Below are positions 1-64,000 of a stretch of DNA of 64,000 nucleotides, in pieces. Positions within the stretch are counted from its first letter, which is position 1. Each line of letters begins with the position of its first letter. The stretch is from Prosopocoilus inquinatus (taxonomy: Eukaryota > Arthropoda > Insecta > Coleoptera > Lucanidae). The notes beneath the pieces are model-generated. The model saw only the letters and a program-made list of their open reading frames with translations, did no database searches and was not told the DNA's origin. The position numbers were made by a program, and so were the translations under genes. The stretch spans positions 26,743,946 through 26,807,945 of the forward strand of contig CM069874.1 of assembly GCA_036172665.1 (NCBI GenBank). Reading direction: 5' to 3'.

Positions 1-2307
1 TAACAACAAAAACGTTCTTTTTCTAAAAACAAAAACTAAACTAATTTGCGACGATATCTAATTTTATCGTAGTTACAGTTATAAATTCTGATAATAGCAA
101 TTTTCAAAATAGAAATCTCAAATCAAAGTAATGAGCAATAGAATTCAACGTCCGAAAGAGAATAATTTCGCAGTGAAGGGAGTTTGCAGACCATTTTTCT
201 ATTTTGTGTCGTCAACACTGAGATGAGTAGTCAAGGTTATGCTTATTATTTTTGTGATGATGCTACGAATGTCAACGGCGATGGTACATGAATGGACAAA
301 ACAGCTGTTATGAGTAGCATCACAGCAAAAATGATATGCAAAACATTGACTACGAATCGTATTCGGAAGACTATTTAATGAATTAAATCCTTCCATCCCT
401 TTTTACGAAAATTAAATAAATATTTTACAGTTACAGTTAATTGTAATAACAACAATTGTGTTCACAGTTGTTAACCATGTGAATAAACCAACAGTTAAAG
501 CTAACTTGCCTTTATAATACTGGACTTTAAAATACTAGTACAATATTCGCTGTAATTTGTACGAGTACAATTACTGCTGCAATTTTTTTGTATCCATGGA
601 TTAAAAATGATTCAAATAAAGTTATTTCGTTAGCTAATGAACATGAACTGACAGATGAATTAAATAATCTTCATAATTTATCCTAATTATATTAATTTTA
701 ATTTCAGTAAAGATAAAAAGGAAATCCGTCATGAGAGATCGGGATATCATAATTTGAGACAAATGTAAAACTTGCAATTTATATCATGATTTGGGACGGA
801 AGAAGTATTAAATGAAACAGTAAAGTCCGTAGAATTTACTGTTGAATTTTGAACGCTCTTAACAATTTTTCCTTAAGGATATGAAGCAACTACCTGACAA
901 ATAAAAATTTATTAAAACTTATTTTATTTCATTACTGAGTTGACAATTGAATATCCGTTTCTGTAAATATTTGTATGTACCTATTTAATGCTGTTAAAGA
1001 AATAATACATCAGATTAATTTTCTTTTTCCCAGGAAAAGTCGTAGAAATTTGTCTGTCACTGAAGATTTTATAAAAGTAACAGGCAATCTTTGAGTGTAG
1101 CGGGGCATATTAAGATGTTGACGGAAAAATCCCTTTGAATGCACTCCAGAAAGAAATATCTTCGATGTTATTTGCTCTTGCAAAGACTTTTGCGTGCCTT
1201 GCTCGTTTTATTTGCATGTACGTGAATTTCAATTTGACAGATTAAAGCACTTTAGTAGTTTGTCTTGAATTACGTAATGTAAACATTGATTTGAGAGAAG
1301 TGCTCAGCTGCAGTGGGCCGCAGGATTAATTTCTCCGGCAATAATTCTTAATTTCCATTTTACCTTTCTGCTACAAAGGTGCCCCGGCCTTTTCCATTCC
1401 ATGACATCTTAAGTCTAATAAATTTAACCGTAAAGTCTGCTTTGGGTATTGTATATTCGGGCCGTTCCTTAGCGCGGATTTATCGGCGAGTCGCGTCGCC
1501 TAAGACGTTCGCCGCGACGCTTTCGCCTCCTCTTCATCTCGTTAGTGCTACATCACCCCTTGAGCCATTACTCCACTCAGTCGCCGCTTCCTTCCTTCTT
1601 CCCCCAAAACTCCTCTCGCTCCTATAGTGAGAAATGCCTTCCACCCTTCACTCTTTCCCACTTAATATGTCAACATTCTCTCTGAGCCCGCCGACGAACC
1701 CTAAAATTCGAGATTTCAGGCCCGACAGCGAATATGAAAATAAACTGGAATCATATTTTGTCAAACGATGAAACTCAGCGACGAGATCCCCTGCTCTAAT
1801 TTTGTTTGGATTGCGGCGTATTGCTACACATCAAAGGAAATTACTACTTTGACGTAAAAGATTTGCAAAACAATTCCCTTAATTATATCGTCTTTATTTC
1901 CATTACAGTGTTCTTAATGAATATTATATTTAGACGTCCGTCGTCGAACAAATTATATTTATTATAAAAGACTGAACACGGAATTTCAAATTTCTCTCTC
2001 TCCTAATTTACACAATGAAGTTTGTAATTATGTTCATATTTCCAACAAACTCAACAGCACTCAACGGAACATTGATATAACATTGCCAACACTCCGAGAT
2101 TGCAACATCTGGTTTCAAATTCAACTTAAAAACTCTTTAGGGATTAAATTTAATTCATATAATTTTAGTGAAATTTTATGCGAAAGGGGATGTTATTATT
2201 ATATTGTAGAAAGTTATCTACCCAAAACCCGAATATTTTTCAATTTATTTTTAACTTTTTTTAGCAATTCAGCGATAGTGTTTATTAGATAGTATTTATT
2301 AGATTAT
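1..2307. other. AT-rich non-coding DNA, no gene seen
   Basis: I see no coding region, RNA gene or clear mobile element here. Open frames are short and lack family motifs. The stretch around 1380-1640 is locally richer in G+C and open for 82 codons on the + strand, but its translation has no recognisable domain and I do not regard it as a gene. The region may be intergenic or part of a long 5' intron of the neuroligin gene at the right end. Confidence 0.5.
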
Positions 2308-2460
2308 GGGATAAATAAAATTTGTCTTATCACAATCCGTAGATACGTGTTTCGGCAGCTAAGCTGCCATCTTCAGTATATAACTTAAAAGCACTTAAAA
2401 AGATCTAAAAACAACCTAATCATCCTAATAAAATCATAAACATTTTATCATACTAATCAT
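2308..2460 (-). mobile_element. Hammerhead-bearing repeat end, Penelope-like (copy 1)
   Basis: On the - strand the segment contains CTGAAGA (complement of 2370-2376), one unpaired T, a six-pair hairpin GGCAGC-TTA-GCTGCC, then GAAA (complement of 2350-2353) and a CGTA/TACG hairpin (2338-2347). This is the order of a type I hammerhead ribozyme: core, stem II, core, stem III. Mismatches lie at the base of stem III and stem I is weak, so self-cleavage is doubtful. About 150 bases, including the tail after the motif, match the left half of the palindrome at 25613-25854, so this is a repeat family. A degenerate inverted copy of the motif lies at 5800-5875. Motifs like this occur at the ends of Penelope-like retroelements, and a Penelope endonuclease remnant lies 2.4 kb away; that link is inference. 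Confidence 0.55.
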
Positions 2461-3709
2461 TAAGCACTAGTTCTTAAAAGCGCTGACAAACACTCCCGTA
2501 TCAAAAGTACGATTAAGCGAAAATTTTTCACAAGATTCACTGCCGATTGCGGATTATATTGAGGTCTGTTATGCAGAACGAAGAAACAGAAGACAAAGGC
2601 CAGTTCCTCAGTTTTCGGATGAATAATAACATAGAAGGCTGGCATCGCGGTTTTCAAAGTAGGGAAGCATGGGAAAATGGCTACCCTAAGGGATTTTAAT
2701 TAAAATAAGAAAAAAAACCGTATCTGCTTTAAAAACCTCAAAAACAGTGCATCGAAAAATAAGGTCACCTTTTTATATACATTTTTTTTCCAAAAGTGAA
2801 TAATAAGGCAATTATAAGCCCTAAAACAGGGGTAAAAAACATTACTTTTTAGCAATATCTTTTGGATCCTTTAAATTATCGAACTGATATTTCAAACACA
2901 GATATAAGGCATCTAACTGCGCTTTAACAATACATTTGTCAGATCCTCCATTATTTTTAAAGAGTGGTTTTGTAAGGGTAGGTTTTAGTACTTTATCCTT
3001 AACTTTTTTTTATACATTTCGTCAAAAACTTGTGAAGGAAATATTATTTGGATTATGTGCAAAGAAAAGGTCTCTTATTGCATTTCGATAAACTCAACAG
3101 TTTTGGAGTAATTGAGGTTTAAAAGATAGGATTCATCTGTTACGTAATGTTAAAGTCCTAAAATTTACCAATTTCTTATTTTTCGCTTTTCGAAAAAAAA
3201 ATTATATGAAAAAGCGACCTTATTTTTTGATGTTCTATTCTACTTGAAAATATTTTTGAATGACGATGTATATACACATTTTATGGACTCTAAGAAACCA
3301 CTATGTACAGTCCTTTGTCCATTTAAACTTATTTTTTGGGTTGTGCATGTGTTTTCCCTGACCCTTGCAAAGTGGCGACTTTTCCCTACCCAGTCGGGTA
3401 AAAAGGCCAGCGGACTAGTGTCCCGTTTCTGAAGCGATACATAAATTTATGCAGAGATAAACTCAATATAAACTCACTATAACTTCTAAAAAGCGTTTCT
3501 CAAAGCTTTATTTGTAGGTAAAGTGTATGCGTGGCAACTTAAACAGTTTACAGTTTTCATAAAGTTATCTGTCAAAAAAAATTTATCTTTACATAAAGTT
3601 ATTTATCATTTTAGAAACCGGACATAACTCTGTTAATATGAAACACATGAAATCCATTAGATAACTAAGATAATTTATTTCCAAAATTATACATTTCAAT
3701 TTATAAATA
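2461..3709. other. Non-coding, nothing recognised
   Basis: AT-rich sequence without a supported gene. The short open frames at 2460-2657 and 3244-3432 carry no motif. It lies between two hammerhead-bearing repeats and may include the degraded interior of a Penelope-like element. Confidence 0.4.
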
Positions 3710-3721
3710 CATATAATCTTC
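3710..3721. repeat. 12-bp target-site duplication, left copy
   Basis: CATATAATCTTC occurs here and again at 4334-4345, exactly bounding the retrozyme-like insertion. A 12-bp duplication fits target-primed retrotransposition of the Penelope kind better than a cut-and-paste transposon. Confidence 0.75.
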
Positions 3722-3771
3722 TAGAAAAATTTTGTGCAAATCGTTCTTGATTGCAGTGAAAACCTCGAGCA

Positions 3772-3820
3772 GCCTCTGGACAGCTGTTTCAGCCCTGCTT
3801 GGGGCTTCTTCAGCAGAGAC
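3772..3820 (-). ncRNA. Hammerhead ribozyme, apparently intact (X1)
   Basis: Read on the - strand: stem I 5' arm GUCUCUG, core CUGAAGA, stem II AGCCC with loop CAAGCA and GGGCU, core GAA, stem III ACAGCUGU, cleavage base C, then stem I 3' arm CAGAGGC. Stem I has seven pairs including one G-U, and stem II five Watson-Crick pairs. All core bases of the hammerhead consensus (CUGANGA, GAA, U followed by H) are present. Stem III is a palindrome with no loop, so it can form only between two molecules or two tandem units. The newt satellite and some metazoan retrozymes are known to work this way. Predicted cleavage is 3' of the C complementary to position 3779. Confidence 0.88.
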
Positions 3821-4082
3821 GTAGCTCGACATTCCCACTGCAGACCAAAAACGACTTGCCCAATTTATTCGCAAATGCGATGTAAGAATGATGAACAATT
3901 AAAATAGCGACATCTTACTATCGCTTTTTGACCTGACATTGCAGTAGGATAGACAAATTGAAGCGGGATTTGCTCCTAATGAGTCCCCCATGCAAGGCAG
4001 CCATGCTTGCTGTCAAAGCATAATGAAAGTTTTAGAAAAATTTTGTGCAAATCGTTCTTGATTGCAGTGAAAACCTCGAGCA

Positions 4083-4131
4083 GCCTCTGGACAGCTGTTT
4101 CAGCCCTGCTTGGGGCTTCTTTAGCAGAGAC
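4083..4131 (-). ncRNA. Hammerhead ribozyme with a core mutation (X2)
   Basis: Same 49-nt layout as the upstream copy, but the core reads CUAAAGA instead of CUGAAGA. The third core base (G5 in hammerhead numbering), which is essential for catalysis, is A. All helices are preserved. From established hammerhead biochemistry this copy should not cleave. Confidence 0.85.
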
Positions 4132-4333
4132 GTAGCTCGACATTCCCACTGCAGACCAAAAACGACTTGCCCAATTTATTTATTTATTTTTCTAAAACTT
4201 TCATTATGCTTTGACAGCAAGCATGGCCGCCTTGCATGGGGGACTCATTAGGAGCAAATCCCGCTTCAATTTGTCTATCCTACTGCAATGTCAGGTCAAA
4301 AAGCGATAGTAAGATGTCGCTATTTTATTTGTT

Positions 4334-4345
4334 CATATAATCTTC
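4334..4345. repeat. 12-bp target-site duplication, right copy
   Basis: CATATAATCTTC, identical to 3710-3721, closes the retrozyme-like insertion. Confidence 0.75.
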
Positions 4346-4384
4346 GTAAGACGTAATATTTGATCGGGTTTTTAGGACAAACAA

Positions 4385-4445
4385 ATTGATTTTAAATCGT
4401 TCAGCTGACCAGTTTCGGTTTTCTTTTAAACCCTCCTCAGAGCCT
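4385..4445 (-). ncRNA. Hammerhead-like motif downstream of the Penelope endonuclease
   Basis: On the - strand the sequence runs CTGAGGA, a GGGTTT...AAACC hairpin, GAAA, then CTG-GT-CAG. This matches the order CUGANGA, stem II, GAAA, stem III of a hammerhead. The closing U and H bases after stem III are not clean, so the copy is probably degenerate. It lies about 340 bp beyond the stop codon of the GIY-YIG endonuclease frame on the same strand, where Penelope-like elements carry their terminal repeats with hammerheads. Confidence 0.5.
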
Positions 4446-4786
4446 AAAAAGGTATACAGTGAGATTCTATCAACTAAGAATTTAAAAATATTTTTACGCT
4501 GCTGTAAAAAAGAGAAAAAACAACGGTCAGTCTAAGACTGGTAGATACAGAAAAGTAAACACTTACGGTCTTATTAAAACATTTTAAAACAAAAGTTCAT
4601 CAATATGGTATGTTTTTTAAACGATTCACAATAAATGATTAAAGGTAAAACAGAATTAAAAGTAACGTTAGAAAACGTACGCCAAATGACAACGAAGCTG
4701 GTTTTTACTCAGCAACATGACAGGTTAAGCAACTTATAAGTTAGAGTGAAATTCCCCAAGTATTGGCCAACCTAAGAAAAATGAAT

Positions 4787-5269
4787 TTACAACCGATTGA
4801 CAGTGTGATATTTGATAAGGTTATGGTAAATGATACTTAAATTTTGTGTGTCCGTTCTTAAATTTATAGAATTTTTATTATTCTTTATATGAATCATTTC
4901 AGAGGTTAATCTTTTGGTAAAAACCGGTTCATAATCTAAAATCTTAACATTGTCAAAATCGAACGTATGTCCTGTGGAAAAATGATGAGTAGATAGAGCA
5001 GTTTTTTTTTCGGATTTTGATTGTTGAGATGGATTACAATCATATTTATGATTTCTCATTCTATGGCATAGTTTTTGTTTAGTTTGGCTAATATAAGAGG
5101 AATTACACCCGATACAATTTATTTTATAAACAACGTTGCATTGATTAAGCAAAGGGGTTTTTGATTTAAGTTTAGTACATAAGCTGTTGGTTGATTTTAA
5201 GGAATAAAAAGCTATTTTAGTTTGATTATTGTTTAAGATTCTGGCAATGTTATAAGATAAGTTAGGCAG
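4787..5269 (-). pseudogene. Penelope-like element, RT tail and GIY-YIG endonuclease remnant
   Basis: An open stretch of 160 codons ending in a stop at the low-coordinate end, closed on the 5' side by a stop codon just above 5269. The first 39 codons, before any methionine, read like the C-terminal linker of Penelope-like reverse transcriptases (LPNLSYNIARIL, then KIAFYSLKSTNSL). The GIY-YIG nuclease follows: CNVVYKINCIGCNSSYISQT, with the paired cysteines and the Y-I core, then RMRNHK and a later STHHFSTGH segment that supplies the histidines of the CCHH zinc motif found in Penelope endonucleases. The GIY-YIG nuclease makes the target nick for retrotransposition. The reverse transcriptase body is missing, so the copy is 5'-truncated and dead. 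It is the likely class of helper for the hammerhead elements nearby, though not necessarily this copy. Family assignment is firm; the subfamily is not determined. Confidence 0.82.
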
Positions 5270-5799
5270 TTAGTTAAGTTTTGTCCTGTAAAACGTAATC
5301 TACGTAAAAAGCAAGAGTCTCTATACAGATATGAAATTTCACAATTAGTACTATTACTAGTGAAAACAGTTAAAGCACTCACAAGTTAAACGCTTACAAG
5401 TTAAGTTAAAGCACTTCTTGCAGTTCAACTCGAGACTTCACGAAGCGAATATCTGTCTCATACCAGACAGAAATTTAACGAAGAGAGTGTTTGTGAGCGC
5501 TTTTAGGAACTACATAGCTCTGTTACGCGTAGAAGTCGTATCTGCCAAAATCATTGCTTCGAGATGTTTCTCATTTAGTAAAATTTATTATGCCGTCAGA
5601 TTAGAATATTTTATTAAAAACTGAATTTAACATTTGCTAAAAGGTTCTAAAAGCAGAATCTAATAAGTCGGAACGTGTAGGTCATGTACACATCATAAGC
5701 CAAGCATTTAGACATTATGACGCCACAAATGTAGATACGATTTTTTGACTTAACAGAGCAGTATATAATATTAGTTGTGTTATTGAGTGTAAGCGTAGT

Positions 5800-5878
5800 A
5801 AAGATAGCAGTTTAGCTGCCGAAATACATATCTACGTAAACATGATTCTGGTAAGAGACATTTTTATTTATTTTTTTA
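5800..5878 (+). repeat. Degenerate hammerhead-type repeat end, inverted relative to 2308-2460
   Basis: The + strand reads AGATAGCAGTTTAGCTGCCGAAATACATATCTACG, a decayed match to the motif found on the - strand near 2340 and at 25613-25854. The CTGAAGA core is damaged here (GTAAAGA). It may be the other terminal repeat of the Penelope-like remnant or an independent copy. Confidence 0.5.
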
Positions 5879-8174
5879 ACCTTTACTGTTCTCACATACT
5901 ACAATGACCATTTCTGCTTACACAATTTGAGTTCCGTTGAATTAGATATTTTCTTCATTACAAATAGTAAGTTCTTTCCGAATTTCTTCGCTAGAAATTC
6001 ACAAATTAAGACCTCTTTAAATGAAGTAATGTAATAAGCTGGAGTAACTGGTTTGAATGACTTTGTATTCCCAGCATTTGGAGATAAGAAGCTAGCTATG
6101 TAAGTAACTCCTTAATGCAAGTCGACTAGATTGCAGTGTAGTAGTCCTCAAACATCCTCTGCATAACTCAAAGGATTATCCATAAAATTAGTGACTAATT
6201 AAAACTGAATAAAATTCACCGAAAGAGAAGCCTCGAGTCACTATAAAATTTTGTAGGTTAAGTTTCCAAATTCGCTTATTGAATGAATATCACAGTAACA
6301 TAGGTTGGCGAGTTGATATGTTATGAAGGTATTTGGAAATGGCAGCGTGTGAATATCTTCCGAAACTTTTTCTATCTTCTCGGCCGTAACTGGAGCTTCA
6401 TCAGTCGAATAGTAGCTAGAGAACGACGTAATCTGTCCGATTCAATACTTTCAATAAAATTTAAGGTTTAATCGACAGTAACGCACTAAACAGTTTTTTG
6501 ACCGTTAGGAATTAAACTATTATCAAAATTATCGGGCTAGCGTTCAATAAAAGACTTTTTTTATTTTTATGCTGAACATTCGGCAACCTTTATTTCTTTC
6601 ACCAGAGCAAAAACTACAAAAGGAAAATCATTTAATCATTGTAACCTTCTTACAATGATTAAATGATTTTCCAAGTGACCTGCAGTGCAAAGAAGAGGAG
6701 ACAAATGCCTAGGATATAGAAAATGGAAGAATGAACATGAATTTAGCAGAAGGGCAGTGAAATGTGGAAAAGCCCACTGGGAAATAAAGGCAGACGAGCT
6801 CAGCCTAAGAGAACTCTGAGGAAATCTATTGAAATCAAAACTGGAATATATAACAAGTTTCAATCAAATTGAACGATCCACAAATATCAAATTACCAATT
6901 TCAGTTGAACTTGAAAAATTCAAAGTCCTATGTCAGTTAAAGAAGTTGCTCTTGAAGAAGACGAAAATAGTTGTGATATCGGATAAATGATCTCTTCGTG
7001 AATGTCTTCTTACAGTGAATTACTAAGGGAATACAAAATGTTAATTTATATTAAGGTTTCCACCCCCACTTAGTTATAAACGTGACGTGTAACTGATACG
7101 TTTTAGGCAGAATTGAATAACGATACGGCTTGACGCATCCTTTCAAGCTGGTTAGCGAACCGATGTAATTCAATATCCGAAAGACGTGGGGAAGATTAAC
7201 GAACCTTAAGACATGTTTAAGAGAAACCGATAACCAATTAACGAAGCCAGAAACGCCACTGCGGATATATATTTGTTGTTTTCGGTTCTGCTGCTCTTCC
7301 TCGTACGCTTTTCGTTCATTTGTTAGGTTTCATCTGAAAATTCGGTGCCCACCGAGCGCGGAATCTTTGCGGTAATCCGCGTGCACACGACGAAATTAAT
7401 TAGGGAGTAAACGGTGGCCCGTTAACGCCCCCGTTGTAGGGAAACTGCCTGCGCCTTAATAAAAAAATAGGTATAACAAAAGCAACACACGTCGCAGTAA
7501 ATCTTTGGAGAACCACGACGCTTTGCAGAGAGATAAATTGCCGTCTTCATGCATAATGAGCAATAGGAAACGTGGAGTATTAAAATTTATTGCAATCCTA
7601 TGAATTTATGTGCTCGTTTAAGGGCGGAAGCAACCAATTTCACGCGAGTAAATTTCATGAGATTGTAATATTAATGTTGTGGTACTGTCAGATATTACTG
7701 TATTGGCTTAGGCAGAGAAAAAATGTTCAACTTCTGAAAATTATTTTTAAAAATAATGAACTCTGAAGCAAAATAGAGTTTGTGTCGTTTGAAACAATCA
7801 GTTTAAATAAAGTAAGTCACATAAATCTTAATCAACGCAAAGTTTTGGAGTTAACAGGAAAGTGGGTAGATATCGGCTGACGACTGACAGGGTGAAAATT
7901 AATGCCAGAACATTAGGCTTTAAAATAGATTGTCATTTACTTGAATATAAAAGAGGTATTACATTACAGTGCATCTAAAGTTCAAATTTTAGCGTAAAGG
8001 TAGCGTATGAAAATCAAGAGATAAATTTGGTTTAATACAAAGTAGTATAAAAATAAAAAATAAATGTGAATTTTATGATGAAGCCATATTGGACAAGCAT
8101 TACACATAAGTGCGACTAGCTAAATGGGTAAATATGGAAATAATGTTACGGAAGATTTGCAATTGAAAGACTCA
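5879..8174. other. Non-coding, one perfect hairpin, otherwise nothing recognised
   Basis: No gene supported. A frame at 6636-6863 on the - strand overlaps a hairpin and has no motif. The segment 7250-7540 is richer in G+C and could be conserved regulatory DNA, but nothing in it is diagnostic. Confidence 0.4.
6622..6672. repeat. Perfect 23-bp inverted repeat with 5-nt loop
   Basis: GGAAAATCATTTAATCATTG continues to a 23-base arm (6622-6644), followed by CCTTC and the exact reverse complement (6650-6672). Such a perfect short palindrome usually means recent formation or a template-switch event. It could extrude a cruciform or give an RNA hairpin. No mature small RNA can be inferred from sequence alone. 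Confidence 0.8.
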
Positions 8175-9450
8175 ATGTCGAGTCAAAAATAGCTGTTATA
8201 CACGCTCTCAAACGAGGATACATACTATCAATTAAGCGAGAAATTTCTTCTAGGATAATCTCCATCCAAGCTGCTTGAAAATTTCTTGAAAGATTTTCGA
8301 GGGTTTGAGGAGGCCGTGAAAGTTACTGAATTTTTCCTCCTATGATACTCCAAAGATTCTCAATCTTATTTAAGTCAAGACTTTCTCTGGCCCGTTTAAA
8401 ACTCGAAAATTTGCAGTAATAATCTATTAGAGTTAAGCTGGTTGACATTGGACGTGAATCACGATCGCAGATTTTCAACACACGAAAATCTCGGAATTCA
8501 AATTATCCTTTTGCGGCGGAGGTTATTCTTTGTATTCTATGAACAGGTGGATTACCTCCATATAAGAAAAAAACATTTTGAATCCTGAGATTTTCACTTA
8601 TAGACAATCTGCGTTCGTTGTGCACGTTCGTGATTCACGTCCAATGTCAAACCAGCTTTTAGAGTTAGAATTGTTTATGTAATTATTATATTGTTACTGT
8701 AATTTATTTATTTACAGTTATAGTCACTTAGGGTTGTTAGTTATAATCACTTAGGATATAACACGTCAGGTGACAATGTTTGCTACGGGAGGGCGAGCAT
8801 TATCGTGCATTAAAATGAACTGGGATCAATGCATCGCAGCAAAAGTTTTTATAACTGGAATGATTGCGTCATTCAGATATCCGGCTGCTTGTGTCCCTGT
8901 TTATAATAATTAGGCTGATATGATCTTCAAAAGTAATTCCTTCAAAAGTAATCCACTCCCACACCATAATTGATCTGCCAACAAATTGATTCATCTTCCA
9001 TGTTCAACATTTTGCGAATCTTTCTGCGGTCATTTTCCATACTCTGTTATGCCTATTATCTGAATTTAGACAAAAACTGGATTCGTCGATAAATAAAATT
9101 TGGTGTTAGTGACCAATTGCGTGCATCTAAGCAAATGTTAGACGAGCTATTTTATACGCTGCAGACAAAACTAGTTCCATTTCTGACCTGTAAGGTCTTG
9201 AATTTACAAATTTAAGCGTTTTCCTCACACCTATCTTTGTTTATAACAGTGACACTTCTTTAATCTGTTTTGCTGTATTAAATCTTTTCTGTTTTACAAT
9301 AATCGTCATCAAGTGATCCTCTGTAGCCGATGTTTTATTTTTTCTACCTTGACCAGTTCTTCTGCAATAAGTGCTGGTTTCTCGGTAGCTGTTTCAAGCC
9401 CTACCGACAATAGATTGCGCAACATTAAACCTTACAGCAACTATTGCGCA
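8175..9450 (-). pseudogene. Tc1-like transposase pseudogene
   Basis: Fragments of a Tc1-type transposase can be followed on the - strand in the expected order, with stops and frame changes. First comes a helix-turn-helix (IVAVRFNVAQSIVGRA, then RTGQGRKNKTSATEDH near 9340-9450). Next are the first catalytic block ILFIDESSFCLNSDNRH (about 9060-9100), GRSIMVWEWITFEG (about 8940-8985), and the second catalytic Asp block MHDNARPPVANIV (about 8790). Last are SLDLNKIENLWSI with the third catalytic residue (about 8360-8390) and RLIDSMYPRLRACI near 8200. The spacing is right apart from a 224-bp insertion at 8435-8658. A functional enzyme would mediate TA-targeted cut-and-paste transposition. At least five in-frame stops and one frameshift make this copy dead. 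No terminal inverted repeats were identified. Confidence 0.85.
8427..8666. mobile_element. hAT-type MITE inserted in the Tc1 relic
   Basis: The 224-bp body (8435-8658) begins AAGCTGGTTGACATTGG and ends with the near-perfect inverse CCAATGTCAAACCAGCTT. The inverted match continues for about 60 bases (ACGTGAATCACG and beyond). It is bounded by an exact 8-bp duplication TTAGAGTT (8427-8434 and 8659-8666), which is the hallmark of hAT transposition. It carries no coding region, so it is a non-autonomous element that moved after the Tc1 copy had landed. Confidence 0.85.
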
Positions 9451-10689
9451 TGACCTTCCTTATCTTGGTGCACCCCCAAATAAATTTGCTACTGACTCCC
9501 ATGGAACACTTTGGGAACTACTACATCTGCAGTATCATTCAAAATATTAAAAAATGGCGTTTAGATATTTTTTCATGCGAGAAGCTGTACAGAAAACATC
9601 TATGAATCGCAGTTTATTTTTAATTTGTCTGGATAGTTTATAGTAAGTAAGCTTTAACAACGTGCGTTCAAATACTTTAATGTACGAAGGTGACATTTGG
9701 TCGGTAGATGTTCTCTTCTAATCATAATCAGGTAAAATATATAACAGGAAACTTGAACTTAAAACAATTTTATAATACATACAGTATCGTTACTTGATAT
9801 CAAACCTGTCTTCCCTTTACAAATGTTTTCATTTTAAAAATTACTTTCTCAACGGAAAAAATGAAATTTGGAATTATTCAGTAGAGAATTGCATTATAGA
9901 ATTCCCTAATAAAACAATACTTTGCAGAAACTTTAATCAGAGGTGTAGCCAAGTTTCTTGAGAGCGGTACAGTTTTAATGACAGGTCATGAATGATTAAA
10001 AAAGCGAACAGGTAAAGCTATTGCAGAGGTAACTGATTGAGTCTCATAAGGATTTATTACAATTTTACGAAAAGATTTCCACTGATACCCATCTCATTTA
10101 AGAGAAGATATGTAATAATAAGTCATGGCCAACTGCAAACGTAAGAGTTCTTGAACGCTCTTTGTTAATTAACACGAGAGATTGTTTTACGTTCAAGCTG
10201 GCACTTCGTTGTCTTGACTGGCTGAATAAAGATCTGTAAAAATTAGATTATGCTTTATAAAATTGCTTAAGAACTGTAGATTCAGTTTTTGGATACCAAC
10301 TGTTAGGTCTGGATACTTTCAACACATAAAGTTAAATATTGACCTCTTGATGGCGTGCTTGAAGCTGTATTTTCAACACATTTTAGTCGCATAGTACACT
10401 AGTACAATATAATTTAATCCTATTGTTTTAATTGTACTTTCCAGTTTTAATGAGGAGTTCATGCGATGAGAGATTAAGGAGAGTTCATTGATATACTGAT
10501 CATAGTGCGTGAACTCATGTCGTCCAAAATAGTGCTTCTGACATATAAGTATATTTTATACTGATAATAAATTTAGTCGATATTTTCGGTCCCATATTAA
10601 TTCGGCTACGCTACCCTTAAGCCCTAAAGTATATGTTACTTCTTGATGAAAACCACCATACCAATAAGGCAACGTTACAGTATCATTAA
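9451..10689. other. Non-coding, nothing recognised
   Basis: No supported gene or repeat structure. It may hold decayed flanks of the transposase relics on either side. Scattered open pieces on the - strand around 10590-10680 have no motif I can name. Confidence 0.4.
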
Positions 10690-11066
10690 AAGATACATCT
10701 GTCAGAAAATTGATTGACACTCATTTTTAATTTTATGGTTACATTTGGGAAAGCTACCACTGCCACTATTGCCAACTCGATTAAAGCAAGACTGAAGCAT
10801 TCCGTGAAAACAAGAAGTATCGTCTCCAGAAAACAGTTGATATTCTTGCTGTTGCTAATCACTTTTTCCATAGTAATTTGTTCCTCATTTAGAATTCAGT
10901 CTACTTCTTTCATCGCCTCTTCCAACTTGCATACCTCTAGATTCTTCTGCTAACACGACAGTTTTTCGTATTCGCTTCGTTTTTTTAAATTTGGACGATC
11001 CTTTATACAATAGTTAAACGCCTAAGCTATTGCACGTTTAGTTCCGCCACTAATAACTTTTGGCAT
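10690..11066 (-). pseudogene. Possible transposase N-terminal fragment
   Basis: From an ATG at 11066 the - strand reads MPKVISGGTKRAIA, stop, AFNYCIKDRPNLKKRSEYEKLS, stop. After further breaks it reopens as a 61-codon frame at 10686-10871. The start resembles the basic N-terminal part of some DNA-transposon DNA-binding domains, but I cannot name the family with certainty. A 79-codon frame on the opposite strand overlaps it and is probably its shadow. No catalytic motif is visible downstream. Confidence 0.3.
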
Positions 11067-11949
11067 TTTGACAAGATTATAATAAAAAATATATTTGTTT
11101 TAAGTTACTTTTCACTTTAATTATGCCACTGTAGTCCACGTTATTTACGTATGCACTACATGCACATAACTTAACGAAAAAAAAACATACATTAAAAGTT
11201 TACGGACTTCTCCTTTGAATATCTGTTTCATATTCTGCAGTTATAAGTTAACAATATGGATCTATCAAAATATAATATTTTCAAATTTCGGACACTTCCG
11301 CTTATACCGGAAGTTGCTGTCAACTTTCTTATTTTAAATGAAATACCTCAATTTTTAATGGATTTTTGAAATCTTCGTAAAATTCTAAAAATGTTTTGTG
11401 GAACATTTGATACAAGAAAAATTAACCGTTTCCGAGATATTTTCATTTTTTTTTAATAATTTATGCTTGTAGAACCTTGGTTATGATACTGCCATCTTTG
11501 TGCAACAAAAACCATGATTCGCATTTTTGGCCTGTAATAGGCTACAGTAACATTCTTTCTAATCATGTCCAGTTTTGCACTTAATTGCTTACAGGCTGGT
11601 TGAAAAGTAACTTCTATTCGAACTAATTTCAACTGTCGAAAAGTTATGTTTTTTAAATGGAACGGCTAGTATATTTTTACACCATGTGACTCAGGATTAA
11701 ATGTTCTTTCGTACTGTATTAGTATTCCCTATACCTATCTCTTATAGGTAACCCGTTATCGATGATTTCTTTTTAACACGTAATTTTTTTCCATTTTTCG
11801 GTGTTATTTTTAAATAGTGGGCTATGAAAACTAGAGAAATTATAATTTTTGAAATCATCTGTCTAGTAGGAATTAAAAAAAGAACAATTTAATCGTTATG
11901 AAGAACCAAAAAATGAACAATCAACACAGGCATATTAAAGGTATTTGAT

Positions 11950-11961
11950 GATAAAAAAATC
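11950..11961. repeat. 12-bp target-site duplication, left copy
   Basis: GATAAAAAAATC, repeated exactly at 12604-12615, bounds the second retrozyme-like insertion. Confidence 0.7.
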
Positions 11962-12155
11962 ATGAACATATAAAATAGCGACATCTTACTATCGCTTTTT
12001 GACCTAACATTGCAGTAGGATAGACAAATTGAAGCGGGATTTGCTCCTAATGAGTCCCCCATGCAAGGCGGCCATGGTTGCTGTCAAAGCATAATGAAAG
12101 GATTTTAGAAAAATTTTGTGCAAATCGTTTTTGATTGCAGTGAGAACCTCGAGCA

Positions 12156-12204
12156 GCCTCTGGACAGCTGTTTCAGCCCTGCTTGAGGCTTCTTCAGCAG
12201 AAAC
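12156..12204 (-). ncRNA. Hammerhead ribozyme, apparently intact (Y1)
   Basis: Stem I GUUUCUG with CAGAGGC, core CUGAAGA, stem II AGCCU-CAAGCA-GGGCU with a terminal U-G pair, core GAA, stem III ACAGCUGU, then C. Differences from X1 (C to U in stem I and in stem II) keep the pairing through wobble pairs. Compensatory or pairing-neutral change of this kind suggests selection on structure, though with few copies this is only suggestive. Confidence 0.85.
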
Positions 12205-12503
12205 GTAGCTCGACATTCCCACTGCAGACCAAAAACGACTTGCCCAATTTATTCGTAAATGCAAAAACGATTTGCACAAAATTTTTCTAAAATCCTTTCA
12301 TTATGCTTTGACAGCAAGCATGGCCGCCTTGCATGGGGGACTCATTAGGAGCAAATCCCGCTTCAATTTGTCTATCCTACTGCAATGTTAGGTCAAAAAG
12401 CGATAGTAAGATGTCGCTATTTTATATGTTCATCATTCTTACATCGCAATTGCGAATAAATTGGGCAAGTCGTTTTTGGTCTGCAGTGGGAGTGTCGAGC
12501 TAC

Positions 12504-12552
12504 GTTTCTGCTGAAGAAGCCCCAAGCAGGGCTGAAACAGCTGTCCAGAGGC
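12504..12552 (+). ncRNA. Hammerhead ribozyme, apparently intact (Y2)
   Basis: Plus-strand copy: stem I GTTTCTG at 12504-12510, core CTGAAGA at 12511-12517, stem II AGCCC-CAAGCA-GGGCT at 12518-12533, core GAA at 12534-12536, stem III ACAGCTGT at 12537-12544, cleavage C at 12545, stem I return CAGAGGC at 12546-12552. All consensus core bases are present. Confidence 0.87.
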
Positions 12553-12603
12553 TGCTCGAGGTTCTCACTGCAATCAAAAACGATTTGCACAAAATTTTTC
12601 TAA

Positions 12604-12615
12604 GATAAAAAAATC
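12604..12615. repeat. 12-bp target-site duplication, right copy
   Basis: GATAAAAAAATC, identical to 11950-11961. Confidence 0.7.
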
Positions 12616-13520
12616 GACAATTCAGGAAGTTAATAAAAGAAGTTGTTAATCGAGGAAAATGCGTTATTACTTAGATACAGTGAAAAGTTAATTTTTAATA
12701 TTTCTGATTTATTTATTAGTTTCCATAAAATTTTGTCATACCAAGAATTCTAATACATGCGGCATATGTAAACAAAAAGTTCAGATGATAGATGTGTATT
12801 TAAATATTATCTGTCGGTTTTTAAAATGAATTTGAAATTATGGTCAGAAATTAATTTAAAAGCCTCAGTTTGTTAAATTTTCATAGCACACTATTCAGGA
12901 ATAATACTGAAAAGTGAAAAAATTGATGTGTCAAAGAGAAAATCATGAAAAGAAAGAGAAAGAGTAAGAGATGGGTATAGGGAATGCTAATACAGTTCGA
13001 AAGAACATTTAATTCTGATTCTTATGGTATAAAAGAATACTGGGTGTTCTATTTAAAAAACATGACTTTTCGACAGTTGAAATCATTTCGAATAAAAGAT
13101 ACTTTTCAACCAGCCCGTAAACGATTTTGAGTAAAATTAGGTATGACCTGAAAGTTTATAAGCATAGCCTACTACAGGCCAAAAATTGAAATTATGGCTT
13201 TTGTTACACAAAGATGGCAGCATCATGAACAAGGTACTACAACTTTGAACTTTTTGTTAAAAAATGGAAATATCTCTAAAACGGCTAATTTTTCTTGTAT
13301 CATATATTACACAAAATATTTTTAGAATTTCATGGAGATTTCAGAAATGCAATAAAAAAATGGGGTGTTCCATTTAAAATAAGAAAGTTGACAGCAACTT
13401 CCGGTACAAGCGGAAGTGTCTGAAAGTTGGAAATATTATATTTTAATAGATCATTATCGCTAACTTATAACCGCAAAATATGAAATAGAAATTCAAAGAG
13501 GAAGTCCGTAAACTTTTAAT

Positions 13521-15617
13521 GAATGAGTTGCCTGAATCTCCCTGTATTTTGTCACACAACTTGATTGTTAATTTTTTTTTCAGTTTATTTTTCAGTTTTT
13601 ATTTTCCCGACTGTACGTGTTTGGATATTTTTAAATAATTTACATTTTCATCGTACTGATTTTCCGTGTTGATCTGTAGCTCATCGTAAATAAGTTCCAA
13701 AACAAAATTTACGAGCGGCGAACATTTTTGACTGTCTGCCGAAATGCCGGCAGAGAATTACAACATATCTCTTCCGAGAATTAAATTAGAAATCGTACGA
13801 AGCGGAAACCGTAATGATGAATACTCCCCGGATTTACGGCCACCTCTGACTGTGTCTACCGACTGACGTCACCTATCCTCGTTCGTAAACTGCCAATCCG
13901 GAATCGATTCCCTCTGCCTCTGACAATGCCTCCGTACATAATTAATACCCCATTGTCCAAGGATTTGTCAGCATTCATCGGCTAATGGAAAATTTAGCAA
14001 ATTTTAATTGAAATTATTGATACCGCCCAAGTGTAATTCGACGCTGGGGAATGTTTTTAATTAGCAGAAGCCCTTTCGTATTAATAAAAAAAAGACCAAT
14101 CAACTTTGCCTTCATGGTTTGTTTATCTTGACGATGAAGATTTCAATATTCGGGTGAAATGTTTGTAAAATCGAAGTGAAATCAAATTTATCTGAACTGC
14201 TCCTCCCCGCCACCGATGGCTCAGCTTTCCCACAAATTGCTTGTTAATTAATTATGGCATAGTCAGGTCAACACGGACACGTTAATTATAGTAGCAAATT
14301 GATAGGATCGGAATTAATTAGTAAGTAAATATTAGAAAAGCAAATGATAACACATTGAACAATATTCCTGAGATATTCGGCCATTTCCAAAATTTACCAT
14401 CAGTGTAGGGCCGGGTCGTATCAAAATATTTACACTAAACTATATCCAGTTTTCATCAAGCTTCTATTATATTTATTATTGTAATAGATGTTTGATTATT
14501 GGTCCTAGCAAATTAGCTCGCTCGTTAAATCATCATTTGTTGCAGAATAACTCAATCTATTTTTATCCAAATATTGTACAAAGTATCAAAACCGCGTACG
14601 TTAGAATTTACTTACTTATTCCTCTCACGTAACAAACACAATTTTATGATTGAAAACTTTTACCCTCTAGAATATTCTACATTTGTTGACATCCAGAGTC
14701 CAAGTTAAAATTATTTTTCTTCTGCAGTAGTCTACTCGTTATTTTCACACACACTCAAACTGATTGATTTCCGCCCACGGATAATATCTAACATTCCGTG
14801 TTATATTTCAGAATTTACCAGGCTGAAAATTAAACAGGGCGAACAAAAAGGCCGTCATAATGACGACCGACTTGTTTAGGGTCCACTCACAGATTACCTG
14901 CACGAAATTTGCTCTGGTGGAAAACGGGATGGTCCAAGTATACGCCGATATGATTTTTATTTCCGCGAGCTTCGGATATTAATTTGTTTGGCCAAGCGTT
15001 AAGTTAAATGTTCGGTGAAATAACGGCTCGCTGGTGTTGTTTTATAATTTCAGAACGGACCCGAAATGTAAATAAAATATTCGGAAAAATGCTGAGCGCG
15101 AATCGGTGTAACGTTGAAATTTGTGTAATCTGTTTTCTGTTCTGTCATATTATCCTTAACTCGAAAACTCGAAACAGTTTGACGTCTGTTTTAATCCGAT
15201 AGAGTTCAGGTATAAAAAAAAATCTTATAACACATGTGTACATATGCAAAAAGTCATATACCACAAAATATTGCACAAAGTCTAAGTCATATTAAGACAT
15301 CAAATTTGGAAAATTTGTTCTCCAGATCATATAACAATGTCATGAATGTCGTGTATACCGAAAAATAAAAGAACAAAAACAAATGTACTCAGCTTATTAT
15401 TAAACAACTTATTTTTACTATATTGATTTACATATGTGCGTTGGATTATTTAATAAATAATTAACGTGGGAAAACGATCTTAAATATTTCCTAAAACATT
15501 TTCGATCTTGCTATTACACAGGATGAAGATAAAAAAAAACTGTACGTTTGGCAGGTGATAGAAATCAAAACAAGAAAAAAATTCTAATAAATCCATGTCC
15601 AATACTCAATACAGGAT
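13521..15617. other. Non-coding; 13740-14340 and 14820-15070 of higher complexity
   Basis: No gene supported. The two sub-stretches have more balanced composition, frequent TAATTA-type words and few low-complexity runs, as is common for conserved regulatory DNA of insects. This is a weak compositional impression only. The 64-codon frame at 15008-15202 has no motif. Confidence 0.35.
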
Positions 15618-16553
15618 GTACAGTCATGGACTTTAAAGACGCCCAGGTCTTTACAACCCCTGTCCACTACTTAACCGCTCGACTATATTAATCTAACCGA
15701 CATAAAATTATTTAGGACGGGTACTCTTGCAGCCTTTCCAAGAATTATCTACACGTGTTGGTATCTATTCATGCTTCAATATAATACTGCTTTACACGCC
15801 GTGTTCGCAGATCGGGTTTACTATAGGAAAAACGTTTTATTTTTCATTTTTCTGCTTGCCCTAAAACGTAATAAATATTACGAAAATAATAAATTCCCAT
15901 TAATAACTGAAAAGGTTAGGATATTTATATTTTTACTTTAACAAAATGTCAATCATGTCAGCTAAGAATTGGCGGTATTATGAATTTGATACCTTACCAC
16001 GTTCTTATTCACAATATCTTTGTTTCATGAAAATGTTTGCAGGTTCTTAAAATTTTAAAATTAAAGTTAAAAATGAAAACCTGCTTTTAAGAGAGTGTAT
16101 TTTAAATTGTTTTATTCTACCTATCTATTATCCCTTTTACATTTACAGTAATTGAAGAGTAACTTCTAACTGGTCTAAGTGGCAATTTTGTGTTAAATGT
16201 TTTTTTTTTTGTTAAAACTGCTCCAAATTTTGTTTTTAGTTTTTGGAATTGACTCTATTTACACTTACACCATTAAAAAGTTAGGTACACTCTTTAATTA
16301 AATTGATATTACTTTACTGAAACAGTTTACGTGTATTTACTAACGGAATTTTTGAGTATTGCCATATTTTGTGACAGTGTAAATGATTTTATTTTATTGT
16401 TGTTAATGGAGATTAATGTTTTCTATGGCGGTTTTGGAATTTTTAGAACAACCAGCTTTTTTAATAAAGAATGATTTTTTTCGATAAGTTAAAAATTAAA
16501 ACGTTTTTCCTATAGTGAACTCGATCCGTGGATATGGTGTATATTGGATTCTA

Positions 16554-16855
16554 TACAGTGTGGTGATAAGGTAACGCACCAAGCAAAAATACCCTTAGGG
16601 TTGACTTTTTATTTTTGGCCGGTAAAACCGTCGGTTTTTCCCACTGTACGCCGATAGGAGACTGATTACCTGTTCTCTGAACCAGAATTACGAATTTTTA
16701 CCTGCCAGATGTTTTACAATCCCTATAAAGTATTGGGCATTGTTTAAATTATCCTATATAGTTCTCACTACAACAAAATTAGAAACTTTTGTGTAAACAC
16801 TTTCGGAGAAGAATTAAAATCGTAAGGGTGCCTATTACTTTTGGCCCAGGCTGTA
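16554..16855. mobile_element. MITE with Tc1/mariner-like ends, nested
   Basis: The left end TACAGTGTGGTGATAAGGTA and the inverse of the right end, TACAGCCTGGGCCAAAAGTA, are similar over about 30 bases, and TA lies at both extremities. The length of 302 bp without coding capacity fits a non-autonomous Tc1/mariner-type element sitting in the loop of the larger foldback. Confidence 0.5.
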
Positions 16856-17215
16856 ATTGTGTTAAGACAGATTATCTTAGTATATATAACTAGATGAAAA
16901 ATTTTATAATTTAGTTTAGTTTTGTCTGTGGAAAAGAATAACCTGATTTGAAAGAAAATGCCGCTAGATTTTATTGTTTATTTAACTAGTCCCTAATTTC
17001 AGTTTAAAATTGTAAATCGGTTTCCGGTAGAAAAATAATTTTTTTCTCGGAAAATGTTTTTTTTTTGTAAATAAAAAAAATACCTATATATTTTGTATCG
17101 CATATTAATACACAATTTTCCTTAAAAAAGCATATGAAAGTTTGTTGTACTTAAAAAAAATATAAATTGTTTCGAGATATCATTCTTTACACTTTCAGGT
17201 AATTTATAAAATTAA

Positions 17216-17417
17216 TACACTGAGAAAAATATTAAGGGACACTTTCGTTTAAAAACCGACTCAGCGTACTACTGCAAAATTAACAGTTTAGAATAGTTTT
17301 TCTTACGTCTATCGCTGAAAAAAAAGCATTCTCGTACTGTAAATTTTGCAGGTCAGTACGCTGAGTCGTTTTTTAACACGAATCCGAATAAAGCGTTCGT
17401 ACATTTTTCTCAATGTA
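17216..17417. mobile_element. MITE with TA-flanked inverted repeats, nested
   Basis: TACACTGAGAAAAATATTAA at the left is mirrored by TTTTTCTCAATGTA at the right. Inside is a second strong inverted match, CGACTCAGCGTACT against AGTACGCTGAGTCG. It is about 200 bp long with TA at both ends, so a mariner-type MITE is likely. Confidence 0.65.
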
Positions 17418-17463
17418 GGGTCACTTCCAAAAATTCATTGATAAAAATTTTTAAGATAGTTCC

Positions 17464-17500
17464 GATGAAGGCCAACTAGCCTGGAATACATGTATAAACT
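17464..17500 (+). ncRNA. Decayed hammerhead-like motif
   Basis: CCGATGAAGGCCAACTAGCC followed by TGGAATACATGTAT resembles the pattern CTGATGA-A-GGC-loop-GCC-GAAAC seen in Penelope-type hammerheads, with changes in both core blocks. It is probably an inactive relic. Confidence 0.3.
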
Positions 17501-18639
17501 CTTTTCTAAAACTTTCCTGTTGCCAGACACACAATTTCAGTTATATTTAATCACAATTTTATAAAATTCTGATCGTTGAGAGTCGCTGTTTAAGCTATTC
17601 ACAATTTTATAGTTGTATAAAATTATACTAAAATTAAAATTCTAAAGATTGTTATATCTAATCAGAAAACTTAAAAAATTACTACACTTTTGCGAAATTT
17701 GTATAATATAGAATCCAATATACAATGTGTCCACGGATCTAGGTCACTATAGGAAGACCCTTTAATTTTTCACTTTTCGAAAAAAAAACATTCTTTATAA
17801 AAAGTCTAAAAAATTGCAAAACCGCTATAGAAAATATTAAATTTCCATTAATAACAATGAAATAAAATCATATTTACACTTTCACATAATATGACAATTG
17901 CGTAAATTCACGTAAACTGTTTAAGTCAAGTAATATCAATTTAATTAAAGAGTGTACCTAACTTTTTAATGGTGTAAGTGTAAATAGAGTCAATTCCAAA
18001 AACTAAAAACAAAATTTGGAACAGTTTTAACAAAAAAAAAAAAACAATTTAACACAATATTGGCACTTAGACCAGTTAGAAGTTACTCTTCAATTACTGT
18101 AAATGTAAAAGGGCTAATAGTTACGTAGAATAAAATACTTTAAAATAAACTCTCTTAAAAACAGGTTTTCATTTTTTAACTTCAATTTTAAAATTTTAAG
18201 AACCTGTAAACATTTTCATAAAACTAAGATATTGTGAATGAAAACGTGGTACGGTATCAAATTCATAATACCGCCAATTCCTAGCTGACATGATTGACAT
18301 TTTGTTAAAGTAAAAAGATAAATATCCTAACTTTTTCAGTTATTGATGGGAATTTATTATTTTCGTAAAATTTATTACGTTTTAGGGCAAGCAGAAAAAT
18401 GAAAAATAAAAAGTTTTTCCTATAGTAAACCCGATCTGCGGACACGGCATGTAAAGCAGTATTATATTGAAGCATGAATACATACAAACACGTGTAGATA
18501 ATTCTTGGAAAGGCTGCAAGAGTATCCGTCGTAAATAATTTTGTGTTTTGTTGTTTTGGGGTTGTAAAGACCTGGGCGTCTTTAAAGTCCATGACTGTAC
18601 AAGCTAATGGCCACCGTACGAAATCCGGTTTCGCCGATA

Positions 18640-18755
18640 ACGTCAACTTTCTTATTATTTTAAATAGAATGGCCTATTTTTTTATGTATTTGGAATCTAC
18701 AGATTATTGTGCCTCTGAATATGTATTACTTGGTAACTTTGATTTCTTACCTTAG
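18640..18755 (+). repeat. Fragment of the 44.4-kb foldback family
   Basis: CCGGTTTCGCCGATAACGTCAACTTTCTTATT, then AATAGAATGGCC and AATCTACAGATTATTGTGCC, parallels 44525-44640 in the same order. It appears to be one truncated arm of that family. Confidence 0.5.
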
Positions 18756-19480
18756 TACCTACCTTAATAAATTGCTTAATTTAATGGAAATTAAAATAAA
18801 TTAATTGGCTTCCACTGCCGACGTTTTTGTTTTAAATAATGTAATATAATTGTTAACCGTTTAATGTTTGGCAGTGTCCTTATTTTAGGCATTGTTGATT
18901 AGTTTTACTCCAACTTTTGTTAGCCAAAGAGAACCTACATCGCAATATTAAATTAAATTAATTATTCTTTGTATATATAGTGGATCAATTCATATTATTA
19001 TTATTATTATATTTTTTAAGAGGTAATAAAAAAAATTTCGCTTTTTGTGATAAGAACACAATTCCACGGCAATGTTAACTTCAGAGACAGCTTTTCATCT
19101 TAATTGTGTAATTCTTTAAAGATGATTAGAAAAAATAATAAATTTAATATTTTTTGTGTTTATTTACTTTTAACTTTGTTCAAAAAATGTACATTTAATT
19201 TCTTTTTATTTGAACTAAACAGTATGTACATGTTTAAGTAAATAACATATTCATTAATTGTCAATTAAATTGGATTATAATGTTTAAATCTTTTGTACGT
19301 TCATTATTATTTATTGACATCGATTTATTATAAGAAGTATTTTCTCTTTATAATTCTTCTTTCTCTAAAGAATGCATACTTACAAAAAGAAAAAATATCT
19401 AGATCAATTACATCCAGCAATTGAAAAAATCAAGTACCCATTACATTGACATTGTGCCTTATGACGCATTTACTTCTAAA
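18756..19480. other. Very AT-rich non-coding stretch
   Basis: Low-complexity AT-rich DNA with a short TAT microsatellite near 18990-19005. No gene or element is recognised. Confidence 0.5.
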
Positions 19481-21180
19481 GAGGTAAAGCAATGAAACGA
19501 ATCACAGAGGAGTTGTTATTTTCCCAAAGGAAAAGAAGAGCAATACTTAGTGTATTTCAGAAGCAGGGTCGCTTGTTTCATCGAAGACTATAATTTGAAG
19601 AAGAACTGCATAACTGTGCCCGCTCAGTGGAGCCGCTCAGTGGAGACGGCATGGGGGAATTCAAAAGGTGTTACAATTAAGGGCGCCACCAAGCAACGGT
19701 TACGCAAACCACAAGTATCGGTGATACACGGCCGGAAAAATGTATCCCTCTTTGTCCCCGGAAGAAACAATCCCCAGGACCCACTTCTCCGTTGGTATAC
19801 CCCAAGAAGCAATTGTTACGGAAAACAAAAGAAGGGATATCCCAATGGTGATCTTTCAGACCCCTCCCTAAATGTATACGTCCCAGCAAAAGTAAATAAC
19901 ATCTAGTTAGGCTCAAAATAAATCGATGTATATTAAATAAATATGCATAACCCTAATTGCGGCAATCGATCATAAACCTATTCAAATTAAATTACACGGC
20001 CCAAACCGAAGGGCAAAGGCGCATCGACGTGAGTACTCTTATGCTTGCATACAATCTTAAGCAAAATAGAATACCTAAATTAAAAGCGTTAAGCGCACTG
20101 GCCGAAATGGTTAATAAAGGCAAGACAGTTAAATGCAAATTGGAGAAACTCTCCAAACTACGTAACATTTTCGCTCTCTGAATGAGCCAAGAACCATTAA
20201 CAGTTAACATAAAAAATATAAATATGAAATGCAAGTGAAATATGAAAGACAAAACAGTGTAGCTATGACTCTATAAATGTAATTAAAAAAAAACCCTGAC
20301 TTCGTTGCCCAACAATCAGAGCATCCCTCCCCGCTTAATTTGTCGCCGAAAACTCCTGTAAGCTCAATCTAGTCTTCGCCACTGGCAAAATGCACGATCG
20401 TGGGAGGGTAAGATGTACACATTCCGAAGGGCGAGAAGAAAAGTTGGAATAATCTTACTTAGAACTCCTGCGGAACGGGGAGCCAATAGAGTGGCTGCGA
20501 CAGTCCAAAACGGTAACGGTAGTAGCTTTTTTCTCCCAGCAAAAACACGTGGAAAATGTAAAGACTTTCGGAGTTTAAACGACGCTCGCGTGGATGGGCG
20601 GACGGCAAACACCCTGCGTCGATTTGGCCGGTGAAAATCTATCCCGTGCTACTTGCTATAAAGGAGTGGAATTAATGATAAAGAAATAATAAACGCACGT
20701 GGAAAACAATAAAGTAACAACATGGAAGAACAAAATGGCACTTACCATGCGGATGAAATGCAAATCCGAAAAAGGGTTTTCGCGTCCACCAAAACCACAT
20801 AGAAATGGCTCCCAACTTGTCGGGACAACAATTAATGAAGTGAGTGCATCCATACAGAACGGTAGGGTCACAGACACAGTAAAATTATTACCGAAAACAG
20901 CCCCAGTGCTTTTCAGACACACCTGCACCATCTCGATGCCCGCGGTCAGGAAGAAGGAAAGAGAGATGTGCCCCGATCGAATAATTGCCCAGCAACAACC
21001 AACAACGTCCTTAACAGGCATGCACAAAGGCAGGCCTACCCGACCCTAAGGGTTACAGCGAAATATGAACGACAACATCTCATATCAAAGTCCAGAAAGT
21101 CCAGGCATGATAGAGTTAGTAGCAAATTATTGGTCTCAATATTAATTTGGATAGTTAAATTGTACCTTCCTAGACATTAA
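19481..21180. other. Unassigned block with higher G+C and few stops on both strands
   Basis: This 1.7-kb block stands out from its AT-rich surroundings. It has several overlapping frames of 60-123 codons on both strands (for example 19550-19906, 20413-20634 and 20699-21049 on +, and 20656-21027 on -). The plus-strand frames follow each other in different reading frames and are rich in Lys, Arg and Pro. I find no known domain. The block may be the decayed interior of a mobile element or a former coding insert. Openness on both strands can also arise from base composition alone, so I do not call a gene. Confidence 0.4.
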
Positions 21181-22479
21181 TTATAATTTTTACTTTATTG
21201 CAATATACATTGCGACATACTAAATAAATTTAATTTAATTTCCAAACGTCAGTCAGTCAAAAATAATATAAAAACTGGTTTACACCAAGAAATAATTTTC
21301 ATACTTACACTAATGGAATGATGTGTGCAATTATACCAACAGTTACATAGAAAAGTAAGCCACTTAGGCTGAGTTCCTCAGTGTCCGATTAAATTTGTTA
21401 ATGATAATTAAGTTTTAAACCACAGTATCCTTTCTTAATCACTGTCTGTACAACCAAAAAAAAAAGGAATAAAACTCTACTTAACGTTAAACGTAGTTTA
21501 CACCTTCACTGAACAACTCTGCCTTAATAATATAAAAAATGTTATTATTAATTTCATTATTATTTCATTATTTTGAGATTTCAATTCTACAAACTAACCG
21601 TAATTCAAAATATTACACGATTATAAAATATTAATAATAAGTCCCCTGAAACAGAAAATTAATTTTAGTATTTATTACAGCTAAATTAGTTACGGAGAAA
21701 TGTAGAAATACTAAGAATATGATGTGAGAGAAAAGTTTACTGATTGCCTGACTGTGGGCCATCCAGTGATTGGTGAATTTGCCACTGAAACGTATTAGAA
21801 AAGTAAAGGGTTTTCCAGTTAGTGCGTCAGAACCTTAATTTCAAAAACAAGATTCATATGGAATGTAAATGGCAAATCTTGATAACAAATGAGTTCAATA
21901 CATTGTGTCAAGTTAATATGGACAAAGAAGTTTTCATAAAGATCTCCATTTGAGAAGGCTTATAAAGATCAAGTCACTCAAAGATTCGAAGCCAAAGGCT
22001 CTTGAGCAGTTGAAGGTCGATCCATTTTTAGCAGTAAAAATATTGTTGTCCAATTAAGTCCATTTCTGACTCAGTGGGTTTGTAAATAAGCATAATTTTT
22101 ACAAAAATAAGCCGCCACAAACAATTCCCGACCATTCAGATCATTCAGTACAACATTACCACGCGATGTATGTGAAAGAATAGTCGCAAATTTAAATGAT
22201 ATTATTTTTAAAACAGAATGCCATCAATTGTTCTTCAAAATAAAATAAAGATTAAAGGATTATCACTTGTATGTAGTTATCATAGTGTTTCATTTGAAAG
22301 TTCTGATGCTCTAATTGGAAAACCCTATCAGCTTATCCACTTTTCGAGTGCAACTATGGGGATCTTGCTTAACTTAAAAGATACAAACTTGGTTAAATTA
22401 GAGCAAAGTTGCGCATTTTCATAGTGAATAATAATCTGAAAAGAAATTTGAAATACCTTCAATGGTTTTCAAACTTTCG
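21181..22479. other. Non-coding, nothing recognised
   Basis: AT-rich sequence without a supported gene. Open frames such as 22218-22424 show no motif. Confidence 0.45.
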
Positions 22480-23470
22480 CGAAAAAACAAAATTATGTTT
22501 TTTTTTTTCCTCTTTACAAGGATGTATCACACATGGTGGTCCAATATCACATTTTTGCTAAAAATCCAATTTTTCAATTTTTGCGAAGAAACTAATCGTA
22601 CTAGAGATTTCTAACCAAGAGACATTATGCAGACACTTTTTTTATTGAGAACTCGATTATGGCATCCCCAAATACATAATAAGAATAGATAATAATAATA
22701 ATAATAATAATAATAAATCGGTTTATTAAGCGTACAGTTAAACAACATATTAAAAAAAAAGATAAATCAAAATAATGGGTGTGGGGTCAGATGAACTAGT
22801 AACAAGTTACCGTTCCCTGATCTACCCCCCACACCAAAATAAACAGAAGAAAAGAAAAATAATAATAAGCGGGAACTGAAAACATAAAAGATGAAAAAGT
22901 AACAAAAGTAAATAAAAAAAAAACAAAAAAATAAGTTAGTACACACACAAGAGAAACATCTAAATATGCTGCAAAAAGAAATTACTTAACTCTGCCCACT
23001 GAACAGCATACGATACAGCTTAGATAATAGCGCCAAATTCAGTTGGGCTGCAAATTCTCTTGAGGAGACAGACGGATTTTAGTATTTGTAATCATGTAAA
23101 ATTTTTATCTCTTCAAACATTTCCTGCTCATATTCATTGGGCTATATTTTCGTCTACGTGCTTTAAACGAATACCCAAACCAGGTTGTTGCCGCTCTGGA
23201 TAATGCTTCAAATGTTTTGCCGCAGTCATAAGGGTATTAGATATCATATCTCTTTGTTGTCTTCACTTGAAAAAGGCATTTTCGCCATAAAACTAGCACA
23301 AACGTAAATGACAAGAGTTGACAAAGGATCAAACTGCCCAATTTTTTCACAATAAAACAACGTTTTGTTTTTCCAAAGCACTCTTCGCAAAAAATGAGAA
23401 ATTGGATTTTTGGCAAAAAACTGATATTGGACTACCATCGTTGTAAAGAGAAAAAAAAACGTAATCTCAA
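22480..23470. repeat. Inverted repeat with internal microsatellite and hairpin
   Basis: The left arm around 22500-22590 (GGTGGTCCAATATCAC..TTTTGC..AAAATCCAATTT) is mirrored at about 23365-23460 (AAATTGGATTTTTGGC..GATATTGGACTACCATCG). Between the arms are an (AAT)n run at about 22690-22716 and a hairpin GGTGTGGGG..CCCCACACC near 22778-22833. It resembles a non-autonomous DNA element with a later insertion. Ends and target duplication are not defined. Confidence 0.5.
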
Positions 23471-25612
23471 AATATTAAAATCCAAAATGGCGTCCATAAG
23501 AAAAAATTAAGTTACCAGGTGTTTCTCCGCCATTTATTTTCTTTTTTTTATAATTATTATCAGCTACATTAAACAATTATTATACTTACAGTGATATTAT
23601 TTTATTACGCAACATATTCCTATGTCGGTTTTTAAAATAATCATATCGAATAAGCAATTAATACCGCTAATTCATATAATTTAAAAGTCTAGCACACCTT
23701 AAAATAAAACTTTCGGTACAAACTTAAGATTAATTCATGACTAATGCATACTTAAAGAGTTACTGAGCACAAGAAAATAGAAACTTACCAAACTGCACTC
23801 ACATGCAGTTCAAAAAGAAAGTATACGTCTGGTTAGGAATAATAAATAACTTGTCAATTTTTTATTATTTAAATTTTTTTCTGTAGCTCAATATTCCTCA
23901 AATACAGCAAATTTGAAAGCCCCTGGTATCAACGCGATGCCTAGTATCAATACGATGGCGCTCTATCACATTTTACGATAAATATTTTGAATACAATATT
24001 TCCTGAACCATACCCTCAGCCAATAAGCTTGACCAGCGAGGAACAACTTATTAAATCATCTTAATTTTTAAAAATTACTTACTTTCTCACAGACTTCACG
24101 GTAATATGTGTCATTAAACATTAAACAGTCATGACATATTGAGAATAAAATTATTTTAAAATGCAACATAGAGATATGTTGCAGAATAAATTAAAAGCAA
24201 TTATTTAGTTAGTTAACAAGTTGAACGTTTTCTATTAACTGGAATAGGAAATTATATTTTAAGTACGCCTGTTACAAACTATCAATCAAAAGGCATAATA
24301 AGCTATCAATGAGTAGGACGAATTACTGACTATAATCATTAAATATGTATTTATTAAATGCTTGGATTGCACAAATTGTCAAAAGTTAAAGAAACGGCGC
24401 TCCGAATGTAAATATACACTTTTTGAAATTGGTGAAATTTGTGACACAATTGACACAGTGTGAACATTCAATCAGGTAGAAACATATAAAGGAGAATAGA
24501 AACTGCGAAAGCTTTTCACAAAGCGCAAAACGCATTTGACACTGACAGGATATCCCTAACGTTGATTTTTTGCACACGACAAACAAGACCGACGGACGTC
24601 GATATTAGCTGCGAATGAAACTGCAGCGTCGCGGCGCGGCGATACGAAACAAAAATACAAGGCGAGTTTCAACGTGGATTGAACTGGCAGCTTCGACGAT
24701 GTTGTTTTGCTTGTCTCGCGGTTTAACAGTTACGTCGAGAAATAATGAGCGTCGTTCATTTGCTGGGGCGTTGCGACGTTCGATTTTACCGTCATCAGGA
24801 TTTCTTAGTGACACGCCTAATAACTGAGAAACATCTGCGCGACAAACTGCGGGTGATTGCGCTCCTTCGTCCTGACAGGAACCGCGGGACAGGATCGATC
24901 CCTAGAGGTAGCTTAGCGTCGTCGTAAATCATTTATTGCCGTTAATTAAACGGATGTTCTTCAGAATCGATCGTCGGTTTCTAATTTGGTGGCACTAAAA
25001 TTTTATTTCTGTCAGGAACGGATGCTTAAACCAAATGAATCGTAAAAAGTGCAGAGCTTACATTCAAGCTACTGCAAACGGATGCAGTAATGGATTAAGA
25101 ATGAACTGGAAAGAAAATCGCTCAAAATTTCATGCTATTTCAATTTAATTCAAATCCATTTTGCCCATGGTATGCAAGTAGCCAAACAAAAATTGTAGGA
25201 AAATTTGCTTTAGACTAATGTTATGTAACATGTTTATTTTATTTACTTTTGTTGTTTCTAATATTAACATTAATAAATTAGTTTTATTATTTTGGTCATA
25301 AGTAAATAAATAAATTTCAAAATCCTAAAAAAACATTTTTTTTTTTTCTATTTTAGTATTGTACACTTACGGACAAAATATTGCACATTTCTATACCGTT
25401 TACTTATTCTTCTATTTGAGAAGTACGTAATAAGGATAGAATTGTGGTTAATCGTTGGTTTTAAGTTTAGATTCTTTCCATAAAGTTACCACTTTTATGG
25501 CACACGGTTCGTTGCTGTTGTTATTTCGTGGCATATATTTACAAAAGGTTTTTAATTACAAACGAAGCAATAAAGAACATACTAAAATAGTAAAGGAGAC
25601 TGTGGTTTAAGA
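23471..25612. other. Non-coding; CpG-rich segment at about 24590-24950
   Basis: Mostly AT-rich and featureless. From 24590 to 24950 CpG dinucleotides are dense (GCGTCGCGGCGCGGCGATACG) and frames are open on both strands, which follows from composition. In insects such islands are often promoters, untranslated first exons or conserved elements. No splice or core-promoter signal is clear enough to choose among these. Confidence 0.4.
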
Positions 25613-25651
25613 ATTAATTGAAAATTAATCTCCGCCCACAATAATAATAAT

Positions 25652-25702
25652 TTTATATCCGTATATACGTATTTCGGCAGCTAAGCTGCCATCTTCAGTA
25701 TG
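25652..25702 (-). ncRNA. Hammerhead-like ribozyme, left arm
   Basis: On the - strand: CTGAAGA, one unpaired T, GGCAGC-TTA-GCTGCC, GAA, stem III AUACGUAU-AUACGGAU with one A-G mismatch, then A as the cleavage base. Stem I is short (two pairs), so activity in isolation is less likely than for the right-arm copy. Confidence 0.55.
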
Positions 25703-25768
25703 CTACCAACTTAAAAGCACTTAAAAAGATCTAAAAACAACCTTATCATCCTAATAAAATCATAAACA

Positions 25769-25823
25769 TTTTTACTGAAGATGGCAGCTTAGCTGCCGAA
25801 ATACGTATATACGGATATAAAAT
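25769..25823 (+). ncRNA. Hammerhead-like ribozyme, right arm
   Basis: Stem I UUUUA (ending at 25774), core CUGAAGA at 25775-25781, an extra U at 25782, stem II GGCAGC-UUA-GCUGCC at 25783-25797, core GAA at 25798-25800, stem III AUACGUAUAUACGGAU at 25801-25816 with one internal mismatch and a two-base loop, cleavage base A at 25817, then UAAAA closing stem I. All required core bases are present. The extra U between the core and stem II departs from the minimal consensus but recurs in every copy of this family. Confidence 0.68.
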
Positions 25824-25854
25824 TATTGTGGGCGGTGATTAATTTTCAATTAAT

Positions 25855-25959
25855 AAAGAACGAGTAGGAAAACCATTCGATCGATCTGCGGAGTTAAAAC
25901 GTTCCTAAAAAAACAAGTTAATTCCACTAACATTGCGCAAATGTCAAACAAGACATTCG
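25855..25959. other. Short spacer
   Basis: No feature recognised between the palindromic element and the next repeat. Confidence 0.5.
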
Positions 25960-26345
25960 GCCATTATACCGGCTGTTTAAAATTGGGTGTGCACTGAAGG
26001 GATCTCCTAAACCGTAAGAGATACAAATTCGGTTAAATGGAAGAAAAGTTGCACGAATCAATGCCTAATTCATATCCATTAAGAGAATGATTTTTTTCTT
26101 ATTTCTTCTTGAGATATTAATGAAAATGTGAAAAATCGACTTTCTTTTTCTCGCTGTATCTCTTTTATTATACTTAATTTTGAAATTCTAATTTAACTTT
26201 CTACAGGCACTTTTTGATTCTGCTTCGAATAGATGTAGCAGAATTTAAGTCAAACGTTTCGTCTTTCCACGACCATCATCAGTTTCGATTTTTTAAATAC
26301 AACTTATGTCTTTTTATTATTCTATTCGATAGCATTTTTTCTCCT
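25960..26345. repeat. Single arm of the GGCTGTTTCAAATT repeat family
   Basis: The sequence from ATACCGGCTGTTTAAAATTG to about 26345 closely matches 29965-30335 in the same orientation and 31433-31812 in reverse, so it is a solitary arm of that foldback family. It contains a hammerhead-like motif on the - strand near 26250-26290. Confidence 0.65.
26248..26292 (-). ncRNA. Hammerhead-like motif in the repeat arm
   Basis: On the - strand: CTGATGA (complement of 26276-26282), TG, a short GTC..GAC hairpin closed by GTGGAAA, then GAAACG. Both conserved core blocks are exact. Stem II is only three pairs and stem III is unclear, so I call it hammerhead-like. The sister copies near 30240 and 31497 have lost parts of the core. 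Confidence 0.42.
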
Positions 26346-27885
26346 TTCTTCCTCTATTGAGCATCAAGCCAGCCGTAAAACGTACAGACGGAGGTTGAAA
26401 AGGTGACAGAATAGAAATGAAAACAATGGTAGTTACTTTAACCAAATCAAAACACGAAATAACCCATTTTCACCCCGTTTTCTTTTTCTTTCGGAAGAAA
26501 GACGGAAATCGATTTCTACTTCATTTTCAACAGCTTGTTCGAATAACGTCTAATTATATTTTCAAAATTATCAAAATTGGTTCGCTCTTTCCCTATTTGA
26601 ACAACGAAAATATAACTAAAGATAAACTATGCTTCGGAAAGATTGAACGAATGAAGCAGTACTCAAATAAGGCTTTGTTATGCGCAATAATGACTATTAT
26701 TTTAACTCAGCAATGCCGGCCTGGCATCTTTCTTGGAACACTGGATTTAAATTGAGTTAACTAAAATTCGATTACGATTACGATTAATTGTTTACAATTA
26801 CAAACTGAGGAAAATTTAAAAAACATTTAAAATTCTTTTCTTAATCTCTTAATCTCCACTAGGAGAAAAGAACGCGTTAACAGTTAGCCAAATAAGGAAC
26901 TTTGGAACTTCTGGAACTTCTTTTTCTTTAGATACTTGGCATTTTTAAGGGTTTTTTCTCACCCAATTTCCGTGCTAGTGGGGTATATCATGCGATTATA
27001 CTACAAATGCATGGAAAATTTCCATCGATTGTGTAATTAACTGCAATATTGCTTATCTTACAAGATGCTAGCTCTGTTCTCTTTGGTGTCGATGCGTAGT
27101 CAAGTTCCAACAATTTTAAGATAAGATGGTATTCCTTGCACGTGTTCTGTCAGACAGTCGCAGGGAGACAAACGTAGATTATAAGGAAAGATGTAGAAAA
27201 TCCTCCCAATGAAATATTTCCTCGGCAGTTGAAGCTTGATTTTCTTTGCGATTTGTTGGAAAGTCACGAAAAGGAATCACAATTTTGAGTCAACGTCAAC
27301 ACTTTCTTCTTTTTGATCGAAATGCAGACTTAATTTTCTCATATAGTAGTTCAGCTTAACAAAGAGCGTTAATTGTACGTCGTCCTCCATAAAATCCGTG
27401 TATAAAATATTTTCTGTGTCCTAAAGGTCAGTGTCGTGATTTTCAGATTGAAGGGATAATCTTCGCCTTTTTCGATTTCGGTGAAGTGTGGTGTCGTCAC
27501 TCTATACTTGATCTCTTGGATTCTGGAGTGAACTCAGGTTTCATCATAAGTCAGTATTGACTTTGCAAAGACTTTCCCTTCTTTTTCATATCGATTAGGA
27601 AGCCTCGGTTGGAATTTGTTTTTGTTTCTGCTCCAAAAAATTTGCCATTTTACTTCTTTATAAATGTTTGTCCAGTACCATCTACGCTTGTTTGTACTTT
27701 AGGTGTTCTTTAATTTTGGCTTATCATCTATAACAGGGCCTGAGCATAAAATACGAGAAGAGCGAGAACATAGTATCCCCCACTATTCGATAGATCAATG
27801 AAACGTCGACATCAATGAGCCAGCCTACCAGCCGATCGTGTACCAACAGAACTTATAAAACGTGTGGCTCTCGTGAAATACAAAC
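26346..27885. other. Non-coding, nothing recognised
   Basis: The 112-codon frame at 26417-26755 has no domain and AT-rich codon use, and I do not regard it as a gene. The remainder shows no feature. Confidence 0.4.
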
Positions 27886-28200
27886 ATGAACCAAAATTAT
27901 GAACTTAAGTATCTGTGTTTTATAAACAGTACAGGTAATGCAGAATGTATTATTTGCGGTAAACTGTTGAGCGTAAAACGATATAATATTGCTCGTAACT
28001 ACAACATTTTCCATAAAGAATATTATCTACATAAGTTTTGTATATCGTTGGTTGTTGAAATTGAAGCGACTGAGGGTCAAGCGGGAACCGGCACTCCCTG
28101 TGCGATGGTAGAAGGAGAATTTACCCCGACATATACCCCTCGCATGATTAGGCCTGATCTATACGAAGAACCAGAAAAAGAAAAACAGTTTCTGTATTGA
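27886..28200 (+). pseudogene. Possible BED-type zinc-finger fragment of transposon origin
   Basis: A 104-codon frame whose first half reads NAECIICGKLLSVKRYNIAR followed by NYNIFHKEYY. The CxxC pair, a basic stretch and a YN..FH tail resemble the BED-like finger found in hAT-type transposases and in proteins derived from them (usual pattern C-x2-C, then RHYNxxH). The expected RH is RN here, so one zinc ligand may be lost. The second half has no known domain. There are no intron signals or neighbours to support a host gene. It is most likely a small relic of a transposase; a chance match is possible. Confidence 0.33.
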
Positions 28201-29855
28201 GAAATGATTTAGCGTCTGGCGAGAAAATTCAGGTTAAATTTACAACCTCCTCATGAGTTAGAACGAAGCGGTAAATTCTAATATAAAATGCAGCACTAAC
28301 GTCTTCACGTTGCACCCATTTGCCTAAATATAAGCGTCTGTAGAAGATAGATCAATGGATGCTTAAGTTTCAATTACATTAAAACGTGTAGCAAGTTGAG
28401 AAAGACGTTGCTCTCCATATATCAACGACTTTGACGATAATTCCGGAGACGTGAATATGCAGAAAAGAACGAGAAAAAATCGAAAGCAATCTGAATGTAG
28501 TCGGTATCGCTTAAACTCATATAACGTATTTGCTGACGGAAGATTTTTTTTTTATTTTCTACCCGGGCGTTGTTAAATATTTGCATCCGCTTCCATTTCG
28601 AATTTACACTCGGGAGCACAAATTTAAATGTTACTTTTATAAATTGAGTTGTGCCAAAATACATTTTCGCGAAACAAAATTCTTTATTTAGTCGACACAA
28701 TTACCTGCTTAAAATCGAACCCAGAAAATGAGGAACGAAGGACCATCCAAGGCGAAAGTTCAGGGAACACTTAACAGTTATCGGAGAAACTTCTTTGTTA
28801 TGATGAACGGCGCGACGATATCTTCTGCATTTTCCGCGAGGGCCGACGGCATAAATTTTTTCGCTAAAAATAATTTCGCCCGCATTTATGAAATTCCTCC
28901 GAGCGTCGTAAAACTGTGGCGCGTTACCTATTTGGACGTTGAATTCATATGACATCGTAAGAACTTTTGTAATATCGATATGAAAAATTTATTTCATAAC
29001 TTCACGGCGAAACACATTTTCCTCGAAACGTAACATAATGTAAAAATTGTGGTAAAACTTCTATAAAACTTTAATCCTTAATGAATTCAGAAATAATTTT
29101 TTTGACCGAACTCCCAATGCATTTTAGTACTTTAAGAAAAAGTAGATTTCGAGTATTTTTCAAAATTCTATTTATGAAATACATTTTTATTTTTGTAATT
29201 TAGCTACGATTCTAAGTTCGATCGTAAGCATCGTACATTATTACCGAGCCATTTAAATGTACAGGCTGTAAATACCAATTACAATGCTTACGATCGATTA
29301 TAGCAGTAGACATACTCATAGTACTTGCAGACACTTGATAACTTTACTCATTACAGCTGCGTATTTTGTATAATAAACAGGATCATTTTATCACTAACAA
29401 AAACCACTTGATAATAACGTTCATTCAAAATTTGAGCCCTATATAGTATATTTATTAAAATTTGCAGGCAGTTTATACTTCATTATACCTGTACCCTAAA
29501 ATTGGCCGGCGTGTTAAACACTATCGACCTCAGATTACATCATCGCCCTGCGTTAATAATTCAAAACGTCGTTTGCTCTTCATGATTATGTAATGCGTAC
29601 ATCCGAATTTGTAATATCTAAGTAATCTGTCAGCGCAGTGCAATTTGTGTTTAATCCACATTTATCCTACATCAATTTAGCTCGTTTCGAAACTTCTACA
29701 TGCCTGTCTATATCCCCATTCGAAGGATATCATCCCTCTAAAATGTAAAAATGAAATTATGCGGTGCCTAATTTTATTTTAAAAGTGGAAGTTTCATTGT
29801 GAGGAAAACGGGAATATCTGTGATTTAGCATACATGAGTAACATAAACATAATAT
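28201..29855. other. Non-coding; higher G+C at 28700-28950
   Basis: Frames on both strands overlap at 28701-28955, which reflects composition. Neither translation has a known domain. No element ends are visible. Confidence 0.4.
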
Positions 29856-31843
29856 AATAGGCGTTTATGATAATTGGAGCGCTCCATGGATCACGGTAGA
29901 AAAGTAAGATAGAACGTAATGTAAGTAAGAGTGAGAGAATAGATTAACCGGTATACCGGCTGTTTCAAATTGAGTGTGCACTGAAGGTATCTCCTAAACC
30001 GTAAGAGATACAAATTCGGTTAAATGGAAGAAAAGTTGCAAGAATCAATGCCTAATTCGTAGCCATTGACCAATGATTTTTTTTCTTATTTCTTCTTGAG
30101 ATATTAATGAAAATGTAAAAAAAATTAATTTTCTTTTTCCTCTGTACCTCTTTTATTATACATAATTTTGAAATTCTGATTTAACTTTCTACGGGCACTT
30201 CTTGATTCTGCTTCGAATAGAGGTAGCAGAACTGAAGTCAAAGGTTTCGTCTTTCCACGATCATCATCATTTTTTCGATTTTTTTAAATACAATGTATAT
30301 CTTTTTATTATTCTGTTCGATAGCATCTTTTCTCCTGACTGTAATGGTACACACTTAATAGTTAATATTAACTGAAGCTTAAATAATACAGATTTTTATA
30401 TGAACATTTTATTTAATACACAATTTCAAATTTTTAGTTCATTTTCTTAGCTAGTGTAAATTATAAACTATTTAAAGTTTTTCTGTATCATTTTTTTAAT
30501 AATGCACTGCACTTACGAAAATGAACTTTTACCGACAAATATCAGGTGGTTCTAATATAACTTGCTAGACTAGTATCTCAGCTTTGGTATAGGAATGAAA
30601 AAGCCTAGTTTTTAAATTTAAATCGCACTGTTGCGTTAAAGGAAAAAGTGAATACTAATTATACTAAAAATATTTAGATATTACTGAATAATGCTTTCTA
30701 CAAAGATATTGGTAGCTAGAAACGAATATTTTTGTGATAAATTTGAAAGATACTTTCTACAGCAATGTATTTTTTAAAATTTCTTTAGCACTCAGTGGTT
30801 CTCAACACTTCACTATCTTTAAGTTTTTTAAAAATAGTTAAGTCCAAAAATGGTACTAAATTTTGTCACTCGTTTTGACGTGAATTATCAGTTGAAGTTT
30901 GGCACGTTATATCGGAACCACCCTACAAAGTTTAAACAGGATAAAGTAGGCATTGTATTTTGGACATTAAAACAGTGACTAGCATTAAAATAAATAATAA
31001 GGAGGAACAAAGAAGGCGAATATCAAGTTCTTGCAGAAATGTTTTGCGAATTCATATTCGACACGCTAGACAACACATAGTTTGAAGGACGAACGCGTGT
31101 CCTGAAACCAGTGGAGGACATTTCGAGGATTTACTTTATTTATTTGACAAATTTATGTTTTTCTTCCATAATTTTTATTGAAATTATTTATTTTGTTCTT
31201 GTAATTTAATGTTTATTTGGTTTGTGTTAATCATCTTATATAATTTAGTTAATATTTATTATTTTTCCTCTTCCGACAATTGAATGTTAGTTGTAAATAC
31301 TTAACAATTAAGAAAAGTAGTTAGGAATAAATTTACTTATTAAGAAAAACATTACGAAACTGTATCAGTTTTTGGTCATATTTTAACTTTATTTGAAAAA
31401 AGGAATTAAGTATTATACATCAACTGAAATCACCAGAAAAAAAAAATTCTGTCGAATAGAACATTAAAAAAACAAGTTGTATTTAAAAAATCGAAACTGA
31501 TGATGGTTGCGGAAAGACGAGACGTTTGACTTCAATTCTATTACTCCTATTAGAAGCAGAATCAAGAAGTGCCCTTATAAAGTTAAATCAGAATTTCAAG
31601 ATTATGTACAATAATAGAGATACAAAGAGAAAAAGAAAATCGATTTTTTTACATTTTTATTAATATCTCAAGAAGAAATAATAAAAATATCATTCGGTTA
31701 ATGAATACGAGTTAGACATGGATTAGTGCAACTTTTCTTCCATTTAACCAAATTTGTATCTCTTACGGTTTAGGAGATCCCTTCAGGGCACACCCAATTT
31801 GAAACAGCCGTTATAGAGCTCCAATTATCGTAAACGCCTAATA
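29856..31843. mobile_element. Foldback element of about 2 kb
   Basis: The outer arms GGCGTTTATGATAATTGGAGC (29860) and GCTCCAATTATCGTAAACGCC (ending 31838) are inverses. Further in, CTGTTTCAAATT..GTGTGCACTGAAGG..GGAGATACC-type arms (29965-30335) mirror 31433-31812 over about 370 bp. The left side has about 60 extra bases between outer and inner arms. The loop (30340-31430) contains a smaller MITE. The right arm carries CTGATGA followed by a damaged GAGACG at 31497-31522, a decayed hammerhead-like motif. Confidence 0.7.
30543..30925. mobile_element. MITE nested in the foldback loop
   Basis: CAGGTGGTTCTAATATAACT at the left mirrors GTTATATCGGAACCACCCTA at the right. The body of about 380 bp is non-coding. 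No target duplication is apparent, so the superfamily is open. Confidence 0.55.
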
Positions 31844-33602
31844 TTAAATTAGAAATGGTATTGCATCTGTTTGAAATAGTATCATGTTAAAAATAAAAAG
31901 TAAATGCAAGTTTGAATGTGACTGGTCTATACAGCCTGTAATCAAATAAGTTTCACATATTAAAACTGTAAGTTCTTTCTCACTTAAGAAAGTGATTTCT
32001 GCAAATATGAATTTTATTGGTGAAAAATTAAAGAAATTAAAACTCCCCCAGAGCCCGGAGACTTTTTGTTTGAAAACCTCTGACTGGCCGTGTATCAGTT
32101 TCTACAAGCGCATCATAAAACATCGTAAAACAATAAAGCGTCATCGAACTGAAGGGCACTGGATTAAAATCTTCGCTTATGTAATTCCATAGCGGAATAG
32201 AATTGTAAATATTCATCGCGTTGCCTATTAAATTAATCAATATTCTCAGTTTTCACGTAATTGTTAATAGTTTTCTGCTCACAAAACTGTAAAAATAAAT
32301 AAAAATTAGAAATTCCATTTTCTAAAATTATTTTACCATTTCATACGAATTCATGGGGTACTTTATTTGCTGGTCGTCAATAAACTGCATTGTTATTTCT
32401 TTATTGCGCAAAATGGTTAAGAATGTCTTCTCTTTCTGCATTTCGGAAAATCATTATTGAATGCAGTCATCGCTTTTATTATTTTGTGGAACCAAAACAA
32501 TAGAGCGTCATCGAACTCGAACTACGAAGAAACGTATTCGTTAGTCGAAATAATTAACAAAGCGACAATCAATCAGAGCGACTAATATTTTTTTTAAATT
32601 ACTTTCATACGCGAAATTAGCACTGTATTGTCATCATGTGTTCCATTGGTTTACAAAGACCAGGATGTCAAGATCGATTTTCTAATAAAACATTTAATTC
32701 TGATTAATGCAAGCATATATAAATTGTTCTCCTTTAATTATAATGCACACACGGGCCACGACCGAGAGGTTGTCAATTTGAACTGTCGTCTTTAATGGGT
32801 CGGTGATTCTATTTTATTGTGTTCCCACAAAGCTTTTAAAATGCGATCAAGCAATTGACCTTGAATTTTGCTGAAATTTTGTTTTATAACGTTGTTTTTG
32901 TGCACGGCCGACCAAAAGTTCTCAAACAAAAGAGTCAATACTCCTCCACTAGTTTTTTTTTTTAATTTTTGAGCTAGACTTTTGGTAGTTGCAGCATTAA
33001 TTCTCTTACATGATGAGGAAGTTGCGGTATTAATATCTGAAACTAATTGGATTACACCCTGTATATAAGTACATCTTACACAATTAAAATTCAAATATTT
33101 TCTTTTGTTTTACTATGTATCAATGTTGAAATTAAAAAATGTACATAAAATATGTAACAATTGTTTAAATAACAATCTGTTGAAACAGGTTGTAACCAAG
33201 AATTTGCTGGCTACTTAGAGACACGTCGCTTCTAAGTTCAACTGCGAAGCTGTCAAGTGTTACGTCAAAATTTCTTGTTGAATTTTAATATGTTTTTTTT
33301 ATAGATTTTTCTTCATTATTTTCTATAAATGAGTTTATGTTAATTTTTGTCAACCTAAGCTTGTATTTTAGGTATGTTTACTTTTAGCCTGGCTTTGAAA
33401 TAACATTGTGTGTTTATCTTCTCGTTTTCAAATATCTTCAGCTGGAATTTTAGAACAATATTTGTTATCAGAACAATCTGAAGTGAGTCTGAGACTTATT
33501 GTTTCTTTTAACGGTATGCAGATCAAATTATGGATGATACACGTAGTAGTTTAACTTGAAGGTTTCCGCGGCTGTCGTCAACGGTTGAATTCCTGGCTTC
33601 CG
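31844..33602. other. Non-coding, nothing recognised
   Basis: The 100-codon frame at 32792-33094 on the - strand has no domain. ATTACACCCTGTATA near 33052-33066 looks like a mariner-type terminal repeat, but I could not find its partner. Confidence 0.4.
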
Positions 33603-33731
33603 GTTGGAACCGCGTCTTTTGGATTTCTTCTACTACCGACGTTTCGTTCTCCATTGCAGAAGAACTTCCTCAGGGCTACTGCTGCTGGTGGTGGTGGTGC
33701 TTCTACTGAATCCGATACACGCGGTTCCAAC
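33603..33731 (-). ncRNA. Hammerhead-like RNA enclosed by a 13-bp closing stem
   Basis: GTTGGAACCGCGT (33603-33615) and ACGCGGTTCCAAC (33719-33731) are exact inverses. Inside, the - strand reads CTGAGGA (complement of 33667-33673), an extra A, a seven-pair stem II GUUCUUC-UGCAAU-GGAGAAC, then GAAACGUC. Both core blocks match the hammerhead consensus. Stem III is not obvious. The outer 13-bp stem could act as an extended stem I. Reading frames of 78-79 codons cover the same bases on both strands and are likely coincidental. Confidence 0.52.
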
Positions 33732-36503
33732 AAGAATTCAACGATATACACTAGTATTTCATTTGACCAGCGTTGTCTTTTGATTGATTCGTACAATTCC
33801 TCTTCCCCCCACATGCAATCTTAAATTTTATATCAAGTGTTTATTTCACTTTCCGGTAGCATGGCCTAGGAAGCAAAATATTTTTTTGAAGGCAAGTCGT
33901 AGCTTGACTTTACCGTGAACAGAACAATTACTAGTGCACTACTTGTGTTATTCCTTCTGCCAATTGGCGAGTCAATTATTTTCGTTTTGTTTACGTTATT
34001 TATTGATTTCGTAAAAAATAATTTATTTTGAGGATTTACATTCTTATTATTGACTTTAGATGAAATGCAAAATGGTGTTTGCATTAGGGCAGGTAATATT
34101 TATGATTAAAAGTTAATTTTCGTAATGATTCAATATGAAGCTACTAGAACTGAATTTCCCGCTCTATTATTCGAGAAAATCTAAAGAAAATCACGGAGCA
34201 GCTGATATCTAGGGACAGTTTTGTGAAAATGCTTGTAATAAGGAAAATTATATGAGGAAAACATTGGATGACGTTTGGTTAACCTATAAAAATATACATA
34301 TTGACATCCGACAAATGCTATTGGTATTATTAGTACATTATAGTATTTTTTAACTTTCTTTGCTTATGCAATTAATTAGGCATTAAAATTGAGACCCATC
34401 TTTGTTTTATTTTTCTCTTTTGCGCTCATGATTGTGACAAAGCACGTATTGTTTTATTTGATTTTAAAACTCTTTCTTTTAGATTTTTAAACTGCAATAT
34501 TGGACATACAAATGTGGCCGTATAAAACGTGTAGTTCGAATCGGAAAAGAGTTTAAAAACTTTGAGTGGAGCTTCCGAATAAAATAAAACGATTGCATAT
34601 GTATGTATGATACGTGTCCTGACAAAAAGAGTGACAAACGAATTTAGTGCGTCTGTATTCGGCAATAAACTGTATTTATCAATTGATCATATACGTTTAC
34701 ACAGTTAGTTTTTTTTTGTTTGAACGCAACAGAGGAGAATTATTTTACCATTCAGAATGATAATCCAAAAAAAAAACCGGCAATATGAAATGACGTAAGT
34801 CCAGAGAAAATTAAATTTCGATCACTTTAAATTTTTGCAGTAAAAATATGGGTACAGTCACAGTAAAACTACGTCCAAAATCAGTGTCATAATTGTCAAT
34901 TTTAAGTGTCCGTTTAAAGTTTAAAAACTATTTTCTTGCAATTTTCATCGGACAAGAGTCGACTTCAATTATTGATAATACTAGCGTTGTGGTGATACTA
35001 ATAATGAAACAAGAGAACATCAACATCAACATCAACAATTTCTTCTATAAATATCTCGTTTGAACAGATTTTCTTTGTTCAGTTTTGTTAACTCCTCTGT
35101 TTCCGACCTCGTGGATGGCATTTTTATCCAAACATAAAAACTAGTTAAGCACTTTTCCCGTACGGTTTAATTATTATTAAGGAAATCGACCGAAAATTAT
35201 TATTTACATGTAGCCGGAGCATACAACACATGTCTACCTTCGAAAACACTCCTATTCGTCTAACCATGGAATATCAAATAGAATTCTTTCTGAAGCATAA
35301 GAATTGGTAAAAAAACATTTACAACTACTTTTACGCTTTCCTAATAAAAAAAATCTAACAGATTGAACCTCATAATTTCAAAAATCAATTTCTAATTTAG
35401 AAAATAGATTTTCTTAGTTATTTTGAACAAACATGGAGTTTTATTAAGATTTCACTTTCAGAATATATTCTATTTAACACCAAATTAAGATTATCGATTT
35501 GTTTAATTTGTATTAGGGATGAGACACTCGCATTTTCGCATCTCTCGAATTTTGAAAAAGATTTGATATCTGAAAACTCAACTCTTCGAGCTTTTCAGTC
35601 TTTCGACTGATTTTAAAAAATGGTGAAATTATTCTCAAATATTTTGTTTGTCAAATTATTATTTTGAGAAAATCTATTGTAAGCGTCCGCTGACAAAACT
35701 GCTATTGATGACCGTATGACATGTAGATATTTCTTGTATAAAATTTGCGAAAAAAACTGACAGGGAAGTGTCGAACTAACCAATAACATTCGTAACACAT
35801 TTTGACTACGGCGACTGACCGTTCTCACAGTTTAGCTGAGTCTGGGAGTGAGGGAAATTCGAACCGAACCTGGATGTTTCGGTTCGAATTTCACAATTTT
35901 TCCAGGATAGTGGTGGCTCCAGTGTGTGGAATCCTTATCCCCCCTTCCATTACTAATGCAGCATCCGCTCGGTAAATGTTACACGTTACAAGGAAGTAAT
36001 TTTACAGCAAAATTAAATTAATGTGAAACCTAATAAAGTGCTAGTAAAGAAGATTCCATTTGAGGAGCTTAGAATAAAAGGGGTATAAGTGCAATTATTC
36101 GTATATCGTGATATTTGCATATAAAGTTAAGTGAGTAATAGGAAGTCGCGAAGAAAAAGTATTTCTAAACGCTAATAGCTTTTATACCAAACAGATATTA
36201 ACTTTAGGTAGTCAAATGCACGTCAAACAGATTTGTTCAAAAGTGTACTTCTATCTCTTTTATTCTAGGCCCCTCAATTGTAATAAACCGCTGGAAATGG
36301 CCATCTATTACCTGAAAACTTGTTAGAAAGGTTTGGCTCTCAAATAATGTCTATTAAATACCAAGAAGAAAAAAGAGATGAACACAATGTTAGTGCTTGT
36401 TAAATGTAAAGCTATTTATATGAAAATAATTTAATTAATTTAGAAAGTAATTTAGCAAGTTTCACTGTCATATTCTATTAAACTGCACACAAGTTAAAAA
36501 TAT
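33732..36503. other. Non-coding, one perfect hairpin
   Basis: No gene is supported; frames at 33866, 34426 and 35613 have no motif. At 35854-35892 there is a perfect 15-bp inverted repeat (GAAATTCGAACCGAA) around a 9-nt loop. A short CATCAA microsatellite lies at about 35022-35040. Confidence 0.45.
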
Positions 36504-36931
36504 TGTTACATTCTTGAGTTAGGACGCCAATAAATTCCGCATTCGGACGAGTGGCACAATATATAAGTCAATCTTCTTTGCGACTGCTGAAACTGTTTGA
36601 GACTGTTCTGTATTACAGTGTTTTCAAGGATCCACGCCATCTGTACGTCATCGTCATTCGAATGTTACAAGTACATGAAGACTTCGCGATGCTTCCATGC
36701 GTATCTGGAAGCGGGTGAATGAACTATTTAAAGGAACATGGGCGCGCGATTTGAACAGTCTTAAATTTAGCCAGCGATAGCCAGCAAATATGCAAATCAG
36801 TAAACGGTGTATTATAGAAGTGTTAAATAAGTGTGTAGATGAAATATCGTACTTTTGTTGTGTAGAAAGTTTGTGTTTAAAATTAGACGACGATTATTAT
36901 TTTATTATTAACAGACCTCGCAGTCGTAACA
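36504..36931 (+). mobile_element. Probable solo LTR
   Basis: A 428-bp segment that begins TGTTAC and ends GTAACA, the same inverted termini as the gypsy LTRs at 51629 and 56799, and that ends CGCAGTCGTAACA against CGAAGTCGTAACA there. It contains a TATA-like ATATATAAG at about 36561. The body is otherwise unlike the other LTR, so this is a different family. I could not identify a target duplication. Confidence 0.5.
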
Positions 36932-38593
36932 ACAATTGAAACCCCACATTTGATTAATTGTAAGTGAACATGTACTATTTTCTTTAAGTGACCAGCTCTT
37001 AACCATTTAGGACTTTATTTACAATGTTGTAGAGTTAAATAAAAGAAAAACAAATCAGTTAAACTCATCAATTTCATTTAAATAAATAAATTCTTAGATG
37101 AGGAGTATTCACGAAAAATAATGAGACGATTGATAAACCGAACATAAAAAGATTTTATATAGGAAAAGTAAATTGAAAGTAAATAACTGTAAACAATAAT
37201 TTTCCATCTGATTTTTCAACCAAAATTCAGTTTGAAAACGAAGGAAAAATTATGTGCAGTATAAATGCAAAGATAAGAGAATCTGGCGAGATACGAGACG
37301 CTGTTTTCGGGGTACAAAAGCAAAACAAAACTAGGATGTATTGCCATAAATCGACGTTGGCGAGAAAAAGCGAGACTTATAATAAATACGCTCAATTTAT
37401 ACTTCCCTCGACGTAGGGCTCCTTCGATTACCAAAACGAAAAATATAAATTTATACATCCACCGGATGGCTTCGCGAACGCCTCCCTTCGGTGCGTATTT
37501 TCATTGGACAAAGTAAATTAAAGGGCACGGGAGAGAAGCGAGATAATGCGGAATGTTCATGTTTAAAAGATGCGTGGAAGAGTCTGAGTCTAGAGGCTTT
37601 GTTCCCTTCTTTTATACTGATTTATAAAATTACCTAGTGTATTTTATTCCAATTACAATGACCGTCGCCTTCTATCGACGTTAACAACCTTTTGCGAATC
37701 CGTTTTAACTTTGTAATTGGAAAACCTGACCCTTTTATTAAGGATAGTCACATTGTTTTGTCCTTCTGTCGACAGATAGACGAACTACAAATTTAATCCA
37801 AATCGAAATCCTGACACACTTTATTTAATTGAATCGAAAGACTGTAAACAATAATAGAAATCTGGATGTATGCGAACATAGTTGACCGGCGGAAAAATAC
37901 AATGTAGGAGCTGACGATATTAAGGAAAAATCTAAATACAGAAGAAACTAAAATAAAGGTAACAAGAGGAGACAAGAGAATAACTTGCAAATGACACAAG
38001 AATGCCAAACGACTGCCGCAAGAAGACCAGAAAGTAGTTTAACACACATTTGGGAAATGAAGCCAAGACTGAAAAGAGTCACGTAATAAACTTTGGATTC
38101 TACAAGATATGTTAAGATAAGAGTAAAGTAGAAAGAAAGATAAGGATTAGTGTTTATCTTTTGGATTTCACTACCAACTTTATAACGGGAAGTCTAACAC
38201 TAAACTGTCTGCAGTAGAAATGAAATACCTTAGAAAGAACTGAGAGAAGTAATTAGAAATAAAAGAAATAGGAAATATAAAGAAACCGAAACGAATAATA
38301 GATAACATAGCGTGAAACAACTACACCTTTTCCAACTGTAATTAAGAATTCGTCAATTGCTATTCAGATTTGTTAATTTCATTTCAGAATATACTAAATG
38401 AATTTTAGATTACATCAATTGTAATTAAGAACCCGTAACTTTTCACTGAAATATGAATGATTTTAAATTCTGTCAAACAACTGTACAATCAGAAATAAAA
38501 AAAAACTTATTCCCATTCTTTATCCTAAAGAATTGTATAATTCTGATTTATGATTAAAGTAGATAAAAAATGGATAGTCTAAAATTCATGCTT
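36932..38593. other. Non-coding, nothing recognised
   Basis: AT-rich. Short frames at 37216-37458 and 37793-38008 have no domains. Confidence 0.45.
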
Positions 38594-38815
38594 TCTGAAT
38601 TACATTTAATATATTCCGAAATTAAACTGATTAATCTGAATTACATCTAACGAATTCTGAAATTAAATTGATAAATCTGAATTACAAGCGATGCAATCTG
38701 AAACTGATTTGATTTTTCTGAATTTTAAATAACATATTCTGAAATTAAATGAACAATTCTGAATTACCTTTGAAAATTTTCGAAATATAGTTGATATTTT
38801 CTGAATTACAGCTGA
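38594..38815. repeat. Minisatellite with 41-bp period
   Basis: TCTGAATT starts at 38594, 38635, 38676, 38717, 38758 and 38800, a period of 41 bases (once 42). Each unit contains a second related word, CCGAAATTA or CTGAAATTA, about half-way, giving a 20-21-bp sub-period. Units differ by point changes, so the array is old. Degenerate related sequence continues for some 200 bp to the left. Confidence 0.8.
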
Positions 38816-41486
38816 AAATGGTGTAGATCAATGTGCTAGAATGAAACCGACCAGGTACTATGAAAGGTGCAGGTTTAAAAAGTTGAAGAAAATATAGATC
38901 AAAGAAGGCGTGGTTCTGAAGAATAATATGTAGATACAGACTAAAGAAGAGGGGACAGAGGGAGAAATAAAGCCAGGAAAAAAGCCAAAAGAATGATACA
39001 TATAAATATGTTTATGTTTGAATCGTCTTATAGACATACAATTTTGATTCAATAATACTTTTGACATAATGTTCTTAATTTCAGTAGAGAAAATCTTCCC
39101 CTAGTTACATGTAAACCAGAAGTCTTAATTAAATGGCAAAGTTGAAAAATCCATTCGAGCTCACCACATACGGAGCGAAGAAACATTTATTGCGCGAAGG
39201 AGATTACAAAAGTCCGAAGTGCAGTAAAGGTACGAAAACGCTAAATTTATGATTATTGCAGTTTTGGGGAAATCCGCAAACTTTAAACGTCGACTATATA
39301 TGGCCGGCGACCCACACACCTTTTATCTCAGCTGGGTATCGATTACAGGAAGCGAGGAAATTGAAAAACACGTCATTTACAGAGCGATTATGCAGATGTG
39401 GACAATATGAAGCCCTGATATTCGAATGTTGTTCTGCGTCCGTGAATTACGGGGCACATTCGTTCAAGTACGTGTATTAATTATTGAAGTATCCGGGCGG
39501 CATATGATTCTGCACGATTTATTTTATTTTGGATTTATTTTGTTTATTTTTTGGCGTGAAATTTGAGCTCATGGTACTTAATTTTTCTAATAGATTCACA
39601 GATGTGCAAAGTTCGACAAAATATGAATAATTACAAACATCTTCACTCGTCTTCTACAAACTGATATATAAGAAAATGTGCGCCCGTGCACATTTACAAC
39701 TTGAATTTATTACGTCACGTTACGTACAGTAGACCAAAAATTTTTGAATTTACAAAAAATTACTAATTATAAATAATGGGAGTATTTCACTAAAGTTGTA
39801 AATTGTTAACGCCATCTACAAATTGATCAAAAGTCACTATACATAACGCGAAATCAATCCAGGGACACGTTGTATAACCAAAAAGTTATCACTCAACACA
39901 TCAAATTTTCAGGAAAATCATTGGATCTCTTTGCAAAACGAAGAAAGATAAAACTAATCAAATATTAAATATTGTATAAATCTTTGACAAAAACAAAAAC
40001 CTTTCCATGGAATAATAAAACATTCCACCATAAAAAGTTGTTGAATATCTATTTTATTAAACAAATGCGAAACCTTGTAAATACTCCTCATGTTTTTTTA
40101 ATAATCACTACCCTCCTTTTGAATGAACTTATTTGTATTAAAAAAAATGAAGTAACAAAAAATAATGAATCGGGATGCTTAACATACGGGCGTTAGTAAA
40201 TAAGTAAGAGATTTATTCTGTCAATCATTTCCAATTACATGAATACATTCAGAATCAGCACAAAATTAGTCAAAACGAATAATAATAAATAGTTCACAAT
40301 GAACAATTACAAACACAACAATCACGAACTATCACAGAAGGAGACTAGATGAACTCGTAAAACTCAGTAATTGTCAAAGTAGGGATTAAAAAGTCCCTGC
40401 CTCAGTTTATCGGTCATTTCTACACATAATCTACTTGATAAGCACAACAATAATAATTCTAGAGGTTAACTGCACTGTCTGTAGCATGTCACCAAGCCAG
40501 TGACGCAGGCGCTAGGATAATGTCTCAGACAATTTTCCGTGTGACTCACAATATTTACGGTAACACAAGTAACAACAACTCTAACATTTCAATTTAAGTG
40601 TAACGACTGCTCGAGCAAATGTTAAATATGTGATCAAAATCCGGAGTCTCCTTTCGAACAAAGTGAATATGAATTTTCACGATTTCTGGGCCAGAACTAC
40701 TAAAAAATGAAAGTTGATTTTTCACCCTGAATTGCATTACCCTTGTAAGGGTGAATCTGTCTGTAGTCTTCGATAAAATTATGTTCACTTTCCTCACTCA
40801 ATTTACCTAAATATCTATTACGGAACGAAGCTGTTCCAGTATCAACACCTTGGTATTATTTATAATAAATAAACTGAGGTGCATGAATTTTGTGTTTTAT
40901 TAAAAGCATCTTTATGGATTCAGCTCTTGGAGGTATGTCAAGAATTTGATTATGTGTAATTATTTAAGCTCATCAAACTTTTTGTGAATTTATATTTCAC
41001 GCAGCAATTTAGATGTATTCTGGATTTGCTTGATTATTATTGATTAGCATATATTTTATGTACTTTCAAAATATAAAAATAGTATTTGCTAATATACGCT
41101 AGCCTTGTATTATGTTAATTTTCTTGTTTAAGTTGCGCATAATACTTACCCACGAAAATCTTAAGTATACATGTTTCATTTAATTTTAATTCATTTGGAA
41201 TGAGATTATAACATTTTAGTGACATTGTAACAAATGATTTCTGATATAACGTGTTTCTAGATAACAAGGTTCTCAAGTTAACATTTGATTTAATGTCCTA
41301 GTTAGGAATATTTATTTGAAACAAGTCAAAAATACATGCGATTTTTATATATGTATTATATACATTAATATAGGTATTGACTAATTGCTGTCATTACCCT
41401 TAGTTCCGTAAAGGCGTCTCTACAAGATTGTCTAGAACTTAGTCCTGCGAATAGCTTTTTTTTGAATTAAAGTGTATAAGACAATA
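38816..41486. other. Non-coding, nothing recognised
   Basis: No gene is supported. The 74-codon frame at 39256-39480 shows no domain or intron signal. It could be part of an unrecognised exon, but there is no evidence for that. Confidence 0.4.
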
Positions 41487-42890
41487 TCAGTGGAGTTGCC
41501 TCAGAATAATTCCATAACTCATTACTACATAAAAATAACCAAAATAAATACTGCGAAGTGCTTTCCTGTTGCTTAGTGGTTTACATCTTTGTAAACAAAA
41601 TACAGCTTTGTTCAATTTCTTTTTTAACTCATTCTCATTAATATGACTTTCCCATTCAAGGCCTATCAATATGCAAAACCTAAAAAATTACCCGATACGC
41701 GATTGTTATTATAATTATCATCGGCAATATTTAAACTGTCAATAGTTTTAAAAATTATTACTTCTGTTTTATCTGTATTTATAATTAGAATTAGCGTACT
41801 ACGCAGTTATCTCTGTTAAGGCTAGTTTTGTATCTGTCAAGAGATTTTGCAAGTTGGTATTAGTTAAATAAATGCCAGCATAATAGGCATAAAAAATTAG
41901 TTTAACTTTAAAATTTTGCAAATGCTCCAATATCGAACCCTGTGGTACACCACATTTAATACACTCAAGTTAGAAATATACTCATTCATTTGTCCTGAAT
42001 TTGTTTTTTGTTTAATATATACAGCTTGACAACGGTTATTCATATGAGATTTAAAGAGTAGTAATTGATTGCCACGAATACCCTATCCCTCTTTTTTTAA
42101 AGCAGTAAATGATTAACTAGATTAAAAGCCTTTGTCAAATCGCAATTGACAAGAGCCGAAATTTTATTATGGCAATTTCGAAATTTTTTTAAAGTCGTTA
42201 AAATTTAAATGGGTCTATAATTCTGAATAAATAATTTAATGTTTCCTTTACACGGGGGAATTATTTTAGATATTTTTAAGCTTTTAGGAAATTTGCCACT
42301 AGCAACACTTTCATTAATATCATACGCTAACGGTTCTGCTAATATATGATTTGAACTTTTCACTATTTTAATAAGTTCATCATCTACGCCAGCAGCATCA
42401 GTATTCTTTAATTTAAAAATAGTGGCCCGCATTCTCACCTTGTTTTCTTATTATTAATTTAGCAACGCCGTGAATAAATTCTATCTCATGAAATTCTATC
42501 TCATGAAATTCACATAAAGCTTTATCATTTATTTTTATTTTAAGCGCGGCTTTAGTTAGAGACGATCTTAATCATGAGATGAGAACATGGGCCAGTGTCC
42601 TTTATTTCCACTTCCGAGACAGGTGTAAGAAAAAATATGGTATTCTTATTGATGTTAAAATCATTTTGTGTGAAATATTTAAAAAATAGTTATTAAAATG
42701 ATCAGCGAAAATTTGTCTATCCATCTGACACTAATTTATATTAAAGAATAAAACTAGGGGAGTTATTAATTTCTTTCTTTATTAAGTTCCAGGTAGCTTT
42801 CGGGATATTCGTAGAATTGTTGATTATACGTTCATTTTGCAAGTATTTAGCAATTTAGCATATATTTAAATAACTTTTTGTCTTAAATAG
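41487..42890 (-). pseudogene. Non-LTR retrotransposon (LINE) reverse transcriptase relic
   Basis: Read on the - strand from high to low coordinates, fragments of one LINE ORF2 appear in order but in different frames. First is a linker (IINNSTNIPKATWNLIKKEI near 42800-42860), then TIFFLTPVSEVEIKDTGP (about 42600-42650). The RT palm entry LKNTDAAGVDDELIKIVKSS and SGKFPKSLKISKII..NYRPI follow (42205-42438), then a remnant of GVPQGSILGA near 41930-41950. The catalytic block is next, reading FYAYYAGIYL where FYADDAGIYL is expected (41878-41889). Last is a C-terminal part with ELKKKLNKAVFCLQRCKPLS and YGIIL (41487-41669). A complete protein would copy its own RNA at a nicked target. This copy has lost both catalytic aspartates and its frame. 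It resembles the Jockey/CR1 group; the clade is not certain. No endonuclease domain was seen. Confidence 0.8.
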
Positions 42891-42925
42891 TATTGACAAA
42901 TGACAGGATGAGGAAAATATAATAT

Positions 42926-43240
42926 TGTTACGACTTCGGGGTTCGCAAATAATACTCGTCGACTATTCTTAAGCACTTTATTAAAACACAACCGTTTTAA
43001 TAAACAGAATACACTAAAAATACTCTATAACACTAAGTTATAAATAAATAACTAACAAATCGCACTTCTATTACGTCGCCACTTATGGCTTCGTGATACC
43101 TCGCCTTCTTCGCTTACTAGGTAAGAACTGCCCCTCGCTCGACAATTCTCCTATTATATAGGCATGCCTACATACTCCAGAAAATGCATCGAAACTTCCA
43201 GCATTATTCGGGTACCTGCCAGTGAATTCTAGGCCTCTCC
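42926..43240 (-). mobile_element. Truncated gypsy LTR, antisense
   Basis: The reverse complement of this segment matches the LTR at 51629-51998 from about base 58 of the LTR to its end (TGTTACGACTTCGG.. here is the inverse of ..CCGAAGTCGTAACA). The first 57 bases of the LTR are missing where the match breaks off at AGGCCTCTCC. It is either a solo LTR that lost one end or a truncated insertion, and it adjoins the LINE relic. Identity is high (few changes), so the family has been active more than once at this locus. Confidence 0.85.
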
Positions 43241-43427
43241 TTGTTTTGTAAATTGTAATTAATTGTAATTGTACTTAACGACCAGAGTTTTTCCGCTAGA
43301 TCAGCAATTTGTGTTATAGCTATGAATAAAATATCTTCATAAAAGATTTCAGCCGGTATAAAACACTTTGTCAAAAAAGTCCACTCGCTCTAAGTCTATG
43401 ACTTCAGTATTTTTTATAGAGAAAGAC

Positions 43428-43910
43428 TATACTGGGTGACGAAGAAGAAAGTTACAGCAGTTTGTTTTAATTTCTTCTTTAATTTACACCTGTAGCTTCT
43501 TAATTAATCAAAATCATTTCACAAAGCGCAACTTTATTATCAAATAGACTCTAAATTTATCGAAACTACCATTTATAAAAGGTCTATGTGAATCTATTTC
43601 CAAGTTTTGTTTTAATGAGTAGGCTGTGCACAGCAATACGAAAACTTTTATGTAACTACATTTTTTAGATGGTTTTCATGTAAAGTAAACATGACTTTAC
43701 AATTAGCTCTTAAATACCCCAAATTTGAATTTAAAACGTGCAATATTACTCCAGGTAGTAACTTTTGTTTCTTAAGTAATTTCACTTTAAAGTCTTGTAA
43801 CTTTTTAATTATTGATTTTTTTACCAAAAGTTTTTAAGAAAAAAGCTTTACTTTGATCTTCTCTAGCTGCCCTTTCTAGCTACTCCGTACGTTATGAGAC
43901 TCCCAGTATA
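43428..43910. mobile_element. Possible MITE with TATACTGGG ends
   Basis: TATACTGGG at the left is the exact inverse of CCCAGTATA at the right, and adjacent bases (GTGACGAAG against GAGTCTCATAACG) are partly similar. The body of 483 bp lacks coding capacity. A mariner-type origin with TA target is plausible but not proven. Confidence 0.4.
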
Positions 43911-44397
43911 TTCAGAACCAATAATAATTAGAAAAAAAATTGTTTGTTTTGTATGTATGTATAAGTGTCTAGTCTGGAAGATTCTTGGGACACATATTAG
44001 ATATCGTTAAAGAGCACATAAAAAAAAGTTATACAGTGACCGCCAAAAAGTTCGCACCATATGAAAAAATGTTTTATTATTGATTTTTTAAAACATTTTG
44101 TATTTATAAAATTGACATTAGCACAAACAGTAAATTCGAATTCATGGCTACCACGAAAAATATCGATTTTTATAAGTACGGATATTAAACGGTTCCAAAC
44201 CGAAAAGTACATGTAGTGATGTTTTCTTATTTTCTAATTTTCTAATTTAATGATTACACTGCATTATACAACTTCAAATGAATGTTATCTGATAATTGTG
44301 TAAAAGTAACATATTTTATCATTATTTGTACTCTAAATATAATTTATTATATATTTCATGTTGTTTCTCTAACAATAATATTTAAACAGTTTCAACA

Positions 44398-45422
44398 TAC
44401 CGGGTGTCCCGCCCCATGTGCTCACCTTTCTAGAATCTTTATTTATTAATCGATTAACCTGAATTTTGGAGACGATAAATTAAACAGAATATGGAATTTT
44501 TCGACGTACTGATAGTTGTCATAGGACTTCCGGTTTCACTGGAAGTGATATCAACTCTCTTATTTTAAATAGAACACCCTATATATTTTTACATATTTAA
44601 AATCTACGGAGTATTACGAGTCCGAACACGTATCAATTGTTAATTTTGGTTTCCATGACAACGAAAAAAAGAACTTTTTTATTTTTCAATCTAGAAAGCT
44701 ATGAATCGCATTTTCTCGATCTAATGCGATTAAGTGTTTCGAAAAAATCGCTCATTTGATGGTATTTTGAATTTTAACATTTTTACAGTATTTGAAATTT
44801 TCATTAGCTCTTAACTCATTTTTCTCGATAGAATCTCACATGTTTCTTAGCTTAGTTCAACAGAACATTTTTTTCTGAGTACGCTAATACCAAATATGTC
44901 ATGTTTTCTTTGAAAGTCATTTTAAATAAAGGGAGTGTAAAATTTCAATAAGAATGCTCTATTTTAAATTATATTCAAAGAAAATATGACGTATTTGGTA
45001 TCAGCGGAAAAATAAAAATAAGTTAAGAGCTAATGAAAATTTCAATCAAATCAAAATACCATCAAAGGAGTGGTTTTTTCGAAACACTTGATTGCATTAG
45101 ATCGAAAAAATGCGATTCGTAGCTTTCTAGATTGAAAAATAAAATAGTTCTTTTTTCGTTGTCATGGAAACCAAAATTAACAATTGATACGTATTCGGAC
45201 TCGTAATGCTCCGTAGATTTTAAATATGTAAAAATATATAGGGTGTTCTATTTAAAATAAGAAAGTTCATATCACTTTCGGCGAAACCGGAAGTCCTATG
45301 ACGACTATTGGTTTATCGAAAAATTCCATTTTTTGTTTAGTTTATCGTCTCCAAAATTCAGGTTAATCAATTAATAAATAAAGATTCTAGAAGGGTGAGC
45401 ACATGGCGCGGGACACCAGGTA
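44398..45422. mobile_element. Foldback element with arms of about 500 bp
   Basis: TACCGGGTGTCCC at the left and GGGACACCAGGTA at the right are inverses, and inverted identity continues almost to the centre (about 44925). It passes through CTTCCGG..CGGAAG, TAAAATCTACGGAGTATTACGAG and CCAAATATGTCATGTTTTCTTTGAA. The loop is only tens of bases. It has TA at both ends and no coding capacity. The segment CTTATTTTAAATAGAACACCCTATATA is shared with the foldback at 11191-13520 and the fragment at 18640-18755. Confidence 0.78.
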
Positions 45423-48331
45423 TATTAAAACCATAAATATCCTCTTAGCTTTTAATTAAAGTGTACCATTCACATAATATGTATGTAAACATTTACCGTT
45501 TCAGTCTCTAATTACACATTTCTTTTCCAGGTGCAGTGGAAATTCCACCAGGAAAATTCTACCGAAATAACGAGCTAAATTTCTTCTGCATTAAAACATA
45601 AATTAGTGAAGCGAACCTTAAACGTTTAACTGCAACTGAAAACTCCATATTGAACTTAACCGGAGATTACACTGGAAATAATGTGTACTTCGAGGAAGCG
45701 TTTTCCTTGGAAGCTCTGCGTCCAAGGTGCGCCCTTTCCCCTCACCCCGAAAACCGACAGATGTCACAGGGAATTCGTGGACGTTTCCAACGCAAACGCG
45801 GAGCAAACCAACCCCTTTTATAGGTCCTAAAAGTTAGCAAGTAGCCGAACACCCTCGTTGTTTATACGTCGTGCGTGATTCCATGTAAGCGTGTATGCAT
45901 GTAGATTTTGGGCTTTTTTCTCGTGAGATGTGATGTATGAAATGGTGAAATGAGTTTTTTGTTGTCTTCTACTTTATGCCTGAAATATGCGGGCCGCACG
46001 CTTTGCATACCGGTCACGATTTTCTCACTAAACCGCCCCGTATTCTGCATTTCAGTTTGTAAAAAGCGGGGATTTGTTGTAATCTGCTTTTTAAAATAAT
46101 TTATGACGCCGGCATACTTCTGCTACACGTCACGTTATGAAGCAGCAATTTATTTCTTGTTTGTGCATGTTTAACGTGTGATAAATGGAACGTAACAAAT
46201 ACGAATACTCGAGAAAGGTTCCTTTAATAAACCTTATTTTACACATAATTTCTTACAGCCACACAGTTTCTTTTTCAAGAATTTTTGTAAATTTATAAAA
46301 TTAGATCAAGCTCTACAGTTCTTTGAACAACAGTTTATAGAAGAACTTTAGCTTAGACTATTGTATCGTACATAAATTACAGATAGGTTTCAAAGTTAAA
46401 TGGATAATAAATAATTAATAAAATAAAATAAAAGATTTGTTTAGTGAACAGCATTTCTGACACACGGTTAAGGTATTAATTAGTTTTTCGACTTTTATTT
46501 TAGCGACGTTCGCGGAAACTAATTCTAGATGTTTAAAGCCATTAAACGCAGCTTGATGACGTGCAATACTAAACAACCTGATACATCCCACATGATTACA
46601 TTCGCACGTAAGTTTATTTGCTTTGTAACCTATTTTCGGTTCGAACCCCAGTTTGGACAAGTGATTTTCGATTCACCCCATGTTTGAGTCTCGCACCCCT
46701 TATTTAACAGTCTGACACCTCCCCGATTTAATTTGACCTTTGGTCTGTTTTGAATTTACATAAGCAAAACGATCACGCAAATGTTCCACAAAATATTAAT
46801 TTTGAGGAACTTTCTAATTTTTATTATAACGTGTGTCCCAATCTATACCTACAGCCCCAGGAGAAAAAAAATTATTGGCAAAATGACCAAGAGAAGTTCA
46901 AGGAAAATATTTATTTTATTAATAACTATTTGAAAGTTGAGTTAATACTATACAATCAGTGAGTATGGTTTGATTTTAGACTTATTATCATAGCGGAAGA
47001 GTTGAATTATTTAGTTTCAAAAATATCATAGGTTTCGAATCCTTCATCAAAATTGAACGAACCTAAGCTCATTTGATATGGAATACCTTATTCCAATTTA
47101 TTAAAGATATTGATTTTTTCTCCCGCAGCGGTAAGTATTACGGTTTTCCGTATATCATCTTATTGCTACCTTTATTGGTACACAAAGTATAACTCACAGC
47201 AACATCGTATAAATTTATATAGAGCGAGCGTCTTACGGTTTAATATTCAATTTTATATTTTATCTATTTTATTCAGTTGAATATAACTTAAATCTTCTAG
47301 TTGTCTTTATCTAAAATGATCCAATTTGACGCTTTATGACTTCTCCCTAACTTATATAATAAAAAGTAGTTAAATACAAGATGTCTCTTTATAAATAAAG
47401 GAAGATAAAAAAGTGATATTTGGATAAAGAAACTATGAACATTGAAGGAAATGAGCAACCTACAGATTTTGAAATGTGTAATGTTTAACTGTATATTTTA
47501 GATCTTACAAAAGTGGCGGTAATTTATGTAAACATTGTCTCCCCTTAAACCTTTCCGCAGCGTTTTTATCTTGTCGTTCCTCAACCTCGCCTCGCATGAA
47601 ATTTTAATTAAGATAAATTCGCATCTAAATTAATTATCGCCGGGCCAGATTCGTTAATTCGGAATTCTGCCACGTTAATTATAAATCGGGGCCGGTGTTT
47701 TTCGCAAAATTCCTAAATCAATTAAAACTTGAACGCGGAATATTTCAGCCATTTGCATTCGTTTTACGACGATAATAGAGGCCCGTTCTTATGTATATGA
47801 CTTTTCGTCTCCGTCTCACATAGATTCTTTTAAAAGTAATACCTTTAAAATTAAAAATACAGGGACAAAATTTTAATGCAAAAAGATTCTAAATATGACG
47901 AATTAATTTAATGTTGCTATGATTTATTCGTCAGTTTGTTTATTTCTGTGTTCTTTACGTTACCGTAGAAACAAGTTTAAAGTTGCATTTAGACTAATAA
48001 AAAAAAGCTCAAAATGCATGTCCTAGATTTTTTTTTATACCAGGCAAAGTCCATAACGGCATTTGAATTAAGTCCTTTCAATTGCTCCAAAAGGAGTTAG
48101 AATGCCTATTCCCTTTTATTTTTTTTATGTACTCTTCAAATTTAACTTTCCGCAGGCATATACTTTCACTGTATATTCTACAAATTTCTGAAAATTGCTT
48201 TTCATTGTAGTTATTCTTAATAAGAACAATTACTTTAATGACCACAAAAAGAGTTTAGTTAAATAAATTAAGTGAAAGTAAAAATATTCGTGAAAACCCC
48301 AACACATACGTCACCTCGATTAACTAACATA
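45423..48331. other. Non-coding; candidate conserved element at 47520-47830
   Basis: No gene is supported (frames at 45618, 45862, 46415 and 46750 lack domains). The segment 47520-47830 is complex, with repeated AATTAA, TTAATTA and CGTTAAT homeodomain-type core words and CpG-containing stretches. This is what many developmental enhancers of insects look like. This is an impression, not a proof. Confidence 0.35.
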
Positions 48332-48896
48332 TACAGTGTGATTCAGTTTGGTATTCGCGGCCCCCTATCTTCTTTGTTTTAATAAAAAATATATACTAAA
48401 CTCTATATGTTTTTAAATGCCTTCTAAAACTACATTAGATGACTTACATATATCATGATTACCGTAAGGTATGTCAAATTTGCGATAGTCAACTTTTTTT
48501 TAAATGACATCCTATATTTTTTTTGAGCGATTCTTGTCAGGCGTGTTCTTCTCTATACTACTGAACATAAAAACATAACGATTTAATAAGTAAAATAACA
48601 AATGCTATGTTTTTATGGCTTTTTTTTCAAAAACTTTCTTATGAAACTATAAACTTTTTATGTCCAGTAGTATAGACAAGAACACGCTTTACAAGAATCG
48701 CTCAGAAGAAATAAAGGATGTCATTAAAAGAAAAAGTTGAATGTAGCAATTTTGACATACCTTATGGTAATCCTGATTTATGTAACTCATCTAATGTAGT
48801 TTTATAATCCATTTAAAAATATATAGGGTTTAATATATATTTTTATTAAAATATAGAAAATATGGAGCCGCGAATACCAAGCTGAATTACCCTGTT
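48332..48896. mobile_element. Foldback MITE with CAGTGTGATTCAG ends
   Basis: TACAGTGTGATTCAGTTTGG at the left mirrors CCAAGCTGAATTACCCTGT at the right. The inverted arms continue for about 260 bp each, through TTGGTATTCGCGG, ATAGTATAG-type and GAGCGATTCTTG blocks, around a loop near 48600. The sequence fits a mariner-type non-autonomous element at a TA site (the right TA appears mutated). Confidence 0.75.
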
Positions 48897-49989
48897 TATT
48901 TATTTAAGTAAAATATAAACGGAAACTGAAAAGTTACTATTGAGATCTTAAAATTTCGCACGATTTTTTGTCAAGTATCTAAACTTTAGTTGCGTCAACC
49001 AAGCTTTCTCTTCAAATTTGACACTAATGACATATCAATGAAAAGTCATCTGGTTTTCAGATTCTTTAAATATTTCAACTGCAGCAGAAACGCAAAGTAT
49101 TAGAACGGAAGTAATAGAATCTAACAGAGAAATAAAATAAACATAAGCAATACCTTTTTATACTTCAGAAAGCATGGGATTAGGCATTTTAAGCATTTCA
49201 ACTTTAAAATTTAGAATCTGCTGTTCAAAATGATTAAATAGTTTTGACAAGTCATTAAAAACCATATTTACAACCAAAAACTGAAACATGCGAAATTTTA
49301 AGGCCGCAATAGTACCTATTTGGGTCAGTAAGTTTTTCAATTGCAGACACAGCTTGGAGATGGTTTTTTCAGACAGTTTTTGATTTCATGCCATTTAGGT
49401 ACAGTTTATTATAAAATTCCAGACCTATACAAGAAATAGAGTGGTGTAAAACAGCTTTAACACGCCAAATAACGCATACTGCCTGCTTGTAAATTTTATT
49501 AAACGGCAAAGATTTTAATTCTTAAAATGATTACATAGCACAATTTTATATTCCATTTAATATCAATGTAGTAACATTTTTATCTGAAAAATTACTTAAA
49601 TCGCACACATGTTCTGGTAGAAAGTGCTAACCTTGACAGTCGGCTGCTTTATAGGTAAAGCAGACTCAACACAATTTTTGTTTCGATTCTGACATTTTCG
49701 TGGGCCAGTGAAGCAGTATGATCTACTTTTCTTGCCACGTTTCATTTACACCCTGTATTAAGTCTCTCATTCTCATACATATATCCTATAATGCAATTTT
49801 TTCCTGCTAAATTTTGACAGAATTGTAATGAGAAATTTCGTTGCTATATTATTCATAAAAAAATAACATTTTGCGAAGAAAACCCAAGACTTACTAATAA
49901 AATACAAGATTAATTTCAAGGCTTGGGGATATTATTGGATGACAAAACTATACTTATGCAGAGTTATATTGAAAAATTATTACACAGTT
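48897..49989. other. Non-coding, nothing recognised
   Basis: AT-rich. Frames at 49158-49340 and 49995-50180 have no domains. Confidence 0.45.
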
Positions 49990-51245
49990 GTATCCTATCC
50001 CAGACAGCAAGAAGACGTATTTATCACGTTACTTTTAGGTATAGTCATCACTTTAATGACGTTTGAAAACGATGTGTAAATAACGTTTACCTCACGTGTA
50101 TAATTCGCAAGATGTTCGTAAAATGTCGTCACATAAAGACGTTTCATAAACGTTGGTTGATGTTGTTTCCTTAACATCATTTAATGACGTTTCAAAAACC
50201 TTTCTTGATGATGTTTTCTTCTCGTCATTTAAAGACGTTTCACTAACATTTCTTGAACGTCGGTTGATAACGTTCCTTAAAAGTTTATTCTAACCATAGC
50301 ATTTGAACAGTACAAAATCCCAGCCAGCAGAATAACGTGTAAGGGCGTTATAATGATCTCATCTCTGTCACTAATATGTCGTCATTTTAACATGCAAAAG
50401 ACGTCTGAGCGACGTCTTAATCACTTCAACTTTTTCACAAAAGTTATTTTTTTATAATAACTTACTAGGTCGTTGAGAATTACTTTCAAATGATCTCGTT
50501 GGTTTCAAAAAGGTAACGTTCAAATATTTATGCATTAGTTATCAAGTGCTAAAATTGCGCCATATTGTGTTTACATTCAAAACTAATTTACATGCTACTA
50601 TTTCACTTAATTTAACAATTCTATTATTAATTTTGATATAATTGGTTTCAGATATAGTATTCAAAGTTTTTACTTAAACTTTTTGTTTAGTCTTAAAAAT
50701 GTCTTTAAACTAATAATTTAAAAAAATAAACATAGTAACATTTTGTCACTTATTATATTGACGTGATAATGACGTCCCTTTCACGTTTTTAATACGTATC
50801 GTATGATTTGTCACATTCACGTTACTTTTGGGATATATGACGTCAATTACGTAAATAACCTAAAACTGACGTAATTCCGACGTCACTCTGCTAGCTGAGG
50901 TAGTTCAAATTAATCATTCCGTTATTTTATGATCCGAACATAGTTAACAAACTATCTGAAGGATTGTTTCGAACCGTTCAAATGCTACGGTTCCAACAAA
51001 CCTTTTAAATGCCAGTTAGTAATGAAAAAAAATATTTACTTATTAATAATAAGAAGTAATAGGTGTTTTACTATAAATGACGGCAAAAGTTATCAGCAAA
51101 GACCGTCATATTAACTTTATAACGATACGTATTAGAAACGTCATTAATTGGTGATGATATGGCCAAAGGATCTTTACGGTTCAACGTCACCTTTAAATGA
51201 CGTCAAAATAACGTCATGAGTCATGAGTCTGCTACCGTAGGGTCT
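49990..51245. mobile_element. Non-autonomous DNA element rich in TGACGT words, with a nested relative
   Basis: The outer ends CCCAGACAGCAAGAAGACGT (about 49998) and the inverse of ACGTCATGAGTC..GCTACCGTAGGG (about 51240) are similar. An inner pair, CCCAGCCAGCAGAATAACGT (about 50326) and ACGTCACTCTGCTAGCTGAGG (ending about 50901), gives a second element with the same type of end. Between the ends, ACGTCA, GACGTT and TAACGT words recur dozens of times in both orientations with spacing of 20-40 bases, which looks like subterminal transposase-binding repeats. No coding region. The superfamily is not determined because target duplications are unclear. Confidence 0.55.
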
Positions 51246-51628
51246 TTATAATTCAACAGAATATGTTTTAAATACTGAAACATGTAACATTATTATCCTA
51301 TTGTTACCCATTCATATAATTAAAATAAAATCTCATTATAGAGCAATGATTTATTGATGATCCTTTTTATTGAGTAGTGAAGGTGTATTAAATGTTCAAT
51401 GTTTGTTCTCCTAAAATTGATACAGACCTGAATTTATGTCTTAACTCTATGTACACTAATAAATAATGTGTCACTGCAGATGAAATTTTTCTCTATCACT
51501 GAACTCTGCAATGTTATTTTAAATTACGTATTTGCACCACCCCAATAACTTGCTTCTTTGCGAAGAAAATATAAAATAAATATTGGAATTATGAAACTCA
51601 CTATAAGTATGTCTAGTAGAGATAATAC

Positions 51629-51998
51629 TGTTACGCCGTGAGCTCGGGTGGTCAGACAGCATGCCTCTGTCCGACTAATCTTAGGAGAGGCCTAGAATTC
51701 ACTGGCAGGTACCCGAATTAGGCTGGAAATTTCGATGCGTTTTCTGGAGTATGTAGGCTTGCCTATATAATACGAGGATTGTCGAGCGAGGGGGAGTTCT
51801 TACCTAGTAAGCGAAGAAGGCGAAGTATCACGAAGCCATATGTGGCGACGTAATAGAAGTGCGATTTGTTAGTTATTTATTTATAACTTAGTGTTATAGA
51901 GTATTTTTAGTGTATTCTGTTTATTAAAACGGTTGCGTTTTAATAAAGTGCTTAAGAATAGTCGACGAGTATTATTTGCGAACCCCGAAGTCGTAACA
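51629..51998 (+). repeat. 5' LTR
   Basis: Starts TGTTACG and ends CGTAACA (7-bp inverted termini). It contains a TATA box TATATAA at 51774-51780 and a polyadenylation signal AATAAA at 51942-51947. The signal overlaps an 11-bp hairpin (TTATTAAAACG at 51921-51931 with CGTTTTAATAA at 51936-51946). The R region should begin some 25-30 bases after the TATA box. Confidence 0.95.
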
Positions 51999-52000
51999 AT

Positions 52001-52016
52001 TGGTGTCAGAAGTGGA
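52001..52016 (+). other. Primer-binding site
   Basis: TGGTGTCAGAAGTGGA begins two bases after the 5' LTR. The TGG start complements the CCA end of a tRNA, as required for first-strand priming. I do not assign the tRNA species from memory. Confidence 0.75.
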
Positions 52017-52041
52017 GATTTTAAATTGAAAAAAAGCAGAA

Positions 52042-53390
52042 ATGAAGCTTGTAGAATTAAAGGTCAGAGAGCTGCGTGAAGAGTTAGACGAAAGAGGTCT
52101 AGAAAATTCTGGTAAGAAAATTATCTTACAAGAACGGCTAGAAAGGACCCGGAAACATTTGAGTTCGAAATTGAAGACGCCGCAGCCCTTTTAAAAAGAA
52201 TGCAAGAAATTAATGGAAAAATAGAACAACTCAGTGAAGCTGTGAAATTAGAAGTGAAAGAACAAATACATGGAATGAGAAAACAAATGGAAAGTTTGGA
52301 AATGAAGATGGAAACCTACAGTTTAAAAATCGATTTGAATATAGAAAGCATGAAGGTTCAAATCGATGAAAAGTTTGAAGATCTTAAAACCAAATGTGAC
52401 GAGAAAATTGACAACAAAATTGAAGATGTCAGAGTTCAGTTTGATAGTGCAATTAAGGACATGAAATTTGAATTCGACGACAAACTTGACGAAAAATTTG
52501 GCGGAATAAAGATTCAGTTCAAGGATAAACTAGAAGACTTGGCTAAACAACTGCATAAAGTAGAGCTTGGTCGTACCATTGCACCATCAGCCGGATCGTC
52601 AAGTCAGAAATTGAAACCCCCAAAATTTGAAGGCGATTTACCGTGGTCTACTTTCATTCGGCAGTTCAAAATTGCTGCTGATGCGAATGGGTGGAATAAC
52701 TGTGACAAATTTTGGCTCTGCGAGGTCCAGCATTGAATGCCTTACAGTCTATTCCTGAGAAAGTCCAAAACAATTTTGATCAACTGGTGGAGAATTTGGA
52801 AATGCGTTTTGGTGATGCACACATGAAGCAACTCTATACCATTCAATTAAAAACACGTACCCAGAAGAATAGTGAGTCACTCCAAGATTTTGAACTTGAC
52901 ATTGAAAGACTGGTACGCATGGCGTATGGAGATTTCTTTCCCGAACCAGTTTTTCATCGCTTGGCTATCCAAGCATTCATCGACGGCGTTAAAGACCAAG
53001 AAATGCAGCAAGTATTGCGTTTGGGTAACTTCTCTAAATGCACTGATGTGCTGGCCCGTGCATTAGAATTCGAGGCAGCCAAGCAAGCCTCCAGAACTTT
53101 GGTACGCGTACGAGAGGTGAAAGCTGCTGATGAGAGTACCTTAATAGAAATCCTGGAAAGGCTGAAACACCTTGAAGAGAGAAAATTCACGAACAATAGC
53201 AGACGATTTACAGTCTGTTGGAACTGTGGTAAAGCAGGTCATTTGAGTTCCAACTGCCGGCGCAAACGAGCGCGCCAAGACGACGACAGTGAGTCTTTAA
53301 AACTAAAACCAGTCAGCAAGAAGGGGCGCATGCTGACTGATTCTCTGGATAGCCCCAGGATTGTCTCTGTTTCCAGGATAAGAAATAATG
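52042..53390 (+). pseudogene. gag relic (SAP-like N-terminus, coiled coil, zinc knuckle)
   Basis: Gag would form the virus-like particle and bind the RNA. The start ATG at 52042 opens with MKLVELKVRELREELDERGL, a SAP-like helix-turn-helix. A frame break near 52150 leads into the frame open over 52200-52736, which is charged, helical and repetitive (probable coiled coil) and ends in the capsid region (FEGDLPWSTFIRQFKIAADA). A second break near 52700-52735 leads to the frame starting about 52712. This carries more capsid sequence and then the nucleocapsid knuckle CWNCGKAGHLSSNC (CX2CX4HX4C, about 53217-53258) followed by basic residues. No uninterrupted product is possible. The breaks look like small deletions, not programmed frameshifts. 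Confidence 0.88.
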
Positions 53391-53701
53391 AAAACAGTTT
53401 GATAGCAGATGGACAGATTGGGAAAAGATCTTTCCAATTCACGATTGATACGGGAGCGAATGTGTCCATTATAGGAACAGATCTTTTACCAAAGTGGAAG
53501 CTAATGAATAATGGAAAAATATACCATATCCAAACAGCTACTGGCGAGGTTACTCCAGTTTGTAATGAAGCAGAAATTGACATTAAAATTGGAAGTATGA
53601 AATTTAGACAATTTAGACACAGGGTGTTAGTGGCAGACATTGTTGATGATTTCATACTTGGAATTGACTTCATGAAGAAAAACTGTAGATTTGAAAGATA
53701 A
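53391..53701 (+). pseudogene. Retroviral-type aspartic protease
   Basis: Continues in the same frame as the zinc knuckle. The catalytic motif FTIDTGANVSIIG lies at about 53440-53478, and the C-terminal ILGIDFM at about 53655-53676. It would cleave the Gag-Pol precursor as a homodimer. The frame closes at 53701 while the reverse transcriptase is in another frame, so the junction is another break. The domain itself looks complete. Confidence 0.88.
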
Positions 53702-55553
53702 AGTGCTACGTATTGGGTCTGAAGAAATACCTCTTCATGTTCCTGGAAATTTACCAACAGTACTAAAAGTTAAACTGGTAGAAAGTGTAAACATTCCCGC
53801 CTTAACCGATAAGCTAATTTTGGCTAAGTTGGAGGGCAATCTTAGTGGCTATCCTGCCGGAATCATACAGCCAACCGAGATCAGCAGCGCCAAGAAAGGA
53901 ATTTTACTGGTTGGGACACTGGTGAAGATTCGAGAAACAATTCCTATTCGTCTTGCAAATATTAACAGCTACGCAGTTACCATACCCAGCGGAACAGTGG
54001 TGGGTAAATGTGAAGCCATTGCTTCTATAAACCACATTCAAGCAAACGATGCATCCGCTCGGCATCAGTCTGCCATTTTACTACCACCACTGGAAAAATT
54101 GCTTAAAGGTACAACAACTTTGTTAACACCCAAGGAAGCCGCAGACGTAGGAGGACTGTTTCGAAAATTCAAGGGAATCTTCGCCTACACCGAAGATGAC
54201 TTAACGCGGACGGACATCGTGCAGCACAGAATCAACACCGGCGATTCAAATCCAATTCGTCAACCCGCACGAAGACTGCCATTGGCGAAGAGAGAAGAGG
54301 CTGATAAGTTAATCAAGAAGATGCAGGACCAAGGAGTTATTGAACCATCGCAAAGTCCATGGGCATCTCCTGTTGTACTTGTGACTAAGAAGGATGGCAG
54401 CACACGTTTCTGTGTGGACTACAGGCGATTGAATGACGTGACGAAAAAGGACAGCTATCCCTTGCCCCGGATCGACGACACAATTGACACCTTATCCGGT
54501 GCGAAATGGTTCTCGACTCTAGACTTGAAGAGTGGCTACTGGCAAGTTGGAATGCATCCCGAAGATAAGGAAAAGACGGCTTTCACTGCGGGTAATGGCC
54601 TATGGCAGTTTAAGGTGATGCCTTTTGGGTTATGCAACGCCCCAACCACTTTTGAGCGATTCATGGAATTGATATTGCTTGGACTTAGCTGGAAGACTTG
54701 CCTCGTTTACTTAGATGACGTAATTGTCGTTGGAAGGACTTTCAAAGAACACCTTGCGAATTTGAAGAACGTCTTCGAACGGATTGAGGAGGCGAAGTTG
54801 AAATTGAATCCGGTCAAATGCAAGTTCTTTCAGAAGGAAGTAAAATACCTCGGACATGTTATTTCTGAAGCTGGAGTCGCGACAGACCCAGACAAGATCT
54901 CAGCCGTTAAGAACTGGCCACCACCGAGAAATGTGCATGAATTACGAAGTTTCTTGGGACTTTGCACATATTACAGACGATTTGTTAAGGACTTTGCAAA
55001 GGCAGCGAAACCCCTACATGCACTGACCGAAGAAAAGACCACATTTGTCTGGAGTGAAAACTGTCAAGAGGCTTTTGATAACCTAAAGGACCTTTTGGTG
55101 ACCGCTCCGATATTGTCTTATCCAAAATCTGAGGGCAAGTTCATTATCGATAGCGATGCAAGCAACTATGGAATTGGGGGCGTACTGTCGCAAGTACAAG
55201 ATGGACAAGAGCGTGTTATTGGTTACTTCAGTAAAGTTTTGTCAAAAGCCGAAAGGAACTACTGTGTAACCAGGAAGGAACTTCTTGCTGTAGTGAAAAC
55301 GACTGAGCATTTTCACAAGTATCTTTATGGTCGACAGTTCCATCTTCGCACAGACCATGCAGCATTGAAATGGTTGCTTCAGTTTAAGAACATAGAAGGC
55401 CAGCTCGCCAGGTGGATAGAGAGATTACAGGAGTACGACTTTACAATCGAACATCGTCCAGGTCGTGTCCATAACAACGCAGATGCGCTGTCTAGAAGAC
55501 CTTGTCCTGAGGATTGTCGGCACTGCTCAAGGCAGAAGACAAGGAAGGGATAA
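53691..55553 (+). pseudogene. Reverse transcriptase and RNase H region of pol
   Basis: A 620-codon open stretch without a credible start codon, so it is the middle of a polyprotein. Reverse transcriptase spans about residues 170-420: the palm block FCVDYRRLND, STLDLKSGYWQV with the first catalytic Asp, PFGLCNAPTTF, and YLDDV at residues 340-344 with the catalytic pair. RNase H follows from about residue 480: IIDSDASNYGIGG, RKELLAV and RTDHAAL supply the acidic residues. It ends with the linker NADALSRRPCPE typical of gypsy elements just before a frame change at about 55530. This is the best preserved part of the element. Confidence 0.94.
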
Positions 55554-56787
55554 TTCCCATTAGAAGGACCGGCATTGTAGTAGACAGATGGCAACCGGAG
55601 ACTATCAAAAAGGAGCAAGGAGAAGATCCTGAAATAAAGGCCATAATCGAATGGAAGGAGAGGGATCGACGTCCAACCTGGGCAGAAATATCAGGAAAGA
55701 ATCCAGTGTTCAAAACATACTGGGCACAATGGGATTCTCTGGACTTGAAGGATGGTTTGTTAATCAGAAAATGGGAATCACCTGATGGGAGTGAGGTGAA
55801 AGACCAATTAGTACTTCCAAGGGTAAGAGTCGCTGAGGTCCTAGAAGAAATTCATTGCGGGCCAACCGGTGGACATTTGGGCATCAATAAGACATTATCG
55901 AAAGTGCCAGAAAGGTTCTACTGGGCGAAATGTAGAACTGATGTAGAAAACTTGTGTGCCAGATGCACAACTTGCGCTGCAGTATCCAGAAACCAACCGT
56001 GGGAACAAATACATCATGGTAGTGACAGATTATTTTTCCAAATGGCCAGAAGGTTACGCTTTACCAAATCAAGAGTCGATAACGGTTGCGAATGCCTTGG
56101 TAGAGAACTGGATAACAAGGTTTGGAGTAACCATGGAGATCCATTCCGATCAAGGCAGGAACTTTGAGGGACATATTTTCCAGGAATTGACTCGGTTACT
56201 GGGGAACTACTCCTTTGCATCCGCAATCAGATGGAATGGTAGAACGGTTCAATAGGACTCTGGAAAGACATCAAGCCAAAGTTGTTTCGAAAAACCAACG
56301 AGATTGGGATGAACATCTTCCTCTTTTCTTAATGGCTTACCGTTCTGCAGAGCACGACACAACTAAACGAACACCGTACAGTGTTTTGTTTGGAAGGGAA
56401 ATGCGTTTGCCTTGTGACCTAAAATTTGGGCTACCAGAGACTCGACTGCAATTAAGTGAGTACTCGCAAGATCTGGAACGCCGTTTAACTCGAACCCACG
56501 AGTACGTGCGACGTAATATCAACTTGGCGACCGACAAAATAAAGACTCGCTACGATCGACGAGCCAATGAAACAGGATTTCAAGAAGGGAATCAGGTGTG
56601 GCTCTACAATCCTAGGAGGACTCGCGGACTCTCTCCAAAACTACAGGCGTCTTGGGAAGGACCCTATAAAATAATTAAGAAGATCAACGATGTGGTGTAC
56701 AGGATACAACAACTACCCCGTGGAAAAATGAAAGTGATCCACATCGACCGTTTGGCTCCATACTCTGTTCGGAACGAACAGAACTAA
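55514..56787 (+). pseudogene. Integrase, broken by two frame changes and an internal deletion
   Basis: Integrase would insert the cDNA. The first frame (to 56167) carries the HHCC zinc domain: IHCGPTGGHLGI and CARCTTC at about 55850-55977. The core then shifts frame near 55985: PETNRGNKYIMVVTDYFSKW and the second catalytic Asp in IHSDQGRNF (about 55995-56165). Between CAAVS and PETNRG the usual 35-40 residues with the first catalytic Asp are absent, so about 100-120 bp appear deleted. A second shift near 56200 leads to HPQSDGMVERFNRTLE with the catalytic Glu, and then to the C-terminal DNA-binding part (SWEGPYKIIKKINDVVYRIQ, ending 56787). The enzyme cannot be functional. Confidence 0.9.
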
Positions 56788-56798
56788 GGATGGGGCAA

Positions 56799-57164
56799 TG
56801 TTACGCCGTGAGCTCGGGTGGTCAGACGGCATGCCTCTGTCCGACTAATCTTAGGAAAGGCCTAGAATTCACTGGCAGGTACCCGAATAATGCTGGAAAT
56901 TTCGATGCGTTTTCTGGAGTATGTAGGCTTGCCTATATAATACGAGGATTGTCGAGCGAGGGGGAGTTCTTACCTAGTAAGCGAAGAAGGCGAGGTATCA
57001 CGAAGCCATAAGTGGCGACGTAATAGAAGTGCGATTTGTTATTTATTTATAACTTAGTGTTATAGAGTATTTTTAGTGTATTCTGTTTATTAAAACGGTT
57101 GCGTTTTAATAAAGGGCTTAAGAATAGTCAACGAGTATTATTTGCGAACCCCGAAGTCGTAACA
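56799..57164 (+). repeat. 3' LTR
   Basis: Starts TGTTACG and ends CGTAACA. It is preceded by AAGGATGGGGCAA, a short purine-rich stretch that would serve as the polypurine tract. It lacks one copy of the TTAG/TTAT duplication present in the 5' LTR. The inserted element ends only 459 bp before the neuroligin signal-peptide exon. Confidence 0.95.
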
Positions 57165-57622
57165 ATACCATAGATTGGTTTCAAACTTAAAGAGAACTCT
57201 TTAAACATTTTGGTTATAAAAATAGTTTGCGGCTGTTTACATGGGGTAAAGCTCTGCGTCATAAACTCTCAAAGTACGTATTGCATACTTACTTTAATAA
57301 ATTTTCAGTTTTCATTTGCAAGCAGAATAATATTAACAAATGAAATATATGAGTATTACTTCCTATATCAGTTATACAGCACTGGTTAATTTATTTATTA
57401 CAATAACACTTTGAATAATGTCATTACGCAGTCAACCAGAAAATATTAATTGGATCATCGGATAACAATAGAAGGATTCAATGGAATTTAGCCAATTAAA
57501 TCCTAATAATTTAATTACCTTTATTTAACCGATCCTTTTGTACGGCTTTTGTTTACGCTTTGCATTATTTTCGCTAGATTTTATTTGAATTCATCAAATT
57601 AAAGCCAATGTTTTTATTGCAG
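57165..57622. other. Spacer between LTR element and neuroligin exon, ending in a splice acceptor
   Basis: Begins with the target duplication ATAC (57165-57168) and ends with TTTTTATTGCAG, a good polypyrimidine tract and AG at 57621-57622. It is therefore most likely the 3' end of an upstream 5' UTR intron. No other feature is seen. Confidence 0.5.
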
Positions 57623-57848
57623 GGTGGCAAAAGGCAATCGAAGTTTATTCATAAATAAAGGGAAACCAAACGGAAACTGAGGGGTTGAGCAGCAGCAAAG
57701 TGATGCTTGAACTTACTGGAAGATCTGCAGACCATGCCTTCCAGATGTGGCTGCCAAAGCAGGCTCTCTTCGTTTCTTTTGCTGGCTGTTCTAACGTCTA
57801 TTGATGCAGGGCCGAGATACAGCTCTCGCATAGTCGAAATTCAAACAG
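57623..57848 (+). CDS. Neuroligin, signal-peptide exon (5' UTR plus first 38 codons)
   Basis: The exon starts after TTTTTATTGCAG. ATG at 57734 has A at -3, and its frame is closed upstream by TGA at 57701-57703. The protein starts MPSRCGCQSRLSSFLLLAVL, then TSIDAGPRYSSRIVEIQT: basic N-terminus, hydrophobic core and a likely signal cleavage after IDA, as expected for a type I membrane protein. The coding part ends in phase 1 with G at 57848, followed by the donor GTTGGT. Joined to the acceptor at 61571, the split codon becomes GGT (Gly), giving EIQT-G-AIRGIILEL, which is how insect neuroligins and cholinesterase-like proteins run from signal peptide into the esterase fold. The donor is not the best consensus. 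An out-of-frame upstream ATG lies at 57703. Confidence 0.8.
57703..57804 (+). other. Upstream ORF overlapping the neuroligin start
   Basis: ATG at 57703 opens a 33-codon frame (+1 relative to the main frame) that ends at TGA 57802-57804, beyond the main ATG at 57734. G at -3 gives it a usable context. If this exon is used as drawn, ribosomes must leaky-scan past it, which would lower neuroligin translation. Confidence 0.6.
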
Positions 57849-58349
57849 GTTGGTTTTTTTCTAAGACATTTTCATATGAAATGTTTTAGTTTTTATTTCA
57901 GAGTATCCGTTTTACTAATGGATGCTCTCAAAACACGTACTTTGCTTGCGGTACGGCAGACAGTAATTCCAGTGGATTATTTCTAAATTAGTTGTATTAC
58001 ATTGCAAATTACAAATTAATCGCATTACTTGATGTGATGAGTCTTTTGTATATCGCATACGAATTGTGTTGCATCTAGCAAGCACGTCACAACAAGCATA
58101 ACATGAACAGGTGCGAGGCATTAACCATTGTACTTAGTTGCACTAATCATGTCGGCGATTTCTATTTGGGTGCACATTTCCAGACCTCCGCATATAAAAT
58201 GCGATACTGTCAATGTAAGCTCTACCTTGTTTAAGACAAAAGATTTGATACGTTGCAAAAATATTTTACATGAAAATTTAAAACATCTACAAAACAACAG
58301 GACGGTTTAAGAGCTTAGAGACTGCTCTATGAAAATAGGTTTTTCCCTA

Positions 58350-58755
58350 CGACTACGATTTCGGGGTTCGCAAATAATTCTCCTCCACTAATTTCAAACA
58401 TTTTAATAAAACTTTAGCTCAATACGGCATAAATTATTTGAATAATAACTTACAACACTTATCTTAATAAATAACTACAATATTTCACCGATTATGTCGC
58501 CCAAGATACTCGCTAAATATAAACTGTTCAAATTGCGAGATTATTAAGTATCCAGTACCTGCGTTACTAAAAACGCCTGGAACGCCATGGAACTATCCCG
58601 ATTTCTCTAGAATATTCCGGAGAAATGGCGTGCTTTCTCGAGAATCCGTAACACTTGCTTCCGTCCGTGTTTCCGTCAAAACGCGAAAGAGTCAACTGAC
58701 CAATAGACGGCGCTTCTCGTCTGAATAGAAAATTTTTTAGCGTCCAGCTGTAACA
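58350..58755 (-). mobile_element. Diverged solo LTR related to the gypsy element
   Basis: The inverse begins TGTTACAGCTGG (58755) and ends near ATTTGCGAACCCCGAAATCGTA (58350), matching the 3' end of the LTR at 51998 (TTTGCGAACCCCGAAGTCGTA) and the block TTTTATTAAAATGTTTGAA more weakly. The body differs, so this is a sister family. The last few bases at the 3' end are altered (TACGACTACG), and no target duplication was found. Confidence 0.6.
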
Positions 58756-60139
58756 AAATCTCGAGAAGAGTAGTAGAGAAAACCCTAGTTTGAATATTGA
58801 GTATTTAATATTTATGAAACCGCAAAACTATGTCGCGGTGCAGGGTATAACTGAGTGCTTGTAGAAAGTAATTTCACCTAAGTTGTCATTTTCAGGTTCA
58901 AAAGAGCAATGCATATTACATTGAATTTTTGAAAAGCTAAAATGGATGTTACCTTGATTCCTTAAAAATAAGCAACCTAATAAAGGTTTTAAGCACCAAC
59001 ATTAGATTTAAAAATGTTGCTGATAAATTCGTTCCGGATATATTGCATAACCTTTTGTCTACATTTCCGTTACTAATTCTTTTTAATTTTGTACTTTAAA
59101 CATTATCCGCCATACCTTTCTTTTCTAGCTTATGAATTTTGGTTGATTCTTCTAGTTCATAATCTACGTTTCGTACCTTAACTATACCGGGTATCCACCA
59201 AGTGTGGCTTTCATCTCTAGCACCCATCTTAGTCCTTGGATCATTTTTATAATTTGTACTTACGTCGTTTGTACCGTACCTATTGAAGGTTTTAGTTTTC
59301 TTTTTGGTTACCTACATTTAATTTACATATATTTGTAATTTCATTATTTTATTTATTCCTATTATTATTTATTATTCCATGTATGTTACTTTTGTAATTC
59401 CGTGCTGCTGTTAAGGAATATTTTATTTAAAAGCTGTAAGGCTGCAAAAAGTGACCCCACAACTTAGGTTACGGTCGATAATAAAGTGCAACGGAAGTAA
59501 ACTCCTATGCTTGCCAGCTCACTGAAGATGAGAGGTGGATTTTAGATGTTAAATAAATAAAGCGCCAGGGCAAACTGTTTTAAGACAAAAGAGAAGAATT
59601 GGCAAAACAGCAGTTTCCGCACTACTTTACAAATCGCACTTAACTCGTCTTGATTCGTTAAAGGCATTACGCGGAAGAATATTGTAAAGAAAACACTGCT
59701 TACTCAATTGACATTTTTTGATTAATTCTGAATCAAAAATACTGCTGTTTGCAAGTAACTACAAAACTGGACCAAAATAACGACCATCACATACATATAA
59801 TTCCAAGAAGAACAAAAGGTTAAAAAAACAATGAAAGAGAGAAAGCGCCATTAATTGCAAGGTCAACTAATTAGTTGAGATTTATAATTTTACCAACAAA
59901 ATATTTTGTAGTAGTAAATATTTCACTTTAGACAGCCAAAAGGCGCACCAGGCCGCATAAACGAATTCTCACTTAATATTTTTTTTTTTGGGTAGGAGAA
60001 GATATGACTCACTACAATTTTCGGAGTTCTTTATTTTGAACACGACTAGTTTCAGGTGTTAAAGTGTTCGCTCAGAAAGTGCTCCGAAGCACGTGGTTGA
60101 TGCTTTGAAACAATTTCTGCTACCAAAATCATAAGATGT

Positions 60140-60242
60140 TGTGGGCGTCAATTGTTACGTGTTGGCCCAATTGTTACGTTGGGCCAATTGTTACGAGATG
60201 TCACGTTGGGCGTTAGTTGTTGTTGGGCGTTAGTGTGGCCAA
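60140..60242. repeat. Short tandem-like cluster of AATTGTTACG and TTGGGC words
   Basis: CAATTGTTACG occurs three times and GTTGGGC four times within 100 bp, in alternating order. On the - strand the words (CGTAACAATTGG, GCCCAACGTAAC) look like repeated junctions of an LTR end with a primer-binding site of the TGGCGCCCAACG type. It may be a degenerate LTR boundary; the rest of such an element is not visible. Confidence 0.45.
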
Positions 60243-61571
60243 AAAAATTATTCTGATTCGGGGCGATAAAGGTTACACGCATAACTGAGGTACATATAAC
60301 AAGGCAGGGCAGTTCTTACCTGCGAACCCGGATTCCCTATAATTGAATTATTGACGTCGCAGAGGGACACAACGTGATACCAGCGGCGAGGTTTAAAGTC
60401 GGAGAGGGTCATGGAGAAATAAGAGGAAATCCACAAAAGTAGTATATTAAATACTAAGTTACCGGTTGGCGCCAACTGGAGTGTACAATACCATGGTATC
60501 TACCATACGTCCGACCAAAAATTATCTCCAGTTTTAAGAAATGGCGGATGTGTCCAAGACAACAACTCAGTGCACGAAATAAAATATCAAGTAAAGCGTT
60601 AACGTTAACCTTTACTTGAGTTTGGTTCGAGTGTAACTTAAAATTCAAATTGATCGTAAATATTTCAAAATTACGAACTGGTAGGCACATTCGGAAATTT
60701 TGTTTTGTTTCACAAAAGTCAGTATTCCGGGATGTGCGCTATGTAATGGTCATCCAATGCGGAAGGAATAAATCAGAAAATGGTTACCTCCTGCGGTAGG
60801 GCCTAGGATGTGAGTTGTCAAGCGAATCACAAAAATGATTCGAGGGTCCTCTTCGAGAGTCGACAACAGCCTTCGGAGTAAACATCTATTCGTAAGATGA
60901 GAATATGGTCCAATGTTTATACTTAATTTCACTTAATTTGTAACAAATTCTTTTTTATATGTACTACACAAAGAGTTCGCTAAGAACTGCTCCAAACTCA
61001 GGAAAAAATGGCTCAAATCACGTAAGGGAAACGAAAGTGACATATGAACGAATCGGGGTTGTTAACGGTGGTAAACAAGTAATGCGAGAGTTTGAGTGAA
61101 ACAGAATTATCATTTGTCTACCATTTGTTAGTAACGATTTGTTTATGGCCAAAATGATGCAATATGAGTTGCCACGATTGTGCAATATTGTGAAATCGTT
61201 AGAAAAAACGTATTATTAAGGTTTTTATTATGGGGAAACCATTATCATTTATTAACATTTTAATTTAGGTTCAGGTGGATTTCCAAGAATTTGGAAGGTT
61301 TGATTTTAAACAGCTCTAATTATTGCTATAGGGAACATAATAACTATTACATTTATGAATACAATAAATTAATAATTGCAAGTCACTATCCATTGCAGTG
61401 ACAAGACAATTGTTGTCATTATTTTCATGATTTTGTCCGGAGTGTCACAAATTATGATTTCTGAGCTTTCTTTTTCTTTTTGTTTTAATTCTTTGATAAC
61501 CAAAATAAAACTTTTTTCTTCAATTTATCACTCTTAGAAATTAAATATGTAATCCCTTCATTGTGTTTCAG

Positions 61572-61892
61572 GTGCTATTCGCGGTATCATTTTGGAATTG
61601 AACTCCAGACATCTTGAACCTGTAGAAGTGTTCCGTGGAGTGCCGTACGCAGCGCCTCCTGTAGGTCCGCTCAGATTTCGTCCTCCACAACCCCCAATTT
61701 CGTGGCCGGGCACGCGACTCGCTGACGCATTTGGGGGAGTGTGTCCCCAAAAATACCCAGACGTTTCGAATAAAACCGCCGCGTTACTTCACATGCCCAA
61801 AGGACGTTATCACTATCTAAAAAAGTTGGTACCTTTATTGGTTAACCAATCCGAGGATTGCCTTTTTCTAAACATCTACGTTCCAGGAAGTG
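61572..61892 (+). CDS. Neuroligin, second coding exon (start of the esterase-like domain)
   Basis: A 321-bp exon (107 codons, phase 1 at both ends) between TTTCAG and the donor GTAAGT at 61893. The translation contains AIRGIILELNSRHLEPVEVF, then RGVPYAAPPVGPLRFRPPQP, the N-terminal signature of the carboxylesterase/cholinesterase fold. Near the end comes LLVNQSEDCLFLNIYVPGS, the second esterase signature (EDCLxLN), whose Cys forms the first disulfide. HMPKGRYHYLKKLVPLL just before it is characteristic of insect neuroligins and separates it from catalytic esterases. Two N-glycosylation sites are visible (NKT and NQS). Neuroligins are postsynaptic adhesion proteins that bind neurexin and lack esterase activity. 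The catalytic-triad region lies in later exons outside the window, so loss of the serine cannot be checked here. Which neuroligin paralogue this is cannot be decided. Confidence 0.93.
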
Positions 61893-64000
61893 GTAAGTAA
61901 ACATATTTAATGCAATTTTCTTTTGATACATATTAAGTGAAAATGATTCAATAAAAATATACTTGCTGATGTAGGAAACTGTTGCTTTTGCTTTGGGATT
62001 ATTAAAAATTAAGAAAAAATATAGATATTAAAAAACAAGATGTAATTAAATAGTAGTTAATAAGACATTTGGATAAATGTTACAACCCGAGTTCATAACA
62101 AGATATGTATATACAGTCGGCGAGAACCCTTCATTCCTCTTTAACGAACCCGCTAAACTTGCAAACTTACGGAGAACTACACGAATTCACGACTACATAC
62201 ATCGTTTGAAACTTGCTATGTAGACGTTAACTTAATAGATGACCTTATTACATAAGTTTACGACCCTTCTTGCGCGTTTTGATCAGCCAATCCTCTTTTT
62301 AGGAGCTCGCACGTTGTATAAATGATTCATACATGCACTACCCTTCACATTTCGCCCTTATTTATGTTGTTACAAAACACGGTACACTTCAAACTAATAT
62401 GAAATTTGTTTTCTAAAGATCTAGAGCATCGTTTCTCAACCCGATGGTCGCGATTGGATATATGGATACGTTTTAGTCGGTTACAAAAAATAAACCTCCT
62501 AAGAAACCTTTTCTTAGTGAATCAAAAACAAATGTTGACAAAACATATACCATGCATATTTTTTTATTTGTAGGTACTATGAATACTTTTATAAAAAGTC
62601 AATGCATTGTATATGTATAGTTGATTGCCTATAAATTGCAGTAAAACAATGCGGTGACAAGTTTTTTTTTTTATAAAAAGTATACACAGTTGCTATATAT
62701 ACAAATAAAAAAAACTCGCGGTTGAGTAGCTTCTTCGATTGTATATTGAAAGTGCGGCTTTCGCAATATATTTATTAGAGCGTTGAAACCAATTGCAATA
62801 CATTTAGATTTTTAATTTCATTTGATAATCGTTTTATCAATTGGTGAATGGAAACAAATAATTCCATTATTGTAAATAATTTGTTATCTGGCCTCGTCCG
62901 TGAAACGCGGTTGTTTGTTAACCGCGTATATATTTAGTTAAGCTATTATTGATAGTTTATAATAACATGAAAAAAATATATTACCGACCACCCATAAAAT
63001 AAACTCAGCGTTTGTTGCTATAAATAAAAATTAAAAAGAAAACTTATGGTATAGTGTAAAAATGTTTAGAGCTGGGCTTGAAAAAAGCAAGGAAATAACA
63101 AAATGAAGCATATTGCAGCGTTATTGTTATTTTTCGTACAACAATTTTTGTTTATAAAAACGCATATAAATTTTTGTTAACATGAAACTCTTATAGGTCC
63201 AGGGTCGTGACCTTTTTGTTTGTTGTTTATAACAATCGTTTGGGTTCTTTTCTAATTGTTATAAATAAAAGCTCAACTATAATTTTGAATTAAATTCAGA
63301 ACAAATTAAAATCGTTTATTTTCTTCTATGGGTTTACTTAATATTTTTTTTTTGATTTTGCAACAATAAATGAAATGTATTTCTTTATTTTAAACGGATT
63401 ATAACAAACTAAGTTCTTGCTATAGAGTTATTAACTGTTTGATATTTATTTTTGTGATACTGATACGCTAGCTTTCCTTTAAGTGTTTATTACTTGTCTT
63501 GACATTTTACGTTGAATTTATATGAACAATCTTTTTTAAAATTGATAAGTTGCTAAATAGTTCCCGACGTTATGTTAATATTTTTGTTCATCTTACGACT
63601 TTTGTCCCATCTGCACTTTATTATTAGTGTACACGCACGCACACGTTCATAAATTTAATTCATTTCGACACTATACTTCCGTTTTTAATTGACTTTTTTG
63701 ATGACACCCGACGTTATCTTTGCTGGTATTTTGTGTCTTCTTCGCTTCATCCCCTTTATGTAGATCATACAAGAAAAACATCTCCCTCTCGTTTTCTCCT
63801 TAGAGCGCGTCATTCCCAATTTCTACTAAACACTTTTTTGCTAAATGTGTTTTATTGCTTTTCACAAAAAAACTATTTCCTTATTACTGTTGCTACCGAC
63901 TTATGTAATATTTTACAATTTTCCTAAATATATTCTCTTTACGGATATTAAACAATGATCTCCGTACATATTTTGTTTTGTTTCCACGAATGTGTTTCTC
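61893..64000 (+). other. Neuroligin intron, continuing beyond the window
   Basis: Starts with a strong donor (GTAAGTAA). AT-rich with several poly-T tracts. No exon, RNA gene or element is recognised in the 2.1 kb shown. Confidence 0.6.

Follow-up and report, generated by a model that had tools for sequence, protein, structure and literature searches.

A hammerhead retrozyme of Prosopocoilus inquinatus with mostly two-armed, head-to-head insertions and two fixed outer ends, likely integrated by Penelope-like machinery

The window analysed here is a stretch of 64,000 nucleotides from the lucanid beetle Prosopocoilus inquinatus (GCA_036172665.1, contig CM069874.1, positions 26,743,946 to 26,807,945 of the forward strand). 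An insertion built from a 311-nt unit with a type I hammerhead, and flanked by a 12-bp target duplication, lies at 3710-4345 (Table 1). Next to it are the remains of a Penelope-like element (PLE) at 4348-5269, which is in the same sense as the first arm of the insertion and whose end falls within a few bases of the right target-site duplication (TSD). A second insertion of the same family, missed by an earlier sequence-only reading of this DNA, is found at 11950-12615 with its sides swapped, the B end on the left and the A end on the right. Elsewhere in the window, Pfam recognizes frames of a Gypsy-type LTR retrotransposon on the plus strand at 52116-56787 (zinc knuckle and aspartyl protease, reverse transcriptase (RT) and RNase H), beyond which integrase-like frames were seen by reading only, and short tandem repeats occupy 38594-38819 (periods 41/20) and 50134-50256 (periods 48/24).

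Table 1. Features of the two retrozyme insertions and of the adjoining Penelope-like element, in window coordinates
Feature	Position	Strand	Remarks
Left TSD CATATAATCTTC	3710-3721	.	Sequence; best match of the TSD script (window locus = L046)
Retrozyme arm 1	3722-4180	-	Begins on the left at unit 60 (site A) and ends at 221 after 1.49 turns
Type I hammerhead ribozyme, predicted	3762-3832 (approximate bounds)	-	Core CTGAAGA at 3807-3813; sequence reading, sub-threshold Rfam, local fold
Second hammerhead, probably inactive	4073-4143 (approximate bounds)	-	311 bp on; core at 4118-4124 reads CTAAAGA
Head-to-head joint of arms 1 and 2	4181-4185	.	5 nt, segmentation
Retrozyme arm 2, inverted relative to arm 1	4186-4333	+	Reaches from unit 199 (site B, outer end) to 49 (inner end)
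Right TSD CATATAATCTTC	4334-4345	.	Sequence
3' part of decayed PLE adjoining the insertion	4348-4579	-	Own minimal hammerhead, core CTGAGGA at 4434-4440
GIY-YIG endonuclease remnant of the same PLE	4787-5269	-	160 aa; Pfam domain in relatives
Left TSD GATAAAAAAATC, second insertion	11950-11961	.	Sequence
Second insertion, arm from site B (unit ~206)	11962-12262	-	308 nt by segmentation (11955-12262)
Second insertion, inverted arm from site A (unit 58)	12266-12603	+	338 nt; core motif CTGCTGAAGA at 12508
Right TSD GATAAAAAAATC, second insertion	12604-12615	.	12-bp duplication

The first insertion is real, not an artefact, but it is more than a tandem: its minus-strand arm, 1.49 units long, is joined head-to-head to an inverted arm of 151 nt. 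The sequence-only reading had described a tandem 311-bp unit, with a copied stretch longer than one unit, between copies of a 12-bp target duplication. The duplication (CATATAATCTTC) is present on both sides, and segmentation gives the minus-strand arm a length of 462 nt (3719-4180, the first 3 nt being common with the TSD), so that the arm is indeed longer than one unit. The tandem, too, is visible as a direct repeat of 151 nt (3719-3869 and 4030-4180, 311 bp apart, 99% identity), but the description was incomplete, since the inverted arm (4186-4336 by segmentation) had been overlooked; this arm is 99% complementary to 3891-4041 over 151 nt. The longest stop-to-stop frame within the insertion is 71 aa, with no RT or GIY-YIG endonuclease frame, and phage and viral collections contained no match. 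Rfam matches to mir-172 in the window were read as the head-to-head hairpin rather than as a miRNA.

Two hammerhead cores on the minus strand, 311 bp apart, had also been proposed; the first stands, while the second lacks the invariant G5. In the first, reading of the sequence gives stem II as AGCCC/GGGCU, then GAAA and stem III as AC[AGCU]GU, with cleavage predicted between 3779 and 3778 and a local fold of -30.1 kcal/mol. Written in the hammerhead sense, the unit reads CUCUG-CUGAAGA-AGCCC-loop-GGGCU-GAA-AC-AGCU-GU-C/CAGAG, and its stem III consists of 2 base pairs and a palindromic tetraloop. Because of the loss of G5, the second hammerhead is probably inactive. At gathering scores, Rfam reported no match at all in the window; below threshold, Hammerhead_HH9 scored 16.6 bits (gathering 52, E 0.5) at 3759-3829 on the minus strand. 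The newt and axolotl hammerhead repeats, as far as they are described in PMC7229834, likewise have a short stem III with a palindromic tetraloop, and their repeats of about 330-350 bp are of similar size; they are described as direct tandem repeats, whereas the beetle arms lie in dispersed insertions and range from 0.04 units (L089) to 5.5 units (L024).

How large is the family? A 40-nt hammerhead core pattern has 16,013 matches at no more than 2 mismatches in the 650-Mb genome (8,000 forward and 8,013 reverse), a figure that counts copies of the core and not insertions, and the same pattern read backwards has none under the same conditions. A genomic search with the unit listed 101 matches, from 40 scored of 491 candidates, and the best other copies among them are 98% identical. 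Where neighbouring cores lie on the same strand within 1 kb, their spacing is 309-312 or 624 in 9 of 9 cases. To study the structure of insertions, loci were segmented against the unit on both strands, with the unit numbered from the predicted cleavage site. Set 1, chosen by similarity to the window unit, comprises 38 loci round the best unit matches and 42 elements, L032 having been dropped as the same insertion as L031. Sets 2 and 3 (L077-L104) are the first 28 core clusters by position on contig C1, one that was already in set 1 having been passed over; they were not chosen by structure, and all are exact core matches, so that the core is intact in each. All loci come from one genome.

Within set 1, all 12 positions of the hammerhead core are intact in 97 of 104 sequence passes. 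This, together with the 311-nt unit, the absence of any frame above 71 aa, TSDs of about 12 bp and the 16,013 core matches, agrees with the earlier proposal of a retrozyme-like retroelement. As far as sequence can tell, the window element thus has the features of a retrozyme, namely hammerhead core, repeat unit, lack of coding capacity, low GC and TSDs. The metazoan non-LTR retrozymes covered in PMC7229834 are alike in having a type I hammerhead, no LTR, thousands of core matches and TSDs longer than 4 bp; their units are about 170-400 nt with GC below 45%, against 311 nt and 43.7% here. Those retrozymes, however, are described there as direct tandem repeats, with RNA circles, whereas the beetle family has head-to-head arms and two fixed outer ends. 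The insertion pattern, with its head-to-head arms and fixed ends, is what is new in this retrozyme; the texts covered by a non-exhaustive literature search on retrozymes yielded no report of head-to-head insertions or of fixed start sites.

Most retrozyme insertions are built of two arms placed head-to-head, and their outer ends are fixed, one at site A (unit position ~60) and the other at site B (~199), 139 nt apart. Of the 28 loci in sets 2 and 3, 25 are A+B with their arms head-to-head, two are B+B (L096, and L099 with a 12-bp TSD), one is one-ended (L079), and none is A+A. Four of the 25 were assigned by reading: L078, a single A+B insertion that has a common duplication and whose filler amounts to about 190 nt; L089, with a B arm of 12 nt; L090, the least certain, with a B arm that is probably even shorter; and L093, which is A+B next to an older fragment. 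Counted strictly, the script finds A+B in 14 of the 21 elements of set 2, and the printed ends give it for 7 of 8 in set 3. Set 1 has 31 A+B elements among its 42, no A+A, no B+B, two cut by the locus edge and nine others, which are one-armed or nearly so (L012, L016, L026, L028 and L033 at 2802), odd-ended (L011, L014, L030) or an old fragment (L038 at 2743). When the outward-facing 3' ends of L077-L104 are considered individually, 52 of 53 fall into two windows (24 at A, 28 at B, 1 elsewhere) that together make up 18% of the unit; these windows, 49-76 and 185-212, were drawn after set 1, and the lower B edge was widened by 1 for L099. Moreover, among the first 100 core places (exact matches, contig C1), all 21 changes of strand within 1 kb are head-to-head.

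Head-to-head arms by themselves would also be expected if a LINE (L1-like) machine moved the retrozyme and the inverted arm arose by twin priming, with the second cDNA primed internally at a random place. In L1 biology, twin priming gives head-to-head inverted arms, TSDs and microhomology at the joint, and the same three features would be predicted here; an L1 product, however, is fixed at one 3' end only, its second start being random. In the retrozyme both outer ends are fixed (52/53), and all but one of the 28 loci in sets 2 and 3 have a second fixed end (25 A+B, 2 B+B). Animal retrozymes are thought to use either LINEs or PLEs, according to the account in PMC7229834. The listed retrozyme ends have no consistent poly(A) or microsatellite, although L028 has an A-run, and the PLEs of this same genome show the two-site pattern (see below). 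Movement by a LINE is therefore a reading that we consider improbable.

The target duplications were scored with a script. A score of at least 6 was reached by 27 of 31 A+B elements in set 1, 12 of 14 in set 2 and 6 of 7 in set 3, and by 30 of 43 set 1 elements overall (L032 included), as against 2.5% of 437 mismatched pairs of set 1 flanks. In sets 1 and 2 taken together, TSDs at this score are present in 42 of 63 elements. Their lengths run from 10 to 18 bp with a mode of 12, and they are 84% A+T. Variable length of the duplications figured in a refuting condition named beforehand, and here the variation is only mild.

MITEs also show inverted arms, TSDs and fixed ends, and one might therefore ask whether the family is a DNA-level repeat, a satellite or a MITE-like DNA transposon, with a fortuitous hammerhead. 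Such an origin would account for the same three features in the retrozyme, but its two ends come from different parts of the unit, which leaves no terminal inverted repeat of fixed design. In addition, joints and arm lengths differ between insertions, while copying at the level of DNA would preserve them, and the hammerhead core is somewhat more conserved than the rest of the unit (0.993 versus 0.978). We give this explanation almost no weight.

The joints between the two arms are informative about how the arms came together. At 63 head-to-head joints from sets 1-3, the positions at which the two arms end are unrelated: 7 of 63 pairs lie within 10 nt, with 4.3 expected. Nine joints contain at least 5 nt of filler; the remaining 54 comprise 15 with 1-4 additional bases, 9 without any, 4 that share 1 bp and 26 with microhomology of at least 2 bp, the last class compared with 18% in random joints. 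These positions bear on the idea that a single cDNA folds back and copies itself, a self-priming reaction proposed for Penelope inserts in Adineta in PMC3846280. Fold-back would produce head-to-head arms of the same haplotype, and the seven joints whose arm ends nearly coincide fit it; but it requires the inner ends to meet at one place, and that number is to be set against the 4.3 expected. Nor does it explain why the second outer end is fixed at site B, and arms can far outreach their partners (in L009, a B arm of 806 nt faces an A arm of 100 nt). Fold-back is largely refuted by the joint positions, and we regard it as very improbable.

Do both arms derive from the same RNA? At 10 diagnostic positions in set 1, a version in which two alignment-prone positions at site A were dropped and 6 nt were trimmed from segment ends, opposite arms of an element match in 564 of 620 comparisons (0.91); for rounds of the same arm the figure is 553 of 592 (0.93), and for different elements it is 0.63. 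With all 12 positions, untrimmed, the values are 0.78 for opposite arms, 0.91 for same-arm rounds and 0.59 for different elements, and swapping arms between elements gave 0.55 (s.d. 0.03), none of 5,000 swaps being as high as the 0.78 observed. Opposite arms agree slightly less well than the rounds of a single arm. For the most part, then, the two arms derive from one RNA or from one type of RNA, while a minority may come from two RNAs. Total divergence between arms (same arm 1.7%, opposite 2.5%, other elements 3.5%) was rejected as a test of a common template; it is confounded by age, and diagnostic positions were therefore used. Measured by total divergence, only 24 of 33 elements have opposite arms that are closer than other elements are.

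The length of some arms favours a template in the form of a 311-nt RNA circle: L030 has an arm of 1,375 nt (4.4 turns) and L024 one of 1,714 nt (5.5 turns). A different possibility is that two-ended priming took place on a linear template, either a multimer or a read-through transcript. The arms that make 4.4 and 5.5 turns argue against it, and the rounds of one arm agree as if from one molecule, although a transcript from a single locus could give the same agreement. Furthermore, arm ends in sets 1 and 2 show no accumulation where the hammerhead would cleave (0 of 53 for A arms and 2 of 53 for B arms, with 1.9 expected for each), and run-off on cleaved monomers is therefore not the rule. On the other side, L078 and L079, about 6 kb apart, have 432 nt in common at 98%, running from the flank into the arm (the second arm of L078) and including an identical internal deletion. 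The L078 cDNA looks as if it had been copied from a linear read-through RNA of its neighbour L079, taking flanking DNA along, or else there was a transfer from L078 to L079. A Penelope protein has also used linear RNA in vitro, according to the account in PMC11167929. On balance we consider a linear template rather unlikely as the general case. An apparent heap of A-arm lengths just past one turn (15 of 53 at 312-365 nt, against 1 of 53 B arms) resembled a reverse transcriptase stopping at its own cDNA, which would speak for a circle. It was set aside as evidence, because set 1 was picked by a 311-nt match starting at unit 58, a choice that biases it towards A arms no shorter than 311 nt; among the arms of sets 2 and 3, that range contains just three lengths, 333, 337 and 341 nt.

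The predicted fold of the RNA may be considered alongside the two sites. Folded as a circle, the window unit reaches -110.5 kcal/mol, compared with -77.1 for shuffled sequences (z -6.2), and sites A and B are both unpaired within one multiloop. When 37 element monomers were folded, site B lay in the most open stretch (0.86 unpaired, against a mean of 0.35), with site A at 0.56, and the two sites occupied one loop in 14 of 37 only. In these models, the openness of site B is robust across monomers, but the loop common to both sites is not.

The PLEs of the same genome provide the most direct comparison. The decayed copy in the window has its own minimal hammerhead, with GAAAC at 4412-4416 and predicted cleavage at 4407/4406 by sequence reading. 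Its endonuclease remnant has no Pfam GIY-YIG score itself, and the 4 of 4 relatives found, at 44-51% identity, carry that domain. Genomic relatives of the remnant at 94-96% identity exist, one of them in a 443-aa frame with an RT domain. The RT domain of the relative at L053 gives an RVT_1 score of 28.8 bits, just below the cut-off of 29.6. The organisms named among 120 listed relatives of this PLE protein are insects. The PLE 3' part was seen at only this one of 58 retrozyme loci (L009-L046, L077-L096); insertion beside PLEs is not a rule for the retrozyme.

PLE copies, whose 3' repeat carries the hammerhead, end either at a site A (...CACGTTTTTCAAAA) or at a site B 35 nt further on (...CATTTATTATT). 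In the callable two-armed loci, one arm ends at A and the other at B in 8 of 8 (L050, L052, L053, L054, L061, L062, L067 and L074), the B end having been called by reading in L061, L062 and L067, where the circular reference of the script ran past its end. Thirty PLE loci were scanned (L047-L076); in L055 and L056, which are alike, and in L058 the second arm ends elsewhere, and the others have one arm, none or no clear terminus. The flanks of the eight A+B loci match with scores of 5.7-10.1, whereas none of 56 mismatched pairs exceeds 5.6, and the matching TSDs are 8-15 bp. The retrozyme has the features of a Penelope-type insertion: head-to-head repeats, two fixed start sites, a tail on one end and an AT-rich TSD. 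The hammerhead-bearing PLEs treated in PMC3846280 and PMC11167929 (with a GIY-YIG endonuclease, inverted pseudo-LTRs and an optional tail) are likewise similar: their repeats lie head-to-head, cDNA starts at two sites, one inverted end bears a tail, the targets are AT-rich, and TSDs and hammerhead RNA are present. The retrozyme differs from PLEs in having no protein, a unit of 311 nt, a full type I hammerhead and sites that are 139 rather than 35 nt apart.

The match of the retrozyme to one particular PLE family is tentative, because the A-site likeness consists of one short AT-rich motif (the retrozyme site reads ...CACAAAATTTTTCTAAAA), the B sites are unlike, and 3 of 3 sampled copies of another PLE family (L105-L107, hammerhead CTGATGAAGTTGTTAAATACAACGAAA) have a different end, stopping at ...GATTTTCAACTTACTTC. 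A 16-nt motif common to the retrozyme unit and the PLE was dropped, its chance expectation being roughly 0.1 by estimate. In the passages covered of earlier work, the partner machinery of retrozymes is given as unknown (PMC7761336, PMC11722881).

Biochemical work on a full-length Penelope protein (PMC11167929) indicates that it cleaves and extends both strands in vitro, prefers AT-rich targets and starts internally at two adjacent sites matching the genomic tail. No difference in start site was seen between top and bottom strand, and these data alone therefore do not explain the A+B rule. The Adineta inserts mentioned above are described in PMC3846280 as inverted head-to-head pseudo-LTRs with a tail on one end and TSDs of 8-10 bp.

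Taking the fixed two-point starts together with the same A+B rule in PLEs, Penelope machinery is therefore the likely mover of the retrozyme. We consider it likely that the family is a non-autonomous animal retrozyme with a 311-nt type I hammerhead unit, integrating by two-ended target-primed reverse transcription with Penelope-like machinery. By analogy with the animal retrozymes of PMC7229834, transcripts would self-cleave at the hammerhead and be ligated into 311-nt circles. A Penelope-like protein with RT and GIY-YIG endonuclease would then cut an AT-rich site in both strands, leaving 3' overhangs of about 12 nt, as the TSDs suggest. One 3' end would prime reverse transcription at site A of the RNA and the other at site B, in keeping with the observed ends; each cDNA would be extended backward on the template over a variable distance, in some cases through several turns, as the arm lengths indicate; and the two cDNA ends would finally be joined head-to-head, often at the short microhomologies seen at the joints. 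A more specific version gives a pair of Penelope-type RTs a single retrozyme RNA circle with two initiation sites, one for each cut strand, and thereby two opposed multi-turn cDNAs that are stitched by microhomology; we put the chances of this version at about even.

The two fixed cDNA start sites are a signature, and the pattern is common to the neighbouring Penelope family. If the more specific version is true, retrozymes would live as parasites by imitating the signal for two-site starts in Penelope RNA, and each insertion of a Penelope element would likewise involve an A+B pair. The retrozyme insertions offer a large collection of natural integration products that record, one by one, the start sites, the template haplotype, the number of turns and the joint, and they allow tests of a Penelope mechanism that is known in vitro from one full-length protein.
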